A model generated the notes under the pieces. It ran no database searches. It saw only the letters and a program-made list of their open reading frames with translations, and was not told where the DNA came from. From Planctomycetota bacterium (GTDB lineage: Bacteria; Planctomycetota; Phycisphaerae; Sedimentisphaerales; Anaerohalosphaeraceae): DNA of 64,000 bases. The translations under genes and the position numbers were made by a program. The DNA is taken from contig VRUI01000015.1 in assembly GCA_019456225.1 (NCBI GenBank), forward strand, positions 1 through 64,000. Direction: 5' to 3'. Of this stretch, positions 1 through 64,000 are shown one piece after another. How positions within the stretch are numbered: position 1 is the stretch's first letter; every line of letters begins with the position of its first letter.

Positions 1-317
1 AACTGCAATACCCCGGCATTGTCGATATAGACAAAAATATTCGCCTTATCATCGGCAAGCACGTTACCGGAAGAACCTCCGTACTCTACAAGAGTTTTAC
101 CCGCCCAGAACTTACCGGCCTTAACTCCAAACGTCAAACCGCCCTCGTCGTACAAACGAAAATCATTAGCCCGTCTCGTCGCAAGCAGCAAACGATAAAG
201 CAGTTTGCGAAACTGCAGATAATACGGAGCAGTCCCCGTAGGGATATACTCGACACCAGTTTCCGCTTCACTGAGCAGATCGAGCAGATCACTGTCAGAT
301 GGATATACTTCAGCCAT
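1..317 (-). CDS. Phage structural protein, 3' end outside window
   Basis: An open frame begins at an ATG ending at 317, behind an AAGGAG ribosome site, and runs off the left edge after about 105 codons. The visible part starts MAEVYPSDSDLLDLLSEAE and is acidic at first, then mixed. It lies directly downstream of the major capsid gene on the same strand, where tailed phages usually encode a minor head or head-tail protein. I do not recognise the family, so the structural role is inferred only from position. Confidence 0.6.
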   Translation of the reverse strand, partial: MAEVYPSDSDLLDLLSEAETGVEYIPTGTAPYYLQFRKLLYRLLLATRRANDFRLYDEGGLTFGVKAGKFWAGKTLVEYGGSSGNVLADDKANIFVYIDNAGVLQ

Positions 318-409
318 AAATAAAACTCCTTTAGGCAGCACGGACAGGAAACCCGCCCGCACTACCACAATAATCAATCATCAATAATAAATAATCAATC
401 GATTCGCCG

Positions 410-1528
410 CTAAGAATCCAGATCGACTCTAGTGTCGCAGGCTATTACCGCAAAGTCCTGAGAATTGAACTTTGCTTTCGTGAATCCGTAAATACTGGAA
501 ACTTCGACACCAAACTGGCTTTCGTACTCAAACATCTTTTCCTTCCAGCCGATCTTTCGACCGTATGCAAGGATCCCTGCCTGTGCGCCGCAGAACAAAC
601 CACGGCAGGCAGAAATGCCGGAAGCGAGTGGATCGCCAGATTCAAAGATTTCCGGAGCGGTAGAACCACCGGCACCAGTACGAAGCTGAATCTTTTCGTA
701 CTCATGGACGATAACACCATCCCACATTCCGGCTGCTCCACTGAAGAGCGGATTAGACTCACCGCGGACATTAGCGTCCTTTTGAGCATTGATCCACTTA
801 TCTTCAAAACGAAGAGCCTTGATCTGCCAGGGGCTTGCGAAGTACACATAAAACTTCTTGCCCTTGATGACTATCGGCCGGATCTTGCCATAAGAAGCGC
901 CGCCGTCAACCTGCGCCATTCGCTTAAGGTGCGAAAGAACCGAAGTGCCGAACAGATGAATACCGGCGGTATCGTCGATAAGCGCATCAGTCGCCACAGT
1001 CGCAAGACCGGTACTGTCGGTCTTTTGACCGCCGATAAACCTGCGTGCAGAAGTCGGCAAAGCAGCGGCAACAGTGCCAACCGCATTAGCCAGACCGGAA
1101 AGACCGAGAACAATATCGGTATCCCGGATTTCAGCATGCCACGCGCCCAAAGCTTCTTTTGCTTCGCCGCGAAGTTTAATCTTCGTACGTCTTTCCGTCA
1201 TCTCACCGTCGATCCGAACGGCCTGCTTGCGCTTATGGATAGTCGTATCGCAGTTGTGGAAGGTCAGAGCAACCTCGGACCCTTCAATCGCAGCATCGTT
1301 AATCTTACCATCATCAATAAGCCGTGCGCGCAAAGGCGTATGAATCTGATCACCTTTGTTTTTCGTCAGGTCAGCATTGACCTGGATGATGCTGTTGCTG
1401 TCAGAGCCAACAAAGCGACCATCATTGAAAAACGCGTCCTTTTCGGCCTGGCGATAGGTTTTCTCACCCCAGACCTCTTCGACGGACGCAGAATGTGCTC
1501 CGCCTCTAACAAAAACTGTGTTAGCCAT
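410..1528 (-). CDS. N4-gp56-type major capsid protein
   Basis: The 372-aa product is the likely shell-forming head protein. The stretch from about residue 85 to 150, with IDDGKINDAAIEGSEVALTF, then paired KRKQAVRID and RTKIKLRGEAKEALGAW segments, resembles the N4-gp56/phage-capsid-3 family, and the length fits. The ATG at 1528 follows an AGAGG site. The gene sits after terminase, portal and scaffold genes on the same strand, which is the classical head-module order. The family call is by eye; the capsid role is strongly supported by order. Confidence 0.8.
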   Translation of the reverse strand: MANTVFVRGGAHSASVEEVWGEKTYRQAEKDAFFNDGRFVGSDSNSIIQVNADLTKNKGDQIHTPLRARLIDDGKINDAAIEGSEVALTFHNCDTTIHKRKQAVRIDGEMTERRTKIKLRGEAKEALGAWHAEIRDTDIVLGLSGLANAVGTVAAALPTSARRFIGGQKTDSTGLATVATDALIDDTAGIHLFGTSVLSHLKRMAQVDGGASYGKIRPIVIKGKKFYVYFASPWQIKALRFEDKWINAQKDANVRGESNPLFSGAAGMWDGVIVHEYEKIQLRTGAGGSTAPEIFESGDPLASGISACRGLFCGAQAGILAYGRKIGWKEKMFEYESQFGVEVSSIYGFTKAKFNSQDFAVIACDTRVDLDS

Positions 1529-1552
1529 AATAATACCTCTTTAGTTGTGGCC

Positions 1553-2194
1553 CTAATCCAGAGACGCGGCAAGCTTGTCGAGCTCTTCTTCGCTCATTTC
1601 GCTTACACTGTCGGCATTTGCAGTAGTTGCAACACCTCCAGTTCCCGGAACACGGCCGTTTAATTTAATGTTTTCAAGCAGTTTTGATGTTCTCACAGCT
1701 TCGGATTTTTCAGAGAGTTCGGGCGTATTAAATATACACCGCCGATACTTCTCAGATGCAGGGTCTTTCGACTGCCGGATCGCCAGCTTATCGCCTTCAG
1801 AGAGATTGCCTCCGCCCGCTGCGATGACCGAATCAAAATCCAGCCCTTCGCCATGAGTCTCAGCTGTCATCTTCTGTTTAGCGATTGCAGAGGTTTCCGC
1901 TTCTAATGCGGCAAACACCGCATTTGCGTCAGTCTCTTTTTGCTCAGCCAGCATAGACTTAAACTGGCCAACAGTCATAGGAGCATCTTCGCCATCGATA
2001 GAGCCTTCATTTTTCCCTGAAGGAGGGTCTTGAGTTTGCTTGGCCTTTAGCTCGGCAAGCTCAGTTTCGATGGTCTGACGCTTCTTAACTTCGGCCTGCT
2101 TATCGCAAAGAAGTCCTTTAAACTGCTCTTCGCTGTACGTCTTTTCAACTGTTTTTACATCGTCACTGCTTACTTTTTCTTCTGTTTCATTCAT
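1553..2194 (-). CDS. Phage capsid scaffolding protein
   Basis: I chose the ATG at 2194 (MNETEEKV) because AAAGGTG lies 7 bases upstream; the frame is open 75 bases further but that part is unlike the rest. The 213-aa product is highly charged and coiled-coil-like. It has a Lys/Glu/Gln-rich N-terminal half (KQAEVKKRQTIETELAELKA), a central helical part, and an acidic C-terminus ending EMSEEELDKLAASLD. Such a protein between portal and major capsid is typical of a scaffold that is released or degraded during head maturation. No protease domain is visible. Confidence 0.7.
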   Translation of the reverse strand: MNETEEKVSSDDVKTVEKTYSEEQFKGLLCDKQAEVKKRQTIETELAELKAKQTQDPPSGKNEGSIDGEDAPMTVGQFKSMLAEQKETDANAVFAALEAETSAIAKQKMTAETHGEGLDFDSVIAAGGGNLSEGDKLAIRQSKDPASEKYRRCIFNTPELSEKSEAVRTSKLLENIKLNGRVPGTGGVATTANADSVSEMSEEELDKLAASLD

Positions 2195-2302
2195 GTTTTT
2201 ACACCTTTGTATAATCAGGCAAAGTACCTGGACCCGGCACTTTTCCCTGCCGGTATGGGGTTTGAGCAATCACTCAAAACGACACAATTAACCTACATAT
2301 AT

Positions 2303-2332
2303 ATTTTTTACGCCATAAAATATTTTGCAAGC
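2303..2332 (-). repeat. 30-bp element, copy A, upstream of scaffold-capsid unit
   Basis: A perfect copy of this 30-mer occurs at 6866-6895. On the minus strand it reads GCTTGCAAAATATTTTATGG and continues CGTAAAAAAT. It contains the palindrome AAAATATTTT and lies 109 bp upstream of the scaffold ATG; the other copy is 119 bp upstream of the small terminase ATG. Equal placement before two minus-strand transcription units suggests a shared late promoter or operator. Confidence 0.7.
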
Positions 2333-2394
2333 CGGTATTGAAATTATTTGAATCTAGAAGTTTCGCATGAATTTGAAAAGCTTGCAGAAAATAA

Positions 2395-2423
2395 TTGACT
2401 TTAGCTTAGACTTCTGATATTTT
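2395..2423 (+). promoter_or_regulatory. Sigma70-type promoter for the 2473 cargo gene
   Basis: TTGACT (2395-2400) is followed after exactly 17 bases by TATTTT (2418-2423). The gene start lies 50 bases downstream with a strong AAAGGAG site at 2461-2467. This gives the cargo gene its own promoter, opposite to the surrounding phage genes. Confidence 0.6.
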
Positions 2424-2472
2424 ACTATTTTGGATTTTACACATTAACATTTAGGATAATAAAGGAGATGGT

Positions 2473-3093
2473 ATGTTCTATGCTGGTTACACTGAATATG
2501 GCTTTCAAAAAACACTTGAGAATATCAGTGATTCTGGGATTGATTTGGAACGTCCGTATTTTGCCCTATTACTCTTTCGAGAAATTGATGACAATCTAAT
2601 TTCTTATTTAACTGAGAATTGGGAAAAATTGAACCACTCAACTGGTGAATGTATTCATTTACTAGGGCCTATACGACCAACTGGTGGTAAATTTTCAGCA
2701 GACTCACCGCTCTTTCCGACTGTAGAAAGGGAACCAGAAGGGAATGAATTTAAAAATAAGCTATCCAAAGCGGGTGTCGACCTTGCAACCCTCCCTATGG
2801 TTATTTTCTTCAAGATAATATCAAACGAGGAGCATGATATCAGTGTTGCAATAATTAAATCGCTTCCACTAGGTAAATATGAGTCAAATGAACAATCAAT
2901 TAAATCATACGGGGATTTATTTTCCACGATAATAAATGTTGCAAATTCTTCATTTTATACAAATGCTTCGGATATTGATTTTGTTAATGAATTGAAACGA
3001 AAAATCTTGTTTGACAGCATTAAAGACGCCTTAACTGTTGAAATTGCTATTAAGGTACTTAAGGTTCTGTATAAAATTTTCAAGCCAGGTTAA
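2473..3093 (+). CDS. Unknown prophage cargo (moron) protein
   Basis: The 206-aa product has no family I recognise. It lacks a signal peptide and membrane segments. It shows alternating strands and helices: FALLLFREIDD near residue 35, then VDLATLPMVIFFKII around residue 105. That TLP followed by a hydrophobic strand resembles the cis-proline region of thioredoxin folds, but no CxxC is present. The gene is clearly AT-rich, runs opposite to the head genes, interrupts the portal-scaffold order, and carries its own promoter and a downstream hairpin. This is the usual layout of an independently expressed lysogeny gene, for example in superinfection exclusion or defence. Function is not known. Confidence 0.8.
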   Translation: MFYAGYTEYGFQKTLENISDSGIDLERPYFALLLFREIDDNLISYLTENWEKLNHSTGECIHLLGPIRPTGGKFSADSPLFPTVEREPEGNEFKNKLSKAGVDLATLPMVIFFKIISNEEHDISVAIIKSLPLGKYESNEQSIKSYGDLFSTIINVANSSFYTNASDIDFVNELKRKILFDSIKDALTVEIAIKVLKVLYKIFKPG

Positions 3094-3094
3094 C

Positions 3095-3128
3095 TGGTTA
3101 GATGTGTTGAAGCTTCACCTTCTAACCA
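3095..3128. terminator. Inverted repeat between convergent cargo and portal genes
   Basis: GGTTAGA (3096-3102) pairs with TCTAACC (3121-3127), and the inner part contains the palindrome TGAAGCTTCA. It starts two bases after the cargo gene stop and lies 11 bases before the portal stop. There is no clear U-run, so it is only a possible bidirectional terminator. Confidence 0.45.
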
Positions 3129-3138
3129 AATATACAAT

Positions 3139-4866
3139 CTACGGTAAGCTTGACTGTATTTTTGAGTATGTAGTCTTTCCTTGAACATTACCTGTCGTTT
3201 CCACCGGCACAATCTTATCAATAATACTCTCCTTGTTCGCAATATCACTGTTTTCAATGACCGCTTCAGGCGGTATGCGATCCGGGAACAGCTTGGCAAT
3301 CTCCATAATAGACATAAAGTTTGCATACCTTGCAGTCGGCGAGCTTGAAGAAGATTCGATTTTAATACCGTATTTGCCGACCTTACGGCTTTTCAGCAAG
3401 CTAAGATCAGCATCCATATTCTTTTCAGATACGATATTGCGAATCTCTTCATCGCTGTAAACATCGGTATGCCGTACCATATCGACAAGTCCAAGCGTGA
3501 TCAGCTTTTGCGTCCTGGAGAAATTATCGAACAGCACTTCAACAACCTTCATACCCTGAGCCTGCCGAAGCTCGATAGCTTTACCGGACTCGTTTTCGTT
3601 ACGTATCACCTGCCCCAGCAGGTCAGGGTTAGCTCCAGAGATTTCCTTCATATCGTCACCGCTCATCATAGCAGCGGTAATATGCCCTTGAGACAAGGGG
3701 ACTGGCTCGATACGCTCGATCTCACCGCCCGCCTTGGATTTATCCAGCACAACTCCCGCAGCAGAACCAAACTTAGCCAGATGTATGTCATAGTTACCAA
3801 GCACCTTCTTAACTATAAATCCGCTGTTAGCCGTCTGATTAAGGTTGTGCAGTGCCTGCGACCGACGTTTATTTAGTTCCTGCTGCGGACCGATCAGATT
3901 TTGAGACACGCCCATAACATACCCATCCACCCAAAACGGGCAAAAGCGGTAATAAGGGAAATTAGTCACTCCGCTGTAAGGATCAACAATATCTTCCAGT
4001 ACAATATTGCCAGCGGTCACGGTCTTATTAAGCACAGGGACAACCCATTCCTTTAAATGCCACATACTGCTTTTTGCAGCGATAGCCGCCGCAACCTCAG
4101 CATTTTCAGGAGCAATCGTCCTTATATCCCCGGTAGCCGCATTGATAAGCACAAGCCTCTTTTCATGCTGTTTCCACCAGCACTCACGCAGACGCCATCT
4201 ATAAATACCTCTGTCAGGATCACCGACCACATCACCGGACGCAGGATCAATATCCAGTCCGCCTTTTTCAATATCGGCCTGCCTTAACGGATAATTCAAA
4301 AGAATAGATTTCTTATCCATCCAGTAATCACGAATCACAAACTTACCCGAACGGTTAAGATCGTATTCCTTAGCATCCGGGTCTTCACGCATATCAAACG
4401 GCGATACTTTGGAAACCTCAATATCTCCATATATCGGATCAGTCTCATAATTGATACCAAGCCCAAGCCAGCCTTTATTTCCAATAACACCGTCCAAAAA
4501 GCAGTCGGCAATCTCAAAATCAGCGTCTGTAACATCCAAACAATGCCGCATCGTCTCCGTAAAAACAGCAGCCAACTTCTTAAGGCCACCCTTACGCGCA
4601 ACAACAGTTATATCCTGCCTTCCCTGCCTCTGTATACCGGAAAGCAGGTTAATAATCGGCAGTATCAGGTTGATTGTCAAATGAGGACGCTTTTCAGCAT
4701 TAAGTTTAGCAATGTCAGCAGCATCCCATTGATCGCCTGTGTAAAACGCAAATCCCTTAGCCATCCGGTTCCGCTCATCGCGCAGACCCTCATCGCTATG
4801 CTTCCAGTATTCGCTAACCATATTTAATTTGATTATTTCACTCACAACTTTACTCCGTAATTTCAC
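3139..4866 (-). CDS. Phage portal protein, P22-like
   Basis: The 575-aa product would form the dodecameric portal at the capsid vertex through which DNA is packaged and ejected. The N-terminal part (FAFYTGDQWDAADIAKLNAEKRPHLTIN), the following region on a single template (ILPIINLLSGIQRQGRQDI) and the central DPYSGVTNFPYYRFCPFWVDGYVMG segment fit P22-type portals, though it is shorter than P22 portal (about 725 aa). The start is the GTG at 4866, whose first bases overlap the terminase stop; an ATG at codon 16 is an alternative. It directly follows the terminase genes. Confidence 0.85.
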   Translation of the reverse strand: MKLRSKVVSEIIKLNMVSEYWKHSDEGLRDERNRMAKGFAFYTGDQWDAADIAKLNAEKRPHLTINLILPIINLLSGIQRQGRQDITVVARKGGLKKLAAVFTETMRHCLDVTDADFEIADCFLDGVIGNKGWLGLGINYETDPIYGDIEVSKVSPFDMREDPDAKEYDLNRSGKFVIRDYWMDKKSILLNYPLRQADIEKGGLDIDPASGDVVGDPDRGIYRWRLRECWWKQHEKRLVLINAATGDIRTIAPENAEVAAAIAAKSSMWHLKEWVVPVLNKTVTAGNIVLEDIVDPYSGVTNFPYYRFCPFWVDGYVMGVSQNLIGPQQELNKRRSQALHNLNQTANSGFIVKKVLGNYDIHLAKFGSAAGVVLDKSKAGGEIERIEPVPLSQGHITAAMMSGDDMKEISGANPDLLGQVIRNENESGKAIELRQAQGMKVVEVLFDNFSRTQKLITLGLVDMVRHTDVYSDEEIRNIVSEKNMDADLSLLKSRKVGKYGIKIESSSSSPTARYANFMSIMEIAKLFPDRIPPEAVIENSDIANKESIIDKIVPVETTGNVQGKTTYSKIQSSLP

Positions 4867-6281
4867 ATAGCCATCGCCGAATAACTGCTCGAGTAAATAT
4901 CATCATCGTCATCAAATCCGTTTGAATAAGTACCACGCCCGCCAATCAATTCGCCTTCTACATACTGTAGTGCATAAAGCCCATTCACGTACGCATCACC
5001 TCTATCCGGGCTGTTGCCGAGGCGTTTTTTAATATCAGCCTTGCTTTCAATGATTATCTTACCGTTACGGAACTCATATTTAGGGCTGCAGAGCTGACCG
5101 ACAAGTCTTGGTTCTGTATTCTTAAGCTCAACATCCCCGGCAGCGATCATATCAGCGGCCTCGCACCAGACTTCGGCCCGCTTATTGTAATACTTGTGAG
5201 ATTCCTCTGCTTTGCTGGCATTGTCTATGCCAATGACGTTATCGCCCATTTCAATAAGCCGGTCGACAACACCCGCTCCAATCCCACACACATCGACAGC
5301 GATAAGGCAACCGCCGTGTTTGTGTGAAAGAGTATGTAGTATATTAGCAGTGTACATAAGGTCTTTTTGCCCATAGATTACGGCCTCCTTAATTTCAGTA
5401 TTTTCCATGTAATAGATAACCGTCTCGTCGTTACCGTACCGAGCCGGATCGCACGTTATAATTTTCTTTTTAACAGGCGGATACAGTGTAATATTAGCAG
5501 CATTGGAAACCCACGAATCCCGTATAACCTGATTAAACCCGCCAAGACAATCCCATGATCCTTCCAAATATGCCTTAAGCAGTTCAGGTCTATTCTTAAA
5601 TGAATCCCTAAGTACTTCTATGTATTCAGGTCCAAGATAATGATTATCAGTAGGTAACGCCTGAACGAACAGCCGGTTAGCAGTAGGATTAAGTATAAAC
5701 TCATCTTTCAGAAACGATGGAGCAGGGTTAGCAGTGAAAAGCCCCTTACCCGGTATCTTCGTCCCGTTGATGATCAGCCGAAAGGTTGCCCGAAGCTCGC
5801 CGATCTGTGTCGAATCCACTTCCTCTGCCTGGTCAATAAAGAAGAACGCATACTCAGCAGAGTTAAACTTGTTAATAACATCGCCGTTATCCAGCCCGCC
5901 TGTAAGTATCTTAACCCGGTTGGATATAATGATCTCAGCAGGTTTGCCTTTGATCTCATACATATCCTCAGGTATAAACCGTTTCCAAGTCTCAAGAGTC
6001 GTATTCGTAAAGTCAATACCCCGTTTCCTGCCCATGAAGCCAACAGGTATAGGGTGCTGTCTCGGTTCAATACCGCACTGCTTAATGATCGCAAGAGCCT
6101 TAGTAAAACTCCATATACACCCAAACACAGATTTACCCCCACCCTTGGCACCGCCATAGAGCACTTCTTTAATATCAGCATGCTTAAGTGCATCCCAGGC
6201 AGTAGTCTGCTTGGCAGTAAGCTTAGGTATGAACCTGCGTACTTTAGGATTATCATCCGATACTGGCAGCCTATTCACCAA
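4863..6281 (-). CDS. terL: Terminase large subunit
   Basis: The 472-aa packaging motor cuts concatemeric DNA and drives it through the portal using ATP. The ATPase domain shows Walker A GGAKGGGKS near residue 45 and a Walker B/acidic segment FFFIDQAEEVD near residue 150. The C-terminal nuclease domain has ITCDPARYGNDE, IAVDVCGIGAG and SPDRGDAYVNG, supplying the metal-binding aspartates. The start is TTG at 6281 or, better spaced to the GAGG site, GTG at 6278. It overlaps the small terminase gene by 11 bases and the portal gene by a few, so the three are co-translated. Confidence 0.92.
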   Translation of the reverse strand: MVNRLPVSDDNPKVRRFIPKLTAKQTTAWDALKHADIKEVLYGGAKGGGKSVFGCIWSFTKALAIIKQCGIEPRQHPIPVGFMGRKRGIDFTNTTLETWKRFIPEDMYEIKGKPAEIIISNRVKILTGGLDNGDVINKFNSAEYAFFFIDQAEEVDSTQIGELRATFRLIINGTKIPGKGLFTANPAPSFLKDEFILNPTANRLFVQALPTDNHYLGPEYIEVLRDSFKNRPELLKAYLEGSWDCLGGFNQVIRDSWVSNAANITLYPPVKKKIITCDPARYGNDETVIYYMENTEIKEAVIYGQKDLMYTANILHTLSHKHGGCLIAVDVCGIGAGVVDRLIEMGDNVIGIDNASKAEESHKYYNKRAEVWCEAADMIAAGDVELKNTEPRLVGQLCSPKYEFRNGKIIIESKADIKKRLGNSPDRGDAYVNGLYALQYVEGELIGGRGTYSNGFDDDDDIYSSSYSAMAM

Positions 6282-6747
6282 TCACCTCTTCAATTTCGTC
6301 CTGTTCAGGTTTGGGAGCTTCACCATCCGGAGTCTCATACGTCTTCATGATGATAACCTCAAACGGCAGTCCATCCTTGCCGTTGACGCCATAGTTCTCG
6401 GTACTCTTACCCTCAGCCAGCTGCACACGATGGGCATACTCCTTAGCGATCCGGCTAACCCTGTCAATAGCACCAGAAGCTTTTTCGCTGTCAGACCCGA
6501 TATCCTCAAGATAGTCCAGCACGATCTTATCAGCCAGTCCTCGAACCCGGCGTATACGAGTATCATGCTTTTCCTCGCGTATCTTCTTAACATCCTCATA
6601 CTTCTCAGGAAGCCGCTTCATACTGGCATAGACGTAAGACTCACTCTTTTTGAGCTGCTTGGCAATATCCGCAACATTATCCCCGTTGCCATACCGGGCG
6701 TATATCCACTCAAGCTCATAGTCCATGTCATTCTTTTCAGTACTCAT
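6271..6747 (-). CDS. terS: Terminase small subunit
   Basis: The 158-aa protein likely recognises phage DNA and loads the large subunit. Residues 8-55 form a helix-turn-helix region (ARYGNGDNVADIAKQLKKSESYVYASMKRL), as in small terminases. A basic helical stretch follows (REEKHDTRIRRVRGLADKI), then a coiled region and an acidic tail EEVIGE. The ATG at 6747 has AAGGAA upstream. It is the first gene of the terminase-portal unit, 119 bp below the 30-bp repeat copy B. Confidence 0.8.
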   Translation of the reverse strand: MSTEKNDMDYELEWIYARYGNGDNVADIAKQLKKSESYVYASMKRLPEKYEDVKKIREEKHDTRIRRVRGLADKIVLDYLEDIGSDSEKASGAIDRVSRIAKEYAHRVQLAEGKSTENYGVNGKDGLPFEVIIMKTYETPDGEAPKPEQDEIEEVIGE

Positions 6748-6865
6748 TTAATATTCCTTAACACGCAAATCTACCCTGCATCCAGTCCAGACGAAGTTTG
6801 GTCCACTCAAGCTCGTAATCCATGCCTTGCTCTGTATTGTCATTGCTATTTTTATCCATACCCCC

Positions 6866-6895
6866 ATTTTTTACGCCATAAAATATTTTGCAAGC
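6866..6895 (-). repeat. 30-bp element, copy B, upstream of terminase-portal unit
   Basis: It is identical over 30 bases to 2303-2332. Its position relative to the first minus-strand ATG (119 bp) nearly matches that of copy A (109 bp). It also lies 15 bases from the -35 of the divergent lipoprotein gene, so it could affect both directions. Confidence 0.7.
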
Positions 6896-6909
6896 GAGAT
6901 ATTAAATCT

Positions 6910-6938
6910 TTGACTGTTTGAGATAACATTGATAAGAT
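6910..6938 (+). promoter_or_regulatory. Sigma70-type promoter for the lipoprotein gene
   Basis: TTGACT (6910-6915), a 17-base spacer and TAAGAT (6933-6938) form a good housekeeping promoter. The ATG of the lipoprotein gene is 78 bases downstream. Confidence 0.6.
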
Positions 6939-7015
6939 TATTGGTGTCGTAAAGAGAGAATATGCCTTTTAGCCGTTTAAAGGGGAAATATCAGTTATTA
7001 CGAAAGGAAGAAATT

Positions 7016-7597
7016 ATGAGAAACTATCTATGCAGTACACTTGCGGGAATATTCTTTTTAACAGGATGCGCCAGCCGTCAAGCCCAGTCTCTTGCAGATT
7101 CGGCTGATGAATGGGGAGAAGGCAAGCAGCAGCAAGACGGCAGCACAGTCTACAAACGCACCTTCGAGGTTCCTGCAAGCCATTGGAAGCCGAATGATGT
7201 CACGAACTACTTCGCGGATCTCGAATATACCAAACTGCACATTGCCGAAGCCAACGGCGGCAAGTATATGCACGTGCTGCTCTCTGCTGAAGACACCTCA
7301 GAATGGGATATTAAAAACGAGGCACGAAGGGAGATGACCGTCAGGCGTGATGACAAGAAGCGAATAAGCCAAATGAGCTTGTCACTGGGCAACTTCCACT
7401 ACATCGATCTGGACGGTGATGGTAAGCTTGACCTGTTCTTTGATCACGTCAGTCACCAATCGTTCATCATGACCAAAGACAAATTGCTGCGTGTTGCCCC
7501 AAAACGGACCAAAGATCAGGATGTCCAGGTTTCTCTTGAGGGCAAAGTGGCTTTCAAGTTTCAGAATGGGGAATGGGTACAGCAAGGGACTCGCTAA
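7016..7597 (+). CDS. Prophage-encoded lipoprotein of unknown function
   Basis: I chose ATG 7016 because AAAGGAAG precedes it and because MRNYLCSTLAGIFFLTGC is a classical lipoprotein signal with lipobox LTGC; cleavage would leave Cys18 lipidated. The remaining 175 residues are hydrophilic. They include a DLDGDGKLDLFFDH segment that resembles an EF-hand-like or FG-GAP-like calcium loop. It stands opposite to the phage structural genes and has its own promoter. Lysogenic-conversion lipoproteins often block superinfection or change the host surface, but nothing in the sequence proves that role. Confidence 0.8.
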   Translation: MRNYLCSTLAGIFFLTGCASRQAQSLADSADEWGEGKQQQDGSTVYKRTFEVPASHWKPNDVTNYFADLEYTKLHIAEANGGKYMHVLLSAEDTSEWDIKNEARREMTVRRDDKKRISQMSLSLGNFHYIDLDGDGKLDLFFDHVSHQSFIMTKDKLLRVAPKRTKDQDVQVSLEGKVAFKFQNGEWVQQGTR

Positions 7598-7659
7598 CAA
7601 CACCATAGGATAACTAAAAGTTTCAGCCGCCTTTTCAATAATCAATCGTGTCACACCCC

Positions 7660-8720
7660 ACCGCTCGCCCGCCCCTGACGGGCCGACCTTCACTAGTCAT
7701 TAGCTCGTCTCCGTTCGCTCCGGCCTTGCGGCCGTTTCGCTCTCTGCGCTCGATGACGTCGTTCTTTATTCCCTCAAACGCACCGCTTGCCAGCCCGAAG
7801 GGCTACCAAGCTAGCCCATCCGAGACGCCCGGCGAACAAGCCGCCGAGCTCTCCTACCGCTCGCAGTCGCGTCCAGCCCTGAAGGGCATGGTCGCTCGTG
7901 GCTCGCTAGCCCAATCCATTCCACCGCCCGCTCGTTGGCGGGCTAGTCATCCTACGCGTGGTAGCGCGATGTAGCCTATTCGCATCGCCAGCGTTACAAC
8001 GCCACCGCCTCGGGGCCACAAGGGCCCGCTCGTCGTCGTCGCATGATCGTCGCAGTAAGTTCATTAGTACCGCCATGGTTTGCGTTCGTCCTGAAGTCGC
8101 TCATAGTCGCAGCTGTCGCTTATTCCCAAGACCCTCTTGTTCTCCAAAGTCCTCCCCCTCTAACGGTTTCTCGTAGTTGTACGTCTTAACAATTCCAGGC
8201 ATGGGGCTGCGCGCCCAAAAACCGCTCGGAAAAAGTCAAAAGAAATAAAAAGCAATTTCTTTCTCTTTTCCTCGCCGCCCGCCGCGTTTGACGACCCCCT
8301 TGTTTCGTTAGCGTTACTACGGCGGGCGAAAAACAAAAGACCTACCGCAGGAACCGCTTACGCGGCACCTGCTATTCTTCTCTGTTAGATTATGTCGCGC
8401 AAAGTCGTTAAGGTTAGGGCGTTGGCTTCTTCTCTTGTTCCAACGTACTCTTATTCTAAAGTCTGCCATGGATTCCCTTCGTCCGGGCAAGCCCGCCCGA
8501 TTGGCCTGACGCCCACCGCGGGCAAAGCCCGCGTTAGAGTTGTAGGCCGCCTGCCGGCTGAAAGTAATGGGCAGAAAGCCCCTAAGTACTGGAGGGACAA
8601 GCCCCCCAGCTTTCAAACTAAAAGGAACCTTGCTGCGCTTCGAGCTATCCTGATCTACTTCCGGCAGCAGTTGCTTAACGCAACCCTTTTACAAGCCATT
8701 TAGCACACCAAGTAAGAGAC
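7660..8720 (-). ncRNA. Candidate large structured non-coding RNA
   Basis: No credible gene is present over about 1 kb, yet the minus strand forms many compact hairpins. At 7784-7806 GCUUG/CAAGC encloses AGCCC/GGGCU with a UUCG loop. CGGCC-GCAA-GGCCG lies at 7722-7735. GCAGG...CCGC-GUAA-GCGG...CCUGC lies at 8346-8371. GGG-CUUG-CCC is near 8487, CGCGGGC/GCCCGCG near 8517-8533, GCCCGC/GCGGGC near 7927-7944, and a 9-bp CGCCCGCCG/CGGCGGGCG arm pair spans 8272-8330. UUCG, GNRA and CUUG loops appear in the correct sense only on this strand. Ends are estimated. It could also be a cluster of decayed palindromic repeats. Confidence 0.45.
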
Positions 8721-9213
8721 ACCCTTTAAAATCCCACCTGCTCCATCTCCGACCCCACCGCGATAAATCGCTCCTATGCCTTGAAAAAAAACGGGGACTA
8801 ACTATTTTACATACTGTAGGAACAGGGACGGTTTATCGACCGGGAACAAATCCGGTCTGCACACCTTCAATCCGCAACATACGTTGCTCTACGCTCGACA
8901 AGCTCGACTATTGACCAAACATACGCTTAATTGCAAATACGCTTGTTTTCCCCGTTTTGTTTTCTGCGCCACCCTACGGGCCATTACGCAGGGGTATTTT
9001 AAGGCTGTCAACCACGATGACTTATAAAAAATGTGTAACATCGGGCAAAAGCGTGCCTGAGGAAATGCAGGCACTCGCGTTTGCTATACCGATATTCCAC
9101 ACTGCCGAAAAACAGGGGAAAAACCAATATTATTGCTTTGTCCCCTGGATTCAATCATCCCTCAAAAAACCGACTATCGCAATTTTGTTGATGGACTCAC
9201 AGACAAAAAACAA
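8721..9213. other. Gap without a convincing gene
   Basis: This stretch is less hairpin-rich than its left neighbour. It contains an inverted repeat around CGGTTTATCGACCGG (8830-8844). A 66-codon plus-strand frame at 9017-9217 ends exactly in the terminator below but has no ribosome site. I see no protein family, RNA gene or promoter that I would defend. Confidence 0.5.
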
Positions 9214-9250
9214 CTGACACACGCCGGTTCGTTGTGTCAGCCGTTTTTTT
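9214..9250 (+). terminator. Rho-independent terminator
   Basis: CTGACACA (9214-9221) pairs with TGTGTCAG (9233-9240) around an 11-base loop, and a run of seven T follows within CCGTTTTTTT. It ends plus-strand transcription coming from the left and separates it from the small gene group starting at 9311. Confidence 0.75.
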
Positions 9251-9310
9251 CTTTAAGGCGGCAGGCCGCTAAAAGCATTTTCTTTAAAAACCTAAAAGAA
9301 AGGATTTACC

Positions 9311-9595
9311 ATGGAAGAAAAGAAAGAAATCTCGGAAGAAGTAAAAGCAAAGATCGCAGAGCTAATCGAATTTTGCAAAAAGAACCATTTTGTCGCAGAG
9401 CTTGTCGGCTGTTGGGTTTGGGTTTCGTTCGACGAAAAGCCGGACGAGGACACACGCAAGCTTTTAAAAGGCGTAGGTTTCCGCTGGGTACGCAAACGCA
9501 GCAAATGGGCCCACAACTGCGGACGCCCCTGCAGATCCAGCAAAGGCAACCCGTGGGAAAAATACGAGCATCAGTACGTATCGATAGCCAGTTAA
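9311..9595 (+). CDS. Small phage protein of unknown function
   Basis: The 94-aa product begins MEEKKEISEEVKAKIAELIE. Its core is VGCWVWVSFDEKP followed by LLKGVGFRWVRKRSKWAHNC. This GFRW..KR..W pattern is typical of small mobile-element proteins that I know only as uncharacterised. AAAGGA precedes the ATG. It is the first of four small plus-strand genes that run toward the convergent primase gene. The highly charged, soluble character fits a DNA- or protein-binding early factor. No function can be assigned. Confidence 0.75.
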   Translation: MEEKKEISEEVKAKIAELIEFCKKNHFVAELVGCWVWVSFDEKPDEDTRKLLKGVGFRWVRKRSKWAHNCGRPCRSSKGNPWEKYEHQYVSIAS

Positions 9596-9656
9596 CCGAA
9601 ACCGCCCAGGGGAGAGAAAGGACTCTCTCCTCTGGACTAACCTGAAAGGCTAGACA

Positions 9657-9872
9657 ATGACCAGACAACAAATAATAGACCACTATCTGAAAATCAGATT
9701 CCCGGATTCTCCAAAATACTATCACGACCAATGGATAGCCAGATTCGACCGCGGCGAAGAATGGAACTACAGCGATTTTTCCGGCCGTCGAGTACTCCAC
9801 AAGCTCGACCCGAACTGGTACCCGGCAGACGAAAACGCTTTTAAAGTCCTGCCGCCATACCCCGCACTTTAA
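9657..9872 (+). CDS. Small phage protein of unknown function
   Basis: This is a 71-aa soluble protein rich in aromatic residues, with segments YYHDQWIARFDRGEEWNYSDF and DPNWYPADENAF. A GAAAGG site lies 7-8 bases before the ATG, and the spacing to its neighbours (61 and 23 bases) suggests one transcript. It has no membrane segment, metal motif or recognisable domain. Confidence 0.65.
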   Translation: MTRQQIIDHYLKIRFPDSPKYYHDQWIARFDRGEEWNYSDFSGRRVLHKLDPNWYPADENAFKVLPPYPAL

Positions 9873-9895
9873 CCCCAATCAGAAAGGACAGAAAA

Positions 9896-10075
9896 ATGAG
9901 CATTGAGCAAATTTTAATGGAACGCGACGGAATGACGCAGCAAGAAGCAGCCAAAGCAGTAGAGAACGCCCGGACGGAACTCTGGGAAAGACTGGACGCC
10001 GGAGAAATGCCCGATGACATCTGTCAGGAGCTTTTCGGTCTTGAACCGGATTTTCTGGAAGAACTGATTTACTAA
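9896..10075 (+). CDS. Small acidic phage protein (59 aa)
   Basis: The frame starts MSIEQILMERDGMTQQEAAK and ends FLEELIY. GAAAGGA lies 8 bases before the ATG. The protein is acidic and helical, with a predicted pair of amphipathic helices. It fits tightly between its neighbours in the plus-strand set. The sequence resembles small uncharacterised phage proteins with an 'EGMTEEEA'-type helix-turn, but no function is known. Confidence 0.65.
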   Translation: MSIEQILMERDGMTQQEAAKAVENARTELWERLDAGEMPDDICQELFGLEPDFLEELIY

Positions 10076-10111
10076 TTGCTAATAACTGATCGACTGAAAG
10101 GAGATCAAACC

Positions 10112-10555
10112 ATGCCAAGAACAGACACAATCGAAGAAAGACTCGAAGAAGCAGCCTATAAGGTAACCGACAACTTCTGTTATGGATGTTATGTTGTTGT
10201 CCAGGGCGATCATTGCCCGCACTGCGAAAGCGATGATTTTATGCGGCACATGGAAGGCGTCGGCGTCGAATACGGGACCGACTGGGTAATCGAAGAACTG
10301 ATCCGCCAGCACTGCGAGCCAATCGACACAGAGGAACTCTTCGAGCAGATGCTGGATGACTGTTATGAAGAAATAACACTCGGCTGTTTAAGCTGGTCAC
10401 CGTCCTATGTAATGAAGGAATTGGACCCGACCGCCTATCGCTGCGGAGTAAGCGAGTACATCGACGGCCTTGTCGAAGACGGAGAGTATTACGAATTCGA
10501 CGGCGGCTATTATGATTTCGTCGACATCGAAGAAATGCTCGACAATATAGAGTAA
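10112..10555 (+). CDS. Acidic zinc-ribbon phage protein
   Basis: I chose ATG 10112 because of the strong AAAGGAG site 8 bases upstream; the frame is open 36 bases earlier without a site. The 147-aa product has CYGC near residue 20 and CPHC near residue 35, a probable four-cysteine zinc ribbon. A very acidic C-terminal half follows (TEELFEQMLDDCYEEI and DGLVEDGEYYEFDGGYYDF). The strong negative charge recalls DNA-mimic anti-restriction proteins. That is only an analogy, because I do not recognise the family. Confidence 0.75.
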   Translation: MPRTDTIEERLEEAAYKVTDNFCYGCYVVVQGDHCPHCESDDFMRHMEGVGVEYGTDWVIEELIRQHCEPIDTEELFEQMLDDCYEEITLGCLSWSPSYVMKELDPTAYRCGVSEYIDGLVEDGEYYEFDGGYYDFVDIEEMLDNIE

Positions 10556-10560
10556 CCAAT

Positions 10561-10597
10561 AGGGGGAAAGGGAAAACGTCACAAGCCCTTTTCCCCA
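10561..10597. terminator. Terminator-like stem after small-gene operon
   Basis: GGGGGAAAGGG and CCCTTTTCCCC pair over 11 bp with one mismatch, just after the stop at 10555. No U-run follows on the plus strand, so intrinsic termination is uncertain. Confidence 0.45.
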
Positions 10598-10654
10598 CTA
10601 TTCTACATCCCGCCCCTGCCCCTCTGGAAAAGATACCAGACCTGAAAAATCACC

Positions 10655-10928
10655 TGTTCCAGTGTTCCAGTTTCTCCTATTTGTTTTGTATATATTATTT
10701 TCCCCTTCATTTCCTTTTCTTTTCACTTCTATAGGACTTTTTAATAAATATAGTGGAACATTGGAACAAACTTTGTTTTTGGTGCCGTCAGTGATGTTTT
10801 CCGTTCCAATTTCCGTTCCAGTATGTTCCAGTTGTTCCAGTTTCAGACCCTAAATATTCATATTATATACATTAAGGAATTTGAGTGTATAGAGACCATA
10901 TAAAACTATGTTCCGGTTTCGTTCCAGT
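10655..10928. repeat. GTTCCAGT iteron cluster; candidate replication origin
   Basis: Copies of GTTCC[A/G] with consensus TGTTCCAGT begin at 10656, 10664, 10803, 10815, 10825, 10834, 10910 and 10921. Two inverted copies (GGAACA) lie at 10755 and 10763. Spacings within groups are 8-12 bases, and an AT-rich block lies between groups. The cluster is directly beside the 3' end of the primase-helicase gene, the usual place for an iteron origin or for operator sites. Confidence 0.6.
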
Positions 10929-10939
10929 TTTATTTCACT

Positions 10940-13405
10940 TTATCCATACGTGTAAGCCGGACACGGCTCGATCTCCCAGTACACTGCTATCGGATTTATA
11001 TTGCTGCCCACCCGATGCTTACTGCAAGCATGCTGGCTGAACGCCTCGGTGAATTCCTGTCTAAATGCACGCTTCTTCATCGGCTTGCTGCCATCCTCCT
11101 CACACCACCGCTTGAACGCATCATACATTTCATCGGGCATCGTATACATACCCTCACCCTTGTTACACGCGATGTTTACAAACGCGATCACATTTGACCC
11201 CAATTCCTTAGACTGTGTCCTCATTTCGATGCTCTCTGCCGGCTCAAAGATATGCCCCCGCTCTTTTAATCGCCTAAGTCCTTCAAGCGACCAATTCAGT
11301 ATCCCCGACAGTTCTGCAAGCAATCGCTTTTCCAGTCCCAGGTCCTCGCTCCCGTAAAAACTCTGCGTGGTCTTTAAGAATATAAACCTGTCCGAGACCG
11401 TTCCAGTCGGATCAGTAAGCCTCTGGAGATTATTCGAGATCATAACAAACCGCACGCCAAGCCTCGCTCCCTGGATTATCGGTTCATACTTGCGGTTAAC
11501 ATCGATCCCGTCGCAGCCGCTTATCGTCTTAAGCTTTTCGATAGCCCGTCCAACGATCACCGGGTCCTTATCCATACTCGCATCCCCGAAGATGGCCACC
11601 CTGGCATTCAAGAGGCCCTGCAAGCCAAAATTTTCCACGAGGGAGGTAAACGTCGGAGCCGCTACGTTATCGCTTCCGATCAGTTCTGTAAGTACACGCG
11701 AAATCGTCCCCTTGCCCGAGCGTTTGGGCCCGATTACCCCCAGCATTTTGTGGTACTTCATCTCTTTAGTCAAAAGCAGCCCGAACCACTCTTGAAGACA
11801 CATAATTTTCTCATCATCCGGCACAGTCTCTTCAACTTCGACAATATCGTCCAGTTCCGCATCGTATACAGTATCTGCAATCGAAAGCTGCACCTTACCA
11901 AATACCTGGCCCAAAAACCTTATCCACTCCGGACACTCTGCGCTTGCATCATATCCATAAGATAATAGATTGAAGTTTAGAAAATCCGGCGTATGACTCA
12001 AAAGATCAGGCTCATCAGTAACATCCAAAAGCCCGTTACTAAGTGCGATCACATATTCCGGATCAGGCCCGGCCTTACCATCGAGCCAGGCAGGTGCTGC
12101 GATTGAAGTTTCAATATCTACGCCCTTAAACGATCCCATCGCGCTAAGTGCATTCTTAATAGCATGTTCAGAGCAGTTTAGCGATACCGGTCCTGAATCC
12201 TTTTTCTTTCCCGGCACCAGGCACTTCGTTGCAAACCTCCAGACAATATTCTGCATATCAACATACTCGCAGAGCTTATATCCTGTTCCAGTATATTCGC
12301 ACCATGCACACTGATAATTATAATGTCTCATGATTTTCCCTTTACCGGAAAGATCCCTGTGTAAAGCCTGCCCAACCGTCAGGGCATGATTGTTTCTTAG
12401 AAATATCTGCCTCTGGCCGTTTTTATCATCAACATTCGACGAAAAAGCAGCTTCGTATTTTTCGGCCTTGCTCAAGAGCAAAAGAAAATCCTTACCATGT
12501 CCGTCGGCGACAATATAGTCATGCAGATCCTTGCCATGCGATTCTTTAATCTCGTACGACAATGTGACGATAAAAACATCCGTCGCAACTGTTGCAATTT
12601 TTTTGGCCGCTCTCAACAAGGCCTTTTGACCAGCCTTGTCCGCATCCATACAAATATACACCTTCTTGCAAGCAAAGAGCGGCAACCAATTATCATCCCA
12701 TTTAGAAGCTCCACCCGATGAAGCGACGGCATGCAAACCAATCGAGATTGCAGCCAAAGCATCCCTCCAGGCCTCGCAAAAAATGATTTTCTCGGGGTTT
12801 TCCTCAAGCAGCCACTTCACACCAAAGAGTCCATGCTTTGAGTTTTTAACAATCGGATATTTAACAAGATTACCGCCGCCCAAGTCGATTGGTTTACCGT
12901 CAAGACGACACCGAAGCCATCCGCAAGCGGCCTTAGTATTATTCGGCGAAAATGCAGGCAAGAGCAGCCATGGTTTGCTTGTATGAGCAAACGGCGTAAA
13001 CTTCCTTATAGCGTCTGTCTCAATCGACTTTATGCTGCAAAAGTTTTCTATTTCGTCCGCCGTCAACTTCCTTATATCCGCTTTACTAAGTGCAAGTTTT
13101 TTCTCTTCACTCTTTGCCGATTGCTGACCACTAATCGCTAATTGCTTATTACTGTTATTTTCCGTAAGTCCGAGTTCATCTAACATTTTCATAATCTCCA
13201 CGGGCCTCTTCGTTGTCATTTTCTCAATTAACTTATATGGATTGGGTGACCAGCCGCATTTTTTACAGTGTCCCAGGCCATCAACTTGCTCTATATAGAG
13301 GTGTTTTTTAGTATCATCACATTCCAAGCAGTCAACACGCAGCTGAGAGCCTTCCGGTTTAACAACTAAAGCGAGCGATTCCAAAAGTCGATTAACGTTC
13401 GTCAT
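10940..13405 (-). CDS. Phage primase-helicase (zinc ribbon, TOPRIM, SF3/D5)
   Basis: The ATG at 13405 is preceded by AAGGTGG and gives 821 aa. An N-terminal zinc ribbon (CLECDDTKKH...CKKCGW) binds template. A TOPRIM-like domain has the glutamate segment IIFCEAWRDALAA and the DxD segment VYICMDADKAGQKA. The C-terminal SF3/D5 helicase has Walker A GPKRSGKGT and Walker B VAIFGDAS. It should prime and unwind DNA at the phage origin. Near residues 105-120 the chain NKQLAISGQQSAKSE looks like translation of an intergenic-type tandem repeat inserted in frame. It overlaps the upstream zinc-finger gene by 14 bases. Confidence 0.9.
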   Translation of the reverse strand: MTNVNRLLESLALVVKPEGSQLRVDCLECDDTKKHLYIEQVDGLGHCKKCGWSPNPYKLIEKMTTKRPVEIMKMLDELGLTENNSNKQLAISGQQSAKSEEKKLALSKADIRKLTADEIENFCSIKSIETDAIRKFTPFAHTSKPWLLLPAFSPNNTKAACGWLRCRLDGKPIDLGGGNLVKYPIVKNSKHGLFGVKWLLEENPEKIIFCEAWRDALAAISIGLHAVASSGGASKWDDNWLPLFACKKVYICMDADKAGQKALLRAAKKIATVATDVFIVTLSYEIKESHGKDLHDYIVADGHGKDFLLLLSKAEKYEAAFSSNVDDKNGQRQIFLRNNHALTVGQALHRDLSGKGKIMRHYNYQCAWCEYTGTGYKLCEYVDMQNIVWRFATKCLVPGKKKDSGPVSLNCSEHAIKNALSAMGSFKGVDIETSIAAPAWLDGKAGPDPEYVIALSNGLLDVTDEPDLLSHTPDFLNFNLLSYGYDASAECPEWIRFLGQVFGKVQLSIADTVYDAELDDIVEVEETVPDDEKIMCLQEWFGLLLTKEMKYHKMLGVIGPKRSGKGTISRVLTELIGSDNVAAPTFTSLVENFGLQGLLNARVAIFGDASMDKDPVIVGRAIEKLKTISGCDGIDVNRKYEPIIQGARLGVRFVMISNNLQRLTDPTGTVSDRFIFLKTTQSFYGSEDLGLEKRLLAELSGILNWSLEGLRRLKERGHIFEPAESIEMRTQSKELGSNVIAFVNIACNKGEGMYTMPDEMYDAFKRWCEEDGSKPMKKRAFRQEFTEAFSQHACSKHRVGSNINPIAVYWEIEPCPAYTYG

Positions 13406-13790
13406 CAAACACCACCTTCCCAAGACCGGATATGTCAAACTTTTCAAGTTCAACACCTGCAGCCTCGATCTCCTCGATGGTGCTGTTACTTGGAGAAAGT
13501 CCCTCCGCTTCAATCGCTTCCATTTCGCGATTGATTCGTTTGCGATGTTCGGCTAGTTCCACCTGCCTTTGAATCTCACCAGGCATATCTTTGCGTTTGG
13601 TGTACTGCTTTCCATGCCGCCCAACCTGCTCGATATTACGGCAGGAGATACACATATTTTCGCGATGGTAATGTTCCTTACCGCAAACATAACAAATCCG
13701 GTCCTGATAAGTTTTGCCTTTCTTACGGATAACAGGCCCAAGCTTACCGTTAGTTGCTGGCCGCTCGATTTTCCATGCTGCAGTGCTCAT
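13392..13790 (-). CDS. Small zinc-finger phage protein
   Basis: I use ATG 13790 (MSTAAWKIERP), which overlaps the stop of the upstream HTH gene as ATGA; the frame is open 27 bases earlier. The 132-codon product has CYVCGKEHYHRENMCISC, a treble-clef-like four-cysteine site, then a basic linker and an acidic tail that ends EKFDISGLGKVVFDDER. It probably binds nucleic acid or a replication partner because it is translationally coupled to the primase. The exact role is not known. Confidence 0.7.
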   Translation of the reverse strand: MSTAAWKIERPATNGKLGPVIRKKGKTYQDRICYVCGKEHYHRENMCISCRNIEQVGRHGKQYTKRKDMPGEIQRQVELAEHRKRINREMEAIEAEGLSPSNSTIEEIEAAGVELEKFDISGLGKVVFDDER

Positions 13791-13984
13791 ACCAAAGGTC
13801 TCCCCTCGGCGGCACACCGCAAAATAAGGTCATCGAGTGAGGACTCCAGATATTTAACCGATCCATCGACCTTGACAGTTTGCATACCGTTAGCAATAAG
13901 CTTTGCGCGTAGGCGATAGAACTTGGAGCGGGAAATACGTAATTTGTCTTTGACATTTGTGGGAGTTAAAAGCTGTTCGCCCAT
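13787..13984 (-). CDS. Small HTH protein, excisionase-like
   Basis: The 65-aa product consists almost entirely of a winged-helix/MerR-like DNA-binding domain: LLTPTNVKDKLRISRSKFYRLRAKL is the helix-turn-helix. Such small proteins act as excisionases or regulators in phages. Its ATG overlaps the upstream stop as TAATG, so it is coupled to the preceding HTH gene. The lambda Xis-like role is an inference from size and fold. Confidence 0.7.
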   Translation of the reverse strand: MGEQLLTPTNVKDKLRISRSKFYRLRAKLIANGMQTVKVDGSVKYLESSLDDLILRCAAEGRPLV

Positions 13985-14178
13985 TAGTACCCCCGTCTGA
14001 TTTGAATGTCGAAAAGGCCCTTTTTGATCGCTTTGATTTGAAGTTCATCAAATAGACGAATGATTCCAACTCGGCAAACAGGCTTAAGCCGGTATTTGGA
14101 AACGATGTAGGCTACTCTTGATGGTTGTTCTTCCAATAGTTCAGCAATTTGCCCGATGGTCAATAAATTTTGTGTCAT
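13984..14178 (-). CDS. Small MerR-type HTH regulator
   Basis: ATG 14178 (MTQNLLTIGQIAELLEE) follows GTAGGAG with good spacing. The 64-aa protein has a MerR-like helix-turn-helix (IGQIAELLEEQPSRVAYIVSKYRLKP) and a short wing, with no effector domain. It opens the replication gene string. The perfect palindrome GTTCACGTGAAC and a near copy lie upstream and are plausible operators for it or another repressor. Confidence 0.7.
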   Translation of the reverse strand: MTQNLLTIGQIAELLEEQPSRVAYIVSKYRLKPVCRVGIIRLFDELQIKAIKKGLFDIQIRRGY

Positions 14179-14226
14179 TTGTACGCTCCTACAAGAAATA
14201 AAATTAGCTATTTCTGGTAGGGCTAA

Positions 14227-14355
14227 GTTCACGTGCACATTACAGTACGAGGGCTTGAAAAAATTGGGAGGAGGGGATTCTAACTCAATAAAGGGGTTTT
14301 TATTGAAAAAATATTATGGAAAGGTTCGCAGCTTCCGCATTTCGTTCACGTGAAC
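14227..14355. promoter_or_regulatory. Pair of GTTCACGTG operator-like sites
   Basis: GTTCACGTGAAC at 14344-14355 is a perfect 12-bp palindrome. GTTCACGTGCAC at 14227-14238 matches 11 of 12 positions. They flank the only gap in this gene string, with the first downstream gene starting at 14178, so they are plausible repressor sites. Confidence 0.5.
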
Positions 14356-14370
14356 TAATGTCGTGACTGT

Positions 14371-15225
14371 TTATGCTTGCTTATGTCTGATGTAAAAATC
14401 ATTATCTAAAAGGAATACTTTGTAGATGTCTCGTATTTCATCGTCTGACTTCGCTGCAAATTGCAACTTTGCAGATTTTTGATTTTCAAGCGGAACTTTG
14501 CTAATGATTTCATCGATCATTGCATCTCTGCCTGCCGAGTCAATTTGGGCTTGCATCTCTGGTGACATCTCGGTTGCCTGTTCTTGTTTTATCAGTGTTT
14601 TTTTTGTTAGTCCAACAGCTTTGAGCGTTTTTTTTGCCGATTTTCGTCGAGCATCGTATTCGCTTTTAGACGCCTTGAGTACACGAGATTTGCCGATGGC
14701 CTTATACAATGTATTCTTTGAACAGCCTACTTCATTGTAGAGTTTATCAATACCCGGGAAACCGTTAGTGTCCACATACTTCACAGCCTTGGTTAGTGCT
14801 TCTCCCCAACTCATTCCCCTGACATTAGACCCTGGCTTTCTTGATGATTCGGCTTCCTCCTCGACCTCTATGTCCATGTTTCCCAACTCTTCCAGCTTAT
14901 CTGCAACGATCTCCCATCGCTTAAATCGCTCAAGCGGTATTTTAATAAACCCGCCGCCGCCTTCTTTGGTGCACATAAACAAACCGACCGGCTCTGTAGC
15001 CCCCGGCAATGTCTCAATGGAAGGTTCAATCGGAGGACAATCCATATTGCTGCACTCAGTGCATTTGATCTTTGTTGCAGGTGTAGTCTTTATTACGACA
15101 TCTATACCGAGCAGCTCATCCAGCCTGCCTTTGGGCCATTGTTGTACTTCATCAAAACTAATGTACGGGCCGCAGGCAGACTGGATTCTATCTGCAAAAT
15201 CTGCAAGTTGCGTCTCTAGTTCCAT
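14371..15225 (-). CDS. Unknown protein with Cys cluster and HTH-like segment
   Basis: The 284-aa product has a cysteine cluster near residue 55 (CTECSNMDCPP, with a later C in LFMCTKEG), probably metal-binding. An acidic linker follows. A segment near residue 155 reads YVDTNGFPGIDKLYNEVGCSKNTLYKAIGKS, which looks like a helix-turn-helix. The rest is a basic helical tail. Its ATG overlaps the stop of the upstream 401-aa gene (TAATG), so the two proteins are made together. I do not recognise the family. Confidence 0.75.
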   Translation of the reverse strand: MELETQLADFADRIQSACGPYISFDEVQQWPKGRLDELLGIDVVIKTTPATKIKCTECSNMDCPPIEPSIETLPGATEPVGLFMCTKEGGGGFIKIPLERFKRWEIVADKLEELGNMDIEVEEEAESSRKPGSNVRGMSWGEALTKAVKYVDTNGFPGIDKLYNEVGCSKNTLYKAIGKSRVLKASKSEYDARRKSAKKTLKAVGLTKKTLIKQEQATEMSPEMQAQIDSAGRDAMIDEIISKVPLENQKSAKLQFAAKSDDEIRDIYKVFLLDNDFYIRHKQA

Positions 15226-16430
15226 TAAGCCGTCTTCCCATCCTTAGATATTAAAAAACCGACCAAACCCCATTCATGTACACACCTCTCGGCGATATGA
15301 TGGGTTGGCTTATTTTCAAATGCTGAACCGCCTGAAGAATACAGCCAGAAAGTAGCGGTTAAGCTGGCTTTCCCTTTTTCGGGCTTGAACCTGATGGTTA
15401 TTTTTGCCTGAAGTACGGTTATTCTTTTCGGGCTTAGAGCATAGCTTATGATGGCTTTTGTGACCATATCCCTTAATAGGTCGGTTCCGGGATTTAATGG
15501 TTCGCCCTCGCAAGTCAGTTTTCGATGCTCGCCGTCCTTGTTGACTTTTACTTTCAGTATCCGGAGGGAGACACTCTCGATCTTGTCTTTCGGATCGGTT
15601 ACAAACCTGAAATTTGGATCAAGCAAGGGAGCCAGTTTATAAACCTTTGTGCTGCCGTCTGGAAGTCCCGGCAAGCCCAGTACCTTTTTACAGAATGCAT
15701 TCTGCATAACATCGACATTACGCATTCTACCGGCACTCAACTTTAATATACCGGTTGTTGCGTCATAAACAAAAACGATTTCCATCACCGGACGCCGGAC
15801 GTATGGCGTAAGCTGTGATCCTTTATAAGTTAGGTCACGTTTTGCATAATCTTCCGGGTATGCAAAAAAGCAGTAACGCTCTGGGTTTTGTTTGATGTAA
15901 TGATCGATATGACAGTTCTGGCCGCGTCCTTGACTTTTATAATATTTCTGAATTTCTTCTTTAAGCTTTTCTATCGTCTCGTCATCGACTTCAAAGTCGA
16001 TGTCCGTGCCGACAAAGCAGTCATGCTTAAATTTCATCTTTTCCATGTGCTCAAGCCGAAGCACCCACTCGATCACTTTCGGATTGTTCAGGAGTACCAG
16101 GAGAACCTTGTCATACAGCCCGTCGATCTTATCCAGTTTTTCTCTGATAGCATCGGCCTTATCTTTTGAGAAGGTGTCGCTAATGATCTCATATAAAGAA
16201 ATCACCCCTTCGACAGTAGCCAGACTTGAGACAATACCGAAGTCCTGCGCAATGACATCACGAACCGCAGCGTTGGAATCTTTGATTTTTTCGTATAAAG
16301 CCTGGGCGTATTCTTCGCCCTCAAGCGACCAGTCGATGGAATCAAGCAGCTTTCGCTTTGTGAAGTACTGCCGAAGGTGCTTTTTGTTGATGCTGCGGAT
16401 GAAAGTGATGGGTGAGTAGTTAACAGACAT
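15225..16430 (-). CDS. Unknown 401-aa protein, first gene of a two-gene unit
   Basis: AAGGAG precedes the ATG at 16430. The N-terminal 120 residues are helical (YSPITFIRSINKKHLRQYF, then LLVLLNNPKVIEW). The middle carries CHIDHYIKQNPERYCFF. The C-terminal half is beta-rich and includes RRPVMEIVFVYDATTGILKLS and KAIISYALSPKRITVLQAKI, ending with HHIAERCVHEWGLV. No signal peptide or membrane segment is visible. It is coupled to the following gene and sits below a sigma54-type promoter. No known function fits, and the pair might be phage regulatory, repair or defence genes. Confidence 0.75.
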   Translation of the reverse strand: MSVNYSPITFIRSINKKHLRQYFTKRKLLDSIDWSLEGEEYAQALYEKIKDSNAAVRDVIAQDFGIVSSLATVEGVISLYEIISDTFSKDKADAIREKLDKIDGLYDKVLLVLLNNPKVIEWVLRLEHMEKMKFKHDCFVGTDIDFEVDDETIEKLKEEIQKYYKSQGRGQNCHIDHYIKQNPERYCFFAYPEDYAKRDLTYKGSQLTPYVRRPVMEIVFVYDATTGILKLSAGRMRNVDVMQNAFCKKVLGLPGLPDGSTKVYKLAPLLDPNFRFVTDPKDKIESVSLRILKVKVNKDGEHRKLTCEGEPLNPGTDLLRDMVTKAIISYALSPKRITVLQAKITIRFKPEKGKASLTATFWLYSSGGSAFENKPTHHIAERCVHEWGLVGFLISKDGKTA

Positions 16431-16526
16431 AAAGTTATCTCCTTATAATCAAGGTACGCCGGTTCCACCGGCAATCATTACGGCCAATGCAGCCATTCTG
16501 CATGGCCACCTACGTCCTATAACTAG

Positions 16527-16542
16527 AGCAAATATCATGCCA
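16527..16542 (-). promoter_or_regulatory. Sigma54 (-24/-12) promoter of the 16430-14371 pair
   Basis: The minus strand reads TGGCATGATATTTGCT, which matches TGGCAC-N5-TTGCW except for one base. The spacing of GG and GC is exact. The ATG at 16430 is about 90 bases downstream of the expected start. Confidence 0.5.
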
Positions 16543-16616
16543 GTGGCCCAAGATCACATTTTTCGCCTGTAACTGCAAGCTCAGTAAAGACTTACCTAAG
16601 TTAACTCAAAACTTCC

Positions 16617-16670
16617 CATTTTGTCAAATGGCAGATAATAGATAAAAAATACTGCCAAAATGACAAAATG
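16617..16670. promoter_or_regulatory. Long dyad upstream of sigma54 promoter; possible enhancer site
   Basis: CATTTTGTCA (16617-16626) plus TGGCAG mirrors CTGCCA plus TGACAAAATG (to 16670), separated by an AT-rich spacer. Its position about 75-145 bp upstream of the -24/-12 element suits an activator site. A hairpin function is also possible. Confidence 0.5.
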
Positions 16671-17023
16671 ATTGAAAAACTGTCGGGTTTTTATAGCTGA
16701 TTGTTGCTGAGTATCAAGTCTGGGTGGCAAGGGGTTTTTGATGTGGAAAAAAATGCAATGGCATTTGACACGTTACGTCATAATCTTGTAGAAAAAAAAG
16801 TCATTTTGCTTGGCCTAACTGGTTACCCCAAACCAGCCATGACATTGACGAACTCTTGAAGGATAATCGAGAGGATTTAGAAAAAGTAAGAGTTCACAGT
16901 CTTTGTCCTGCAAAAAACAGAAGAAACTAAAAAACACTCACAATTATATACTGATCCTGATTGAGATATGGTTGGCTCTAGTGTTCTGGCACCCTTTCTA
17001 CAGAGGTTAAATTCTTGCTGTAT
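16671..17023. other. Gap at right edge of prophage genes
   Basis: No gene is evident. It contains a hairpin, CTGGTT/AACCAG, at 16819-16836. A 46-codon open plus-strand frame without a start (16784-16921) might be a gene remnant. No attachment repeat could be identified, so the exact prophage border is unknown. Confidence 0.4.
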
Positions 17024-17791
17024 TCACTTCTCTTTTGCAGTATTTCCGTCCGGAACACAAAAAGAGCAGGAAACATTGCCTTTGTTTTTTCCCGGCCATA
17101 AATTCCAGATAGAAGCAATAATCAAAAGCCCAATACCGCTGTATACCAATACCCCTAAACTCAGTGTAAATTTGCCGGCAATAATAAATATCGCGGCAAT
17201 TAACCCTGTAAATGTCGGCCCATACCCTCGTCGTCTTTTAGCGCGAAACGCAAGTGCAAAAACAGTTATCATCAAAAACAAAACTGTAATTGGCAGTAGA
17301 TAAGGTGTGTAGTTTACAAACCCAATTCCAAAAGCACTCAAAAGTCCAGCGTATGCAGGCCAACACGCTGGGCAGCTTATACCGGGTATCATAACTGCCC
17401 CAATTGATGGAACGACTGCAAAGATACCCTTGTAACCGCCTTTTTGATTATGAGCAGTACTTGCCTGCTTAGCTTTTTCGATAGCAACACCAATCAACTT
17501 TACTGGAGGTATGCCGCCCAATCTACCATTTTCATCCTTATAGACCCGGCAGCTTCGGCAACTATCCTCTGTCGATTCACCAGCAATATCCTTTCGGTCT
17601 ACGAGTATTGTCGGTGAGCCGTAACTCTGAACGTATTCCGGACTTTTCACATCAGCGCGATCCCACTCACGCCACTTCTCATCGAGGCCGGCTTGCGTTA
17701 GAGCTTGTTTTATCGCCTCTCTGGCCAACTCAACATTGGGGCAGTCACTGTCAAATATCAACTCAACATTTATCATCGTTTTAGAGTCCAT
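17024..17791 (-). CDS. MerC-like mercury transporter with N-terminal thioredoxin-like domain
   Basis: I chose ATG 17791 (MDSKTMINVELIFDSDCPN) with AAGG upstream, giving 255 aa. Residues 6-110 form a thioredoxin-like domain (YGSPTILVDRKDI with a cis-Pro) followed by CRSCR. The C-terminal half has four hydrophobic segments and the cysteine motif SCPACWP in the first, as in MerC-type inner-membrane Hg(II) importers. The tail ends with CSFC. It would take Hg(II) through the membrane and pass it between thiols. It is the last gene of the operon with the thioredoxin-fold gene. Confidence 0.7.
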   Translation of the reverse strand: MDSKTMINVELIFDSDCPNVELAREAIKQALTQAGLDEKWREWDRADVKSPEYVQSYGSPTILVDRKDIAGESTEDSCRSCRVYKDENGRLGGIPPVKLIGVAIEKAKQASTAHNQKGGYKGIFAVVPSIGAVMIPGISCPACWPAYAGLLSAFGIGFVNYTPYLLPITVLFLMITVFALAFRAKRRRGYGPTFTGLIAAIFIIAGKFTLSLGVLVYSGIGLLIIASIWNLWPGKNKGNVSCSFCVPDGNTAKEK

Positions 17792-17905
17792 CGCAAACAC
17801 CTTCTCTTTGTTTTTATATACCCATGTTTTGTGCTTGAACAACAATTGCCTGGAATGGTGGAATCTACCGCAATAATTGGCTGATTCCACTCATTCCTGG
17901 TTTTC

Positions 17906-18175
17906 TCAAGCAATCGGTTGTCCAAGCCCTGCTGCGCGGAGTGTTTCCTCATCCGGGCCTTGACCTTCGCAGCACTGTGCAAGTTTTCCGTCAATTACAA
18001 CAGCAGGGACGGATTTTACACCAAACTCCTCGGCCTTGCGGGCAACTTCTGCATCATTCATGTCAAGGATAGCGACCTCACACGAATCACATGCGATCCG
18101 CTCTACAAGTTCCACTGTCTGCTCACAGACAGGACAACCGGCACTAAAGACCTCAATTTTACGTTTTGCACTCAT
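17906..18175 (-). CDS. Thioredoxin-fold protein of the mercury operon
   Basis: This 89-aa single-domain protein has the active-site pair GCPVCEQT at residues 13-20, the cis-proline segment GVKSVPAVVIDGKL and additional cysteines CDSC and CC. Small glutaredoxin-like proteins of this kind often accompany merR and merC genes and may hold or deliver Hg(II), or reduce cytoplasmic thiols. A strong AAAGGAG site precedes ATG 18175, between it and the 33-aa frame. Confidence 0.8.
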   Translation of the reverse strand: MSAKRKIEVFSAGCPVCEQTVELVERIACDSCEVAILDMNDAEVARKAEEFGVKSVPAVVIDGKLAQCCEGQGPDEETLRAAGLGQPIA

Positions 18176-18187
18176 GGTAAACTCCTT

Positions 18188-18289
18188 TTATATTTGAGTC
18201 TGTCTAAAAAGCTCAATCACGCTGGCCGCATTAAAAATAACTGCCCTTACTGGCTTAATACCAATGGTTTTGGGCGACCGTTTCGCCAT
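18188..18289 (-). CDS. Possible 33-aa peptide leading the mercury operon
   Basis: The frame MAKRSPKTIGIKPVRAVIFN... starts at 18289 after AAGGTGG and stops 12 bases before the next ATG. It lies between the second MerR operator and the thioredoxin-fold gene. It contains no cysteine, is basic at the N-terminus and somewhat hydrophobic toward the middle. It may be a real small protein or a leader peptide; only its ribosome site and spacing support it. Confidence 0.45.
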   Translation of the reverse strand: MAKRSPKTIGIKPVRAVIFNAASVIELFRQTQI

Positions 18290-18355
18290 AAACCACCTTT
18301 TTAGAGTGGACTCATTTTTCATTAAATTTTTCAACTAACCCATTCTAATACTACC

Positions 18356-18382
18356 TACGCCCCGTACCTTACTACAGGGTTC
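18356..18382 (-). promoter_or_regulatory. MerR-type operator, copy 2
   Basis: On the minus strand the half-sites CCTGTAG and GTACGGGG follow GAAC and are separated by TAAG. The same arrangement occurs at 19567-19593 upstream of the regulator gene. This copy lies upstream of the peptide/thioredoxin-fold/MerC genes, so those genes are probably induced by Hg. Confidence 0.65.
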
Positions 18383-18422
18383 GTATGATTTATACAAAAA
18401 TTTGGCTATAAGAGAAAATTTT

Positions 18423-19544
18423 CTAATTCAGTTTAAAAATCGGACCAAAGATGCTTTGTGCTAATTCCGATGCTTCATTTATAGAAACAATAAAAGCCCT
18501 ATCATGTCCAGTCAACCAGCTAAGAGCTGTATCCTCTGTGCTAAAAAAGTGAATATTACAGCAGAAACAACCCCTGACATTCCCCTTTAAATGGGAAACC
18601 TTCGGTGTGACCAGAGAGATAAAAGTAGTATCAGGCTCGCATTCTTTGATTCCACCAGACGTAACGGTGAAACTTATATTGTCCTGGCTGACTGGGCACC
18701 GGGACTTAACAAGGGCATGTTTATGCAAAATGTGCGGAATGAACAAAGTATCGAAGGCGCACCAAGTGTAAAGTGTTTCCTCTTCGATTATCAAGATGTG
18801 TGGTGTTGGTTTCAAGGTCAACCCGCCGAATGCAACAACCTTGCCTTCTTCATCATATTCGATGGCTGAAATAGCCCACTTTTCAAGTATCTTTTTAGTA
18901 CACGCCACAGTGATATTCGAAAGTGAGGCCACGTTTTCAAGCAGCACAGGCTTTCCGCAGGCAAGCTGGCGATACAACTGAATGCAAACCTGCCGGGTCT
19001 GCGGATTAACCTTGAGTGCTTTTGAAAGTGTTCTTCTAAAATCTCCTATTTGCCGAATGTCCTTTTTGCCAATAGGCATGTCTTTGCCGAATTTGGCGTA
19101 TGTCTTTCCAGTCGCTTTTTGAGCACTACTTTCGCAGTTGTCTTCCTGTGCTTCGAGAAAATCGAGAATGGGACACTCGCTTGTTGGGCCAGCCCCCTGG
19201 CATAATTTGGTTAGTTTTACAAGAGCAAGCTTCATCTTTTGCAAAGTCGCAATTTTATACTCAATATCAGCAACCTTTATTCTGGCTTGAGCCTTAACCA
19301 TATCGCAAGTCGTATCAGGGTCAACCCTGAGCGAAAGGAGCTCTGAAATTTCTTTTAGAGAGAATCCCAATTTTTTGGCTCGCTTAATGAAACAAATACG
19401 AGAAATTGCCTCATGGCAATACTGACGATACCCGGAATCGCTCCGGGGTGGTTTGAGGATAAGTCCCCTTCGTTCGTAATAACGGATAGTCTCAACGTTC
19501 AGTTGTGTTCGCTTAGCAATTTGTCCTATAGTCAAATTTTCCAT
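18423..19544 (-). CDS. merB: MerR-MerB fusion: mercury sensor fused to organomercurial lyase
   Basis: The 373-aa protein joins two families. Residues 1-130 are a MerR regulator: HTH LTIGQIAKRTQLNVETIRYY and the three Hg(II)-binding cysteines C80, C115 and C124 with MerR spacing. Residues 190-370 are an alkylmercury lyase: LYTWCAFDTL supplies C262 and D265, and GCFCCNIHFF supplies C328, matching the C96/D99/C159 catalytic set of MerB. All key residues are present in both halves. ATG 19544 has GAGG upstream; an upstream GTG at 19571 is less likely. It would cleave C-Hg bonds and sense the released Hg(II). No merA is visible nearby. Confidence 0.88.
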   Translation of the reverse strand: MENLTIGQIAKRTQLNVETIRYYERRGLILKPPRSDSGYRQYCHEAISRICFIKRAKKLGFSLKEISELLSLRVDPDTTCDMVKAQARIKVADIEYKIATLQKMKLALVKLTKLCQGAGPTSECPILDFLEAQEDNCESSAQKATGKTYAKFGKDMPIGKKDIRQIGDFRRTLSKALKVNPQTRQVCIQLYRQLACGKPVLLENVASLSNITVACTKKILEKWAISAIEYDEEGKVVAFGGLTLKPTPHILIIEEETLYTWCAFDTLFIPHILHKHALVKSRCPVSQDNISFTVTSGGIKECEPDTTFISLVTPKVSHLKGNVRGCFCCNIHFFSTEDTALSWLTGHDRAFIVSINEASELAQSIFGPIFKLN

Positions 19545-19566
19545 TTTTGTTGCCTCTATATTAAGA

Positions 19567-19593
19567 TACACCCTGTACCTAACTACGGAGTTC
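19567..19593 (-). promoter_or_regulatory. MerR-type operator, copy 1
   Basis: The minus strand has GAAC, then TCCGTAG-TTAG-GTACAGGG, very similar to the copy at 18356-18382. It lies about 25-50 bases upstream of the fusion gene ATG, so the regulator probably controls itself. Confidence 0.65.
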
Positions 19594-19680
19594 GGCTGTT
19601 TTTGTTTTTATCTAAAAAAAATGTTCCTATTTGAAACCATAAGATCAGCCTAATTCAGGAAATTTTGCCTGAAATTATAT

Positions 19681-19709
19681 TTGACAAACAACTTTGCGGT
19701 GGTTATATT
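19681..19709 (+). promoter_or_regulatory. Sigma70-type promoter for the 19773 lipoprotein
   Basis: TTGACA (19681-19686), a 17-base spacer and TATATT (19704-19709) form a near-consensus promoter. The ATG is 64 bases further on. Confidence 0.65.
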
Positions 19710-19772
19710 CCAAATTGGTGTAAACATCAGATAAGTTTTGGATAATCGTTAATTTTAATATTGGAGATAATC

Positions 19773-20078
19773 ATGAAAAAACTATTTGCATTAGGTTGTA
19801 TTATGCTAATGACTGTTGGTTTACTCGTCACTGGTTGCGAAAAGAAAAGCAAAGAAGATCATACGGACCATGAGCATGAAGAAAAAACATCTGAAGTGCT
19901 TCCTGAAGGGGCTAACCTGATGTGCCCGGTGATGCCCGACGAGAAAGCTCTTGTTTCCCTTTTTGTCGAATTTGAAGATAATAAGATATACGTCTGCTGC
20001 AAAAAGTGTCTGGGTAAGGTGAAAGTTGACCCGGCCTCATGGTACGCTAAAGCTTACAGTGATAAACACCAGCACTAA
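19773..20078 (+). CDS. Metal-binding lipoprotein, His-rich with Cys motif
   Basis: ATG 19773 follows TTGGAG. The signal MKKLFALGCIMLMTVGLLVTGC ends in a lipobox. A His/Glu-rich linker (DHTDHEHEEK) follows, then a compact domain with CPVMPDEKALVS and VCCKKCLGKVKVDP, like YHS/TRASH-type heavy-metal domains. The mature protein has about 79 residues and would be anchored in the cell envelope. It is divergent from the merR-merB gene and may bind Cu or Hg; the metal cannot be told from sequence. Confidence 0.75.
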   Translation: MKKLFALGCIMLMTVGLLVTGCEKKSKEDHTDHEHEEKTSEVLPEGANLMCPVMPDEKALVSLFVEFEDNKIYVCCKKCLGKVKVDPASWYAKAYSDKHQH

Positions 20079-20170
20079 TATTGCCGTTGGCGGAACTATT
20101 TTTATAAGTGTTTCCAAGCATTGCAAAGTTTTGGATTTTCTTTACGAATCGTAAAATGGTTAGGCAATTT

Positions 20171-20815
20171 CTATTGCCCAACGATTCTGCGGTTTGTTTC
20201 TACTGACTTGAGGACAACGGTCTCTCCCTCAACGATAACAGCGTCAGGTTTGTCTCTGAGGCGGCGAATCCAGCCTTTGTCATTTGGTAGCTGCCATTTC
20301 ATTTTATAGGCACCTGTGGGAAGATTATCAAAAACATACTTACCGTGCTCGTCGGTAACTGTTGTAAACTCCGCACCTTCTCTGACGGTCCTGGATATTT
20401 CAACTATACTCTGTGATTTCATAATCCTGATAAGTTTAACTTTACATCCGGCAAGTCCCTGACCTTTGCGAAGAATTTGGCCTTCGGCACGTCCAACAGG
20501 AACCGCTTGCCATTGAACAGAACGATTGTCGGTGTTGGGAAAGTCGCTTGCGATCTCCTGTACATGACTTTGCACCTGGTTTTGAATCTTTGCCAGAATC
20601 TCTTGTTCTATTTCTTTCTTCATTTCAGCACGTAGTTGCTCTTGGTCCGCCATTGCAGTTGTTTGCTCTGGAATCTCTCCTTGCTGTCGCAATTCAGCAA
20701 GGATTTCCCGCTTAAGTTCTTCTTTGAGCTTAGATATATCCTGCGAGGGCGTTGAACAGCCTACAAGGGGCAAAAGCCCAAGAGTGACCAACATTATTAA
20801 TAAATATTGTTTCAT
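20171..20815 (-). CDS. Lipoprotein with coiled coil and carboxypeptidase-regulatory-like domain
   Basis: The 214-aa protein has a lipobox (LGLLPLVGC). A long charged coiled coil follows (ISKLKEELKREILAELRQQ...EIEQEILAKIQNQV). At the C-terminus a beta-sandwich reads EGQILRKGQGLAGCKVKLIRI ... GKYVFDNLPTGAYKMKW, typical of carboxypeptidase-regulatory-like folds. It overlaps the DGC gene by 4 bases and is the last gene of the copper/heme operon, so it may be an envelope scaffold for the redox proteins. Confidence 0.7.
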   Translation of the reverse strand: MKQYLLIMLVTLGLLPLVGCSTPSQDISKLKEELKREILAELRQQGEIPEQTTAMADQEQLRAEMKKEIEQEILAKIQNQVQSHVQEIASDFPNTDNRSVQWQAVPVGRAEGQILRKGQGLAGCKVKLIRIMKSQSIVEISRTVREGAEFTTVTDEHGKYVFDNLPTGAYKMKWQLPNDKGWIRRLRDKPDAVIVEGETVVLKSVETNRRIVGQ

Positions 20816-21294
20816 TGCAAATCTCCATCTTTTAAACGGGTAAGAACACTATCTACAACCTGCCTGGCTGTCTCGATTCGCTCCTTCTCTGGTACATCGT
20901 CGATGTCGAAAACATCTGTATATTTACTGTAAACACTGAGAGCATCGAATTGGACCAGTTTCTCTTTGCCGATCAGGTTTTCGAGCATTCTGCCGTGGCA
21001 TCGTAGAAAACAGCCGTCTATCAGCACAACTTTCTTTGCACTTTTGGCCCATTTGGCCATAGCTGAATCAGGTACGGACAGCAACTCTCCGTGGCAAGCA
21101 CGAGCAAAAGGTTTTTCTTTTGCAATCATGTTAGCGGCAAGGCGGGCTATCTCTCCTCGAATGCAAGCTCCTTCACATGAAAGAACAGGTATCTTCCCTT
21201 CTGCCATATTCCTGTTGCCTACGGTTTCTCCGATAGGACATCTGTTCTTTGTATCTTCTACTTCGATAGAAAAAATTGTATTTGTCTCGCTCAT
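20812..21294 (-). CDS. DGC-domain putative zinc-binding protein
   Basis: The 160-aa product matches the small DGC-domain family: LSCEGACIRGEIARLAAN, RACHGELL and VLIDGCFLRCHGRMLE supply the conserved cysteines. The biochemical role of this family is uncertain; members are annotated as zinc-binding and often sit with metal or redox genes. Here it lies between a Cys-rich protein and a lipoprotein in the operon, which suggests metal handling. Confidence 0.75.
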   Translation of the reverse strand: MSETNTIFSIEVEDTKNRCPIGETVGNRNMAEGKIPVLSCEGACIRGEIARLAANMIAKEKPFARACHGELLSVPDSAMAKWAKSAKKVVLIDGCFLRCHGRMLENLIGKEKLVQFDALSVYSKYTDVFDIDDVPEKERIETARQVVDSVLTRLKDGDLQ

Positions 21295-21309
21295 GATATT
21301 GTTTTCTCT

Positions 21310-21549
21310 CTACTGCTTCTCTTGCTCTGGAGGAAGAGGAGGGAATTCTTCTCTGCGCCCAAAACAAAAGCGTGCCAGGTAACATTGACATAGCGAACAC
21401 TCTCCGATACAGCCGGAACAGGTTACTTCCCAATACCCTGTATCGGTACGAATACAAGGAACATGTTCTTTGCAGACCGGACAATACAGGTAATCGATAT
21501 TTTCCTGTAAATTATTCACAGGTGGCTTGCCATCTTTATTTTCGTTCAT
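21310..21549 (-). CDS. Small Cys-rich protein
   Basis: I chose ATG 21549 (MNENKDGK), which overlaps the upstream CuA gene stop; the frame is open 18 bases earlier. The 79-aa protein has YCPVCKEHVPC and CSGCIGECSLCQCYLARFC, ten cysteines in all, with a Pro/Glu-rich tail. It could hold one or two zinc or Fe-S sites, or pass copper to the CuA proteins. No family name is recognised. Confidence 0.7.
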   Translation of the reverse strand: MNENKDGKPPVNNLQENIDYLYCPVCKEHVPCIRTDTGYWEVTCSGCIGECSLCQCYLARFCFGRREEFPPLPPEQEKQ

Positions 21550-22496
21550 TCTTCGTCGTCCTCCCATTCATAGAGGGTGAGTAAGTAAGCTATTATAGCA
21601 TCAATGTCGTAATCTGACAATACGGCCCGCCACGAAAGCATCTGTAGCGGAGGCTCGGGGCCGGTTGCATCTAATTTTGCGCAATGTTTCCCATTTTTGA
21701 TCAGGTCTTTCGCTGCAGTATACTGCAGCGTCACAAGATTAAACAGCGGAATATCTGGTTTTTCTTCTAAATCTTCAAAATCCACGCGACTTTTCAGCAT
21801 TTCCACAAAAATATCGACATGCTCTTTTTCTTTGAGCCACAATTTCTCAGCAAGTGTATCATGTGCAGGGATTTCATCCTTAACATAGTTTGGGTTTTCA
21901 ACGCCGCCTTCACCGTTTTCTCCGTGGCAGCTGATACAGGCATTTTTATTATATAGATACCGGCCCCAGGTAACCATGTCATTTTCAGGCGGTTTCTCGT
22001 AATGTTGCGTACATGCCACGGCAATTTCTTCCGGCTCTGCAGGAGTTTGCCCCTTTGCAGTGACTACGATCCATCCCTGCATATAGAAATGGCAGTCGCC
22101 GCACATGGCAGTGCAATAGTAACGGTAAGTTCCCGTCTTATTCGCCTCAAACTCAGCGGTTACGATATGCCCCGGTTCAACTTCTACCGGTCCAATATTC
22201 AACTCCGGACAATAAAAACGATGGTGCACGTCAGTGCTCACAAAACGCAGCACTACTTTATCACCCTCTTCGATATTAATAGTTGCCGGTTTAAAATCCT
22301 TCCACCAGTAGTTAGTGCCATTGACACTATCCAACGTCCACGCACCACCTTTAGCTACCGCAGAAAGAGTGATCACTTTGGTTCCTTCCGGAAACCCGCC
22401 GAGAACAAAGTTTCCATGGTACCATTGAATCGTAATAGGCACTGCGATAACACTGATTATCACAGACAATGTTGCTAGTCTTTCCTTAAAATTCAT
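21546..22496 (-). CDS. CuA cupredoxin-cytochrome c fusion protein
   Basis: The 316-aa protein starts with one membrane anchor (LATLSVIISVIAVPITI). The cupredoxin domain has the upstream His in DVHHRFYCPEL and the CuA loop CTAMCGDCHFYMQG, i.e. C-x3-C-x3-H-x2-M as in COX2 and NosZ. A cytochrome c domain follows with CISCH near residue 190 and a distal Met region. It can pass electrons between copper and heme on the periplasmic side. It resembles caa3-type COX2, but no subunit I gene is nearby. Confidence 0.85.
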   Translation of the reverse strand: MNFKERLATLSVIISVIAVPITIQWYHGNFVLGGFPEGTKVITLSAVAKGGAWTLDSVNGTNYWWKDFKPATINIEEGDKVVLRFVSTDVHHRFYCPELNIGPVEVEPGHIVTAEFEANKTGTYRYYCTAMCGDCHFYMQGWIVVTAKGQTPAEPEEIAVACTQHYEKPPENDMVTWGRYLYNKNACISCHGENGEGGVENPNYVKDEIPAHDTLAEKLWLKEKEHVDIFVEMLKSRVDFEDLEEKPDIPLFNLVTLQYTAAKDLIKNGKHCAKLDATGPEPPLQMLSWRAVLSDYDIDAIIAYLLTLYEWEDDEE

Positions 22497-22530
22497 TTCA
22501 AAGATTTCCTTATGATTCCATTAAGGCTGC

Positions 22531-24006
22531 TTAGCCTGTAAATAATTTCAAAAACGCAAGTACCACAACTGTACAAACTACTCCCAGAGGGATGAGACTC
22601 CTGGCTGCCTTTGCTTTATCCTGATACAAACTAAGCGAAATATCATAACCACGCTTGATCGCATAGAACAAACCCAGCAAAAGCAAAGGTATTTGCACGT
22701 GTGCCGTATATTCTGAAAAGATAGGTGCCCAGGGTATATCAGCCGTCCCAACCAAATTCCAGCCCCAGCCAAGAGGGTCGGAGACAATTGAAACTATATA
22801 TAAGCCATTAATCATTATCAGTGGAAAACTAAACGCGATCCACGCCAATAACCCCAATGGGACCAACATGTAAGAATACCTGATGAAGATTTCTTTGGTT
22901 GATACCTTATCACTCCCTGACAGCACTTTACCAAGCCATGCACCTAAGGCCCATACTGACGGAATCGCCACTAATGCTGTAAACCAGATTATAGCCGCAT
23001 AGATACCAAAACCTTTCCAGTTTCTGGTTTCAGCAACATTGGCCCAGTCCTTAATCGTACCGTACGGCCCTAGCAGCGTCACAGAATAAACCATCGCAAG
23101 AGCCAGCATAATAAAAGACTTCCAGGCCTCATCGTATCCCTTGATCAGAGTATCGCTACAGAAAGGCCTTACATTAAGGCTGATATTATCATTAGGGCAG
23201 CTCTTGACACATTCCATGCACATCCCGCAATAATTGTTTCGCTCCATCTTACCCATATACTGGAACCACGGACAACCCCAGCCTTTTTCGCTGCCTGTCA
23301 GACAGTTTTTGGTTTTGCACGTTTTGCGACATACCTCTTTGTCAGTGGCACGAAGCTCCAGCATCGAAGTCATTGCATAAAGCCCCTGGAACCCACCCAC
23401 CGGGCAAAGATACATACAAAATGTTCTTTGCCGATAGATCATTGATAAAACAGTCGCTATAAAAAACAGACCGCCAAGGGCTATTACGCTAACGATAGGC
23501 CGAGTTAAAAGCATTGCACTAAAAGTACACATACCAAGAAATAGAATATTCTGAAGCCATATATTACTCAAAAATTTTGGCCATCGCTTGTTAAGGCCAT
23601 ACATCTTATTTCGCATCCCTAACATTTTTCCGACTCGGACTTTGATAAATGCAAGTCTTTGAAACCACTCGCCAAAAAACGGAAATGGACACACAAGACA
23701 CCATATCCGAGAAGCAAAGGGAACCATAAACGTAATCAGCAGGAACCACCAGAATATCCATACGAAGATAACGATAATATTCCTGTTACCAACTGTTGAA
23801 CCAAAAAGACCGGAATAAAGGAATACAAGAAATATAACCATAGTTGGAAAGACAAGCAGAAACTGTAAACTCCGCCATTGACAAATCTTTTTGGTCAATG
23901 GAATCAATTTGAACAGGTCGATTCTGAACCCTTTATTTTTTACTTTTCCATCAGGCTGCACCGTTTTTTGAATTGTGTCAGTTGAATCTTGTTGAGGCTT
24001 ATCCAT
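22531..24006 (-). CDS. NosR/NapH-like polytopic membrane ferredoxin
   Basis: ATG 24006 has AAAAGGAG upstream, giving 491 aa. About eight membrane segments are visible. Cysteine motifs are CLVCPFPFFGEW and CMYLCPVGGFQG in loops, typical of NosR/NapH/CcoG proteins, then CRKTCKTKNC and a 4Fe-4S site CGMCMECVKSCP. It probably moves electrons from quinol or cytoplasmic donors to periplasmic copper and heme proteins. It overlaps the upstream CuA gene by 8 bases, so the two are coupled. Confidence 0.82.
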   Translation of the reverse strand: MDKPQQDSTDTIQKTVQPDGKVKNKGFRIDLFKLIPLTKKICQWRSLQFLLVFPTMVIFLVFLYSGLFGSTVGNRNIIVIFVWIFWWFLLITFMVPFASRIWCLVCPFPFFGEWFQRLAFIKVRVGKMLGMRNKMYGLNKRWPKFLSNIWLQNILFLGMCTFSAMLLTRPIVSVIALGGLFFIATVLSMIYRQRTFCMYLCPVGGFQGLYAMTSMLELRATDKEVCRKTCKTKNCLTGSEKGWGCPWFQYMGKMERNNYCGMCMECVKSCPNDNISLNVRPFCSDTLIKGYDEAWKSFIMLALAMVYSVTLLGPYGTIKDWANVAETRNWKGFGIYAAIIWFTALVAIPSVWALGAWLGKVLSGSDKVSTKEIFIRYSYMLVPLGLLAWIAFSFPLIMINGLYIVSIVSDPLGWGWNLVGTADIPWAPIFSEYTAHVQIPLLLLGLFYAIKRGYDISLSLYQDKAKAARSLIPLGVVCTVVVLAFLKLFTG

Positions 24007-24538
24007 GTTGCAACTCCTTTTCTGCTGCCGCAGACGTATCTTTTTTTGCCAGAACAAACATTGTCAGCAAAGCGGATATAAAAACCCCTACTGTCCCTCC
24101 AGACCCGGCAAGGAAAGGATAATTGGGGTTTACTAACATTTCTCCCTGCATAAATGGATGCATAGTGCCGCATGTATGAGAACATCGGAAACGAAATTTG
24201 CCAGGACGATCTGCCGTAAAAACAATTTCGTCTACTTCAGTAAATTCGCGACCTTGTGAAGGGTGCCGCATCTTTATTTTCTGGACACCTGGTTCAATTT
24301 GAGCGTCTATATCATACCCTTCGAGAAAAAAACCGTGAATCACATCAAGCGATGCCAGTTTGATATGGACCTCGTCACCTTTGTTGACCGAAATTTTTCC
24401 GGGTTCATAAGCATACTGCCTGGCCGTGATATAAAACTCTTTCTTCTCTCCCGACGATGATAAACCGGCAAATGATGGCGGGATAATCGCACAGATCAGA
24501 ACTATCAGGATACAACTGACTGTAAGTTTCAATTTCAT
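23999..24538 (-). CDS. Second CuA-type cupredoxin, membrane-anchored
   Basis: The 179-aa protein has a signal peptide (TVSCILIVLICAIIPPSFAG). A cupredoxin domain follows with DVIHGFFLEGYDIDAQIEPG and the CuA ligand loop CSHTCGTMHPFMQG. A C-terminal membrane helix (GTVGVFISALLTMFVLA) is predicted. All CuA ligands are present. It differs clearly from the CuA-cytochrome protein of the same operon, so the two may act in series. Confidence 0.82.
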   Translation of the reverse strand: MKLKLTVSCILIVLICAIIPPSFAGLSSSGEKKEFYITARQYAYEPGKISVNKGDEVHIKLASLDVIHGFFLEGYDIDAQIEPGVQKIKMRHPSQGREFTEVDEIVFTADRPGKFRFRCSHTCGTMHPFMQGEMLVNPNYPFLAGSGGTVGVFISALLTMFVLAKKDTSAAAEKELQHG

Positions 24539-24628
24539 AATTTATTTTATCCTTAACAAGCAAGACATAGCTAAAGCGGCCAACGCTAATAAAAAACCAA
24601 ATGACACACTGCTAACAAAATACATCGC

Positions 24629-25519
24629 TTAACCTTTCTTTTTGGCGTACTTTGACTTGGTTATTTCAAGATCAGCTTTTGTTTTCTTGCCCTTTTCAAC
24701 AACAACTTCTTTCTCTAACTCTTTAAGCTTGAGTTTTTTATGCCAGATTTTTAATTTGTATTTCCCTGGCGGAACATTTTTAATTGTATACTTAGCCTTT
24801 TGAGTTTTCTCGTCAATTGAAGTCATCGTAAAAAACGGATTGTCAAGAATCACAACATACGCCGCCATTTCCAGATGTAATTTACAAAGTACGATCATAG
24901 TATCAGGAGCGCCGTTTTTACCGGTTTTCTTGATGATCTTATGATGATCATCATGCTTTTTTTCGAACTTGTGGCCACGCGATTCACCAGGCTTCCATGT
25001 ACCAAGGTCTTTGGTTTTACCTGATTTGTCATTTACAAAGTATACGTTATGTCTGTCATTGTCGGTATTGAGGAACTCTACATTTGTCCCCTTCTGGATG
25101 GACATAACATGTGGAATAAACACCAATCCTTTTTGATCCATCCGCACTTTCTTTATTGAAACCGGAAAATTATTATCACCAACTTTTTCAAGATAGACCA
25201 CGACATCTTTGTAGCTTTTGGACCCCTTTGTTTTGACTTTCGTTTTGTAAATACTGATAGAACCGGTAATAGTCCCCGATGCTTGTCTAATTGCGGTCAT
25301 GCATTGACATTTGGGTCCGCCGGTGCAATTGGAACACTTACAATTATCACATTTTTTTTCTGGAACACATAGACAGGTGTCGCTTTGATAATCTACTCCA
25401 GGACAAACTGCAGGTTTGGAAGTATTACCGGCCTCTTTTGCAGAAGCAACTGTCATACTGAAAAACCCGGTAACAAGAACGACCACACAAATACTGAATA
25501 TATATCTTACTGATTTCAT
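24629..25519 (-). CDS. Blue-copper protein with Cys-rich N-terminus
   Basis: The 296-aa exported protein has a signal peptide (VVVLVTGFFSMTVASA), then a metallothionein-like stretch with CLCVPEKKCDNCKCSNC. The cupredoxin domain has NDRHNVYF and CKLHLEMAAYVVIL: His, Cys, His and Met give a type 1 copper site like those of methylamine-utilisation-type cupredoxins. A C-terminal beta domain follows (NVPPGKYKLKIWHKKLK), with a basic tail. It probably carries electrons between the CuA proteins and the porin. Confidence 0.75.
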   Translation of the reverse strand: MKSVRYIFSICVVVLVTGFFSMTVASAKEAGNTSKPAVCPGVDYQSDTCLCVPEKKCDNCKCSNCTGGPKCQCMTAIRQASGTITGSISIYKTKVKTKGSKSYKDVVVYLEKVGDNNFPVSIKKVRMDQKGLVFIPHVMSIQKGTNVEFLNTDNDRHNVYFVNDKSGKTKDLGTWKPGESRGHKFEKKHDDHHKIIKKTGKNGAPDTMIVLCKLHLEMAAYVVILDNPFFTMTSIDEKTQKAKYTIKNVPPGKYKLKIWHKKLKLKELEKEVVVEKGKKTKADLEITKSKYAKKKG

Positions 25520-25625
25520 TGTTTAATTCCCCTTAAAAAAACAGAGCAGGCAAGAGGCCGCTTTAGCCTCCTGCCTGCATCTGTATCATAACACTTTAGT
25601 TTGAGTATATTTGTTAATTACATTA

Positions 25626-27098
25626 TTAAAAAGCAAATCTAAGAGAGGCAATAAATTTGCTGTTGTCATCGTTTGAAGCCTCTCTGTCATCGTCAGTGAA
25701 GAATATCCCTTCCAGACCTAGACTAACATTAGCACGAAGCAACATCTTTGTTCCAACAACTATACGGCTTTGATCTATACCATTGGGGAATGAGGCTTCG
25801 TCATCTGTAGTTACTGCGGCTGGCAGATTAGAGAACTTTGTCGATTCATATCTTGCATAAGGAATCAACCATGGTTTGGCGAAATAATTTGCCTCAACAA
25901 ACCAGCTCTTTGAATCCACAGAACCATTACTGACGGCTCCGAATGGATTCTCGTTTTTGCCAAAGATATAACCACCGCCCAATTGTAAATCTCCTGTTCT
26001 CCAGAGAATACCAGGACCAATACGCCAGAACCTGTCAACCTGTTTAGATTCAAAATCTTCAGATGTATTTACTTGCGCATTGCCATAGTAACCAAACAGA
26101 GAGAGTGTTAACGAGTCATCACGCCAGGGATCTGATGCGGCGCCAAGGTCATCACCATCTCCCATACCGGAGCCATCAAAGCCGATTCCACCCATCTTAT
26201 ACGCCAATTGCAGGTAGACGTCCTTCTCGGAGTTGTTATCATTAAATTTGTTACCATTACCATTGGTTGCACCGACCGCATATCGCCATCGTTTACCAAA
26301 ACCGTTAAGTTCAATACCCGGTTGAGCATGCAGGTTAAATGGATTGCCATCAAGTTCAACGTCAAGGTCTTCATCGCCTGTAGTTGCAAATGCAATGTTG
26401 TGACCCGTTAAGGCTGGTATTGTTGCTCCATACAAATAATTGGAAATTGAAAATCGGTTGTGGCCTCTGTGCGTAAACAGCCCGATTTCCTGCATTCCGA
26501 TACTGCCCACTCGAATATTATACAGGTTTTGCTTTCCGAAAAGGTTTTCAAACTGTATCCACCCTGAAAGGTCAGTATTCGTTCCTTCTGCCGTTACCGC
26601 ACCGCCGTGATGACCGCCGCCGCCGGCACCTTGACGTTCAAAAGATAACTCAACGAAAGCTGACATATTATCACCAAAAGCACCTGCACCGAGTATTTTT
26701 CCTAAACTCGGCGTATTAAACTCAGAGCGAGAAGCTTTCGTTCCGCCTATGTCATAAGTGTAATCATTTTCGAGAGTAATGCTGATAGGCGGCAATCCGG
26801 GTATATCGCTGGGCCAAATGGCGTTTGGCCAAAGACGTTTGTAAGCTTCGTCGCCCATTTCCACAGGCTCATCTTTTATGTAAAGTTCATCATCGGCAAA
26901 CTTATACCCATTGAGCCTGAAAGCTTCACCCACGCCGTTAAGTCTTGGATACGCCTCATGACATGTCGCACAACTGGTCTTATACTTTCTGGCAAAAACC
27001 GGAATCGCCTGTGCACTTTCCGAAAATATAGCAATTACCACACCAACCAGCAACAGCCCCAACAAACGACTGTTCCATTTAAACCCATTACTTCTCAT
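25626..27098 (-). CDS. Outer-membrane porin with N-terminal monoheme (Cyc2-like architecture)
   Basis: ATG 27098 follows GGAAAGGA and gives a signal peptide ending SESAQA. Right after it, PVFARKYKTSCATCHEAYPR holds a c-type heme motif, followed by GEAFRLNGYKF. About 420 residues of beta-barrel-like alternating sequence end with an aromatic strand, FIASLRFAF. A single heme fused to a barrel is the architecture of Cyc2 and of related 'PxFARQTG' porins. It could conduct electrons across the outer membrane, or merely be a porin with a heme tag. It is the first gene behind the sigma54 promoter. Confidence 0.75.
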   Translation of the reverse strand: MRSNGFKWNSRLLGLLLVGVVIAIFSESAQAIPVFARKYKTSCATCHEAYPRLNGVGEAFRLNGYKFADDELYIKDEPVEMGDEAYKRLWPNAIWPSDIPGLPPISITLENDYTYDIGGTKASRSEFNTPSLGKILGAGAFGDNMSAFVELSFERQGAGGGGHHGGAVTAEGTNTDLSGWIQFENLFGKQNLYNIRVGSIGMQEIGLFTHRGHNRFSISNYLYGATIPALTGHNIAFATTGDEDLDVELDGNPFNLHAQPGIELNGFGKRWRYAVGATNGNGNKFNDNNSEKDVYLQLAYKMGGIGFDGSGMGDGDDLGAASDPWRDDSLTLSLFGYYGNAQVNTSEDFESKQVDRFWRIGPGILWRTGDLQLGGGYIFGKNENPFGAVSNGSVDSKSWFVEANYFAKPWLIPYARYESTKFSNLPAAVTTDDEASFPNGIDQSRIVVGTKMLLRANVSLGLEGIFFTDDDREASNDDNSKFIASLRFAF

Positions 27099-27196
27099 AA
27101 CAATTCCTTTCCAAATAATAATTAGAAAGGGAGCCCCAAAAGGCCCCCTAAATACAGTAACGCACTGCACTAACGTGAAACGTAGTGTTTCTAATT

Positions 27197-27212
27197 AGCA
27201 ATTGGCGTGCCA
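27197..27212 (-). promoter_or_regulatory. Perfect sigma54 (-24/-12) promoter
   Basis: The minus strand reads TGGCACGCCAATTGCT, an exact match to TGGCAC-N5-TTGCW. The porin ATG lies about 90 bases downstream of the expected start. Together with the enhancer pair upstream and the neighbouring NtrC-type gene, this makes activator-dependent control of the whole copper/heme operon very likely. Confidence 0.85.
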
Positions 27213-27327
27213 AAATGCTATGCGAAATGAGCTTATTGCTAAAACACGCTTTATAGAGTTGAAAGCCTGCAAAAAATGAAAAGTGTTATTTTTTGTTTTC
27301 TGAAGAAACCATGAGAGGATCCAAACC

Positions 27328-27377
27328 CTTGCAGTTTTGCAAGAGCTTGAAAGTGCAAAGTCTTGCAAAACTGCAAG
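27328..27377. promoter_or_regulatory. Two mirror-image enhancer (UAS) sites
   Basis: CTTGCAGTTTTGCAAG (27328-27343) and its exact reverse complement CTTGCAAAACTGCAAG (27362-27377) are each dyad-symmetric and lie 34 bp apart, about three helical turns. They stand 120-170 bp upstream of the sigma54 promoter, the normal place for NtrC-family activators. Confidence 0.8.
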
Positions 27378-27451
27378 ACTGAATATCTATTAGAAATGAC
27401 TATTGAGAACTATCAATGTGTTTTTGACTGAAGATTTATTAAAATGTTTTT

Positions 27452-28816
27452 TTATGAAGAACTGTTATTTATCATACCAAGATCAGCCATCTTACGATAA
27501 AGTGTCGATGCGTTAATACCAAGCCTTCTTGAGCATTCCTCTTTGTTTCCTCCAGCCGCCGATAAAACTCGTCGAATGTGCTCTTTTTCATATGCCGCCA
27601 CAGAAATACGAAGATCATCTGAATTCTTTGGAAATTCAACAGAGCCTGCAATTTGAGGCGGCAATTCAGCAGGTGTAATAAACTCACCCGTTGCCAGAAT
27701 CATCGCCCGTTCTATCACGTTTCTTAATTCACGGACATTTCCAGGCCAACTGTAAGATAATATCATTCGAATTGCATCATTATCCAACCCGCGGCAATTA
27801 CGCTTTAGTTCCTTGTTGAGTTTTTTGAGCAAATGTTCACAAAGCAAGGCAATATCGTCACGCCGTTTTTTTAGAGAGGGAACATGGATTTCAAAAACCG
27901 CGAGCCGAAAATACAGATCCTGACGAAACTGACCTGACTGAACAAGTTCTTCAAGATTCTTGTTTGTACTGGCCATAAACCGTGCTTTAGCAGGTATACT
28001 TTTTTTGCCTCCAACACGAATAAATTCCCTTTCTTCCACAACCCGAAGCAGCTTACTCTGAAGAACCAACGGCATTTCTCCAATCTCATCGAGTAGAATT
28101 GTGCCACTGCCTGCAATCTCGAAAAAACCTTCCCTCTCAGTGTCCGCTCCGGTAAAAGCACCTTTAGTATGGCCAAACAATTCGCTTTCCAGGAGATGTT
28201 CGGGGATACCGGCACAATTTATGGCAACGAATGGCTCCTGGGCCGATGCACTGTTTTTGTGAATTGATCTTGCAACAAGTTCTTTACCCGTTCCAGATGC
28301 TCCTGTGATAAGAACAGTAGTTGTCGTGGTGGAAACTTTTCTTATCAGTTCACGCACCTTTTGCATCTGTCCGCTCTCTCCGATAAGTAATGACCCTTCT
28401 ATTTCCCGGTGCAATTGCCGTTTTAGAAATCTTATCTCGCGATTTAGAAGCTTGTGATCAATAAGACGTTCGATTTTCAGCAGAACATCTTCGATTAGTA
28501 AAGGTTTCATAATATAATCAGATGCACCTCTGCGAAAAGCCTCTACAGCAGTATCAATAGTCCCATAGGCCGTAATCATAATAACAAAACATTCAGGGCA
28601 AATACGTAATAACTCGCCAAGTAGCTCGATACCATTTTGACCCGGCATTACTATATCGCATAAAATAACATCGGGACCAAATTCTTCTGCAACTGTAAGC
28701 CCCATATTGCCGTCTACTGCTGTTTTGCAGTCATATCCCCTTCTGGAAAGCAACTTTGCCAGGTCTTCACGAAACAGATTTTCATCGTCTATTACAAGTA
28801 TCTTCGCAGGCATCAT
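27452..28816 (-). CDS. NtrC-family sigma54 response regulator
   Basis: The 454-aa protein has a receiver domain (VIDDENLF, phospho-acceptor Asp in ILCDIVMPG, Lys in IMKPL). An AAA+ sigma54 activator domain follows with Walker A GASGTGKE, the sigma54-contact loop ELFGHTKGAFTGA and Walker B GTILLDEIGE, and then an R-finger region. The C-terminus is a Fis-like HTH (CSRRLGINASTLYRKMADLG). It follows the kinase gene by 14 bases and lies beside the enhancer pair and sigma54 promoter of the redox operon, its probable target. Confidence 0.93.
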   Translation of the reverse strand: MMPAKILVIDDENLFREDLAKLLSRRGYDCKTAVDGNMGLTVAEEFGPDVILCDIVMPGQNGIELLGELLRICPECFVIMITAYGTIDTAVEAFRRGASDYIMKPLLIEDVLLKIERLIDHKLLNREIRFLKRQLHREIEGSLLIGESGQMQKVRELIRKVSTTTTTVLITGASGTGKELVARSIHKNSASAQEPFVAINCAGIPEHLLESELFGHTKGAFTGADTEREGFFEIAGSGTILLDEIGEMPLVLQSKLLRVVEEREFIRVGGKKSIPAKARFMASTNKNLEELVQSGQFRQDLYFRLAVFEIHVPSLKKRRDDIALLCEHLLKKLNKELKRNCRGLDNDAIRMILSYSWPGNVRELRNVIERAMILATGEFITPAELPPQIAGSVEFPKNSDDLRISVAAYEKEHIRRVLSAAGGNKEECSRRLGINASTLYRKMADLGMINNSSS

Positions 28817-28830
28817 CTTGACTCCTAATA

Positions 28831-30810
28831 TTATGTTTCCGTTGTATCGCTTTGCATTTTAGCAGATCGTACCGGCAAAATCACTGTTATAATGGTCCCA
28901 ACCCCAACTTTACTTTTAACTTCAATCCTTCCGTCATGAGCATTGATGATATTATAGGCTATATAAAGGCCCAGCCCCAATCCCTGCTGCTTGGTACTGA
29001 AAAACGGCGTAAATATTTTTGCGACAACCTCTTCACTCATACCCTCGCCTGTATCAGAGAATGAAACTTTTATTTCGCCACGGATAACTTTTGTCCTTAC
29101 CGAAAGCGCCCCTCCCTGTGGCATTTTCTCCAAGGCATTTAATCCAAGATTCAAAAACATCTGCAGTAATTCATCTCTCGATCCAGTGGTTTGTAACATC
29201 GCATCATCCAGATCGGATTCTATTCGGCAGTTTGTTACATGTCGATCCAGCCTGAGCATATCCAGGGTTTCGTTTATGATCAAATTGATATCGCAACTAC
29301 TCCACTGACTTTTGCCAGGTCGAGCTATTTGAGAAACACCGTGCAGGATGCTGCTGATACGATCAATTTCTTTTTCAAGCAATTTAATGCTTTCCTGTAG
29401 AAAACCTTCGTCATGCACTTCCTCCAACAGCCGCAGGCGGGTTGAAATAGAAGCCAGAGGATTTCCAATTTCATGAGCTACCCCGGCAGCCATCACACCA
29501 AGAGCAGCCATTTTGGATGAATGCATCATTTCCGCTTCGAGAAGCTTTTGCTCAGTTACGTCCTGCACAAGTTCGACAACTTGATACACATCTCCATTAT
29601 TCTCAACTATAGGTGCTACTGTTACCTGAAATATATATTTGTTGCCATCTGAGCTAATACGCTGTCGTTCTACTACACGAATCTGCCCGTCTTTAAATGT
29701 TTTAACCGCAGGACCTTTATCGCCACCAATCCATTTCGCTAGTATATGAGATGCTTGCTTAGGAGTTGAACCTGTTAAACCTAACCATTTTCGAATTTGG
29801 TTGTTCAACCATAAAGGACGCAGATGTCTGTCCAAAATTGTAAATCCTGCTCCGCTTGCCTGAAGAACACGTTTTAAACGCTGCCCTATAACCCTGGCAT
29901 GTCGTTCCTCTGAGCGAAGCCTGTCTGTAATACTTGTGGTGAAATATGCCGTTAAAGACATTATAATAAACTGCAAACCCACTATACTGCTAACATATAA
30001 TATTTTATGTGCCGCATGAGCAATTTCTTCACCTTCATCCTCATGCGGAAAAATCGCCAGTGTATAGTGATCTATGACTTCTGACATCTCCAGAAAAGCC
30101 ATAGCAGTAAATAAAAGTGTTGCAATTATCACGATTGCATAACATTTTCGCCTATCCAAAAGTATGCCGCCGATTATGACATGAAAAATATATGTCAAAA
30201 ACAACGGATTCTCGATCCCGCCGGAGTAGTGCAGCATTACAGTTAAAATAACAAGATCCGAAACTGTCTGTATTTCACGAAGATACAAAGTTAGCAATCG
30301 ACGCTGAAGCAGAAAAGTGTAAATAAGATTTGAGACAACAAGAAATGCTACAGATATCAACAGTGGCCAGAAAACTCTTTCTTCCAGATAGCCTAGTATT
30401 TTAATTGTTATAACTATCAATGCAATTGAAACAATACAAGCCAGCCATCGCATTTTGACAAACCAGATGTTAAAATGAATGACTCGATGACGAGAAATAT
30501 GTTCCTCTCTCCGCAGTTCGATAGGCTCAATTTTAGTTCTGGGAAATATTGAGCCGCCTTTTCTTAAAATATACCATCCAACTAAAAATGCTACAATTAT
30601 AGAAGTACCGATTCCTCGGATTATATGCAGCAAATGCAAGGTGCTGGCCGCGACTTCATTAAGCCACATTCGCTCGACGAACTCATAAGAAAAGAATATA
30701 AATGATATGACACCCAGAGCAATAAAAGACACAGCCCAGGGGAATTGCGGTCTTCTCCTGCCAGAAAATTCAGGATTTACCCGCCGGTCGTTGCGTGACT
30801 TACTCACCAT
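28831..30810 (-). CDS. Membrane sensor histidine kinase with PAS domain
   Basis: The 659-aa kinase has about eight N-terminal membrane helices (for example FIALGVISFIFFSYEF and LACIVSIALIVITIKIL). A PAS domain covers about residues 305-425 (VLQASGAGFTILDRHLRPLWLN ...). HisKA follows with GVAHEIGNPLAS as the phospho-acceptor His. HATPase motifs are FLNLGLNALEKMPQGG (N box), DTGEGMSEE and GLGLGLYIAYNII. GGAG precedes the ATG. It pairs with the sigma54 regulator; the multi-helix sensor suggests that it detects a membrane or redox signal. Confidence 0.92.
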   Translation of the reverse strand: MVSKSRNDRRVNPEFSGRRRPQFPWAVSFIALGVISFIFFSYEFVERMWLNEVAASTLHLLHIIRGIGTSIIVAFLVGWYILRKGGSIFPRTKIEPIELRREEHISRHRVIHFNIWFVKMRWLACIVSIALIVITIKILGYLEERVFWPLLISVAFLVVSNLIYTFLLQRRLLTLYLREIQTVSDLVILTVMLHYSGGIENPLFLTYIFHVIIGGILLDRRKCYAIVIIATLLFTAMAFLEMSEVIDHYTLAIFPHEDEGEEIAHAAHKILYVSSIVGLQFIIMSLTAYFTTSITDRLRSEERHARVIGQRLKRVLQASGAGFTILDRHLRPLWLNNQIRKWLGLTGSTPKQASHILAKWIGGDKGPAVKTFKDGQIRVVERQRISSDGNKYIFQVTVAPIVENNGDVYQVVELVQDVTEQKLLEAEMMHSSKMAALGVMAAGVAHEIGNPLASISTRLRLLEEVHDEGFLQESIKLLEKEIDRISSILHGVSQIARPGKSQWSSCDINLIINETLDMLRLDRHVTNCRIESDLDDAMLQTTGSRDELLQMFLNLGLNALEKMPQGGALSVRTKVIRGEIKVSFSDTGEGMSEEVVAKIFTPFFSTKQQGLGLGLYIAYNIINAHDGRIEVKSKVGVGTIITVILPVRSAKMQSDTTET

Positions 30811-31070
30811 TTGCTCTCCAAAGTATTTTTCTAAATCGAAAAACAGTTATTGTTGAAGGTTGACGAAATATGCTTCCACTCAAAGATACGTGGTGCTTTG
30901 AACAAAGACTTCAGGATGTTTCCAGTGATAGCATCCAACGTTCTTTAACATCAATTACACATTAAGTATAGTGAAAACAGTGCACAGGGTCAAGATTATT
31001 CATTTTTCAACCACAAACGAGAATATACAAATCAATTGCTATTGTATCGACAATTCCCCCCCATCCGGTG

Positions 31071-31343
31071 TCAAACAGCGTGCCTTAAATAAACGGCATT
31101 AAAAAATGCTGGGGCTCCGTAATCCAGAACACACAGCCATCCACTGTCGATCGCAAAGCTAATAAAACTATCCAAGTCGTTGGCGGCCTCGTCAGCCAGC
31201 CCCTGATTGCATTCCGTATAGATTGCGGTGGCATTGATGTTAGCATGCCCCAGAGCAGCCCCAACTGATTCATTTCCAAATTCCTTCCGAACTTTGGTGC
31301 ATCGATTTGCCTTAGTTGGTTGGCAACTATGCGACAGTCGAAA
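31071..31343 (-). pseudogene. C-terminal remnant of a tyrosine recombinase
   Basis: In the frame that stops at 31071 the minus strand reads RLSHSC, then KVRKEFGNESVGAALGHANINATAIYTE: this carries the second His box (LGHANI) and the catalytic Tyr of phage-type integrases, followed by a degenerate tail. No start or upstream catalytic domain is present. It sits next to the tRNA fragment at 31493, as expected for the integrase end of an island. Confidence 0.75.
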
Positions 31344-31492
31344 AAAAACGTATAACTTTGCGTATAACTTTTGACTTTTTCGGTGGGACAGATTAGAATA
31401 GTATGCAATACATTGGAACTCGTAAAGGGTTATGCAATAAAAAGTTAAGAGTCATAAAGTGTTTATGGCAAAAGGTTTACAAGAGGCTTTGT

Positions 31493-31539
31493 TTCGCCTC
31501 CGAAGCCAAAGGTTGCAGGTTCGAACCCTGCCGGGGATA
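31493..31539 (+). other. 3' half of a tRNA-Arg(CCG), probable attachment site
   Basis: It contains an anticodon loop CTCCGAA, a variable region, a perfect T arm GCAGG-TTCGAAC-CCTGC and the 3' acceptor strand CGGGGAT. No D arm or matching 5' acceptor (ATCCCCG) is found upstream. An intrinsic terminator follows directly. This is what remains at the far border when an element integrates into the 3' part of a tRNA gene. Confidence 0.65.
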
Positions 31540-31547
31540 TTTGTTTT

Positions 31548-31567
31548 GGGCTGAAAAGCCCGTTTTT
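31548..31567 (+). terminator. Intrinsic terminator behind the tRNA 3' half
   Basis: GGGCT-GAAA-AGCCC followed by GTTTTT. It appears to be the native terminator of the interrupted tRNA-Arg gene. Confidence 0.75.
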
Positions 31568-31595
31568 GTGGGTATGAGGGAGGGTTTTGGATTTT

Positions 31596-31976
31596 CTATA
31601 ATTCCGGTTGATTTCCGTTCTCTGTGCCCAACTTGGCTAAGTAAATGGCATAGTTGGAATCGACTTCAGTTACATCTATTCCATCGGTACCAGTTGCTTT
31701 TTGACTTTCCGTATTAGCTGGTTTCAATAAATCCGGCAAAGCCTCTACAGCAGACCTCTCATGCTCCGCGACGCCATGCGTATCCGGCCTTTGGCTTGCC
31801 GATTTTGTACTTACCAAATCCTCGATATTCCGTCCAAAGTCCTCTGTTCGCCGCTTATTCTCAAAGCCGGGTATCCTGTGGCGAGCTCCTGCATGGTCAA
31901 CAAAGTCGATATACCACTTCTTGCTTTTCTGTGTTTCGCCCGATTTGTTTTTAAACTGTGCTTTAAAGACTCGCAT
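31596..31976 (-). pseudogene. Internally deleted integrase: N-terminal domain plus tail
   Basis: From ATG 31976 the product starts MRVFKAQFKNKSGETQKSKK, then WYIDFVDHAGARHRIPGF and a Lys/Arg-rich helix. This is the arm-binding N-terminus of a planctomycete-type tyrosine recombinase. After about 70 residues the sequence switches to a C-terminal-tail-like stretch (TESQKATGTDGIDVTEVDSNYA), so the catalytic domain is missing. It reads away from tRNA-Arg(ACG), 150 bases from that gene's 3' end, the usual integrase position. Confidence 0.65.
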
Positions 31977-32123
31977 TTCCACAAATCGGCGTTTCAAAGG
32001 GTTGTTATGTAACAGCCTCATTTACCGGAAGACTCAAAGTTATATTCAAAGTTATACGCCATAAAAAACGCGTCAAATCAAAAAAAGCCGCCATAAACCT
32101 AGTGTTTATAACGACTTACAAAA

Positions 32124-32197
32124 CGCACCTGGCACGATTCGAACGTGCAACCTTCGGTTTCGTAGACCGATGCTCTATCCAATTGAGCTACAGGTGC
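32124..32197 (-). tRNA. tRNA-Arg(ACG)
   Basis: The minus strand folds as a complete cloverleaf: acceptor GCACCTG/CAGGTGC, D arm GCTC/GAGC, anticodon stem TCGGT/ACCGA around loop CTACGAA (anticodon ACG), and T arm GCACG-TTCGAAT-CGTGC. CCA is not encoded. An integrase remnant lies immediately downstream, showing that the gene has been an integration target. Confidence 0.95.
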
Positions 32198-32395
32198 AAC
32201 TGCTTTGCTAGTAAGAACTTACGACATCTTATAGCTGCCGGAAATTTCTTTAGCTAAGTAATTTACACCCAAACGCAGCGTAATGCAAGTAAATTAGGGC
32301 ATTTTTTTAGATATCGGCATAAGTGGGGAGTTTAAATTACCGATATTATTATCGGAATATCTATAATCGAAAATACTAATGCAATGGGGGATTAA

Positions 32396-33652
32396 ATGGG
32401 GCGATCGTGCAATATCAGCTGTTTTCTGTATGGAGTTGTCACTTCTGCTGTACTGTTTATTTGTGTGTTTCTGATAATATTCAAGTTTAGCACAACCCCG
32501 CGACCGCCTGCACCGCCTGAGGGAGTGACCATGCCGCATCCGTGGGGAGCGATGGACGCCGACACACTTCAGAACGATGCTGATTCTGACCTGGAGATCA
32601 GCATTACCGAATCTCTACTCGCCGAAAACCCCGAAGAATTCGACCTGAATAATGACGGGATTATGGAATACAAGATCCTCGCTCTTTCAGGGGGCGGTTC
32701 TAACGGGGCGTTTGGGTCCGGCATACTCTGCGGGTGGAGCAAGTCGGGAAATCGGCCGGATTTTAAAATTGTCACCGGTGTGAGCACGGGGGCATTGCAG
32801 GCAACGGTTGCATTCCTTGGGCCCGAGTATGATTACGGTTTGAAAGAAGTCTACACGGAATTTGGAACCGATGAGATTTACAGGAAACGCCCGGCGCTGC
32901 TTTCATTGTCGAAGGATGCTCTAAACGACTCCCGACCGCTTAAAAAGATTATCGACAGCTATGTAGATGAGAAAATGCTTGCCGATGTCGCTGCTATACA
33001 TGCGTCCGGACGGCGTCTCTTTGTAGGGACGACGAACACGGATACTCAGGAATTTGTGATATGGGATATGGGCAAGATCGCCTCGAGCAAACGAAAAGGA
33101 TATCTCCAGTTATACCGCAATGTTCTGCTGGCGTCGGCTTCGATACCGGTATTGTTTCCGCCGGTGTATTTTGAGGTCGAAAACGAGGGGAAGAAATACT
33201 ATGAGATGCATCATGACGGGGGAGCGTATGGTAATGTTCTTTTCAGCACGGTGCTGCTTGAATTCAAGGATGCACTCGACGGGGTCGGAACCAAACCGGC
33301 AAATGTTGAGATAGAACTGTATATCATTGACAACGGTAAATCGCTGCTGACTAATGAAAGAAGCGAAGTAACACCAACGATCGGGTCTATCGCGGCGGTG
33401 ACAATAAACAATCTTTTCAATATCACGGTCTCGGCGAGCCTGTATCGTATCTATGTACTTTCAAATCGCTATGGGGTAGATTTTAACCTGGCGACTATCG
33501 GTAAAAATTCGGGGCTTTTATTGGATCCTATGATTTTCGACAAAAAGCCCATGCAGCGGCTTTTTAATTACAGCTATGAACTGGCACGCAACGGATATGA
33601 ATGGGTAAAAATACCTCCGGGCGTCGATCCGAATGAGGTCTTCTCAAAATGA
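32396..33652 (+). CDS. Patatin-like phospholipase with membrane anchor
   Basis: The 418-aa protein starts with a membrane segment (VVTSAVLFICVFLIIF), so it is probably anchored at the membrane. A patatin fold follows: the oxyanion-hole loop SGGGSNGAFGSG near residue 105, the nucleophile elbow GVSTG near residue 127 and the Asp of DGGAYG near residue 282. The catalytic Ser/Asp dyad is complete. It should hydrolyse acyl esters of lipids. The gene is monocistronic and convergent with a prepilin-like gene. Confidence 0.88.
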   Translation: MGRSCNISCFLYGVVTSAVLFICVFLIIFKFSTTPRPPAPPEGVTMPHPWGAMDADTLQNDADSDLEISITESLLAENPEEFDLNNDGIMEYKILALSGGGSNGAFGSGILCGWSKSGNRPDFKIVTGVSTGALQATVAFLGPEYDYGLKEVYTEFGTDEIYRKRPALLSLSKDALNDSRPLKKIIDSYVDEKMLADVAAIHASGRRLFVGTTNTDTQEFVIWDMGKIASSKRKGYLQLYRNVLLASASIPVLFPPVYFEVENEGKKYYEMHHDGGAYGNVLFSTVLLEFKDALDGVGTKPANVEIELYIIDNGKSLLTNERSEVTPTIGSIAAVTINNLFNITVSASLYRIYVLSNRYGVDFNLATIGKNSGLLLDPMIFDKKPMQRLFNYSYELARNGYEWVKIPPGVDPNEVFSK

Positions 33653-33663
33653 CCGATTGGTCA
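33650..33663. terminator. Short hairpin between convergent genes
   Basis: TGACC-GATT-GGTCA overlaps the patatin stop codon. T-rich tracts occur on both sides (TTTT on the minus-strand side). It is a weak bidirectional terminator candidate. Confidence 0.4.
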
Positions 33664-33670
33664 GTTTGAG

Positions 33671-34372
33671 TTACTTATAGCTATCTTTTGGCTTGCCTCT
33701 TAGAAGGTCAACGTGACCATCAAGGTAGGACATATTCAGTCCGTGAGCGTGTTTGCGGGTGTGGGGGAAAGGTGCTCCCCTGCGGAAAAAGTCACTGATT
33801 ACCCAAACCTCGCTTGTAGATGTTTTCGGTCTGGGCCTGTCCGGGTATAACCATTTGACCCCGCTTGTACGAAGCTTTCTTGGGATAAAGAAATTTGGAT
33901 TTCGCCAAGGCATGGTCCCAAAGTACTTATTTTCCTGGAAACTCCAATAGACATAACCAATGTTTCCGAGTTCGCGATTTTCCGGAGTGTCCAAAACCGA
34001 GTCTGTGGTACCTGCGGGAATATATTCATCTGGATTTTGAGCGATCTTATCCTGCCATTCGTCTCTCGTACAGTAAAACGCCTTCATCAGTGAACTGTTT
34101 TTGCGGGCATCGAGATCTTCAAACAAGCCAAGATGAGTATTATGTTCGGTTGGCTCAAAAGGCAACCATTCTTCATTACTCTGAGCATAGGTAAACAACG
34201 CAAGTGAGACCTGCCTGAGATGAGCAGCACAAACTTTCTCGGCGGCGAGGTGTTTGGCTTTTTTCAGAGACGGCATAAGCATACTCAGCAGCAAAGCGAT
34301 TATCGCGATAACTACAAGCAATTCTATCAAGGTAAAAGCATGTTTACTATTAACCATTTTTTCCATTTCCAT
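33671..34372 (-). CDS. Prepilin-like protein with H-x9-DG domain
   Basis: The 233-aa protein has a type IV/II pseudopilin N-terminus: KHAFTLIELLVVIAIIALLLSM, with the prepilin peptidase site before Phe and the conserved Glu5. A globular domain follows and ends SYLDGHVDLL with the H-x9-DG motif that marks a large planctomycete family. It may join a surface or secretion pseudopilus. ATG at 34372 or at 34357 (MVNSKHAF) are both possible. Confidence 0.88.
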   Translation of the reverse strand: MEMEKMVNSKHAFTLIELLVVIAIIALLLSMLMPSLKKAKHLAAEKVCAAHLRQVSLALFTYAQSNEEWLPFEPTEHNTHLGLFEDLDARKNSSLMKAFYCTRDEWQDKIAQNPDEYIPAGTTDSVLDTPENRELGNIGYVYWSFQENKYFGTMPWRNPNFFIPRKLRTSGVKWLYPDRPRPKTSTSEVWVISDFFRRGAPFPHTRKHAHGLNMSYLDGHVDLLRGKPKDSYK

Positions 34373-34759
34373 GTCCCATTAAAAAAAAAAAAACGAACCA
34401 TCATTTCATCAACCATGAATCTAAACACAGGTCATGAACATTTTATTCCATCTTTGAAGATTAAAACATATTTTAACCCTCTAAAATACCAATATATACT
34501 TTGTTATTATGGATATCGACTTTCAGGCGTACTTTATGAGACTGTACAGGCGTAAATCGTGAGTGAGATTTTTTAGTTACAGTAATTATAAATATCTGTT
34601 TTTTTGTGATCTGTCATGATTACTGAGTCTTTGCTTAATCGCTATTATCCCTGCGCTCGCGCTTCGGGCTCCTATTGCCCCGAAATAAACTCGCTCACCG
34701 TAAATCCGTGATGGGTATTCCGGCTAAACGAATAGGGTTGTTATTGCCGATATAGATAT
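34373..34759. other. Gap without gene
   Basis: AT-rich DNA follows the prepilin start and includes an 18-base sequence ATTATCCCTGCGCTCGCG at 34644 that recurs at 37015. I see no further gene, RNA or strong promoter. Confidence 0.5.
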
Positions 34760-35734
34760 ATGGCGTCTGCACAGGTAAAAAATTTGCACTCGAAACTCTC
34801 GCGGTCGGCAATGGGGCGGACGGTTACATGTTTTCTGGACTATCTCAATGTCGAGGCGGGATTGTCTGAAAACACAATCCTCGGGTATGGGCGAGACCTC
34901 GTGGTGTTTACAGACTATTGCAGGAGCAAGTCGGTTAGCGGGATCGAAGGGGCCAAACCGGAGACGGTTTTTGGTTTTATCCGGTATCAGGCCGGGCAAA
35001 GGGACGGCGGCAAAACGAATGTACAGGGAAAGTCTGAAGCGACAATAAACCGTTCGCTGGTGGCGGTCAAAATGCTGCTGAGGTTCTCGCTTATGACCGG
35101 TCTTATCGAAGAGGATTTTATCTCGGTTCTGGAAGGCCCGAAACCATGGCAAAGACTGCCGATAGTTTGCAATAAAGAAAAAGTGTTCAAACTTCTCAGC
35201 GCTCCGACCTGCGAAGATCCGTTCTATCTTCGCGACAAGGCGATCCTGGAACTTCTGTACGCAACCGGGGCAAGAGCAAGCGAAGTAGCCGGTCTTAAAG
35301 TGCAAAGTATCAATCTTCGGATAGGGTATGTGAGGTGCCTTGGAAAAGGTAACAAAGAACGTATTATTCCGCTGGGCAAAACAGCCGGCGATGTTATATG
35401 CGATTATCTCGAAGACGCCGATGCCGGCCGCGCAAAACTGGCAAAACCTCACAGCAAAGACGCGCTCTTTATCTCACGCACCGGCAAGCCGCTCGACCGT
35501 ATCGAGATATGGCGGATCGTAAAGAAATATGCCCTTCGCAGCGGTATGCCGAAAAAACTCACCGTCCATACGCTAAGGCACTGCTTTGCCACGCATATGC
35601 TCTCAGGAGGGGCCGACCTGCGGTCGCTGCAGGAAATGCTCGGGCATGTCGATATCTCTACGACACAGATTTACACGCACGTAGATAACGAACGACTGAA
35701 AAAAATTCATAAACAATTTCATCCCAGAGCGTAA
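34760..35734 (+). CDS. xerD: XerC/D-type tyrosine recombinase
   Basis: The 324-aa protein has a SAM-like N-terminal domain (FLDYLNVEAGLSENTILGYGRDL) and a complete catalytic domain: Arg in ATGARASEVAGL, Lys in LGKGNKERIIPLG, HTLRH, LGHVDISTTQIYTH with the Tyr nucleophile. The length and single-domain layout fit chromosomal XerC/XerD, which resolve chromosome dimers at dif, rather than a phage integrase. It is followed by the ylxP gene. No dif site could be picked by eye. Confidence 0.88.
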   Translation: MASAQVKNLHSKLSRSAMGRTVTCFLDYLNVEAGLSENTILGYGRDLVVFTDYCRSKSVSGIEGAKPETVFGFIRYQAGQRDGGKTNVQGKSEATINRSLVAVKMLLRFSLMTGLIEEDFISVLEGPKPWQRLPIVCNKEKVFKLLSAPTCEDPFYLRDKAILELLYATGARASEVAGLKVQSINLRIGYVRCLGKGNKERIIPLGKTAGDVICDYLEDADAGRAKLAKPHSKDALFISRTGKPLDRIEIWRIVKKYALRSGMPKKLTVHTLRHCFATHMLSGGADLRSLQEMLGHVDISTTQIYTHVDNERLKKIHKQFHPRA

Positions 35735-35736
35735 GG

Positions 35737-35802
35737 CGAAAAGCGAAAAGCGTAAATCGAAAGGTGTAAGGTGTAAGGTGTAAGGCGAAAGGCGTCAGGC
35801 GT
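35737..35802 (+). repeat. Degenerate tandem array before ylxP
   Basis: Seven- to eight-base units such as GTAAGGT, GTAAGGC and GCGAAAA repeat from the xerD stop to the ylxP ATG. The array occupies the place where a ribosome site should be. A related array follows ylxP. Confidence 0.7.
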
Positions 35803-36096
35803 ATGCTTGTCGGTACTTTGACAATTCAGATGAATCTTCATGGAATCGGTTCCCTGAAAGACAAACGAAAGATCGTTAAAAGTCTTATTGGTCGATTGCA
35901 GAGCAGGTTCAATTTTTCTGTCTCGGAAGTTGCCGCTCACGAGAGCAAACTTATGGCGGTAATCGGTATTGCCCTTGTATCCAACGATGGCGTCTTTATC
36001 CAGAAGCAATTCGACAAAGCGATCGACTTCGCCCGGAAGGACGGGCGGTTCTATCTGGGCAATACACAGCAGGAAATTTTCTCGGCGGAGGCGTAA
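35803..36096 (+). CDS. ylxP: DUF503/YlxP family protein
   Basis: The 97-aa protein matches the small DUF503 family: MLVGTLTIQMNLHGIGSLKDK, then RKIVKSLIGRLQSRFNFSVSEV, complete in length. Family members fold as a ferredoxin-like beta-alpha sandwich and often neighbour rbfA/infB, but their role is not settled. Here it stands alone after xerD. The upstream tandem array leaves no recognisable Shine-Dalgarno sequence, and its stop codon lies inside the next array. Confidence 0.85.
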   Translation: MLVGTLTIQMNLHGIGSLKDKRKIVKSLIGRLQSRFNFSVSEVAAHESKLMAVIGIALVSNDGVFIQKQFDKAIDFARKDGRFYLGNTQQEIFSAEA

Positions 36097-36126
36097 GGCG
36101 TGAGGCGTAAGGCGTGAGGCGTAAAG
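36087..36126 (+). repeat. GCGTAAG/GCGTGAG tandem array
   Basis: Units GAGGCGTAAGGCGT and GAGGCGTAAG alternate over 40 bases. The ylxP stop codon (36094-36096) lies in the first unit, so the repeat also supplies the end of the gene. Confidence 0.75.
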
Positions 36127-36136
36127 CTGCACAGCG

Positions 36137-36778
36137 TTATTCCAGTATCTTGCCGCGTCTTAAAATATGATCGGTATTACCGTATGCTGCCGAGACGATA
36201 ACACCCTGGTATTTTAAGTAATGACCCTTCTGGATGCTTGCCAGACCCTCTGCCTGATCGTCGAGAAAGTAAACTGTTACGGCGCTGGAAGAACCCTGGC
36301 TTTGCCTGAATCTAATGAAATAATTCCCGTAAAGATGATCGTCTACCGCGTAAACTCCCAATACTTCCCCTCCCCATTCAACGATACGGCCCTTATGTTC
36401 AGGGAAAACGATTGGCTGCATACGGTTGAATTTATCGGCTATAGTTCCGTAGGCTCTGTCAAAATCAAAAAAGTCCAGCTCGTCAGAAGACTCCTCTTTT
36501 TTAAAAAGATCATCCATCTTCTTTCCAACAAATTTGTTTGCCGCCTTTACACTTTTACCAACAAACTCGTAATCGAGCTCTATCTTGATAAAAATCCCTA
36601 AAAGGATCAGGCAAACCGTTACAGTGTTAAAGATGACCATCTGCTTGTAGCGGAAGTCGTGATATTGCTCCGAGAGGATGTAAACGTGGCGGCAGTTTAC
36701 GCAACCGACCTGCCTTCCGAGAAATTTCGAGGAAACCTCTACACCCCTGCCGCAATTTGGACATTTTACTGTTAGCAT
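36137..36778 (-). CDS. Membrane protein with N-terminal zinc ribbon
   Basis: I chose ATG 36778 (MLTVKCPNCGRG); the frame is open 39 bases earlier. The 213-aa protein has a zinc ribbon CPNC...CVNC in the first 35 residues, one membrane helix (QMVIFNTVTVCLILLGIFI), a charged linker and a C-terminal beta-rich domain (YGNYFIRFRQSQGSSSAVTVYFL). Its layout, a cytoplasmic zinc ribbon before a single helix and an outer domain, is common in planctomycete proteins of unknown role. Confidence 0.7.
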   Translation of the reverse strand: MLTVKCPNCGRGVEVSSKFLGRQVGCVNCRHVYILSEQYHDFRYKQMVIFNTVTVCLILLGIFIKIELDYEFVGKSVKAANKFVGKKMDDLFKKEESSDELDFFDFDRAYGTIADKFNRMQPIVFPEHKGRIVEWGGEVLGVYAVDDHLYGNYFIRFRQSQGSSSAVTVYFLDDQAEGLASIQKGHYLKYQGVIVSAAYGNTDHILRRGKILE

Positions 36779-37083
36779 ATTCTGCCTGAAACTGCCTGAT
36801 AAAATTAATCTTTGCAAACAAACCGTTTGTTTGATTTGTGCTTTAACCTATTTTATCGGCAGATTCAGTGTGTCGTTGCAGTAAATGTTGGCTGCATCAT
36901 TATAGCATACCAAGGGATGTTTTTATCGGGCTTTAGTAACTGACAGAAGCGTGGATCGCAATGGCGTGTTGCTCAATAGAGTTGTCAGATTTTAGTTTTT
37001 TTTTGAGCACAATGATTATCCCTGCGCTCGCGGTGTTACCGCTTTTTGTGAGCTTCGGGCTTTTGTTTTTATTTGACGGACGG
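36779..37083. other. Gap without gene
   Basis: It contains the second copy of an 18-base repeat (37015-37032) and a T-rich run after 36994. I see no gene or structured element that I can support. Confidence 0.5.
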
Positions 37084-40000
37084 TTACCAGATTTCATTCA
37101 ATTCGACAAGGCGTTCTTTAGCCATTTCGTTTCCGAGTTTGGCTGCCTTCTGATACCATCTGACAGATTCGTATGTGTCCTGTTCGACACCTGCGCCCTC
37201 TTCGTACATGACTCCAAGCTGGCAGGCCGCCTGCGCAGAGCCTGCTTTTGCGGCTTTCTCAAACCACTTAAAAGCACCGGCGGCATCGGTCGAAATGCCT
37301 TCGCCCCGGTTTAAGGCAACTGCAAGATCGTGCATAGCTTTTACATGGCCCTCTTTTGCAGCTTCTGTCAACCACTCGACGGACACGGCCTTGTCGGCTT
37401 CGACACCAAGTCCCTTGTTGAAGACAACACCCATGTAATAAATTGAGTCGGCGTTGCCGGCGCCGGCAGATGCGGAAAACCATTTTACAGCTTTTTTGTA
37501 ATCCTGCTTGATATCGGTGCCCTCAAAAAACAATACGCCAAGTTTGTGCATGGACCCGGTATTGCCGCCTTGTGCCGCGGAGGTATACGACTTAAAGGCC
37601 TTGTCCACTGCCTTATCGACTCCCAGTCCCTTGAGGTACATATCGCCAAGCCGATCCATTGCCCCGGTATTTCCGTCTTTTGCGGCCTCGGTGAGCCACT
37701 TTCCGGCTGCGGGATAATTGACAACAACGCCTGTCCCGTCAAAGTATGCAAATCCCAGGCGAATCTTTGCATTAGCGCTTCCGTTCTCTGCCGAACGGGT
37801 AAACCACAACATGCCCTTTGTTTCATTCTTTTCAACGCCGTCGCCTTTGAAATACATAACGCCCAGATTGTACATGGCGTCTACGTCTCCGGCGTCTGCG
37901 GCTTTTTTGAACCAATGGACCGCCTTGTCGAGGTTCTTTTCCATTCCTGTACCTTTACTGTACAGCATGGCGAGGTTGTGCATGGCCCACACATCGTCTT
38001 TATTGGCTGATTTAACGAGCCAGTCTCTCGCCAGGTCCAGGTCTTTTTCGATGCCTTCTCCATTATGATAGGCCTTGCTAAGGTAGTACATAGAGCGGCC
38101 GCAACGGGAATTGGCACCCTTCTTAAACAATTCAAACGCCGCTTGAAGATTTCTTTGCTTACCCTTGCCTTCTGCGTATGCAAGACCCAGGCGGTTATAT
38201 GCGGGTGTATACCCGGCAGCGTTGGCTTTTTTGAACCACTCTACCGCTTTTGCGGCATCTTCTTTAACGCCTGCGCCATCGTATAAAGCTGTGCCGACAG
38301 CGACCATCGCCTCCAGAGAACCGGCGGTTGCGGCTTTTTCATAGGATCTGAAAGCATTTGCGGTGTCGCCTTTTTCTTCGGCCTCTTTGGCATCTTGCAT
38401 AAAGTTGATGATCTCTAAGCGTTTGTTGGCAACTTCATCCATTTTCTTCATAGTTGCAATAAGAGAATCAAGCTGAGTCTGGGTACTTTTGACAGTTTTT
38501 GCGACAAGAGCTTCACGGTAATATGCCAACGCTTCAGGATATCTGCCAGCCCTTTCACGCTTATGAGCTATTTCCAAATTAGCATCGTGCTTTTCACCCT
38601 TTGCCGTGGCGAGCTTTTCGTCAATCCCTTCGGTTTTGGGATGATTCTTTTTGATCTTTTCAAAAATCCTGATGGAAACATCATATTCTCTATTCTGCAA
38701 AGCGCGGTCAGCCAAATCTGAAAGCTCTGTAATCGCATTAGCTTGAGCCTGAACCTTCGCATTAGCTAGAGCTTGAGCTCTGAAAGCATTTTTCGCTAAA
38801 TCAAGCTTATTTTGGGTTTCCGATGTTTCCTTAAATATCAAGGCACGTGTATAATATTCAATTGCTTTCTCATAGTCTTTATTTTTCTCGTAAATACCGG
38901 CTTGCATAATACAGGCATTGACCAATTTGTCTTTAATGGCTTCGTCATCCGCTGAGATTTCCAAGGCATCCCAATAATTCTTTATCGCTTCGCCCCATTT
39001 ACCATCTCTTGCGCAATTATCCGCATAACTTAAATACCCGCTTTTTTTCTTGCTTTTCATTTTCTCTTCGATCTGGGCTTTGATGGCCTTGGCCCTGTCG
39101 TCGTCTGGAAAGTCTTTAAGAACTCCCACGATCTTATCCATGGCATCTTCAAGCTTGCCGTCATTCATTAAATCATCGGCATTGGATATCCGCTTGTAAA
39201 GAGCTGCGATCTCTTTAAGGCCTTCGATCTCTTCTCCGGCTTTTTTGGCAGAGGTCGTATCGGGATACTTACTGATCAATCTTTTTGCCAAAAGAAATGC
39301 ATCTCCATATTTAGACTGATTGATCAGTAATTCGACTTCAAGCCATGCCTTCTGTGCTTTGAGTTCGTTTTCCCACTTGTCAACCTTCTTATCGATCTCT
39401 TGATCTTCTGCAAAATCTTCCGCCTGAGCTATGATGAAATTAGCAACATCGATGGCATCGTCAAAATCTCCGCCCTCTGCTTTAGAATTCGCATACTGCC
39501 ATAACTCAGGCAAATTCTCAGTGTCATTGGACGAGTTCATGGCGGAAATAATGATCGAGATCAATAATATCACGATGATAATTGCCGCGGCGATGGGTTT
39601 GGCATTTGGCTTGTCAAGGATCGACTTTACATATTCCAGGCCTTGAGCCAGGAGGTTGTCTTTTTCAAAAACGGCGTTGACCTTGTAGTCGCCTTCCATC
39701 CGGACGGTTGTTTTCGGTGAATCGGGGTCGGCGACTCTTCCGCTGTTGACGGCTGGGCCGGTCCATCCGGCAAAATGATATTTCTCGTCTGCGCAGCACT
39801 CGATGACGATCTGCTCGCCATAGCTGTAGGAGTACTGCCCGCGGCCCGGCAATGTAATCAGGCCGCCGTCTTCGGAACTTACAATAAGTGTCTTTTCGTC
39901 GATGGCGAATACCGCTTCGACCTGCATCTCGCCGTTGGCAGCGACGGTCGTCTCGACCGATTTGGGATCAGCGACCCAACCGTTATCTACAGCAGGACCG

Positions 40001-42978
40001 GTCCACTCGACAAAATGATGATTGTCGGCGGCGACAGCTTCTATAGCAACTTTACGGCCGTAAACGTATTGTTCCAGGTAGTCATCTACAGTACCTGCCT
40101 CACCCTGGCCGGTCGAACTTAGCTTGAGGGCATGCTGGTCTATCTCGAAAATCGCCTCAAGTGAGACGTCACTGTCTATTGTGATAGTCGTCTCGGCTGA
40201 GAACTTGTCGGCAAGTTTGTCTTCGTCCGTCTCGGCAACGGACCATTGAACGAAATGGTGATTCTCATCGGCTAACGCCTTGACAACGAGCTGCTTTCCG
40301 TGATCGTATTCGGAAAATCCCTCGCAAGGCTGCCTGACACAACCGCCACCGACCGACGACAAGTTCAGGACATGACGATCCAGCGCAAATACGGCATGCA
40401 AAGTGTATTCGGCCTCGATGGTAACTACGGTTTCTTTTGAAAACGGGGCCTTGACCTTACGTGCATCGACGGCGGTGCCGGCCCACTCGACAAAGTGATA
40501 ATTCTCGTCGGAAGCAGCGGTAACCGCAACGGCGGTGCCGTGTTCGTAATCGGCGGCCTGCGGTTCATCGGTTTTTATACTGCCGCCGTCGGCCGGATCC
40601 AGTATAAAGCGATAGCGATCGATCGCAAATACTGCTTCGAGTGAATGATCGTCGTCCATCTCCAAAGAAATGACCGGATTGGTTACGTCTTCGACCTTGC
40701 CGTTATCGACCGCCGAGCCGGTCCAGTTAACAAAATGGTAATTCTGATGTGCCTCTGCCTTAATCAATACCTCGCTGCCGTGATCGATCTCGCTGATTCC
40801 TTCGCGTGGCCCAATGACTGAACCGCCGTCGGAAGACGAAAGACTTAAAGCGTGACTGTCGATCTCGAAGACCGCGCAAAGGGAATAATCGCCCCCGACC
40901 TTGACGGTTGTCGTTGCCATTGAAGACTCTTCGACATTGCCGGCGTCGACTGCAGGGCCGGTCCACTCGACGAAGTGATAGTTTCGGCGAGCTTTGGCGG
41001 CGATGGTAACCGTCGAAGAGTACTCGTAACCGGCAATTCCATCGTCTGTCCCTTCGACAGATGAATCTCCGCCTTCAGAGGCAGACATATCGAAGGCAAA
41101 ACGGTCAACTTCAAAAATAGCCTCCAGCGAATAATCGCCGTCTACCATCAATGTGGTCAGAGAGCTGGAAGGGTCGGTGACTTTACCGGCGTCGACGGCT
41201 GATCCGATCCAGCCGGCAAAATGGCTGTGCTCGTCGGCAACTGCCCTGAGAGGCACATCGAGGCCATGATCGAATTGACACTGGGATTCGGCGGGCTCTA
41301 ATACCATACCGCTGCCGGAGGTTGACAGTTTCAAACTATGGGTGTTTACCACAAAGACTGCATTGAGAGTGTATTGGCCCTCTATAGTCAGCATTATTTC
41401 GGGGTTTGATGGGTCGGTGACCTTGCCTGCGTCAACAGCGGTGCCTGTCCACTCGACAAAAGTATAATTTTCGTCGGGTTCTGCGGTGACTGCGACCTCA
41501 GCGGCATAGACATATTCGCCGCCGCCGGGCAAGTCTGCGGAAATATCGTGCTCGTCGGTTCGAACAATGCCGCCTTGCGAGCAGGTCAGCGAAAGCGAAA
41601 AAGTATCAACCGCAAAATTAGCATGTATCGTGCAATCGTCTTCGATCGTAAGCGATGTGACCGGACTATCGGGTTCTGCGACATTGCCGCTGTCGACGGC
41701 GGTTCCTGACCAGTTGACAAAATGTTGATTTTCGTCAGGCTGGGCATTGAGTTCAACCTGCCGGCCGTAATCATATTTGCAGGTGCCTTCTTCGGGGCTC
41801 AATATCATCCCGCCCTGCGAAGACGACAAAACAAGTTCGTGCCTGTCGATCTGGAAGTCGGCGATAAGGGTGTAATCTGCATCAACGACGAGCTCGGTCA
41901 CGGCAGAATTTTCGTCGGCGACCTTACCGGCCCGAACGGCCGATCCTGTCCAACCGACAAATTGGTAGTGATCGTTGGGCACTGCCTTGATGACTATCTC
42001 GGTTTCGGGATCGAATTTCGCGTTTGGGCGAGTGGGCAAAAACACCTGCCCCAGATCGCCGCCGGAGATGCTGACATTATAAAGCTGCGCAGTCTTCCAT
42101 TGCAGCGAAGTAATCTCTACTCCCATATCTTTGAGCAATTCGGCACATGTTGACTGCCTGCAAAGCGGGTCTGCGCCGAGAGCGTTTCGCAAAGCGGTAT
42201 TCTGAGCCTCACTGAGAATACCGAGAGACATGAACCTGCCGTCTTCGAGATAGCCGCCGAGGGATATGTATATGCAGGCGGCAAACGAATAAATATCGCT
42301 TCTGCGAATCATTTTACCGTCAAGCTGTTCGCCGGCCTTGAACGGGCTAGCGGCGGCGGTTTCTGCGGCGGCATCTTTAATGATCCCGGTAACGACAGGG
42401 AACGACAGTTTTACCGCTGAGTTTTCATCCAGTAATATATTGTCAGGCTCCACATCACCATGGATAAGGCCCTGGCTGTGAACATAATCCAAAGCTTCAC
42501 CGGTCCGGGTGAAAATTGCCAGGCACTCCTCAACACTCAATGGAGATACAGCGATTTTGTCTGCAAGCGGCCGGACGTCTGTTTTTTCAAGGACAATAAA
42601 TTTGCGGTCGCCTTCAAGATCCACGTCCAGCAAAGACAGGAGGTTCTCATGCGACAGACCGACAACTTTCCCGGCGGCTGCTTTGAGTTTGTCTAGTGCC
42701 CCCTCATCGGCAATGACGTCATCCGGCAAAACGCAAAGCGAAACCGCGGAATCGTCTGACGCATCTTCGGCGTCAAAAATATCGCCAAAAGAAAAATCCG
42801 TCGCATCGGCGGTAATGATATACCTCATACCGATAACCTGACCGACTAGGGACTGGCTGGATTGATTTGTGTCACCCGAAACTTCTGTATCGTCTGTACC
42901 TTGCAATGGCGCGTGGCACTGGTCACAGAATTCCAAACCGTCGGGATTCTCGAAATTACAGGATTTGCATAAAATCAT
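37084..42978 (-). CDS. Giant mosaic protein: zinc ribbon, pseudokinase, ten B-repeats, TPR, Sel1
   Basis: The 1964-aa protein has a zinc ribbon (C4, C7, C18, C21). About residues 50-290 look like a protein kinase that has lost catalysis: HGDVEPDN replaces HRDxKxxN, no DFG or glycine loop is found, and the VAIK lysine is missing. Ten InlB-B-like repeats of about 80 residues follow (YHFVEWTGPAVDAG pattern), then a membrane helix (AAIIIVILLISIIISAM), TPR helices, and eleven Sel1 repeats with the A-M-LG-Y--G-G pattern. Sel1 and TPR parts bind protein partners. It may be a scaffold across the membrane. Confidence 0.85.
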   Translation of the reverse strand: MILCKSCNFENPDGLEFCDQCHAPLQGTDDTEVSGDTNQSSQSLVGQVIGMRYIITADATDFSFGDIFDAEDASDDSAVSLCVLPDDVIADEGALDKLKAAAGKVVGLSHENLLSLLDVDLEGDRKFIVLEKTDVRPLADKIAVSPLSVEECLAIFTRTGEALDYVHSQGLIHGDVEPDNILLDENSAVKLSFPVVTGIIKDAAAETAAASPFKAGEQLDGKMIRRSDIYSFAACIYISLGGYLEDGRFMSLGILSEAQNTALRNALGADPLCRQSTCAELLKDMGVEITSLQWKTAQLYNVSISGGDLGQVFLPTRPNAKFDPETEIVIKAVPNDHYQFVGWTGSAVRAGKVADENSAVTELVVDADYTLIADFQIDRHELVLSSSQGGMILSPEEGTCKYDYGRQVELNAQPDENQHFVNWSGTAVDSGNVAEPDSPVTSLTIEDDCTIHANFAVDTFSLSLTCSQGGIVRTDEHDISADLPGGGEYVYAAEVAVTAEPDENYTFVEWTGTAVDAGKVTDPSNPEIMLTIEGQYTLNAVFVVNTHSLKLSTSGSGMVLEPAESQCQFDHGLDVPLRAVADEHSHFAGWIGSAVDAGKVTDPSSSLTTLMVDGDYSLEAIFEVDRFAFDMSASEGGDSSVEGTDDGIAGYEYSSTVTIAAKARRNYHFVEWTGPAVDAGNVEESSMATTTVKVGGDYSLCAVFEIDSHALSLSSSDGGSVIGPREGISEIDHGSEVLIKAEAHQNYHFVNWTGSAVDNGKVEDVTNPVISLEMDDDHSLEAVFAIDRYRFILDPADGGSIKTDEPQAADYEHGTAVAVTAASDENYHFVEWAGTAVDARKVKAPFSKETVVTIEAEYTLHAVFALDRHVLNLSSVGGGCVRQPCEGFSEYDHGKQLVVKALADENHHFVQWSVAETDEDKLADKFSAETTITIDSDVSLEAIFEIDQHALKLSSTGQGEAGTVDDYLEQYVYGRKVAIEAVAADNHHFVEWTGPAVDNGWVADPKSVETTVAANGEMQVEAVFAIDEKTLIVSSEDGGLITLPGRGQYSYSYGEQIVIECCADEKYHFAGWTGPAVNSGRVADPDSPKTTVRMEGDYKVNAVFEKDNLLAQGLEYVKSILDKPNAKPIAAAIIIVILLISIIISAMNSSNDTENLPELWQYANSKAEGGDFDDAIDVANFIIAQAEDFAEDQEIDKKVDKWENELKAQKAWLEVELLINQSKYGDAFLLAKRLISKYPDTTSAKKAGEEIEGLKEIAALYKRISNADDLMNDGKLEDAMDKIVGVLKDFPDDDRAKAIKAQIEEKMKSKKKSGYLSYADNCARDGKWGEAIKNYWDALEISADDEAIKDKLVNACIMQAGIYEKNKDYEKAIEYYTRALIFKETSETQNKLDLAKNAFRAQALANAKVQAQANAITELSDLADRALQNREYDVSIRIFEKIKKNHPKTEGIDEKLATAKGEKHDANLEIAHKRERAGRYPEALAYYREALVAKTVKSTQTQLDSLIATMKKMDEVANKRLEIINFMQDAKEAEEKGDTANAFRSYEKAATAGSLEAMVAVGTALYDGAGVKEDAAKAVEWFKKANAAGYTPAYNRLGLAYAEGKGKQRNLQAAFELFKKGANSRCGRSMYYLSKAYHNGEGIEKDLDLARDWLVKSANKDDVWAMHNLAMLYSKGTGMEKNLDKAVHWFKKAADAGDVDAMYNLGVMYFKGDGVEKNETKGMLWFTRSAENGSANAKIRLGFAYFDGTGVVVNYPAAGKWLTEAAKDGNTGAMDRLGDMYLKGLGVDKAVDKAFKSYTSAAQGGNTGSMHKLGVLFFEGTDIKQDYKKAVKWFSASAGAGNADSIYYMGVVFNKGLGVEADKAVSVEWLTEAAKEGHVKAMHDLAVALNRGEGISTDAAGAFKWFEKAAKAGSAQAACQLGVMYEEGAGVEQDTYESVRWYQKAAKLGNEMAKERLVELNEIW

Positions 42979-43410
42979 CACAAAAGCCTTAAGATATTAT
43001 TATTACAGATATTAAATATCAAGCAGAAAGACTCTTCTCACTTAAAAATTATAAACACAACACATTATCGCATTTTTTGGGGAAAATCGCAAGGATTCAA
43101 ACTCTACTTGACTGAAATTCACAAATATCCTCAAAAAAACCGGGGTCATTGCCCAAAAACGAAGATCGAATCGAGATTACCGGGCATCTTCGATAGAAAA
43201 AAACTACCTTTGATCAGCTCGCCCAGACTGCTTGCGAAAAAACGGCAAATGACAGCGAAAACCGACCAACTGGCAATCACTAATCCCCGGCAGAAAGAGC
43301 ACTGCCTGCACTATTACGCTTTACTTTAACGGGCGCCAAGTGTTCGCGGATTTCTTGCCTGCGAACATAATTTCTACCCAAAGCGGACAAACCCGATGCA
43401 ATTAAATTCG
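42979..43410. other. Gap without gene
   Basis: Weak plus-strand frames are present but have no ribosome site or family signal. No repeats or terminator were recognised. Confidence 0.5.
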
Positions 43411-45324
43411 TCAGGAAAACAGTTCCTTTTTATTCTTCAGACGATAGACAGTATATTTCAGAAGCCTTGCAAAATAGCGATCTTTTTTGTTCACCTTAAC
43501 TGCCGCCTGGATCTCGGGGAGGACAGGCAATGCCTTTTCACCTAGCCTGTCCAGCGCCGTCGCCGCAAACAATCGAACCTTCTCGGCCGGGTCGTCAAGT
43601 TTTTCGACAAGCAGTTTCAGTGCCTTTTTATCGCCCTTGAAGTCAACCAATGCCTGCGCCGCGGCGATCTGTACGCTGGAATATTTATCCTTCAACATCG
43701 GGGCAACCGCTTTAGCGGCTTTGGCAATATCCTTACCCTTGCAATTTTGATGCAAACCTACAACCGCCCAATAACGCACCGCCGCATATTTATCTGAAAG
43801 CCTGGCAAGGTACGCCCCAACAGCTTTTGCGCCTTCAAAATCCAACTGACGAATCTCAAGTAATCGCTTAAGCATATCGCTTCTGTCAAGCTTCTTGCGC
43901 CATCGCGGTTTAACCTTCATCGCGTCAAAATCGCATTCCGGTATAAGCCCGACATCACCAACTTCAGCCATCCACGCGACAACAGCCTTTCGCATCTCCA
44001 AAAGCTTACCGGCATATTTCGGATCGCCCGCCAGGTTATTTGTCTCATGCTTGTCGGCCTTGAGATCGTAAAGCTCTTCCAGCGGACGTTTTTTCTGCAT
44101 AAACAGTTTTTCGGAACCTTTGAGCTTGCCGGCAGCGTCCAGTTTTCGCAACTCCTGCATCGTCGGCATCTGGTTCATATAGTCTACATGCACCGCGTAG
44201 GGTACATACGGCATGAAATTGCGAATATATTTAAACCGCTTGTCGTTGACGGCTCGGACCATATCGTATGCCTCGTCGATGCGGTCTCGCGCACCAAAGA
44301 TATACTCACTCTTTTCCTTGGCCATCTGCGGACCTAGGAATGCCTTGCCCTGGAGATGCTTTGGAATATCCACACCGCAAAGACTAAGCATCGTCGGTGC
44401 AAAATCGATAGAACTGACAAGATCGTCACTGACCGTACCCGCTGCCATAACCGCAGAATCTCCGCCGCCGGCATAGGCCCGGTATTTTGGCGGCACGTAG
44501 ACTATCAGCGGGATCCGCATCCCCGAATCATAAAGCCACCTTTTCGCACGAGGCAGCCCGCGTCCGTGATCGCCCCAGAACCAGACGATAGTATCCTCTG
44601 CGAGACCTGCCTTTTCAAGCTCGTCAAGCACCCCCTGCGCGAGCGAGTCCATCGTCGTAATATTATCATGATAGCGTGCCCAGTCCTTCCGCGTAACCGG
44701 CGTATCGGGATAATACGGCGGCACCTTGGCCTTATCCGGATCATGTTTAAGCTCGGTGTATTTATTTCGTATCCTGCTCTCATGAGTATTTGTAAAATTG
44801 CGAATATGAAAGAACGGCTGCCCCTTGGCGCGGCCGCGATAGTGAGCCTTGCGTTTACACTCATCCCACGCAGACGCCGGTGCCTTGAATTGGTAATCGG
44901 TCTTGGAATCGTTGGTGCAGTAATACCCGGCTTGCCGCAAATACTCAGTAAAGCACTTAACGTGATTCGGCAAAACACCTTTGCACCGCATATTGCTGGT
45001 CCCGATAGTAACCGGGTACATACCGGTGATCGTCCCGGACCGAACTGGAGCACAAACGCCGGCATGCGTGAAAGCATTATCGTATCGAACACCCCTGCCG
45101 GCAAGGGCGTCAAGATTCGGCGTATCTGCATAGTCTACACCGTAGCAGCCGAGATCGGCGTTGATGTCCTCGGTGCTTATCCACAGGACATTCGGACGTT
45201 TGATACCAGAATCCGGTTTTTTGGACTCGCCAAAAACAACCGCTTCAACCGAAAGCAGACAACCGGCTAAACCGGCGGCCTTGATGAAATTTCTTCTGTT
45301 AATCTTTTGTGATCCATTGGCCAT
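43411..45324 (-). CDS. Tat-exported sulfatase with HEAT-repeat tail
   Basis: ATG 45324 has GGGAG upstream and gives a Tat signal (INRRNFIKAAGLAGCLL). The sulfatase domain starts PNVLWISTEDINADLGCYG and has the formylglycine motif CAPVR (Cys91), so activation needs an FGE enzyme. The C-terminal about 110 residues are HEAT-like repeats (AVRYWAVVGLHQN, VQIAAAQALVDF, VRLFAATALDRLG), which may hold a substrate or partner. Planctomycete sulfatases usually desulfate algal polysaccharides; the substrate is not evident. It is 637 aa and monocistronic. Confidence 0.9.
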   Translation of the reverse strand: MANGSQKINRRNFIKAAGLAGCLLSVEAVVFGESKKPDSGIKRPNVLWISTEDINADLGCYGVDYADTPNLDALAGRGVRYDNAFTHAGVCAPVRSGTITGMYPVTIGTSNMRCKGVLPNHVKCFTEYLRQAGYYCTNDSKTDYQFKAPASAWDECKRKAHYRGRAKGQPFFHIRNFTNTHESRIRNKYTELKHDPDKAKVPPYYPDTPVTRKDWARYHDNITTMDSLAQGVLDELEKAGLAEDTIVWFWGDHGRGLPRAKRWLYDSGMRIPLIVYVPPKYRAYAGGGDSAVMAAGTVSDDLVSSIDFAPTMLSLCGVDIPKHLQGKAFLGPQMAKEKSEYIFGARDRIDEAYDMVRAVNDKRFKYIRNFMPYVPYAVHVDYMNQMPTMQELRKLDAAGKLKGSEKLFMQKKRPLEELYDLKADKHETNNLAGDPKYAGKLLEMRKAVVAWMAEVGDVGLIPECDFDAMKVKPRWRKKLDRSDMLKRLLEIRQLDFEGAKAVGAYLARLSDKYAAVRYWAVVGLHQNCKGKDIAKAAKAVAPMLKDKYSSVQIAAAQALVDFKGDKKALKLLVEKLDDPAEKVRLFAATALDRLGEKALPVLPEIQAAVKVNKKDRYFARLLKYTVYRLKNKKELFS

Positions 45325-45401
45325 AGTGCTCTCCCAATAATAATAGTTCAACTCAATAATAGACTGAAATAAGAACCTGATTATTGCAACTAATCGCTAA
45401 T

Positions 45402-47237
45402 TTATTCATTTAAATTCGCCATCCTCTGCAACGCAGAAACCGCGAATATCCACGGATAAAGCTCTTCATGATACCACAGGCTCGCAAAATACAAACCTAT
45501 AGGCGAAGGGGCAATTTCCGCAGAACTGGAAAACCTGTCAATAATCCACTGTCCGCCGCCTTCAACGGCTGCTTCGACCTGGTCTACGGAAAACCCATCC
45601 TGGCCGTGCAGGGCCTTTACTCCAAGCAGCGCGGCGAGGGCATCGGCGGCAAGGGCCGTTTCCTCTATTGAAGATTCGATCCCTGCTGCCCCTCCCCAGC
45701 CGCCGTCTTCATTTTGAATCTTAACAAGAAATTTCGCCCCATCAACAACCATAGAATAATATGGAACCAGCAAACTCTCTTCAAGATGGGCAAGCCCGGA
45801 AAGGACCCTCGCCGTTCCGTAAGTCGGGTTCTGCTGATAATCGGCAGCCTCATTGCCAAACCACAGAGGAACCCACGACCCGTTTGCATGCTGAGATCGG
45901 CTTAGAAACTCGATTGCTTTTTTCGCCGAGCCGCGAATCTTTTCGGCAAGCGGGTCATCTACCTTATCGGCCCAAACACCCATCGCCGCAAGAGTGTGCG
46001 CACTAAGATCCGGACTGCTGCGGTCAAACGGCAGGTCCTTCCAGCCCCTGCAAAAAGTCGGAATCCCACCGTCTTTATTTTGAATATTCATCAGCCACTC
46101 AAGCCCCTTTATGGCAGCGGAGGTAACATCTTCATCTACAAGAGCAAGATTCTTAAGAGCGATGATCGCACCGGCCGTATCGTCGGCATCGGGCACGCCG
46201 CCGGGCTTATCCGTCCAGGCCCATCCGCCGGGGTCAGCATGAACATACAGATGCAACTCCTTATACTGCTGATCCGTCAACCACCGCAAAAGACCGCCTC
46301 TGGCCTCTTCGTCAAGTACCTGACCGAAATCAGGAGCAATCGACAAAGCGTTAACCGAAAGCGTAGTTACCCACGTGGCAAGATCGGTATCGATGGGCCA
46401 GGAACCGTCCGGGCGAACCGTCGAACGAACAAAGTCAATCCCTTTCGTCGTGACAATATGCCCCTTTTGACAGGCCGCTGCAAGAGATATTACAACAAAA
46501 CTGGTAAGTGTGATCGCCTCCAGGAAACCTCCATTTTCCGGCTGAATTTCTGTAAGTTTTTTCAGCGTCCGCCTCCTGGCAACTTTACGTATCAACGCCT
46601 TAAACCAGTTCTTAGGTTTGTAATTGTGGAAATGCACCTGGCCGATAGCGATCAGCGCCGCCAATGCGTAACTGACCACCGAAAGATTCAACCACTTATA
46701 CAAACGGTGCGGAAAAACTGCTAGCTCAAACGGCAATGGTACGATCATACCCCACGGATCATCGCCCAATCGCCCGGCCAGTGCACACACAGTAAGTATC
46801 GGCACGGCAAAAGTCCGGTCATCGCCATACCTGCGGTAGATGGCGTCTGTAAGCTGACCAGGCGATAGACCGCCGGCTGCATTTGAAAGCCACGCCTCAG
46901 CACCGGCGACAACTTCGCTATTATTTTCATCGGCACCTGCCAAACCAAATGCCGCCCAGCAAAGAACAGTCGTGGAAATATTACTCTCACTAACAGGCGT
47001 ATCGCCCCAGCCGCCATCGGCATTGACATTTTCACAAAGCCACCTGAGCCCGCCTTCGACAAGTTCGGCATGTCCATCACCATCGGTAAGCGAAAGAGCT
47101 CCTACCGCCGTCGCCGTCGCAAGGGCACTACTGGAAAGGTGCCCCTGCCAGTTACCGCGTTCGGCGCGCATAGAAAGCAAACGCCCTCGAACCACCGAAA
47201 GCACCTCATCAAGCCGATCTGAATCAATATCCATCAT
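45402..47237 (-). CDS. shc: Squalene-hopene cyclase-like terpene cyclase
   Basis: The 611-aa alpha/alpha-toroid protein has several QW-like repeats (for example DGGWGD, DGSWPI, DGGIPTFC, DGGWGGA). The protonating motif of class II cyclases is intact: PDADDTAG (D350, D352, D353) corresponds to DxDD of hopene cyclases. It is slightly shorter than typical SHC (about 630-720 aa). It should cyclise squalene or another long prenyl substrate. It overlaps the upstream toroid gene by 4 bases and ends the isoprenoid string. Confidence 0.82.
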   Translation of the reverse strand: MMDIDSDRLDEVLSVVRGRLLSMRAERGNWQGHLSSSALATATAVGALSLTDGDGHAELVEGGLRWLCENVNADGGWGDTPVSESNISTTVLCWAAFGLAGADENNSEVVAGAEAWLSNAAGGLSPGQLTDAIYRRYGDDRTFAVPILTVCALAGRLGDDPWGMIVPLPFELAVFPHRLYKWLNLSVVSYALAALIAIGQVHFHNYKPKNWFKALIRKVARRRTLKKLTEIQPENGGFLEAITLTSFVVISLAAACQKGHIVTTKGIDFVRSTVRPDGSWPIDTDLATWVTTLSVNALSIAPDFGQVLDEEARGGLLRWLTDQQYKELHLYVHADPGGWAWTDKPGGVPDADDTAGAIIALKNLALVDEDVTSAAIKGLEWLMNIQNKDGGIPTFCRGWKDLPFDRSSPDLSAHTLAAMGVWADKVDDPLAEKIRGSAKKAIEFLSRSQHANGSWVPLWFGNEAADYQQNPTYGTARVLSGLAHLEESLLVPYYSMVVDGAKFLVKIQNEDGGWGGAAGIESSIEETALAADALAALLGVKALHGQDGFSVDQVEAAVEGGGQWIIDRFSSSAEIAPSPIGLYFASLWYHEELYPWIFAVSALQRMANLNE

Positions 47238-48112
47238 TGTTTATTCAAAAGCCCCAAAGCAAGAAGCCCATAAAATGTATACTCGCAATCGCAAACTTTA
47301 TCGAGACTGTTTCCGCAAAAACCACCTTTACCATCCCACAAACTATCGACAAAGTCAAGGCATCGCTCGCGTAAATCCGAGATGTCCGCGCCCGCCAGTC
47401 TTAATGCGTAAAGCCCCGTCGCCGTCGAAAGCAGATCGGTAATGGGAGCATTTTCCATCGCCAAAAATCCCCCTTCCGGGCTAACCCGCGATAGCATCCA
47501 ATCGACAGTATCGTCGCCAATTTCACCACCCAGAAAATACAAAGCACTAACCGCAGCCGCAGTCGCGGGCGTGGAACCGGCTGTAATACCATATTCATTA
47601 GAATACCCGCCGCTTTCGGTTTTAAGAGAGTTCAGGCAGTCAACAAGCCTGTCACAGCGGCGAACCTCCAGACCCGAATCCTGAAAGGCTCCCAATGCAA
47701 GAAAACACCCGTAAGCAGTACCCCTTTCAGCGGACCTGTCAACATTATACCCGCCATCCGGTGTACTAAACACCTCCATCAAACGCCAGGCTTCATTAAA
47801 TGAAAAACTATCGGAAACATCGGCCATACAACGCAGATAACAGGCCAGGTCAACCATCTCCATTTTATCGAGCGTACCTTTAAACCGTCGCAAAAAATTC
47901 ACGGCCGGTTCGCATGAAAATCCCGGGGAAACCGCAGTCATCGCCTCAACTCCAAACATAGTGTAATAAAGATCACTCTCGCTTGAACGCCCTCTAAAGC
48001 CCCCATCCGGGTTGACCTGTGACTTCAGGAATTCAGCAACCAAGCCTGTAGATTCGCCGAGAACCCCTTTAGCCCCTACCGCCGCCTTAACCAGATCCCG
48101 TCTTATCGTCAT
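47234..48112 (-). CDS. Prenyltransferase/cyclase-like toroid protein
   Basis: The 292-aa protein has repeated GG-F or GG-Y units (NPDGGFRGR, TPDGGYNVD, ESGGYSNEYG, SPEGGFLA, GKGGFCGN) and ends with DCEYTFYGLLALGLL, as in the beta subunit of protein prenyltransferases. It has no DxDD, so it is unlikely to be a class II cyclase by itself. It may help the neighbouring cyclase or bind prenyl chains. It overlaps the polyprenyl synthase gene by 26 bases. Confidence 0.75.
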   Translation of the reverse strand: MTIRRDLVKAAVGAKGVLGESTGLVAEFLKSQVNPDGGFRGRSSESDLYYTMFGVEAMTAVSPGFSCEPAVNFLRRFKGTLDKMEMVDLACYLRCMADVSDSFSFNEAWRLMEVFSTPDGGYNVDRSAERGTAYGCFLALGAFQDSGLEVRRCDRLVDCLNSLKTESGGYSNEYGITAGSTPATAAAVSALYFLGGEIGDDTVDWMLSRVSPEGGFLAMENAPITDLLSTATGLYALRLAGADISDLRERCLDFVDSLWDGKGGFCGNSLDKVCDCEYTFYGLLALGLLNKQ

Positions 48113-49769
48113 TGCAGCAACCCATTATATTAGTGTCGTTAAAAATCTTGTAAACCATGCGTCTTAGCAACCCCTTCAAAGCAGGCGATTTCAAAGCCGC
48201 CAGTGTACCTAAAGCCTGCCCCTTATAAGACTCCATCATAACAAAAGCCTTATCCATGACGCCCAGCCTTTCGATCACTCCGCGAACATCGGCCCCTGCC
48301 GATTTAAGATCAACCGAACAATCCCACACCGACCCAAGCAGCTTTTTGTCATCGCCTTCGGCCTGATGATACGCCAGCGAAAGCAATAGCGAAGGCCGCA
48401 AACTCTCTACTCCGCCGCCATCTTTACTCAAACTGAAATCATCGATATCGTCGCGTATCTGGTACGCTACACCAAGCGCATCGCTGTACTCGTCGAGCAC
48501 CTTGATCACATCGTCACCGGCGCCGGCATACAAAGCGCCGATCTTTAACGCGACCGCAAAAGCAGGCGAAGTCTTCTTCCTGAATATTTCGATAACCTGC
48601 CGCTGATTCATCGCAGCAGGCTCTCTTGCCCACATAAGTTCATCGCCCTGGCCGATACAAAGCCTTCTGTGCCCGCGCGAGGCAACGGCAAGCATAGCAG
48701 CGGTAACTTTGGGCTCTGCGCCGCACTCTGCCAAAAGACGATACCCCTCACCAAGCAGCAGATCGCCGACATTAAGCGCAACTGCCACCCCCTCGGCAAC
48801 ATGCAATGTCTTTTCGCCATAACGCAATACATCGCCGTCTTCAATATCGTCATGGATCAGCGAAGCCTTATGAAAACACTCCACCGCAACAGCAGCTTTC
48901 TTAAGCCCGGCAGGCAATAAGTCAACATCCGGCATATCATCGGCAAGTGCCTCATACGCACAAGCGGCAAGAAACGGCCGCCAGCGTTTCCCCTCGCCGC
49001 CAAGCCACTTAACAGCAAGTGCCTCGGTCGCCGTATCGTTTATTTGCAAAAGCGAATTCAAAGATTCTTCGCTAAACCAGCTTTGAACCTCTTTCCGCAT
49101 ATCGTCAAGATTAATCCTGCTCCCGATCTCTTCGCTGCTTAGGTATATCGCCTCCCAAATCCAGTCGGCGTCAACAGAGGTATCCACGCAGCCTTCCATC
49201 AGCAGCGGGATCGCGATACCGGGGACGGCGCCTGCTTCCATATACGGAAAAGTCCTCTCGAGAACCGAAAGGCAGCTAACCCCCACAACCGCCTCAATCT
49301 TACCAGATGCGATAAGGCTCATAACGATCGGCGAGCCTTCCGCGATGAGAACGGCATACCCGATCTTTTCGGCTTGCGTCTTAAGGTCGTCGATCATGCA
49401 ATTGCCGCAATGATCACAGATAAGACCAAATTCATCGAACTGGCCACGACATTTAGCGTGATTCCGCAGGCACTTGGGCAAAAGCAAAAGCCGCTTATTA
49501 AACGGTATCTTAGCGAGCGTATCCCGCCAGGTCTCATTATTAATAAGAACCGCGACAAAATCCATATACTTGTCATCCGCCCGGCAAACTTCCACAACAC
49601 CTGCCGAGTGCTCCCGAAGCTCATCCATAGACAACGGACAAACAAGCGAATTGTCCTCAATATAATCACGAACAGCGTAAAGGATCCGCTCACGCTCGGC
49701 GCGTTCAACAGGAACATTACCCGAAGGCTGGCGAACCTCATGCAACTTAATTATATTATCGCTGTTCAT
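48087..49769 (-). CDS. DUF116-polyprenyl synthase fusion
   Basis: Residues about 30-205 are a DUF116 domain with conserved cysteines C100, C107, C118, C121 and C124 (LPKCLRNHAKC ... CDHCGNC). Residues about 240-545 are a trans-prenyl diphosphate synthase with the first Asp-rich motif DDIED (307-311) and second motif DDIDD (440-444). It should make farnesyl, geranylgeranyl or longer diphosphates. The fusion ties a metal- or cluster-binding domain to prenyl chain synthesis, which I do not know from characterised enzymes. Both halves look complete. Confidence 0.85.
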   Translation of the reverse strand: MNSDNIIKLHEVRQPSGNVPVERAERERILYAVRDYIEDNSLVCPLSMDELREHSAGVVEVCRADDKYMDFVAVLINNETWRDTLAKIPFNKRLLLLPKCLRNHAKCRGQFDEFGLICDHCGNCMIDDLKTQAEKIGYAVLIAEGSPIVMSLIASGKIEAVVGVSCLSVLERTFPYMEAGAVPGIAIPLLMEGCVDTSVDADWIWEAIYLSSEEIGSRINLDDMRKEVQSWFSEESLNSLLQINDTATEALAVKWLGGEGKRWRPFLAACAYEALADDMPDVDLLPAGLKKAAVAVECFHKASLIHDDIEDGDVLRYGEKTLHVAEGVAVALNVGDLLLGEGYRLLAECGAEPKVTAAMLAVASRGHRRLCIGQGDELMWAREPAAMNQRQVIEIFRKKTSPAFAVALKIGALYAGAGDDVIKVLDEYSDALGVAYQIRDDIDDFSLSKDGGGVESLRPSLLLSLAYHQAEGDDKKLLGSVWDCSVDLKSAGADVRGVIERLGVMDKAFVMMESYKGQALGTLAALKSPALKGLLRRMVYKIFNDTNIMGCCNDDKTGSG

Positions 49770-49798
49770 ATTAAAATTAAATCCGTGTTAATCCATGG

Positions 49799-51337
49799 TT
49801 AAGAATCACGCTGAGCAATATCTTTGCCGATCTTAACAAACTTTTTACGCCACGCCCGAACCTCTGTCTTGCCCAGAACCCGCATCGCGGCACGCCTGGC
49901 CCAGCTGACACCGCCGGCCCTCTGGTTATCCCAGAACAACAGCGGAACCTTGCGGAAATTAACTTCGTAGCACGTGCTGTAAAGCTGCAGATGGTCGGCA
50001 CGCATCTTTTCAACAGAAAACCGCTTTCCCTCTTTGATCTCATGGACCGAATACGGTTCATAGAAGACCGGAAAAATAACAGCATCTTTCTTCTCAAGAT
50101 ATTTAACGAGTTTATAAGTCCTCGCCACATCATCCGGCGTTTCGCCCGGCAATCCAAGCACCAGACTGACCACAGAGAAAAACCCGGTCCTGCTCATCTT
50201 GTCAACAGTCTGGCGGACGACGTCTTCCCAGTCATCGGGTCTGCACGGAGCGACCTTACCGGGACAGTTAGCCGCAACCAAATGACCGTTAGCGCTTTCG
50301 ACACCCATATTAACCCACAGATAATCCGAGCGCCTGCTCCACGTAAGGAGCCTGCGAATCTCGACAAGCTCATCGTCGGTCAGCTGCATCACAGAGGTAA
50401 TATTGCCATGGTCGATCTGCATAAAAGAAAGCTCTTTGATCTTCTGCATCTCATGCAGCAATCCGCAAAGTTTGTCAAAATCCGGTTTTGTCGTATCCGA
50501 TCCGTACCTGAAGAAATCCTCACTGCCGCTAACCACCGAGCGAACACCGGCGGCGACATTCGTCTCAAGATCGCTGATGATCGTATCGACCGGCAAATGC
50601 CCCATCTTTTTACGCGACATAGTACAGAACTTACACCCACGCCCGCACCCGCGGGAAAGCTCGACGATACCAAGCAGCGAAGCACCGGCGATAGAACAAA
50701 CCTTATCGTCAGCTGTCCCGTCCTCGCAAATATAACTTTCCGTCTGGTCGCCGGCGATCAACTTTTCGAACAACTGCGGCCCGGCATTCTCAAAATAACC
50801 CTCGAACACAACGTCGATACATTTGTCGGCGACCTCATCGTCATAACGATCCCACTGCCAGGCACCTGCTCCACCGCCAACAACCTTAAAGCCCCACTTG
50901 TCTTTCGCCTCGCAAATCCCCTCAAGCAACTGACGCGTCCACAATCGCGTATAAAGCTCACCATCCCAGAAACTGGTCGTAGTAGTATTGCTCATCCCCT
51001 GACCGAGCGGATCGCTGGAAGAAACCCCGACAACCTTAACCCACGGACCAAGCAATCCCGGCAGTGCTTCCGGGGTAGTGCAAACAATATCATCGGCGGT
51101 AAGATCGGTATATTTAAGCAACGCAGCTTCAACCCGACGAAGCCCAAGCGGCACAACCGCTGCCCTGCCGGCGCCGTCAACCTTAACTTTCGGAGAGACA
51201 AAATGCCGCATAGCCGCCTCGGGCACCTGCGTAGTCTGCATCGTCGCAAATATACCCTCAAAAACGATCTTATAATCGGCGCTAAGCGTACGATCAGCCA
51301 CAAGAACGACAGCAGGTTGTATTTTCTTGTCACTCAT
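49799..51337 (-). CDS. B12-binding radical SAM enzyme
   Basis: The 512-aa protein has an N-terminal cobalamin-binding-like half (VVGVSSSDPLGQGMSNTTT, then VVGGGAGAWQWDRY) and a radical SAM core with CGRGCKFC around residue 240, followed by MGVESANG and LGLPGETPDD, typical of the Elp3/MiaB-like fold. In hopanoid pathways such enzymes add C-2 or C-3 methyl groups or join adenosyl groups. The terpenoid neighbours suggest that it modifies a prenyl or triterpenoid product. The substrate is inferred only from context. Confidence 0.82.
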   Translation of the reverse strand: MSDKKIQPAVVLVADRTLSADYKIVFEGIFATMQTTQVPEAAMRHFVSPKVKVDGAGRAAVVPLGLRRVEAALLKYTDLTADDIVCTTPEALPGLLGPWVKVVGVSSSDPLGQGMSNTTTTSFWDGELYTRLWTRQLLEGICEAKDKWGFKVVGGGAGAWQWDRYDDEVADKCIDVVFEGYFENAGPQLFEKLIAGDQTESYICEDGTADDKVCSIAGASLLGIVELSRGCGRGCKFCTMSRKKMGHLPVDTIISDLETNVAAGVRSVVSGSEDFFRYGSDTTKPDFDKLCGLLHEMQKIKELSFMQIDHGNITSVMQLTDDELVEIRRLLTWSRRSDYLWVNMGVESANGHLVAANCPGKVAPCRPDDWEDVVRQTVDKMSRTGFFSVVSLVLGLPGETPDDVARTYKLVKYLEKKDAVIFPVFYEPYSVHEIKEGKRFSVEKMRADHLQLYSTCYEVNFRKVPLLFWDNQRAGGVSWARRAAMRVLGKTEVRAWRKKFVKIGKDIAQRDS

Positions 51338-51370
51338 AAAAACCTATCAAAACCTAAAAAACTCGGTTTA

Positions 51371-52303
51371 CTACTTGCCTTTTTCATCACAATCATTATC
51401 ACAAAATGCCGAATTTGGACATTTCTTTTCGCCGCCGTCGGTATCCGCTGTCAACGAATCGATCACATCCTGCGGGATCCCAAGCTTTTCCTGAAGTTCA
51501 CTAAGCTTTGCGGCCTTCTGCTTATCGCTAAACCCGGCCCCATCACCATCGCTGCGCGCGGCAAACCGCTTCTTCTGTTTCGAGCGGTTGCGAATGATCT
51601 CATGGACGTCGCCATCCATAAGATCAGCGAGCGCTTTGCTCTTATCTGCATTGGCCAGGGCCTCTTCGTCAACATCATCGCCATTGATCGGGCTGTCTGC
51701 GTACTTTGGAAATATGATCGCAGCCTCGGGACAAACCCTCGCACAAGCCGGACAATTCGTCTTACAGTTTGCCGGCTTTTCAACCTTGACCTTACCGTCG
51801 GCGCCCAGTGTAAAAACCCCGAACAAACAAAAATTCAGACACTGCTTACAATCAACGCACCGCCCGTAATCAATAACAGGAAACCACGGAACCCAATCGC
51901 CCTGCCGGTCAACCCGAACATCCGCCACAGGAGCGCAGCAACGGTTGAGCGAAGCGAAATCCGCCGAAGGAGGACCGGAAACATCGCCAAGTTCTGCGAT
52001 AATTTCTTCCGCTGTCATCTGACGCATATTAAGAACCCTGGCGTTTTGGGGCAGTTTGAATCCAGCCCGCGAAAAAAGCCCTTCTACCGTCCGCCGGTAG
52101 CACGCAACAACCGTCAAACGCGATGCAGAGACCCATTCGGCAATACGTTCGTCGCCATCAGCAGCCAACCGGCAAAAATCATCAACGCCAACAAAGTTCG
52201 CACCGGACGCCTTAAGGGAATCTAATACACCCTCTTTAACGCCATCGGAAATAACATCCGACCACGAGCAATTACAAAATAAAATCAACTCATTCAAATC
52301 CAA
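51371..52303 (-). CDS. Dicluster ferredoxin-like protein
   Basis: The 310-aa protein has an N-terminal domain with CNCSW and VVACYRRT, then two 4Fe-4S sites: CVDCKQCLNFC and CKTNCPACARVCPEAAIIFP. The C-terminal 100 residues are charged and end in a Cys-rich tail (CPNSAFCDNDC). It may feed electrons to the radical SAM enzyme, which lies 33 bases downstream. No catalytic site of its own was seen. Confidence 0.8.
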   Translation of the reverse strand: MDLNELILFCNCSWSDVISDGVKEGVLDSLKASGANFVGVDDFCRLAADGDERIAEWVSASRLTVVACYRRTVEGLFSRAGFKLPQNARVLNMRQMTAEEIIAELGDVSGPPSADFASLNRCCAPVADVRVDRQGDWVPWFPVIDYGRCVDCKQCLNFCLFGVFTLGADGKVKVEKPANCKTNCPACARVCPEAAIIFPKYADSPINGDDVDEEALANADKSKALADLMDGDVHEIIRNRSKQKKRFAARSDGDGAGFSDKQKAAKLSELQEKLGIPQDVIDSLTADTDGGEKKCPNSAFCDNDCDEKGK

Positions 52304-52324
52304 AACACTTTCATAAAAAGCGAC

Positions 52325-52356
52325 CAGCTTATCGCTTATCGCTAATTGCTAATTGC
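52325..52356. repeat. Short degenerate tandem repeat
   Basis: TTATCGC and TAATTGC units (CTTATCGCTTATCGCTAATTG...) repeat between the ferredoxin gene and the propeller remnant. The same word family occurs inside the primase gene and elsewhere in the window. Confidence 0.65.
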
Positions 52357-52979
52357 TTTTCTTAATATCATACGCCATCAGAAATTCCACATGGCGGATA
52401 TACAACACGCCGTCGCTGATGGCAGGATGAGCCCAATGAACGCCCTCACCCTTTTCGATCTTAAACTCACTGACAACATCGAAACCTTTCGGACTCGCCT
52501 TAACAAGCCCACCCCCAACTGCCGTACTGCCCGTCATATTTCGTAAACGCATCGGTCGTCCACTTAATATCGCCGTTTGCCGTATCCAGGCAATTGACTA
52601 CCCCTCTGCCGGTAATAACATACGCACGTCCGCCGTCAATAGTCGCCGTCGTCCTCGCCGCCGGATGAGACTTTTTAGTCGCCTTACCATAAGGTTTTTG
52701 CCACTTGACATTACCCTTAAGATCAAGTGCGGTTAGATATTCAACCTTGTCCTTATTTCCGGTAACATATATCCTGCCGTCTGCAATAGACATACTTGAA
52801 TTAACTTCGCCAATGTCATCTGCGGTCCAGAGCAGCTTAGGTCCGCCCACAGGCCATTTCTTAAGCAATCCAGTCTCACCGGAAACACCCCTGCGACCCT
52901 CGCCGCGCCACTGCGACCAATCTGCGCCAAAAGAACTAACACAAAAAACCGTAAGCAATACAAAAATCAAATATCTCAT
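52349..52979 (-). pseudogene. Decayed PQQ-type beta-propeller gene
   Basis: From ATG 52979 a signal peptide and two to three blades are open (ADWSQWRGEGRRGVSG ... VKWQKPYG) and stop at YGSWGWAC (52500). A second frame then supplies the family's normal end (SPKGFDVVSEFKIEKGEG ... HWAHPAISDGVLYIRH). The middle, perhaps half of the propeller, is deleted at the junction with a frameshift. The intact paralog lies just upstream. Confidence 0.75.
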
Positions 52980-53048
52980 AATAAATCCCAAAAATAAAAT
53001 AGCTTCCGCCGAAGGTGGTTTCCATAATTAGACATTATACAATAGACA

Positions 53049-54257
53049 TTATTCATTCGAAAGGTCAACACAAACCAGATCACCCTGTGCTGTCCGTGCA
53101 TAAACCTTACCATCCGAAAACGCCACCGGAGACCAGCACAAACCCTTAAGTATCTGCGCAGAAGAGATCTCTTTAAAGCCCTTGGGTGTAGCCTCTGCAA
53201 TATAAAGTTTTCCCTTAGCACTAAGCACAACAAGTTTACCGCCTGCGATTATCACACTACCGTTACCTGAACCGTCAAACGACCACATAGGCTTGCCCGT
53301 CTTAAACTCAAGGCAAACAAGCTGACTCTGATTGATCCCATAAACATACCCATCCAGCAAAACAGGTCCGCTCATCTGGCTCCGCATATTCGTAGTCTTC
53401 TTCTCTTTGCCCCAGACACGACTGGCCTTATCGCCGTCGATCTTTATCAAAGCACATCCGCTGCCGTAACCGGAAGTAATAAAAACTTTATCGCCGCTGA
53501 GGATCGGGTCGGCGGCATTGACATTATGCCTGGTCTTCCACGGAGCATCCCACAACTTTGTACCCGTTGCGACCTCAACTGCGAAAACGCTCTTTTCACC
53601 GAACAGAATAGCAGCTTTAACATCGCCTGCTTTATAAGGAACAGGAGTAGAGTACCCGGACGGGCCTTCGCCATTTTGCCAGACAACCTTACCAGTGGCC
53701 TTTTTAACCGCGACACCGAACTCGGCGGCATTATAGATCACGAGGTCATCAACAACAACCGGCGAACCGGCGAGTCCCCATGTAGGCCGTTTGATCTTCA
53801 ATTGTTTTTCCCATACTACGTCGCCGCTCTTTGCATCCAGACAAAAAATATGCCCTCTCTTGCTGATCGTATAAACCTTACCATCGACAACGGTGGGAGT
53901 TGAGTGCGTTCCGCCTTTATAATATTTGGCATCAAGCGGGTGCTCGTAAGAATGCTTCCACAACTCGTCGCCGGTGATAGCATTAAAACAAAATACGTAA
54001 TCCATATCTTTAATATTACCCATCGTATAGGCCTTGCCGTCAGCAATAGCTATCGAAGAAAATCCCGTCCCGATAGACGCTTTCCACAATATCTTGGCCC
54101 CGTCATTAAGAGCCTTCGGATTCCAATCCTTCTCGGCGGAAATACCGTCACGCTTTGGCCCGCGCCAATTGGCCCAGTCAGCGCCAAAAATCAGCCCTGA
54201 GCACAAAAAAACGGCAACCACCAGAATACAACCCCTAACAACTCTAAAATCTCTCAT
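53049..54257 (-). CDS. Periplasmic PQQ-like beta-propeller protein
   Basis: ATG 54257 follows TAAGGAG and gives a signal peptide (ILVVAVFLCSGLIFG) and 402 aa. Blade motifs repeat along the chain (GDELWKHSYE, GDVVWEKQLK, GTKLWDAPWK). The mature start ADWANWRGPKRDGIS is the usual family opening. Most such proteins bind no cofactor and act as interaction scaffolds, although quinone-dependent dehydrogenases share the fold. No catalytic set is visible. Confidence 0.85.
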   Translation of the reverse strand: MRDFRVVRGCILVVAVFLCSGLIFGADWANWRGPKRDGISAEKDWNPKALNDGAKILWKASIGTGFSSIAIADGKAYTMGNIKDMDYVFCFNAITGDELWKHSYEHPLDAKYYKGGTHSTPTVVDGKVYTISKRGHIFCLDAKSGDVVWEKQLKIKRPTWGLAGSPVVVDDLVIYNAAEFGVAVKKATGKVVWQNGEGPSGYSTPVPYKAGDVKAAILFGEKSVFAVEVATGTKLWDAPWKTRHNVNAADPILSGDKVFITSGYGSGCALIKIDGDKASRVWGKEKKTTNMRSQMSGPVLLDGYVYGINQSQLVCLEFKTGKPMWSFDGSGNGSVIIAGGKLVVLSAKGKLYIAEATPKGFKEISSAQILKGLCWSPVAFSDGKVYARTAQGDLVCVDLSNE

Positions 54258-54362
54258 AATGCTCTCCTTAAAAAAAAAATTCCTGTTTTTTTTTACATTT
54301 TTTCTTAAAACGCTCAATATCACCAAGTTATTGCAAATAATACCAGATTGCACAACAAAAAT

Positions 54363-54403
54363 CTAACGACCAACGACCAACGACTATCGACTAACGACTA
54401 GTT
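54363..54403. repeat. Short degenerate tandem repeat
   Basis: ACGACCA and ACGACTA units (CTAACGACCAACGACCAACG...) run into the stop region of the next gene. Confidence 0.65.
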
Positions 54404-55884
54404 AGTGCTCCGACAGGGCACGCCGCAATACATTTGGCGGCGACACGCCCAAGCCCCTCTGTTAAACTTCGCCCAAACGGAACGGCAACTTTAACATCAA
54501 AACCCCTGCCTGTAAACGCAAGTCCGCACCCGGCCGACTCTCTCGATGCGATCTCAACGCACAACCCGCAGTCGATACACTTGCCCTGCTCAAAAACAAC
54601 CTCACTCTCAAGAACCTGAGCAAATCCCCTGCGTTTAGCCTTATACGTATTCGCCTTGGCCGAATATTCCTCGGCATATCGCCGCAGCTTACAATCGACA
54701 GGCTTTCGGCAATCGCAATGCAAACAACGAAGCGACTCGCCGACTGCCTCGTCATTAACAAACCCGCCGACATAACCAGCAGGTTCAACACGCCCCGCTT
54801 TCGAAGCACTTTCCATAAAAACATCGATCTCGCCATCAAGCAGTTTTCCCATCCTGCTGTTAAACGGCTTCACCGAACCGGCGACATCTTCGCCGCCAAG
54901 ATACTGCCCGACACAAACCGCCGCCGCCTTGCCCGCCGCCACTGCCGCAACAGCCATCTTCTTTTTACCGCCAATATCACTACCAACAAAAACCGAAGGC
55001 AATGAACTGTCAAGCCCCTCAGAATTTTCAAGACCGACAGCCAGCAAAACCGCGTCAAACTCTTTACAAATCTTATCGAACACAGCCCCGCCGGTAACTT
55101 GCATATTCAATTTAAACTCAACACCCATCTTTTCAATAACACCGACTTCAGCGGCAAGTACACCGCCGGAAAGTTTATCAGCAGGCTCATCGCAAAGCAT
55201 CCCGCCGCCCTTTTCATTGCTGTCAAAGACAGTACAATCGAAACCGTCAACCTGCAAATAATACGCCGCACTCAGACCAACGCAGCCGGCCCCGACGATC
55301 GCGACACGCTTATTTTTCTTCTTCGCCTGAACCGGCATATAAGGCGCAGGACTTGCAAGATCAACATCAGCAACAAACCGCTTGAGCAAACAGATAGAAA
55401 CCGCACTATCCTGCAATCGCCGTCTGCACGCATTCTCACATGGCGCAGGGCATATCCGGCCAAGAACCGCCGGAAGCGGAATATCATTCTTAATCGTCTT
55501 TATCGCCTCACCAAACTCACCGCCGGCGATCTGCCGTATCATCAACGGAATATCCATCTTCGCAGGACAAGTAACATGGCAAGGCCCCATACAGTCACCG
55601 ACATGGTCGCTAAGCAAAAGCTCCAAAGCAGTCTTACGAGCCGCATGAACCTCGTCGCAGTCGCTCTCAACAACCATCCCGTCGACAGCTTTGGTCCCGC
55701 AAGCTGGAGCAAGCGACTCGCGGCCATTAACACGAACGACACAAACCATACAGCTAGTCGAAGGAGCACACCCCTTCAAAAAGCACATAGAAGGAATAGA
55801 AACCCCAGCCTGCTCTGCGGCATCAAGAATAGTAGCCCCATCGTCAACGCTAACTGCCAAATTGTCAATTGTAAGTTCTATCAT
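54391..55884 (-). CDS. Fer2/GltD-like FAD oxidoreductase with ferredoxin tail
   Basis: The 497-aa protein has a 2Fe-2S domain at residues 1-75 (CFLKGCAPSTSCMVC). A GltD-like 4Fe-4S entry domain follows (DCMGPCHVTCPAKMDIP, then RICPAPCENACRR). The FAD-binding Rossmann start is VAIVGAGCVGLSAAYYL, and C-terminal ferredoxin-like cysteines read CIDCGLCVE and CIAACPVGAL. This layout is found in NuoG/HydC-type and NADPH:ferredoxin-type partners. It starts one base after the NuoEF-like gene stops, so the two probably form one complex. Confidence 0.8.
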   Translation of the reverse strand: MIELTIDNLAVSVDDGATILDAAEQAGVSIPSMCFLKGCAPSTSCMVCVVRVNGRESLAPACGTKAVDGMVVESDCDEVHAARKTALELLLSDHVGDCMGPCHVTCPAKMDIPLMIRQIAGGEFGEAIKTIKNDIPLPAVLGRICPAPCENACRRRLQDSAVSICLLKRFVADVDLASPAPYMPVQAKKKNKRVAIVGAGCVGLSAAYYLQVDGFDCTVFDSNEKGGGMLCDEPADKLSGGVLAAEVGVIEKMGVEFKLNMQVTGGAVFDKICKEFDAVLLAVGLENSEGLDSSLPSVFVGSDIGGKKKMAVAAVAAGKAAAVCVGQYLGGEDVAGSVKPFNSRMGKLLDGEIDVFMESASKAGRVEPAGYVGGFVNDEAVGESLRCLHCDCRKPVDCKLRRYAEEYSAKANTYKAKRRGFAQVLESEVVFEQGKCIDCGLCVEIASRESAGCGLAFTGRGFDVKVAVPFGRSLTEGLGRVAAKCIAACPVGALTSR

Positions 55885-58239
55885 CTATTCAACCTTAACT
55901 GCATCTGCCGGACAAACATTCCTGCAGGTATCGCAGCAAAAACATTTCTCCGTATCGATCTCATGCTTAACATACGGCGTAAACGCAATCGCATCCGCCG
56001 GGCACCTCTGGGCGCACACAGTACACCCGATACAATCATCCGTGATCGAGTAAGTTATCAACCCCTTACACTTACCCGCCGGACAACGCCCTTCTATATG
56101 AGCTTCATACTCATCTCTGAAATACTCTATCGTCGAAAGCACCGGGTTCGGCGCAGTCTTGCCAAGCCCGCACAAACTGCCCTTCTTAACCATCAGCGAA
56201 AGCTCGTAAAGTTTTTCAATATCACCCTTTTGCCCCTGCCCGGCGCACAAACGCTCAAGTATATCGAGCATCCGGCGAGTCCCAACCCTGCAAAACGTAC
56301 ACTTACCGCAAGACTGGTTCTGCGTAAACTCCAGAAAATATCTGGCGATATCAACCATACAATCCGTGTCGTCGAGAACCACCAGACCACCCGAACCCAT
56401 GATCGCACCTGCCGCCGTAAGCGACTCATAATCAACCGAAATATCCGCCTTACCCGCCGGTATACACCCGCCCGAAGGCCCGCCTATCTGAACCGCCTTA
56501 AACGTTCGGCCGCCGCCGATGCCGCCGCCGATACCCTCAACGACCTGACGCAGCGAAATACCCATAGGAACCTCTATAAGCCCGCCGTTAGCCACTTTAC
56601 CGGCAAGAGCAAAAACCTTCGTACCGGAACTATTCACCGTTCCGTGTTCGGCAAACTTATCACCGCCGTTATTCAGTATCCACGGAACTGTCGAGTACGT
56701 CTCAACATTATTTATCAAAGTAGGCTTTCCCCAAAGCCCGCTCTCAGCCGGAAACGGAGGACGAAGCCTCGGCATCCCGCGTTTACCTTCAACGCTCGCC
56801 ATAAGGGCGCTTTCCTCACCGCAGACAAAAGCACCTGCCCCCTGAACGATCGTAAGCGAAAGCGAAAACCCGCTGCCAAAAATATCCCCGCCAAGCAAAC
56901 CCGCCTCTTCGCATTTTTCGATAGCCTCTTCAATACGCTTAACAGCAAGCGGGTACTCTGCGCGAATATAAAGAAAGCCTTCGCTTGCGCCAACCGCCCG
57001 CGCCGCGATAGCAAGACCTTCGATAACCCGCAGCGGATAAGACTCCATAAGCATCCGATCCATAAACGCGCCCGGATCGCCTTCGTCACCGTTACAAACA
57101 ATATATTTAGTATCGCAGTCCTGCGCCTCAACAGCCCGCCATTTCAGATGCGACGGGAAACCCGCACCGCCGCGTCCGCGAAGCCCGGATTTTTCGATCT
57201 CACCGATAACATCCTCGCGATCCATCTCGCCAAGGGTACGCTTAAATGCCTCGAAACCACCCTTAGAGACATATTCGTCAAGATCGACCGGATTGATAAC
57301 ACCGCAATGCTCGGTGGCAATATGTTCCTGTTTACCGAGAAAATCTGCGATATGACCCTCGCGAACTTCGGCCTCATGGCAGCAAAGATCGACCCCGACA
57401 TTATCCGAAACAACCCTGTCAAGCAAACCGCTAACAGAATTCATCAACCGCTTTCCAAAACTGCTCGGCTTAAAGTGGGCAAGAATAATTGACCTCGCTT
57501 CTTTAGGTTCAACAGTCGTATAAAGAAAAGTCTTACCGTCCGGCAAAACGATCTCAAGCAGCGGCGTCTGGTAACACATTCCAACACACCCGACTTGCTT
57601 AATCTCAGCTTTTATCGCAGTCTCGGTGAGCACATCTTCAATCGCATCAAGCAGTTTACCGCTGCCCCTGGCCACGCAGCATGAACCAAGCCCGATACGA
57701 ATCTCACCTTCAGGATGAATCTTCGCTGCACCATCGCCTTTTTTCTTATCCTTCTTCTTAATGCTGTCGCGCCGAAGAAAATCCTCCAAAACTGCCCCAA
57801 CCCCATCGCACGTCAAATGCCCGTACGTAATCTCGCCGATCTGAACAGCCGGCGCAAGAGTGCAGCACCCAAGACAGGCAACCTTCTCAACCGTAAACAA
57901 ACCGTCCGCATCGGTATCGCCGCCGCTTTCGATCTTCAAGTGCCGCAAAAACGCATCATAAACAAGCGACGCACCCTTAACATGACAAGCCGTCCCAACG
58001 CAAATCTTAATAATATGCTCACCGCATGGCGTATGGCGAAACTGATCGTAAAAAGTAGAAATCCCGGCAATCGCCGAAGGAGTGATCTCCGTAAGCTCGC
58101 AAATCCGCTCAAGCACTTCAACCGGAAGATACCCGTAATGCCCCTGCGCAGCCTGCAAAAGCTCCAGCACACGGTCCTTACCTCTGCCGATACGACCGAC
58201 CGCGTCATCTAAAAATGTCAGATCAACTTCGCTCATCAA
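55885..58239 (-). CDS. NuoE-NuoF-like NADH-oxidising Fe-S flavoprotein
   Basis: The 784-aa protein fuses a NuoE-like 2Fe-2S thioredoxin domain (CVGTACHVKG ... CLGCC), a second thioredoxin-like domain (GLGSCCVARG ... GCVGMCYQ), a NuoF-type NADH/FMN domain (GRGGAGFPSHLKW and CNGDEGDPGAFMDR), an SLBB part, an NADH 4Fe-4S site (SCGKCTFCRVGTRR) and two C-terminal 4Fe-4S ferredoxin sites. It should oxidise NADH (or reduce NAD+) and pass electrons through the next protein. Hydrogenase HydB subunits look similar, but no hydrogenase gene is present. Confidence 0.88.
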   Translation of the reverse strand: MMSEVDLTFLDDAVGRIGRGKDRVLELLQAAQGHYGYLPVEVLERICELTEITPSAIAGISTFYDQFRHTPCGEHIIKICVGTACHVKGASLVYDAFLRHLKIESGGDTDADGLFTVEKVACLGCCTLAPAVQIGEITYGHLTCDGVGAVLEDFLRRDSIKKKDKKKGDGAAKIHPEGEIRIGLGSCCVARGSGKLLDAIEDVLTETAIKAEIKQVGCVGMCYQTPLLEIVLPDGKTFLYTTVEPKEARSIILAHFKPSSFGKRLMNSVSGLLDRVVSDNVGVDLCCHEAEVREGHIADFLGKQEHIATEHCGVINPVDLDEYVSKGGFEAFKRTLGEMDREDVIGEIEKSGLRGRGGAGFPSHLKWRAVEAQDCDTKYIVCNGDEGDPGAFMDRMLMESYPLRVIEGLAIAARAVGASEGFLYIRAEYPLAVKRIEEAIEKCEEAGLLGGDIFGSGFSLSLTIVQGAGAFVCGEESALMASVEGKRGMPRLRPPFPAESGLWGKPTLINNVETYSTVPWILNNGGDKFAEHGTVNSSGTKVFALAGKVANGGLIEVPMGISLRQVVEGIGGGIGGGRTFKAVQIGGPSGGCIPAGKADISVDYESLTAAGAIMGSGGLVVLDDTDCMVDIARYFLEFTQNQSCGKCTFCRVGTRRMLDILERLCAGQGQKGDIEKLYELSLMVKKGSLCGLGKTAPNPVLSTIEYFRDEYEAHIEGRCPAGKCKGLITYSITDDCIGCTVCAQRCPADAIAFTPYVKHEIDTEKCFCCDTCRNVCPADAVKVE

Positions 58240-59924
58240 TCCTTCTTCCCAATACAGTAAAGATTTTTATTGCCGCGAATATACATCCGCCCGTCAGCGA
58301 ACGCAGGAGACGCAAAACAACGCTCACCAAGTTTACTCCGCGAAATTTCCTTATAGTTGAGCCCCGTTTCAGCAACGATAAGATTACCCTTTTCAGAGAT
58401 CATTACCAGCTTACCGCCGACAATAGAAGGAGAGGACTGGAACATCTCGTCCAGATCCTTATCCCAAACCACTTTGCCGCCCTTAAAATCTATACACGTA
58501 AGCACACCATCACTCGAAAGTATATACAAAAACTCACCATCGCTAACCGGGCTGCAGATATCCGGCACATCAACCTCATCATTTTTCCACGCAATGTGGC
58601 TTTTCGTAACATCACCACGCCCGCCCCTTTTAATTGCCATAACCTCATCATTAGGCTTAATAACAAAAACCAAACCGCCGGCATAAACAGAAGAGGGAGC
58701 AATGTCTTCAGCCTCACATTCAACCCGCCAAAGCTCGGCGCCGGTCCCTGCGTCATAGGAGATAGCAAAAGGCTTGGCGCAAGTAATGATCTGGCTCTTG
58801 CCCTCGACATCAACAACAACCGGAGACGTCCACGAATTGGCAACAGGTCTGTTAATCTGCCACACCGGCTGCCCGGAAAAACCGTCCAACGCATACAACT
58901 TCGATAGATTATCGTCATCGGCTCCCTGGTCATACTGAATGATCAGCAACTTCTTATACATCGCAAGCGAAGAGGCATAACCGTAAACACTATCAGGAAC
59001 GCCAAGAAATTTCGCCCAAACCTTCTTACCGCTAAAATCGAACGCAACAACATCTCCGGTCGCAAAAATCGCATAAACCCGCTTACCGTCAACGGCCAAA
59101 GTAGGAGCCGAAAAACCCGTATCTTCCATAGGCTCAACCTCAGCCCCCTCAGGAAGCATACTCTCAACATCTCTGGTCCAAACCGGCTTACCGGTTTTGG
59201 CATCATAACAGTAAACCTGCAATTTCTTTTCATCGCCGCCTGAAAGAAAAACAAAATCGCCCCACAAAACCGGCGAATTCATACCGTCCATAGGAACAGG
59301 ACTTTTCCAAAGCACCCCAGTTCCGCTTTCCCCGTCAAACTCAAGAGAAACATCTTTGTGTTTACTTACCCCGCTGCCGTCCGGACCTCTGAATGTCGGC
59401 CACCCAGCCAAAAACTGCTCCCACGTATCCTCGGCAACATACTCAACCGATGGCTTAAAACCTATCAAAACCCCCAACAAAAGCAAAACTGCAAATCCGC
59501 CCCAGACAAATCGCCGTGACAGAATAGTCCGGCGTTCTTGCCCCACACCATCAGTAGTTTCGCCTTCAACAACAGGCTTAACCCCGCCAAGCCCCCCGGC
59601 ATATTTTAAGCAACCAACAAAAACACCCAATCCGCAAAGCAGCAGCACCGCCCCTTTACCCGAAAACGCCAGCCACCTCATCCGTCTATTCCGAATCTCA
59701 AGATCAAACTGCCGAATCTCACCGGCAAGCTTCTGGTTATCCGGATGATCCCTGAAAACATTCTTCATGTCTTCAAGCTGCTTTTCCATACCCGGCTCAA
59801 CGCTTAACCGCCGGCTGTAATTGACAAACATAAACCCTGCAACTATCAGCGAAAACACCCCTGCAATAACAGCAACCCGAATCGCCGTCGTCCGTTTCAT
59901 TTCCAGCGTAATCCCATCCATCAT
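58236..59924 (-). CDS. Membrane-anchored PQQ-like beta-propeller protein
   Basis: The 562-aa protein has three N-terminal hydrophobic segments (AVIAGVFSLIVAGFMFV, GAVLLLCGLGVFVG, FAVLLLLGVLIG) before the propeller, which starts AGWPTFRGPDGSGVSK. Blade motifs (GKPVWTRDVE, GKKVWAKFLG, GQPVWQINRP, GAELWRVEC) follow. It overlaps both neighbours by 4 bases. It may hold the NuoEF-like complex at the membrane or connect it with the NosR-like protein. Confidence 0.82.
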   Translation of the reverse strand: MMDGITLEMKRTTAIRVAVIAGVFSLIVAGFMFVNYSRRLSVEPGMEKQLEDMKNVFRDHPDNQKLAGEIRQFDLEIRNRRMRWLAFSGKGAVLLLCGLGVFVGCLKYAGGLGGVKPVVEGETTDGVGQERRTILSRRFVWGGFAVLLLLGVLIGFKPSVEYVAEDTWEQFLAGWPTFRGPDGSGVSKHKDVSLEFDGESGTGVLWKSPVPMDGMNSPVLWGDFVFLSGGDEKKLQVYCYDAKTGKPVWTRDVESMLPEGAEVEPMEDTGFSAPTLAVDGKRVYAIFATGDVVAFDFSGKKVWAKFLGVPDSVYGYASSLAMYKKLLIIQYDQGADDDNLSKLYALDGFSGQPVWQINRPVANSWTSPVVVDVEGKSQIITCAKPFAISYDAGTGAELWRVECEAEDIAPSSVYAGGLVFVIKPNDEVMAIKRGGRGDVTKSHIAWKNDEVDVPDICSPVSDGEFLYILSSDGVLTCIDFKGGKVVWDKDLDEMFQSSPSIVGGKLVMISEKGNLIVAETGLNYKEISRSKLGERCFASPAFADGRMYIRGNKNLYCIGKKD

Positions 59925-61234
59925 AAGTCCCCCCCGCCGTTCGCACTTGCGACATTACCCAATCGAACATGCTCCCTCGGACAATAACTATAGCACCGCC
60001 CGCAGGCAAGACAACCGGCCCTGGATGCGATATAATCTTCACGTTTAAAACGTATGGAAAGCAGTATTAACTTCAAGCCAATAACAAGGGCGACAAAACC
60101 GCCAAAGAAAAATCCGCCAGTCTTAAACTTAGCCTTAATAGCATCGGCGTCACTATAAAGATCTTCAACTTTGGCCCCCGACGCCCTGAAGGCAAGGCTC
60201 GCATCAATCGTTCCCTCGACCGTACCGGCATCTTCCATAAATATCCGGTCTGCAAGCCGAACCCTCGCATCAACCCTGCTCGCGCTACCGCTAACAAAAC
60301 CACCGGCCCAAACACCAACCGCGGCGATCACCGGCAAGAGCAAAATCAACACACCAAGCAATTTCTTATTAACACGATAAGTCTCACCCGGCCACTCAGC
60401 GGTAGGAGTCTCGATAGCCCCGAAAGGACATGAACCCTCACACAACCGGCACTTAACACACTCATCAGGAGTGATAGTAACCTTACGTTTGGAAAGCCTG
60501 GAAAGCTGCCGCAATATCACCCCATACGGGCAAAGAAATCTACAGTACGGCCGCCCCACAAAAACACCAACCAATAAAAAACACGCCCCGAACACGATCA
60601 TATTGATCGACCCGCTCCTGCGGAAAAACCCGATGAACGGATCGTATCGGCAAATTATAAAAGCACTCCCCGTCGCCGCAAACCAAACCGCCGCCCCAAG
60701 ATAAACATAGGCAAGCAACCGCAAAACACTCTCAACCGGACGGGCAACCTTCATAGGACGAAGCAGCACAAGGTCCTGCAACGCCCCCAGCGGACAAACA
60801 CAACCGCAAAACGTACGCCCAAAAAACAAAGTAAACACCAATGGAAGCACAAAGAACAGAAGCGCCAAAAACGGAATGACATACCCGTTTTCAAACAGCG
60901 ACAAACTCACATTACCGATAGCTCCGATAGAACAAATGCACCCCTTGCGGTAAAACCCGAAATAAACCAGAGACACCATCATCAAAAGGAAAACACCCTT
61001 ACGGCAGCGTTTGTGATAAACGAAATAGACCGACAGCGAAAGAGCTAAAACCAAAACCGAAACGTCGACATACTCCAGCAAATTCTCGCGGGGCCCCGGA
61101 ACCTCAGTCTTCGGAAGCACATAATCACCCTCAAACTCGGGCGGAGGTACATTGACCGCACCCAATAGAGCCGGGCAAGCAAACACCACAACCGCAAAAG
61201 CAATTGATGCAAATCCTGTAAGTCGTCTAATCAA
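59921..61234 (-). CDS. NosR/NapH-like membrane Fe-S protein
   Basis: The 437-aa protein has a signal or anchor helix, about six further helices, membrane-side Cys motifs GRTFCGCVCPLGA and GRPYCRFLCPYGV, a 4Fe-4S site CVKCRLCEGSCPFGA and a final site CLACGRCYSYCP. The family moves electrons across or along the membrane, usually with a quinone pool. It is a distant paralog of the gene at 22531-24006. It overlaps its neighbours by 4 bases on each side. Confidence 0.82.
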   Translation of the reverse strand: MIRRLTGFASIAFAVVVFACPALLGAVNVPPPEFEGDYVLPKTEVPGPRENLLEYVDVSVLVLALSLSVYFVYHKRCRKGVFLLMMVSLVYFGFYRKGCICSIGAIGNVSLSLFENGYVIPFLALLFFVLPLVFTLFFGRTFCGCVCPLGALQDLVLLRPMKVARPVESVLRLLAYVYLGAAVWFAATGSAFIICRYDPFIGFFRRSGSINMIVFGACFLLVGVFVGRPYCRFLCPYGVILRQLSRLSKRKVTITPDECVKCRLCEGSCPFGAIETPTAEWPGETYRVNKKLLGVLILLLPVIAAVGVWAGGFVSGSASRVDARVRLADRIFMEDAGTVEGTIDASLAFRASGAKVEDLYSDADAIKAKFKTGGFFFGGFVALVIGLKLILLSIRFKREDYIASRAGCLACGRCYSYCPREHVRLGNVASANGGGDL

Positions 61235-61785
61235 TGCGCCTGCCCCTTAATCAAATACGGTTTATCGACGCCAACCCGCACAAACGCAACCGAAGGACAC
61301 GCAACCGCGATAGAACACTCATTGCAGTTGAGACACCGGTCATGCCGAACCTGCAAAAACAACGACCCGTTCCCAAAAGCACTGCAACCCTTAACGCATT
61401 TAGCGCAGCCGTTGCAGAGCTTCTCGTCGATCGAATACTTGTAATACGGATGTTCGACATATTTACGCCCGATAGCCCCGGTCGGGCAAAGCTGATTTTC
61501 AGCAGCCGTATCCAACGCAACTGGTTCAGGCTCATAATACCCCGTACACAACTTGCAGTACCCGCACATCGCATGCTTGTGAACACACTTAACCGCCGAC
61601 TCTTCCAAAACGCAGTATGTCGCGCAATTACCGCACGAGATACATTTAAACGGATCGATCTGCCAGACGAAATCCTTGCCGGCAGCCTTACTCGCCGCAA
61701 ACCCGGCAGCAAGACCAACTGCGCCAAGTGCACCGCCCCAGCAGCACTCACGCAAAAAACGACGCCGACTCATATTATCTTTCAT
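61231..61785 (-). CDS. Tat-exported polyferredoxin
   Basis: ATG 61785 (MKDNMSRRRFLRECC) follows GGAGGCGGCG and gives 184 aa; the longer frame runs through the upstream gene's antiphase. A Tat signal (SRRRFLRE ... GALGAVGLAAGFAASKA) precedes four cysteine groups: CISCGNCATYC, CGYCKLC, CNGCAKCVKGC and CLNCNECSIAVAC. It would be a periplasmic electron carrier, like NapG-type partners of NapH. Confidence 0.82.
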   Translation of the reverse strand: MKDNMSRRRFLRECCWGGALGAVGLAAGFAASKAAGKDFVWQIDPFKCISCGNCATYCVLEESAVKCVHKHAMCGYCKLCTGYYEPEPVALDTAAENQLCPTGAIGRKYVEHPYYKYSIDEKLCNGCAKCVKGCSAFGNGSLFLQVRHDRCLNCNECSIAVACPSVAFVRVGVDKPYLIKGQAH

Positions 61786-62038
61786 CGCCGCCTCCAATAC
61801 CGCCGCCGCCTTGCCGGCTTTCCTTAAACGAAACAGCAAGCGGCAATCCGCAATCACCAAAAGCACCGCACCCGCCGCAAACCCCGCGCCCAACACACTT
61901 CCCTTCGCGCAAAAGCCGCCGCCGCTTAGCCTCACCGAACACGGCAACTCCGCCAAGCAAACCAAGCACACCAAACCGCGCAAAGCCCACAACAAACCCG
62001 CGACGCTTAATCAAATTGTCATTATCAGTTTTACTCAT
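61775..62038 (-). CDS. Small Cys-motif protein of the redox string
   Basis: I use ATG 62038 (MSKTDNDNLIKRRG); the frame is open 21 bases earlier. The 87-aa product has a short hydrophobic stretch (FARFGVLGLLGGVAVFG), a basic stretch and CVGRGVCGGCGAFGDCGLP, followed by a Gly-rich tail. The C-x4-C-x2-C-x5-C pattern recurs in small proteins beside Fe-S genes. It overlaps the polyferredoxin start, supporting co-translation. Confidence 0.65.
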   Translation of the reverse strand: MSKTDNDNLIKRRGFVVGFARFGVLGLLGGVAVFGEAKRRRLLREGKCVGRGVCGGCGAFGDCGLPLAVSFKESRQGGGGIGGGDER

Positions 62039-62063
62039 TGTTTGTAATCCCGAACCCACTCAT

Positions 62064-62090
62064 TGTCATCCCGGGCTTGACCCGGGATCC
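62064..62090. repeat. CCCGGG short palindromic intergenic repeat
   Basis: ATCCCGGGCTTGACCCGGGA forms a perfect hairpin (ATCCCGGG/CCCGGGAT around CTTGA). The word is a very common interspersed palindrome in many bacterial genomes. It lies between the NHL gene and the small Cys-motif gene. Confidence 0.7.
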
Positions 62091-62150
62091 AGAATAAAAA
62101 CAGTCTTCGCCGAAGGCGGCTTCCTTCTTTTCTTTTTATTTTATTTATTA

Positions 62151-62276
62151 AATCCGCGTAATCTGCGTAATCCGCGGATAATTCTTTTATTAGTCCGTAG
62201 GGTGGGCCATGCCCACCAAAAGCCCACTTTTATCTTTTCTTTTTTTACTTAGTGTTAATTAGTGTTAATTAGTGGT
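62151..62276. repeat. Two short tandem arrays (AATCYGCGT and TTAGTG units)
   Basis: AATCCGCGTAATCTGCGTAA and one more unit lie at 62151-62178; AGTGTTAATT units lie at 62251-62276. The second array contains the stop codon of the NHL-repeat gene and codes its last residues. Confidence 0.65.
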
Positions 62277-63274
62277 TCAATTTTCCGCACAAAATACCGC
62301 ACAACTCCGGAACGAGTATCCAAAACATAAATCTTCCCATCAGAATCAACGGCAACATCAAACCCGCCGCTCTGGCAATCGGCCGGAAACGCGCATGCCT
62401 TCGCCACACCGCCCGGTACAAGAGCATCAACCCCTGCAACAACACCGGAAAACTTGCCGTCTTCATCATACAACTTAACACGGACAAGCCCCTTTTCAAC
62501 CGTCACAAAACTGCCGTCGCCAAGTATAGCAAAATTGACCGGATTACAACACCCGCAAAAACCTTCGATTTTAATGCCAGGCTCGCCCCATGAAAATTCC
62601 AGATCGCCGTCAAAAGTATAAGCCTCGATGCGATGCTCACCGGGATTAACCACCCGAAGCAAACCGTCCGACGCGACTGCAAGATCGAAATAAGGACTCG
62701 GAATAACAAACCCGCTGATATTGCGTTTCTCATCCTTCCTGCCGATCTCGTTTACAACATTACCCTCAAGATCATAACGAACAACAACCCGCCTGCCCGC
62801 ATCGGCAACGAAAATATTGTCCTCATAAACCGCGATGCTCGTAAACAATGCCTTCTCGCCGCCGCTGTCCCAGACACCGATCTGCTTTCCTGCGCCGCTA
62901 TAAACCTCAACATGCCCGTCAACCCCAACAAATACCTTACCGCCCTCACCAACCGCCAGACACCGAGGCATTCCGGAAAGCTTAATATCCTTACCGCCAA
63001 CAACACGAATCATATTATCACCGGCAACATAAATCTTCTTACCCGAAACAGCGATAGCCTTGCAAGCCTTCATCCCGGTATCAAACCGCTCCGGCAATTC
63101 CTGGTACATCACAAGCTTAGCGTCGGTCTTGCCATACTCGGAGACATCATACGTAAACTCGTCACCAAGCCCGCTGCCGCTATCACCGCTGCCGTCAATT
63201 AACCAAACCGCTACCCCGCCGACAACAACAGCAGCACCAACAAAAACCCAGATTAAAATATCATTCTTTTTCAT
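62255..63274 (-). CDS. Exported NHL-repeat beta-propeller protein
   Basis: The 339-aa protein has an N-terminal helix (ILIWVFVGAAVVVGGVAVWLI) that acts as anchor or signal. A six-bladed NHL-type propeller follows (GGKVFVGVDGHVEVYSGAG, DNIFVADAGRRVVVRYDLEGNVV, DGKIYVLDTRSGVVRYF). A cysteine group (GFCGCCNP, KACAFPADC) in the fifth blade may bind a metal or cluster. AAGGTG precedes the ATG. It is the first full gene after dxs. Confidence 0.82.
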   Translation of the reverse strand: MKKNDILIWVFVGAAVVVGGVAVWLIDGSGDSGSGLGDEFTYDVSEYGKTDAKLVMYQELPERFDTGMKACKAIAVSGKKIYVAGDNMIRVVGGKDIKLSGMPRCLAVGEGGKVFVGVDGHVEVYSGAGKQIGVWDSGGEKALFTSIAVYEDNIFVADAGRRVVVRYDLEGNVVNEIGRKDEKRNISGFVIPSPYFDLAVASDGLLRVVNPGEHRIEAYTFDGDLEFSWGEPGIKIEGFCGCCNPVNFAILGDGSFVTVEKGLVRVKLYDEDGKFSGVVAGVDALVPGGVAKACAFPADCQSGGFDVAVDSDGKIYVLDTRSGVVRYFVRKIEPLINTN

Positions 63275-63304
63275 AGTTCACCTTGACTGTAAACGACTCA
63301 CGAC

Positions 63305-64000
63305 TCACAACTTACGAACAACCTCAGCGATCCGCTCGGCACTAATGCCCATCATATCAAGCTGCACCGAGCGCTTTGCCGCCTTAATAAACTCATCGCC
63401 GGCGCCAAGGCATATCACCTTACCGTTCTTTTCACCGCCGCCCTGCTGCGTCTTCGCCGCGATCGCCTCCATAACTGCCGAACCGAACCCGCACGCGACG
63501 CTATGATCTTCTACGGTTATTATCATTTTTCCGGCAAAAAAGAGCGAAACGATTTCCGCGTCAAGCGGCTTTGCGAACCGGGCATTTACAACCCCGACTT
63601 TCAAACCTTCTTCCGCCAGTTTATCGGCAGCGGTCAAAGCCTCACTGACAATACAACCGCAAGCCGCCAAAACAACATCGCAATCAGTATCACGCAAAAC
63701 CACACTCTTACCGCTGACAAACGCCGGCCTCTTATCGTCGCCGATCATATCAGCATCGGCAACTGCATCCTTAGGATACCGTATCGCCACCGCCTTACCG
63801 CTCGCCGTCGCATAAGCAAGCGCAGCCTTAAGTTCACCGGCATCGGCAGGTGCGATCACCTCAAGATTCGGCAAGCACCGCAAATACCCGATATCCAGCA
63901 GCCCATGGTGCGTAGGTCCGTCATTACCGACAACCCCGCTGCGGTCGATACAGAACACAACACCAAGCCCCTGCAGCGATACCTCCTGGAAAATCTGGTC
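63305..64000 (-). CDS. dxs: 1-deoxy-D-xylulose-5-phosphate synthase, C-terminal part
   Basis: The last 231 residues of DXS are present; the 5' part lies outside the window. The frame opens at 64000 with DQIFQEVSLQGLGVVFCIDR, then GVVGNDGPTHHGLLDIGYLR, APADAGELKAAL and RYPKDA, all typical of the pyrimidine and transketolase C-terminal domains. DXS makes the first intermediate of the MEP pathway from pyruvate and glyceraldehyde-3-phosphate. It is transcribed toward the terpenoid and redox genes, 30 bases before the NHL gene. Confidence 0.93.
   Translation of the reverse strand, partial: DQIFQEVSLQGLGVVFCIDRSGVVGNDGPTHHGLLDIGYLRCLPNLEVIAPADAGELKAALAYATASGKAVAIRYPKDAVADADMIGDDKRPAFVSGKSVVLRDTDCDVVLAACGCIVSEALTAADKLAEEGLKVGVVNARFAKPLDAEIVSLFFAGKMIITVEDHSVACGFGSAVMEAIAAKTQQGGGEKNGKVICLGAGDEFIKAAKRSVQLDMMGISAERIAEVVRKL

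What the first reader, a model, noticed from the sequence alone, without database searches (positions are those of the whole stretch)
7660..8720. Possible new large structured RNA in the prophage
The minus strand of this gene-free kilobase contains at least ten compact hairpins closed by UUCG, GCAA, GUAA and CUUG loops, including a two-tier hairpin with an internal loop at 7784-7806 and a 9-bp pairing that encloses about 40 bases. These loops are in stable orientation only on this strand. Giant phage RNAs such as GOLLD and ROOL occur in comparable places, and nothing I know matches this sequence.
Basis: partly seen in the sequence, partly recalled or inferred. Interest (0 to 1): 0.75.

Follow-up and report, generated by a model that had tools for sequence, protein, structure and literature searches.

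The report
New large mobile-element RNA in Planctomycetota
A gene-free stretch of a prophage in a Planctomycetota bacterium very probably encodes a large folded RNA of a kind not catalogued before; the same fold sits beside the same small gene in other prophages and in a mobile island without virus-particle genes, so it looks like a working RNA carried by mobile elements rather than a chance set of hairpins.

Summary
The finding holds, with corrected boundaries. The minus strand of window ~9200-7655 very probably encodes a large structured RNA. Its conserved core lies outside the reported interval, at 9017-8712; the reported hairpins (8720-7660) form a faster-evolving mosaic 3' tail. Copies occur at other loci of the same genome, in one IMG/VR phage and, by covariance model, in four other genera of the same family. 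All nine core copies with that flank assembled lie beside a divergent small gene (orf9311). In the core, 92 pairs are 95.6% kept, 16 with changes on both sides (shuffles 4.8 +/- 1.7; 0/500). A 10-bp helix spanning ~170 nt is replaced wholesale between copies, and by a different 16-bp helix in another genus. G-U pairs outnumber A-C mismatches 49 to 2, which selects the minus strand. No copy tested matches any Rfam family (GOLLD, ROOL, OLE and the rest). It is not confined to prophages: one copy sits in a ~24.8-kb tRNA-Ser island with integrase, primase and type I R-M but no structural genes. Transcription is not shown. Most likely role: a stand-alone scaffold RNA, GOLLD/ROOL-like in kind; a replication-linked RNA is the main rival.

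The parts
7655..9200 (-). Proposed large RNA as a whole (ends inferred: 5' end after the terminator-like hairpin, 3' end at the last conserved motif GCGAGCGGTGGGGT)
   Evidence: Homologous blocks in other copies; ends not mapped experimentally
9202..9240 (-). Hairpin CTGACACA/TGTGTCAG followed by a T run; a hairpin of different sequence sits at the same place in L023, L145 and L146; terminator-like on the minus strand or operator of orf9311
   Evidence: Sequence
9033..9102 (-). 5' two-tier hairpin domain; AATATCGG/CCGATGTT (9096-9089 with 9044-9037) and GTGCCTG/CAGGCAC (9074-9068 with 9059-9053) change on both sides in other copies
8712..9017 (-). Conserved multibranch core, 92 modelled pairs
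8718..9009 (-). Closing helix P1 of the core (9009-9003 with 8724-8718)
   Evidence: helix 1
8788..8958 (-). Long-range helix P5 (8958-8949 with 8797-8788), replaced wholesale between copies; 16-bp counterpart in G013
8867..8914 (-). Heart of the core: P7 (8914-8910 with 8871-8867) and P10 (8887-8883 with 8878-8874), fully paired in 8 sequences of four genera
   Evidence: models R1 and R2
7655..8640 (-). Variable mosaic 3' tail of hairpin modules; most of the interval first reported
8347..8372 (-). Tail hairpin with GUAA loop, changes on both sides in other copies
   Evidence: helix 1
8277..8327 (-). Tail hairpin with 9-bp stem, changes on both sides in other copies
   Evidence: helix 2
7785..7811 (-).
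   Evidence: Sequence
9311..9595 (+). orf9311, 94 aa, divergent constant neighbour of the core; no significant fold match
10076..10555 (+). orf10076, 159 aa, zinc-ribbon-like, second frequent neighbour
6271..6747 (-). Putative small terminase gene downstream of the RNA in the phage copies (by position before the large terminase)

Best explanation
The locus encodes a large non-coding RNA of mobile genetic elements, about 1.5 kb here. It is read on the minus strand, away from the divergent gene orf9311 (strand shown by pair types; promoter and transcript inferred). The 5' part folds into a conserved multibranch core of about 300 nt (shown by covariation); the 3' part is an exchangeable array of hairpin modules (shown). 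It most likely works (inferred) as a stand-alone structural RNA made when the element is active, a scaffold or assembly platform, perhaps with the protein of orf9311 or orf10076, in a step that P22-like prophages and capsid-less islands share, rather than in building the virion.
For: Covariation well above shuffles and slid controls, also with folds of single sequences; wholesale replacement of P5; G-U 49 versus A-C 2; CM homologs in four other genera, all nine copies with that flank beside orf9311; presence in an island without structural genes; absence upstream of terS in phages with related portal and terminase; no Rfam match.
Against: No transcript, promoter or terminator is shown; the consensus scan found none above chance. 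Only about ten core copies are known, four of them from one genome, all within one bacterial family. The tail is poorly conserved and pieces of it occur alone. orf9311 relatives exist without a detectable core, so the partnership is not obligatory.
Confidence: 0.5

Rival explanations
1. A replication-linked RNA or origin: the transcript primes or regulates replication of the element (in the manner of plasmid origin RNAs), and the DNA doubles as an origin, so it is kept beside replication genes in phages and islands.
For: Core sits next to modules with D5-type primase, a DNA polymerase A-like ORF or primase-helicase plus a replication-initiation-like gene.
Against: The neighbouring replication proteins differ between copies while the core stays; the RNA is far larger than known primers; no direct evidence for an origin.
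Confidence: 0.2
2. A cis-acting leader of the late operon: the RNA lies 5' of terS on the same strand and would let polymerase pass terminators, as put RNA does in phage HK022 (own knowledge).
For: Position and direction upstream of terS in window, L023, L014 and L015; cargo genes lie between RNA and terS.
Against: The G006 island has the core and no late genes; related phages have the late genes without the RNA; an oppositely directed gene lies between RNA and terS in this window.
Confidence: 0.12
3. DNA-level palindromes: dispersed repeats or recombination sites that only look like RNA hairpins.
For: Lone tail fragments in the host genome, mosaic tail, a different neighbour after the 3' end in nearly every copy.
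Against: Helices spanning 170-300 nt covary, G-U pairs are common where A-C mismatches are rare, and the core occurs only beside orf9311 where that flank is assembled.
Confidence: 0.07
4. A diverged member of a known large RNA class (GOLLD, ROOL, OLE, HEARO, raiA, self-splicing introns).
For: Size, setting in a prophage, complex fold.
Against: No match to any of 4227 Rfam families in the window or in eight other loci; domain order opposite to GOLLD.
Confidence: 0.04

Closest known systems
GOLLD RNA
   Same: Large ornate RNA of phages and prophages with one conserved and one variable half; function unknown (PMC12286853)
   Different: GOLLD has a conserved 3' and a variable 5' region and often lies near tRNA islands (PMC12286853); here the 5' core is conserved, the 3' tail varies, and the nearest tRNA in the window is at 32 kb. 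No Rfam match.
ROOL RNA
   Same: Large structured RNA of phages and prophages, function unknown (PMC12286853)
   Different: No Rfam match; not near tRNAs; constant protein-gene neighbour orf9311.
OLE RNA
   Same: Large structured RNA of bacteria that works with proteins (PMC12286853, PMC9723947)
   Different: OLE belongs mainly to extremophilic and Gram-positive bacteria, not to phage modules; no Rfam match here.
ICP1 ~800-nt transcript and PLE IIR transcript
   Same: Abundant non-coding RNAs of a phage and of its satellite (PMC7567579)
   Different: The PLE transcript lies between inverted repeats; no such flanking repeats were found here. Sequence relation not tested.

Membership tests
GOLLD | Match to the Rfam covariance model | tested here: not met
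   no match to any family at gathering score
GOLLD | Conserved 3' region, variable 5' region | tested here: not met
   Conserved 5' core, variable 3' tail
GOLLD | Often near tRNA arrays of phages | tested here: not met
   Only tRNA in the window at 32123; no tRNA in L023
GOLLD / ROOL | Assembles into an RNA-only cage | not testable with these tools
   Needs cryo-EM or native gels
ROOL | Match to the Rfam covariance model | tested here: not met
OLE, HEARO, raiA, group I and II introns | Match to the Rfam covariance models | tested here: not met
PLE IIR-type satellite transcript | Flanking inverted repeats | tested here: not met
   Only two internal inverted repeats between 7600 and 9310
Structured non-coding RNA in general | Compensatory changes in helices beyond chance | tested here: met
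   R-scape itself not available
Structured non-coding RNA in general | Transcript | not testable with these tools
   No expression data

The most novel reading that the evidence does not exclude
A new class of large RNA, unrelated to GOLLD and ROOL, that P22-like prophages and capsid-less, satellite-like islands of Planctomycetota share together with a small partner protein: an RNA-protein machine for a step common to phages and their possible satellites, with a core kept across genera and a tail rebuilt from interchangeable hairpin modules.
Probability: 0.4. Interest if true: 0.85.

Novelty: new variant of a known kind. Interest (0 to 1): 0.68.

Why it matters
Few large structured phage RNAs are known and none has a settled function. 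This one comes with a constant neighbour gene, with a copy in an element that lacks virion genes, and with several diverged copies in one genome. Together these narrow the possible functions (not virion assembly or late-gene control alone) and name concrete partners to test. It also extends such RNAs to mobile elements of Planctomycetota, for which the literature searches here found no description.

Tried and rejected
Rfam at gathering and permissive thresholds: nothing credible. DNA similarity in the phage collection: nothing. Phylum-wide DNA search: outside the genome only three 25-31-nt matches, treated as chance. Exact 18-mer from the core in viral contigs: L023 and one other contig, L113, with only the 18-mer in common and no core match. 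Degenerate core pattern in viral contigs: nothing; in hindsight it excluded some true variants. R1 and R2 on loci with more distant orf9311 or terminase relatives: nothing credible. R2 over 392 genomes of the phylum: nothing outside the family. Attachment repeats for the C47 copy: not convincing. Helix P6 of the alifold model fails in G013 and partly in G006 and is left open (by inspection). Promoter and terminator consensus: none above chance. Fold search of the orf9311 model: no significant match. One protein alignment failed on a stop codon.

Full report
The place. The window is bases 1-64000 of contig C33 of a genome whose terminase relatives lie in Planctomycetota. Positions 410-6747 hold a P22-like late region on the minus strand: capsid PF13252 and portal PF16510, and a large terminase recognised by similarity to annotated terminases; the small terminase is inferred from its position. 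On the other side lie small early genes and a D5-type primase. Between the divergent 94-aa gene orf9311 (9311-9595 +) and terS (6747 -) are about 2.5 kb with one plausible gene, a lipoprotein-like ORF at 6962-7597 (+).

Homologs. blastn found the region again in the same genome at 73-89% identity (C16, C60, C47, C14, C148, C136, with fragments on C83 and at a second place on C60) and in one IMG/VR phage contig, L023. orf9311 occurs seven times in this genome, and several contigs end inside or near the RNA, as expected of a repeat. Shared blocks are about 9310-8708, 8605-7942 and 7750-7655, separated by variable stretches.

Core structure. Five complete 5' copies (window, L023, L018, L017, L019) give a common fold for 9017-8712. 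Counted on the alignment, 92 pairs are 95.6% kept and 16 pairs show changes on both sides, against 4.8 +/- 1.7 in shuffles, 0 of 500 reaching it; sliding the partners by 1-3 columns drops pairing to 40-46%. That fold came from the same alignment, so it was tested again with folds of single sequences: the fold of L023 alone is kept in 86.9% of cells of the other copies with 9 doubly changed pairs, and the fold of the window alone in 86.8% with 11. The clearest case is P5 (8958-8949 with 8797-8788): AAAACGGGGA/TCCCCGTTTT here, TTTCCTGTGG/TCACAGGAAA in the other four.

Strand. Folding energies do not separate the strands. Pair types do: 49 G-U cells against 2 A-C in the core, and 71 against 12 with the structure of L023 alone. 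G-U pairs on one strand are A-C mismatches on the other.

Distant relatives. A covariance model of the core (R1) and one of its heart (R2) found copies in four other genera of the same family: G005:C170, G006:C1, G013:C97 and two in G803. The weaker R1 hits are credible because orf9311 lies beside them in the same divergent layout. In total nine core copies have that flank assembled and all nine show it; the tenth starts at a contig end. P7 and P10 are fully paired in 8 sequences with several alternative pairs. In G013 the place of P5 is taken by a perfect 16-bp helix of unrelated sequence that scores above all 50 shuffles. R2 over 392 genomes of the phylum found nothing outside the family, so the class as detected is narrow.

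Not only prophages. In G006, a one-contig genome, the core sits in an island of about 24.8 kb bounded by a repeat of at least 48 bp from a tRNA-Ser gene. The island has an integrase at that tRNA, a primase-helicase, a replication-initiation-like protein and type I R-M subunits, and no structural genes among the ORFs listed. The C47 copy too has no capsid or terminase gene within the stretch fetched. Conversely, phages with related portal and terminase lack a detectable core, and in three of them the stretch before terS is occupied by other genes. The RNA therefore travels with the orf9311 module rather than with the late genes.

Tail. Positions 8640-7655, most of the interval first reported, are a mosaic in which different copies combine different hairpin modules. 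Two hairpins there show changes on both sides. Two tail pieces also lie alone in the host genome, one 99% identical to L023 over 134 nt. The neighbour after the 3' end differs in nearly every copy. Recombination in the tail is the simplest reading.

Function. Shown: conserved, strand-specific structure, a constant neighbour, and presence in two kinds of element. Inferred: transcription, a stand-alone role, a protein partner. The known comparators GOLLD and ROOL are phage RNAs of unknown function that form RNA cages (PMC12286853); a phage and its satellite are also known to make abundant non-coding transcripts (PMC7567579). No copy tested matches an Rfam family, so it is not filed under any of them. 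That it is a real structured RNA I hold at about 0.93; the scaffold mechanism at about 0.4 to 0.5.

Limits. Independent sequences are few, four of the eight rows in the widest core alignment are from one genome, the models have low effective sequence numbers and rough E-values, R-scape was not available, and no expression data exist here.

Noticed in passing
L148 and L147 (G006:C1 about 3913115-3937960): A ~24.8-kb island in a tRNA-Ser gene with integrase, primase-helicase, type I R-M and the RNA core but no structural genes: a candidate phage satellite or genomic island.
   Followed up: partly
G000 contigs C33, C60, C29, C12 (portal) and C33, C106, C47, C143, C136, C54, C148 (orf9311): One genome carries at least four related P22-like portal genes and seven copies of the orf9311 module.
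   Followed up: partly
window 6962-7597; L014 1686-4658; L015 514-1824: The slot between the RNA and terS holds a different gene in each prophage: lipoprotein-like ORF, PAS histidine kinase, unknown 436-aa protein.
   Followed up: partly
L016 6037-6203; L021 6163-6387: Lone fragments of the RNA tail in host intergenic regions, one 99% identical to the IMG/VR copy over 134 nt, one beside a transposase-like ORF.
   Followed up: partly
L183 607-1557: In G803 the RNA tail abuts an FAD-binding (nadB-like) ORF that appears broken at the junction.
   Followed up: no
L184 about 2226-2013 and 2023-1828: The tail of one G803 copy contains a ~200-nt tandem duplication at 72% identity.
   Followed up: no
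window 6866-6895 and 2303-2332: Exact 30-nt direct repeat upstream of terS and upstream of the scaffold-like ORF, perhaps a regulatory site.
   Followed up: no
window 18423-19571: A single ORF joins a MerR-type regulator to an alkylmercury lyase (MerB) domain.
   Followed up: no
L019 4138-5331: DNA polymerase A-like ORF of 397 aa in the orf9311 module of C136, in place of the D5 primase.
   Followed up: no
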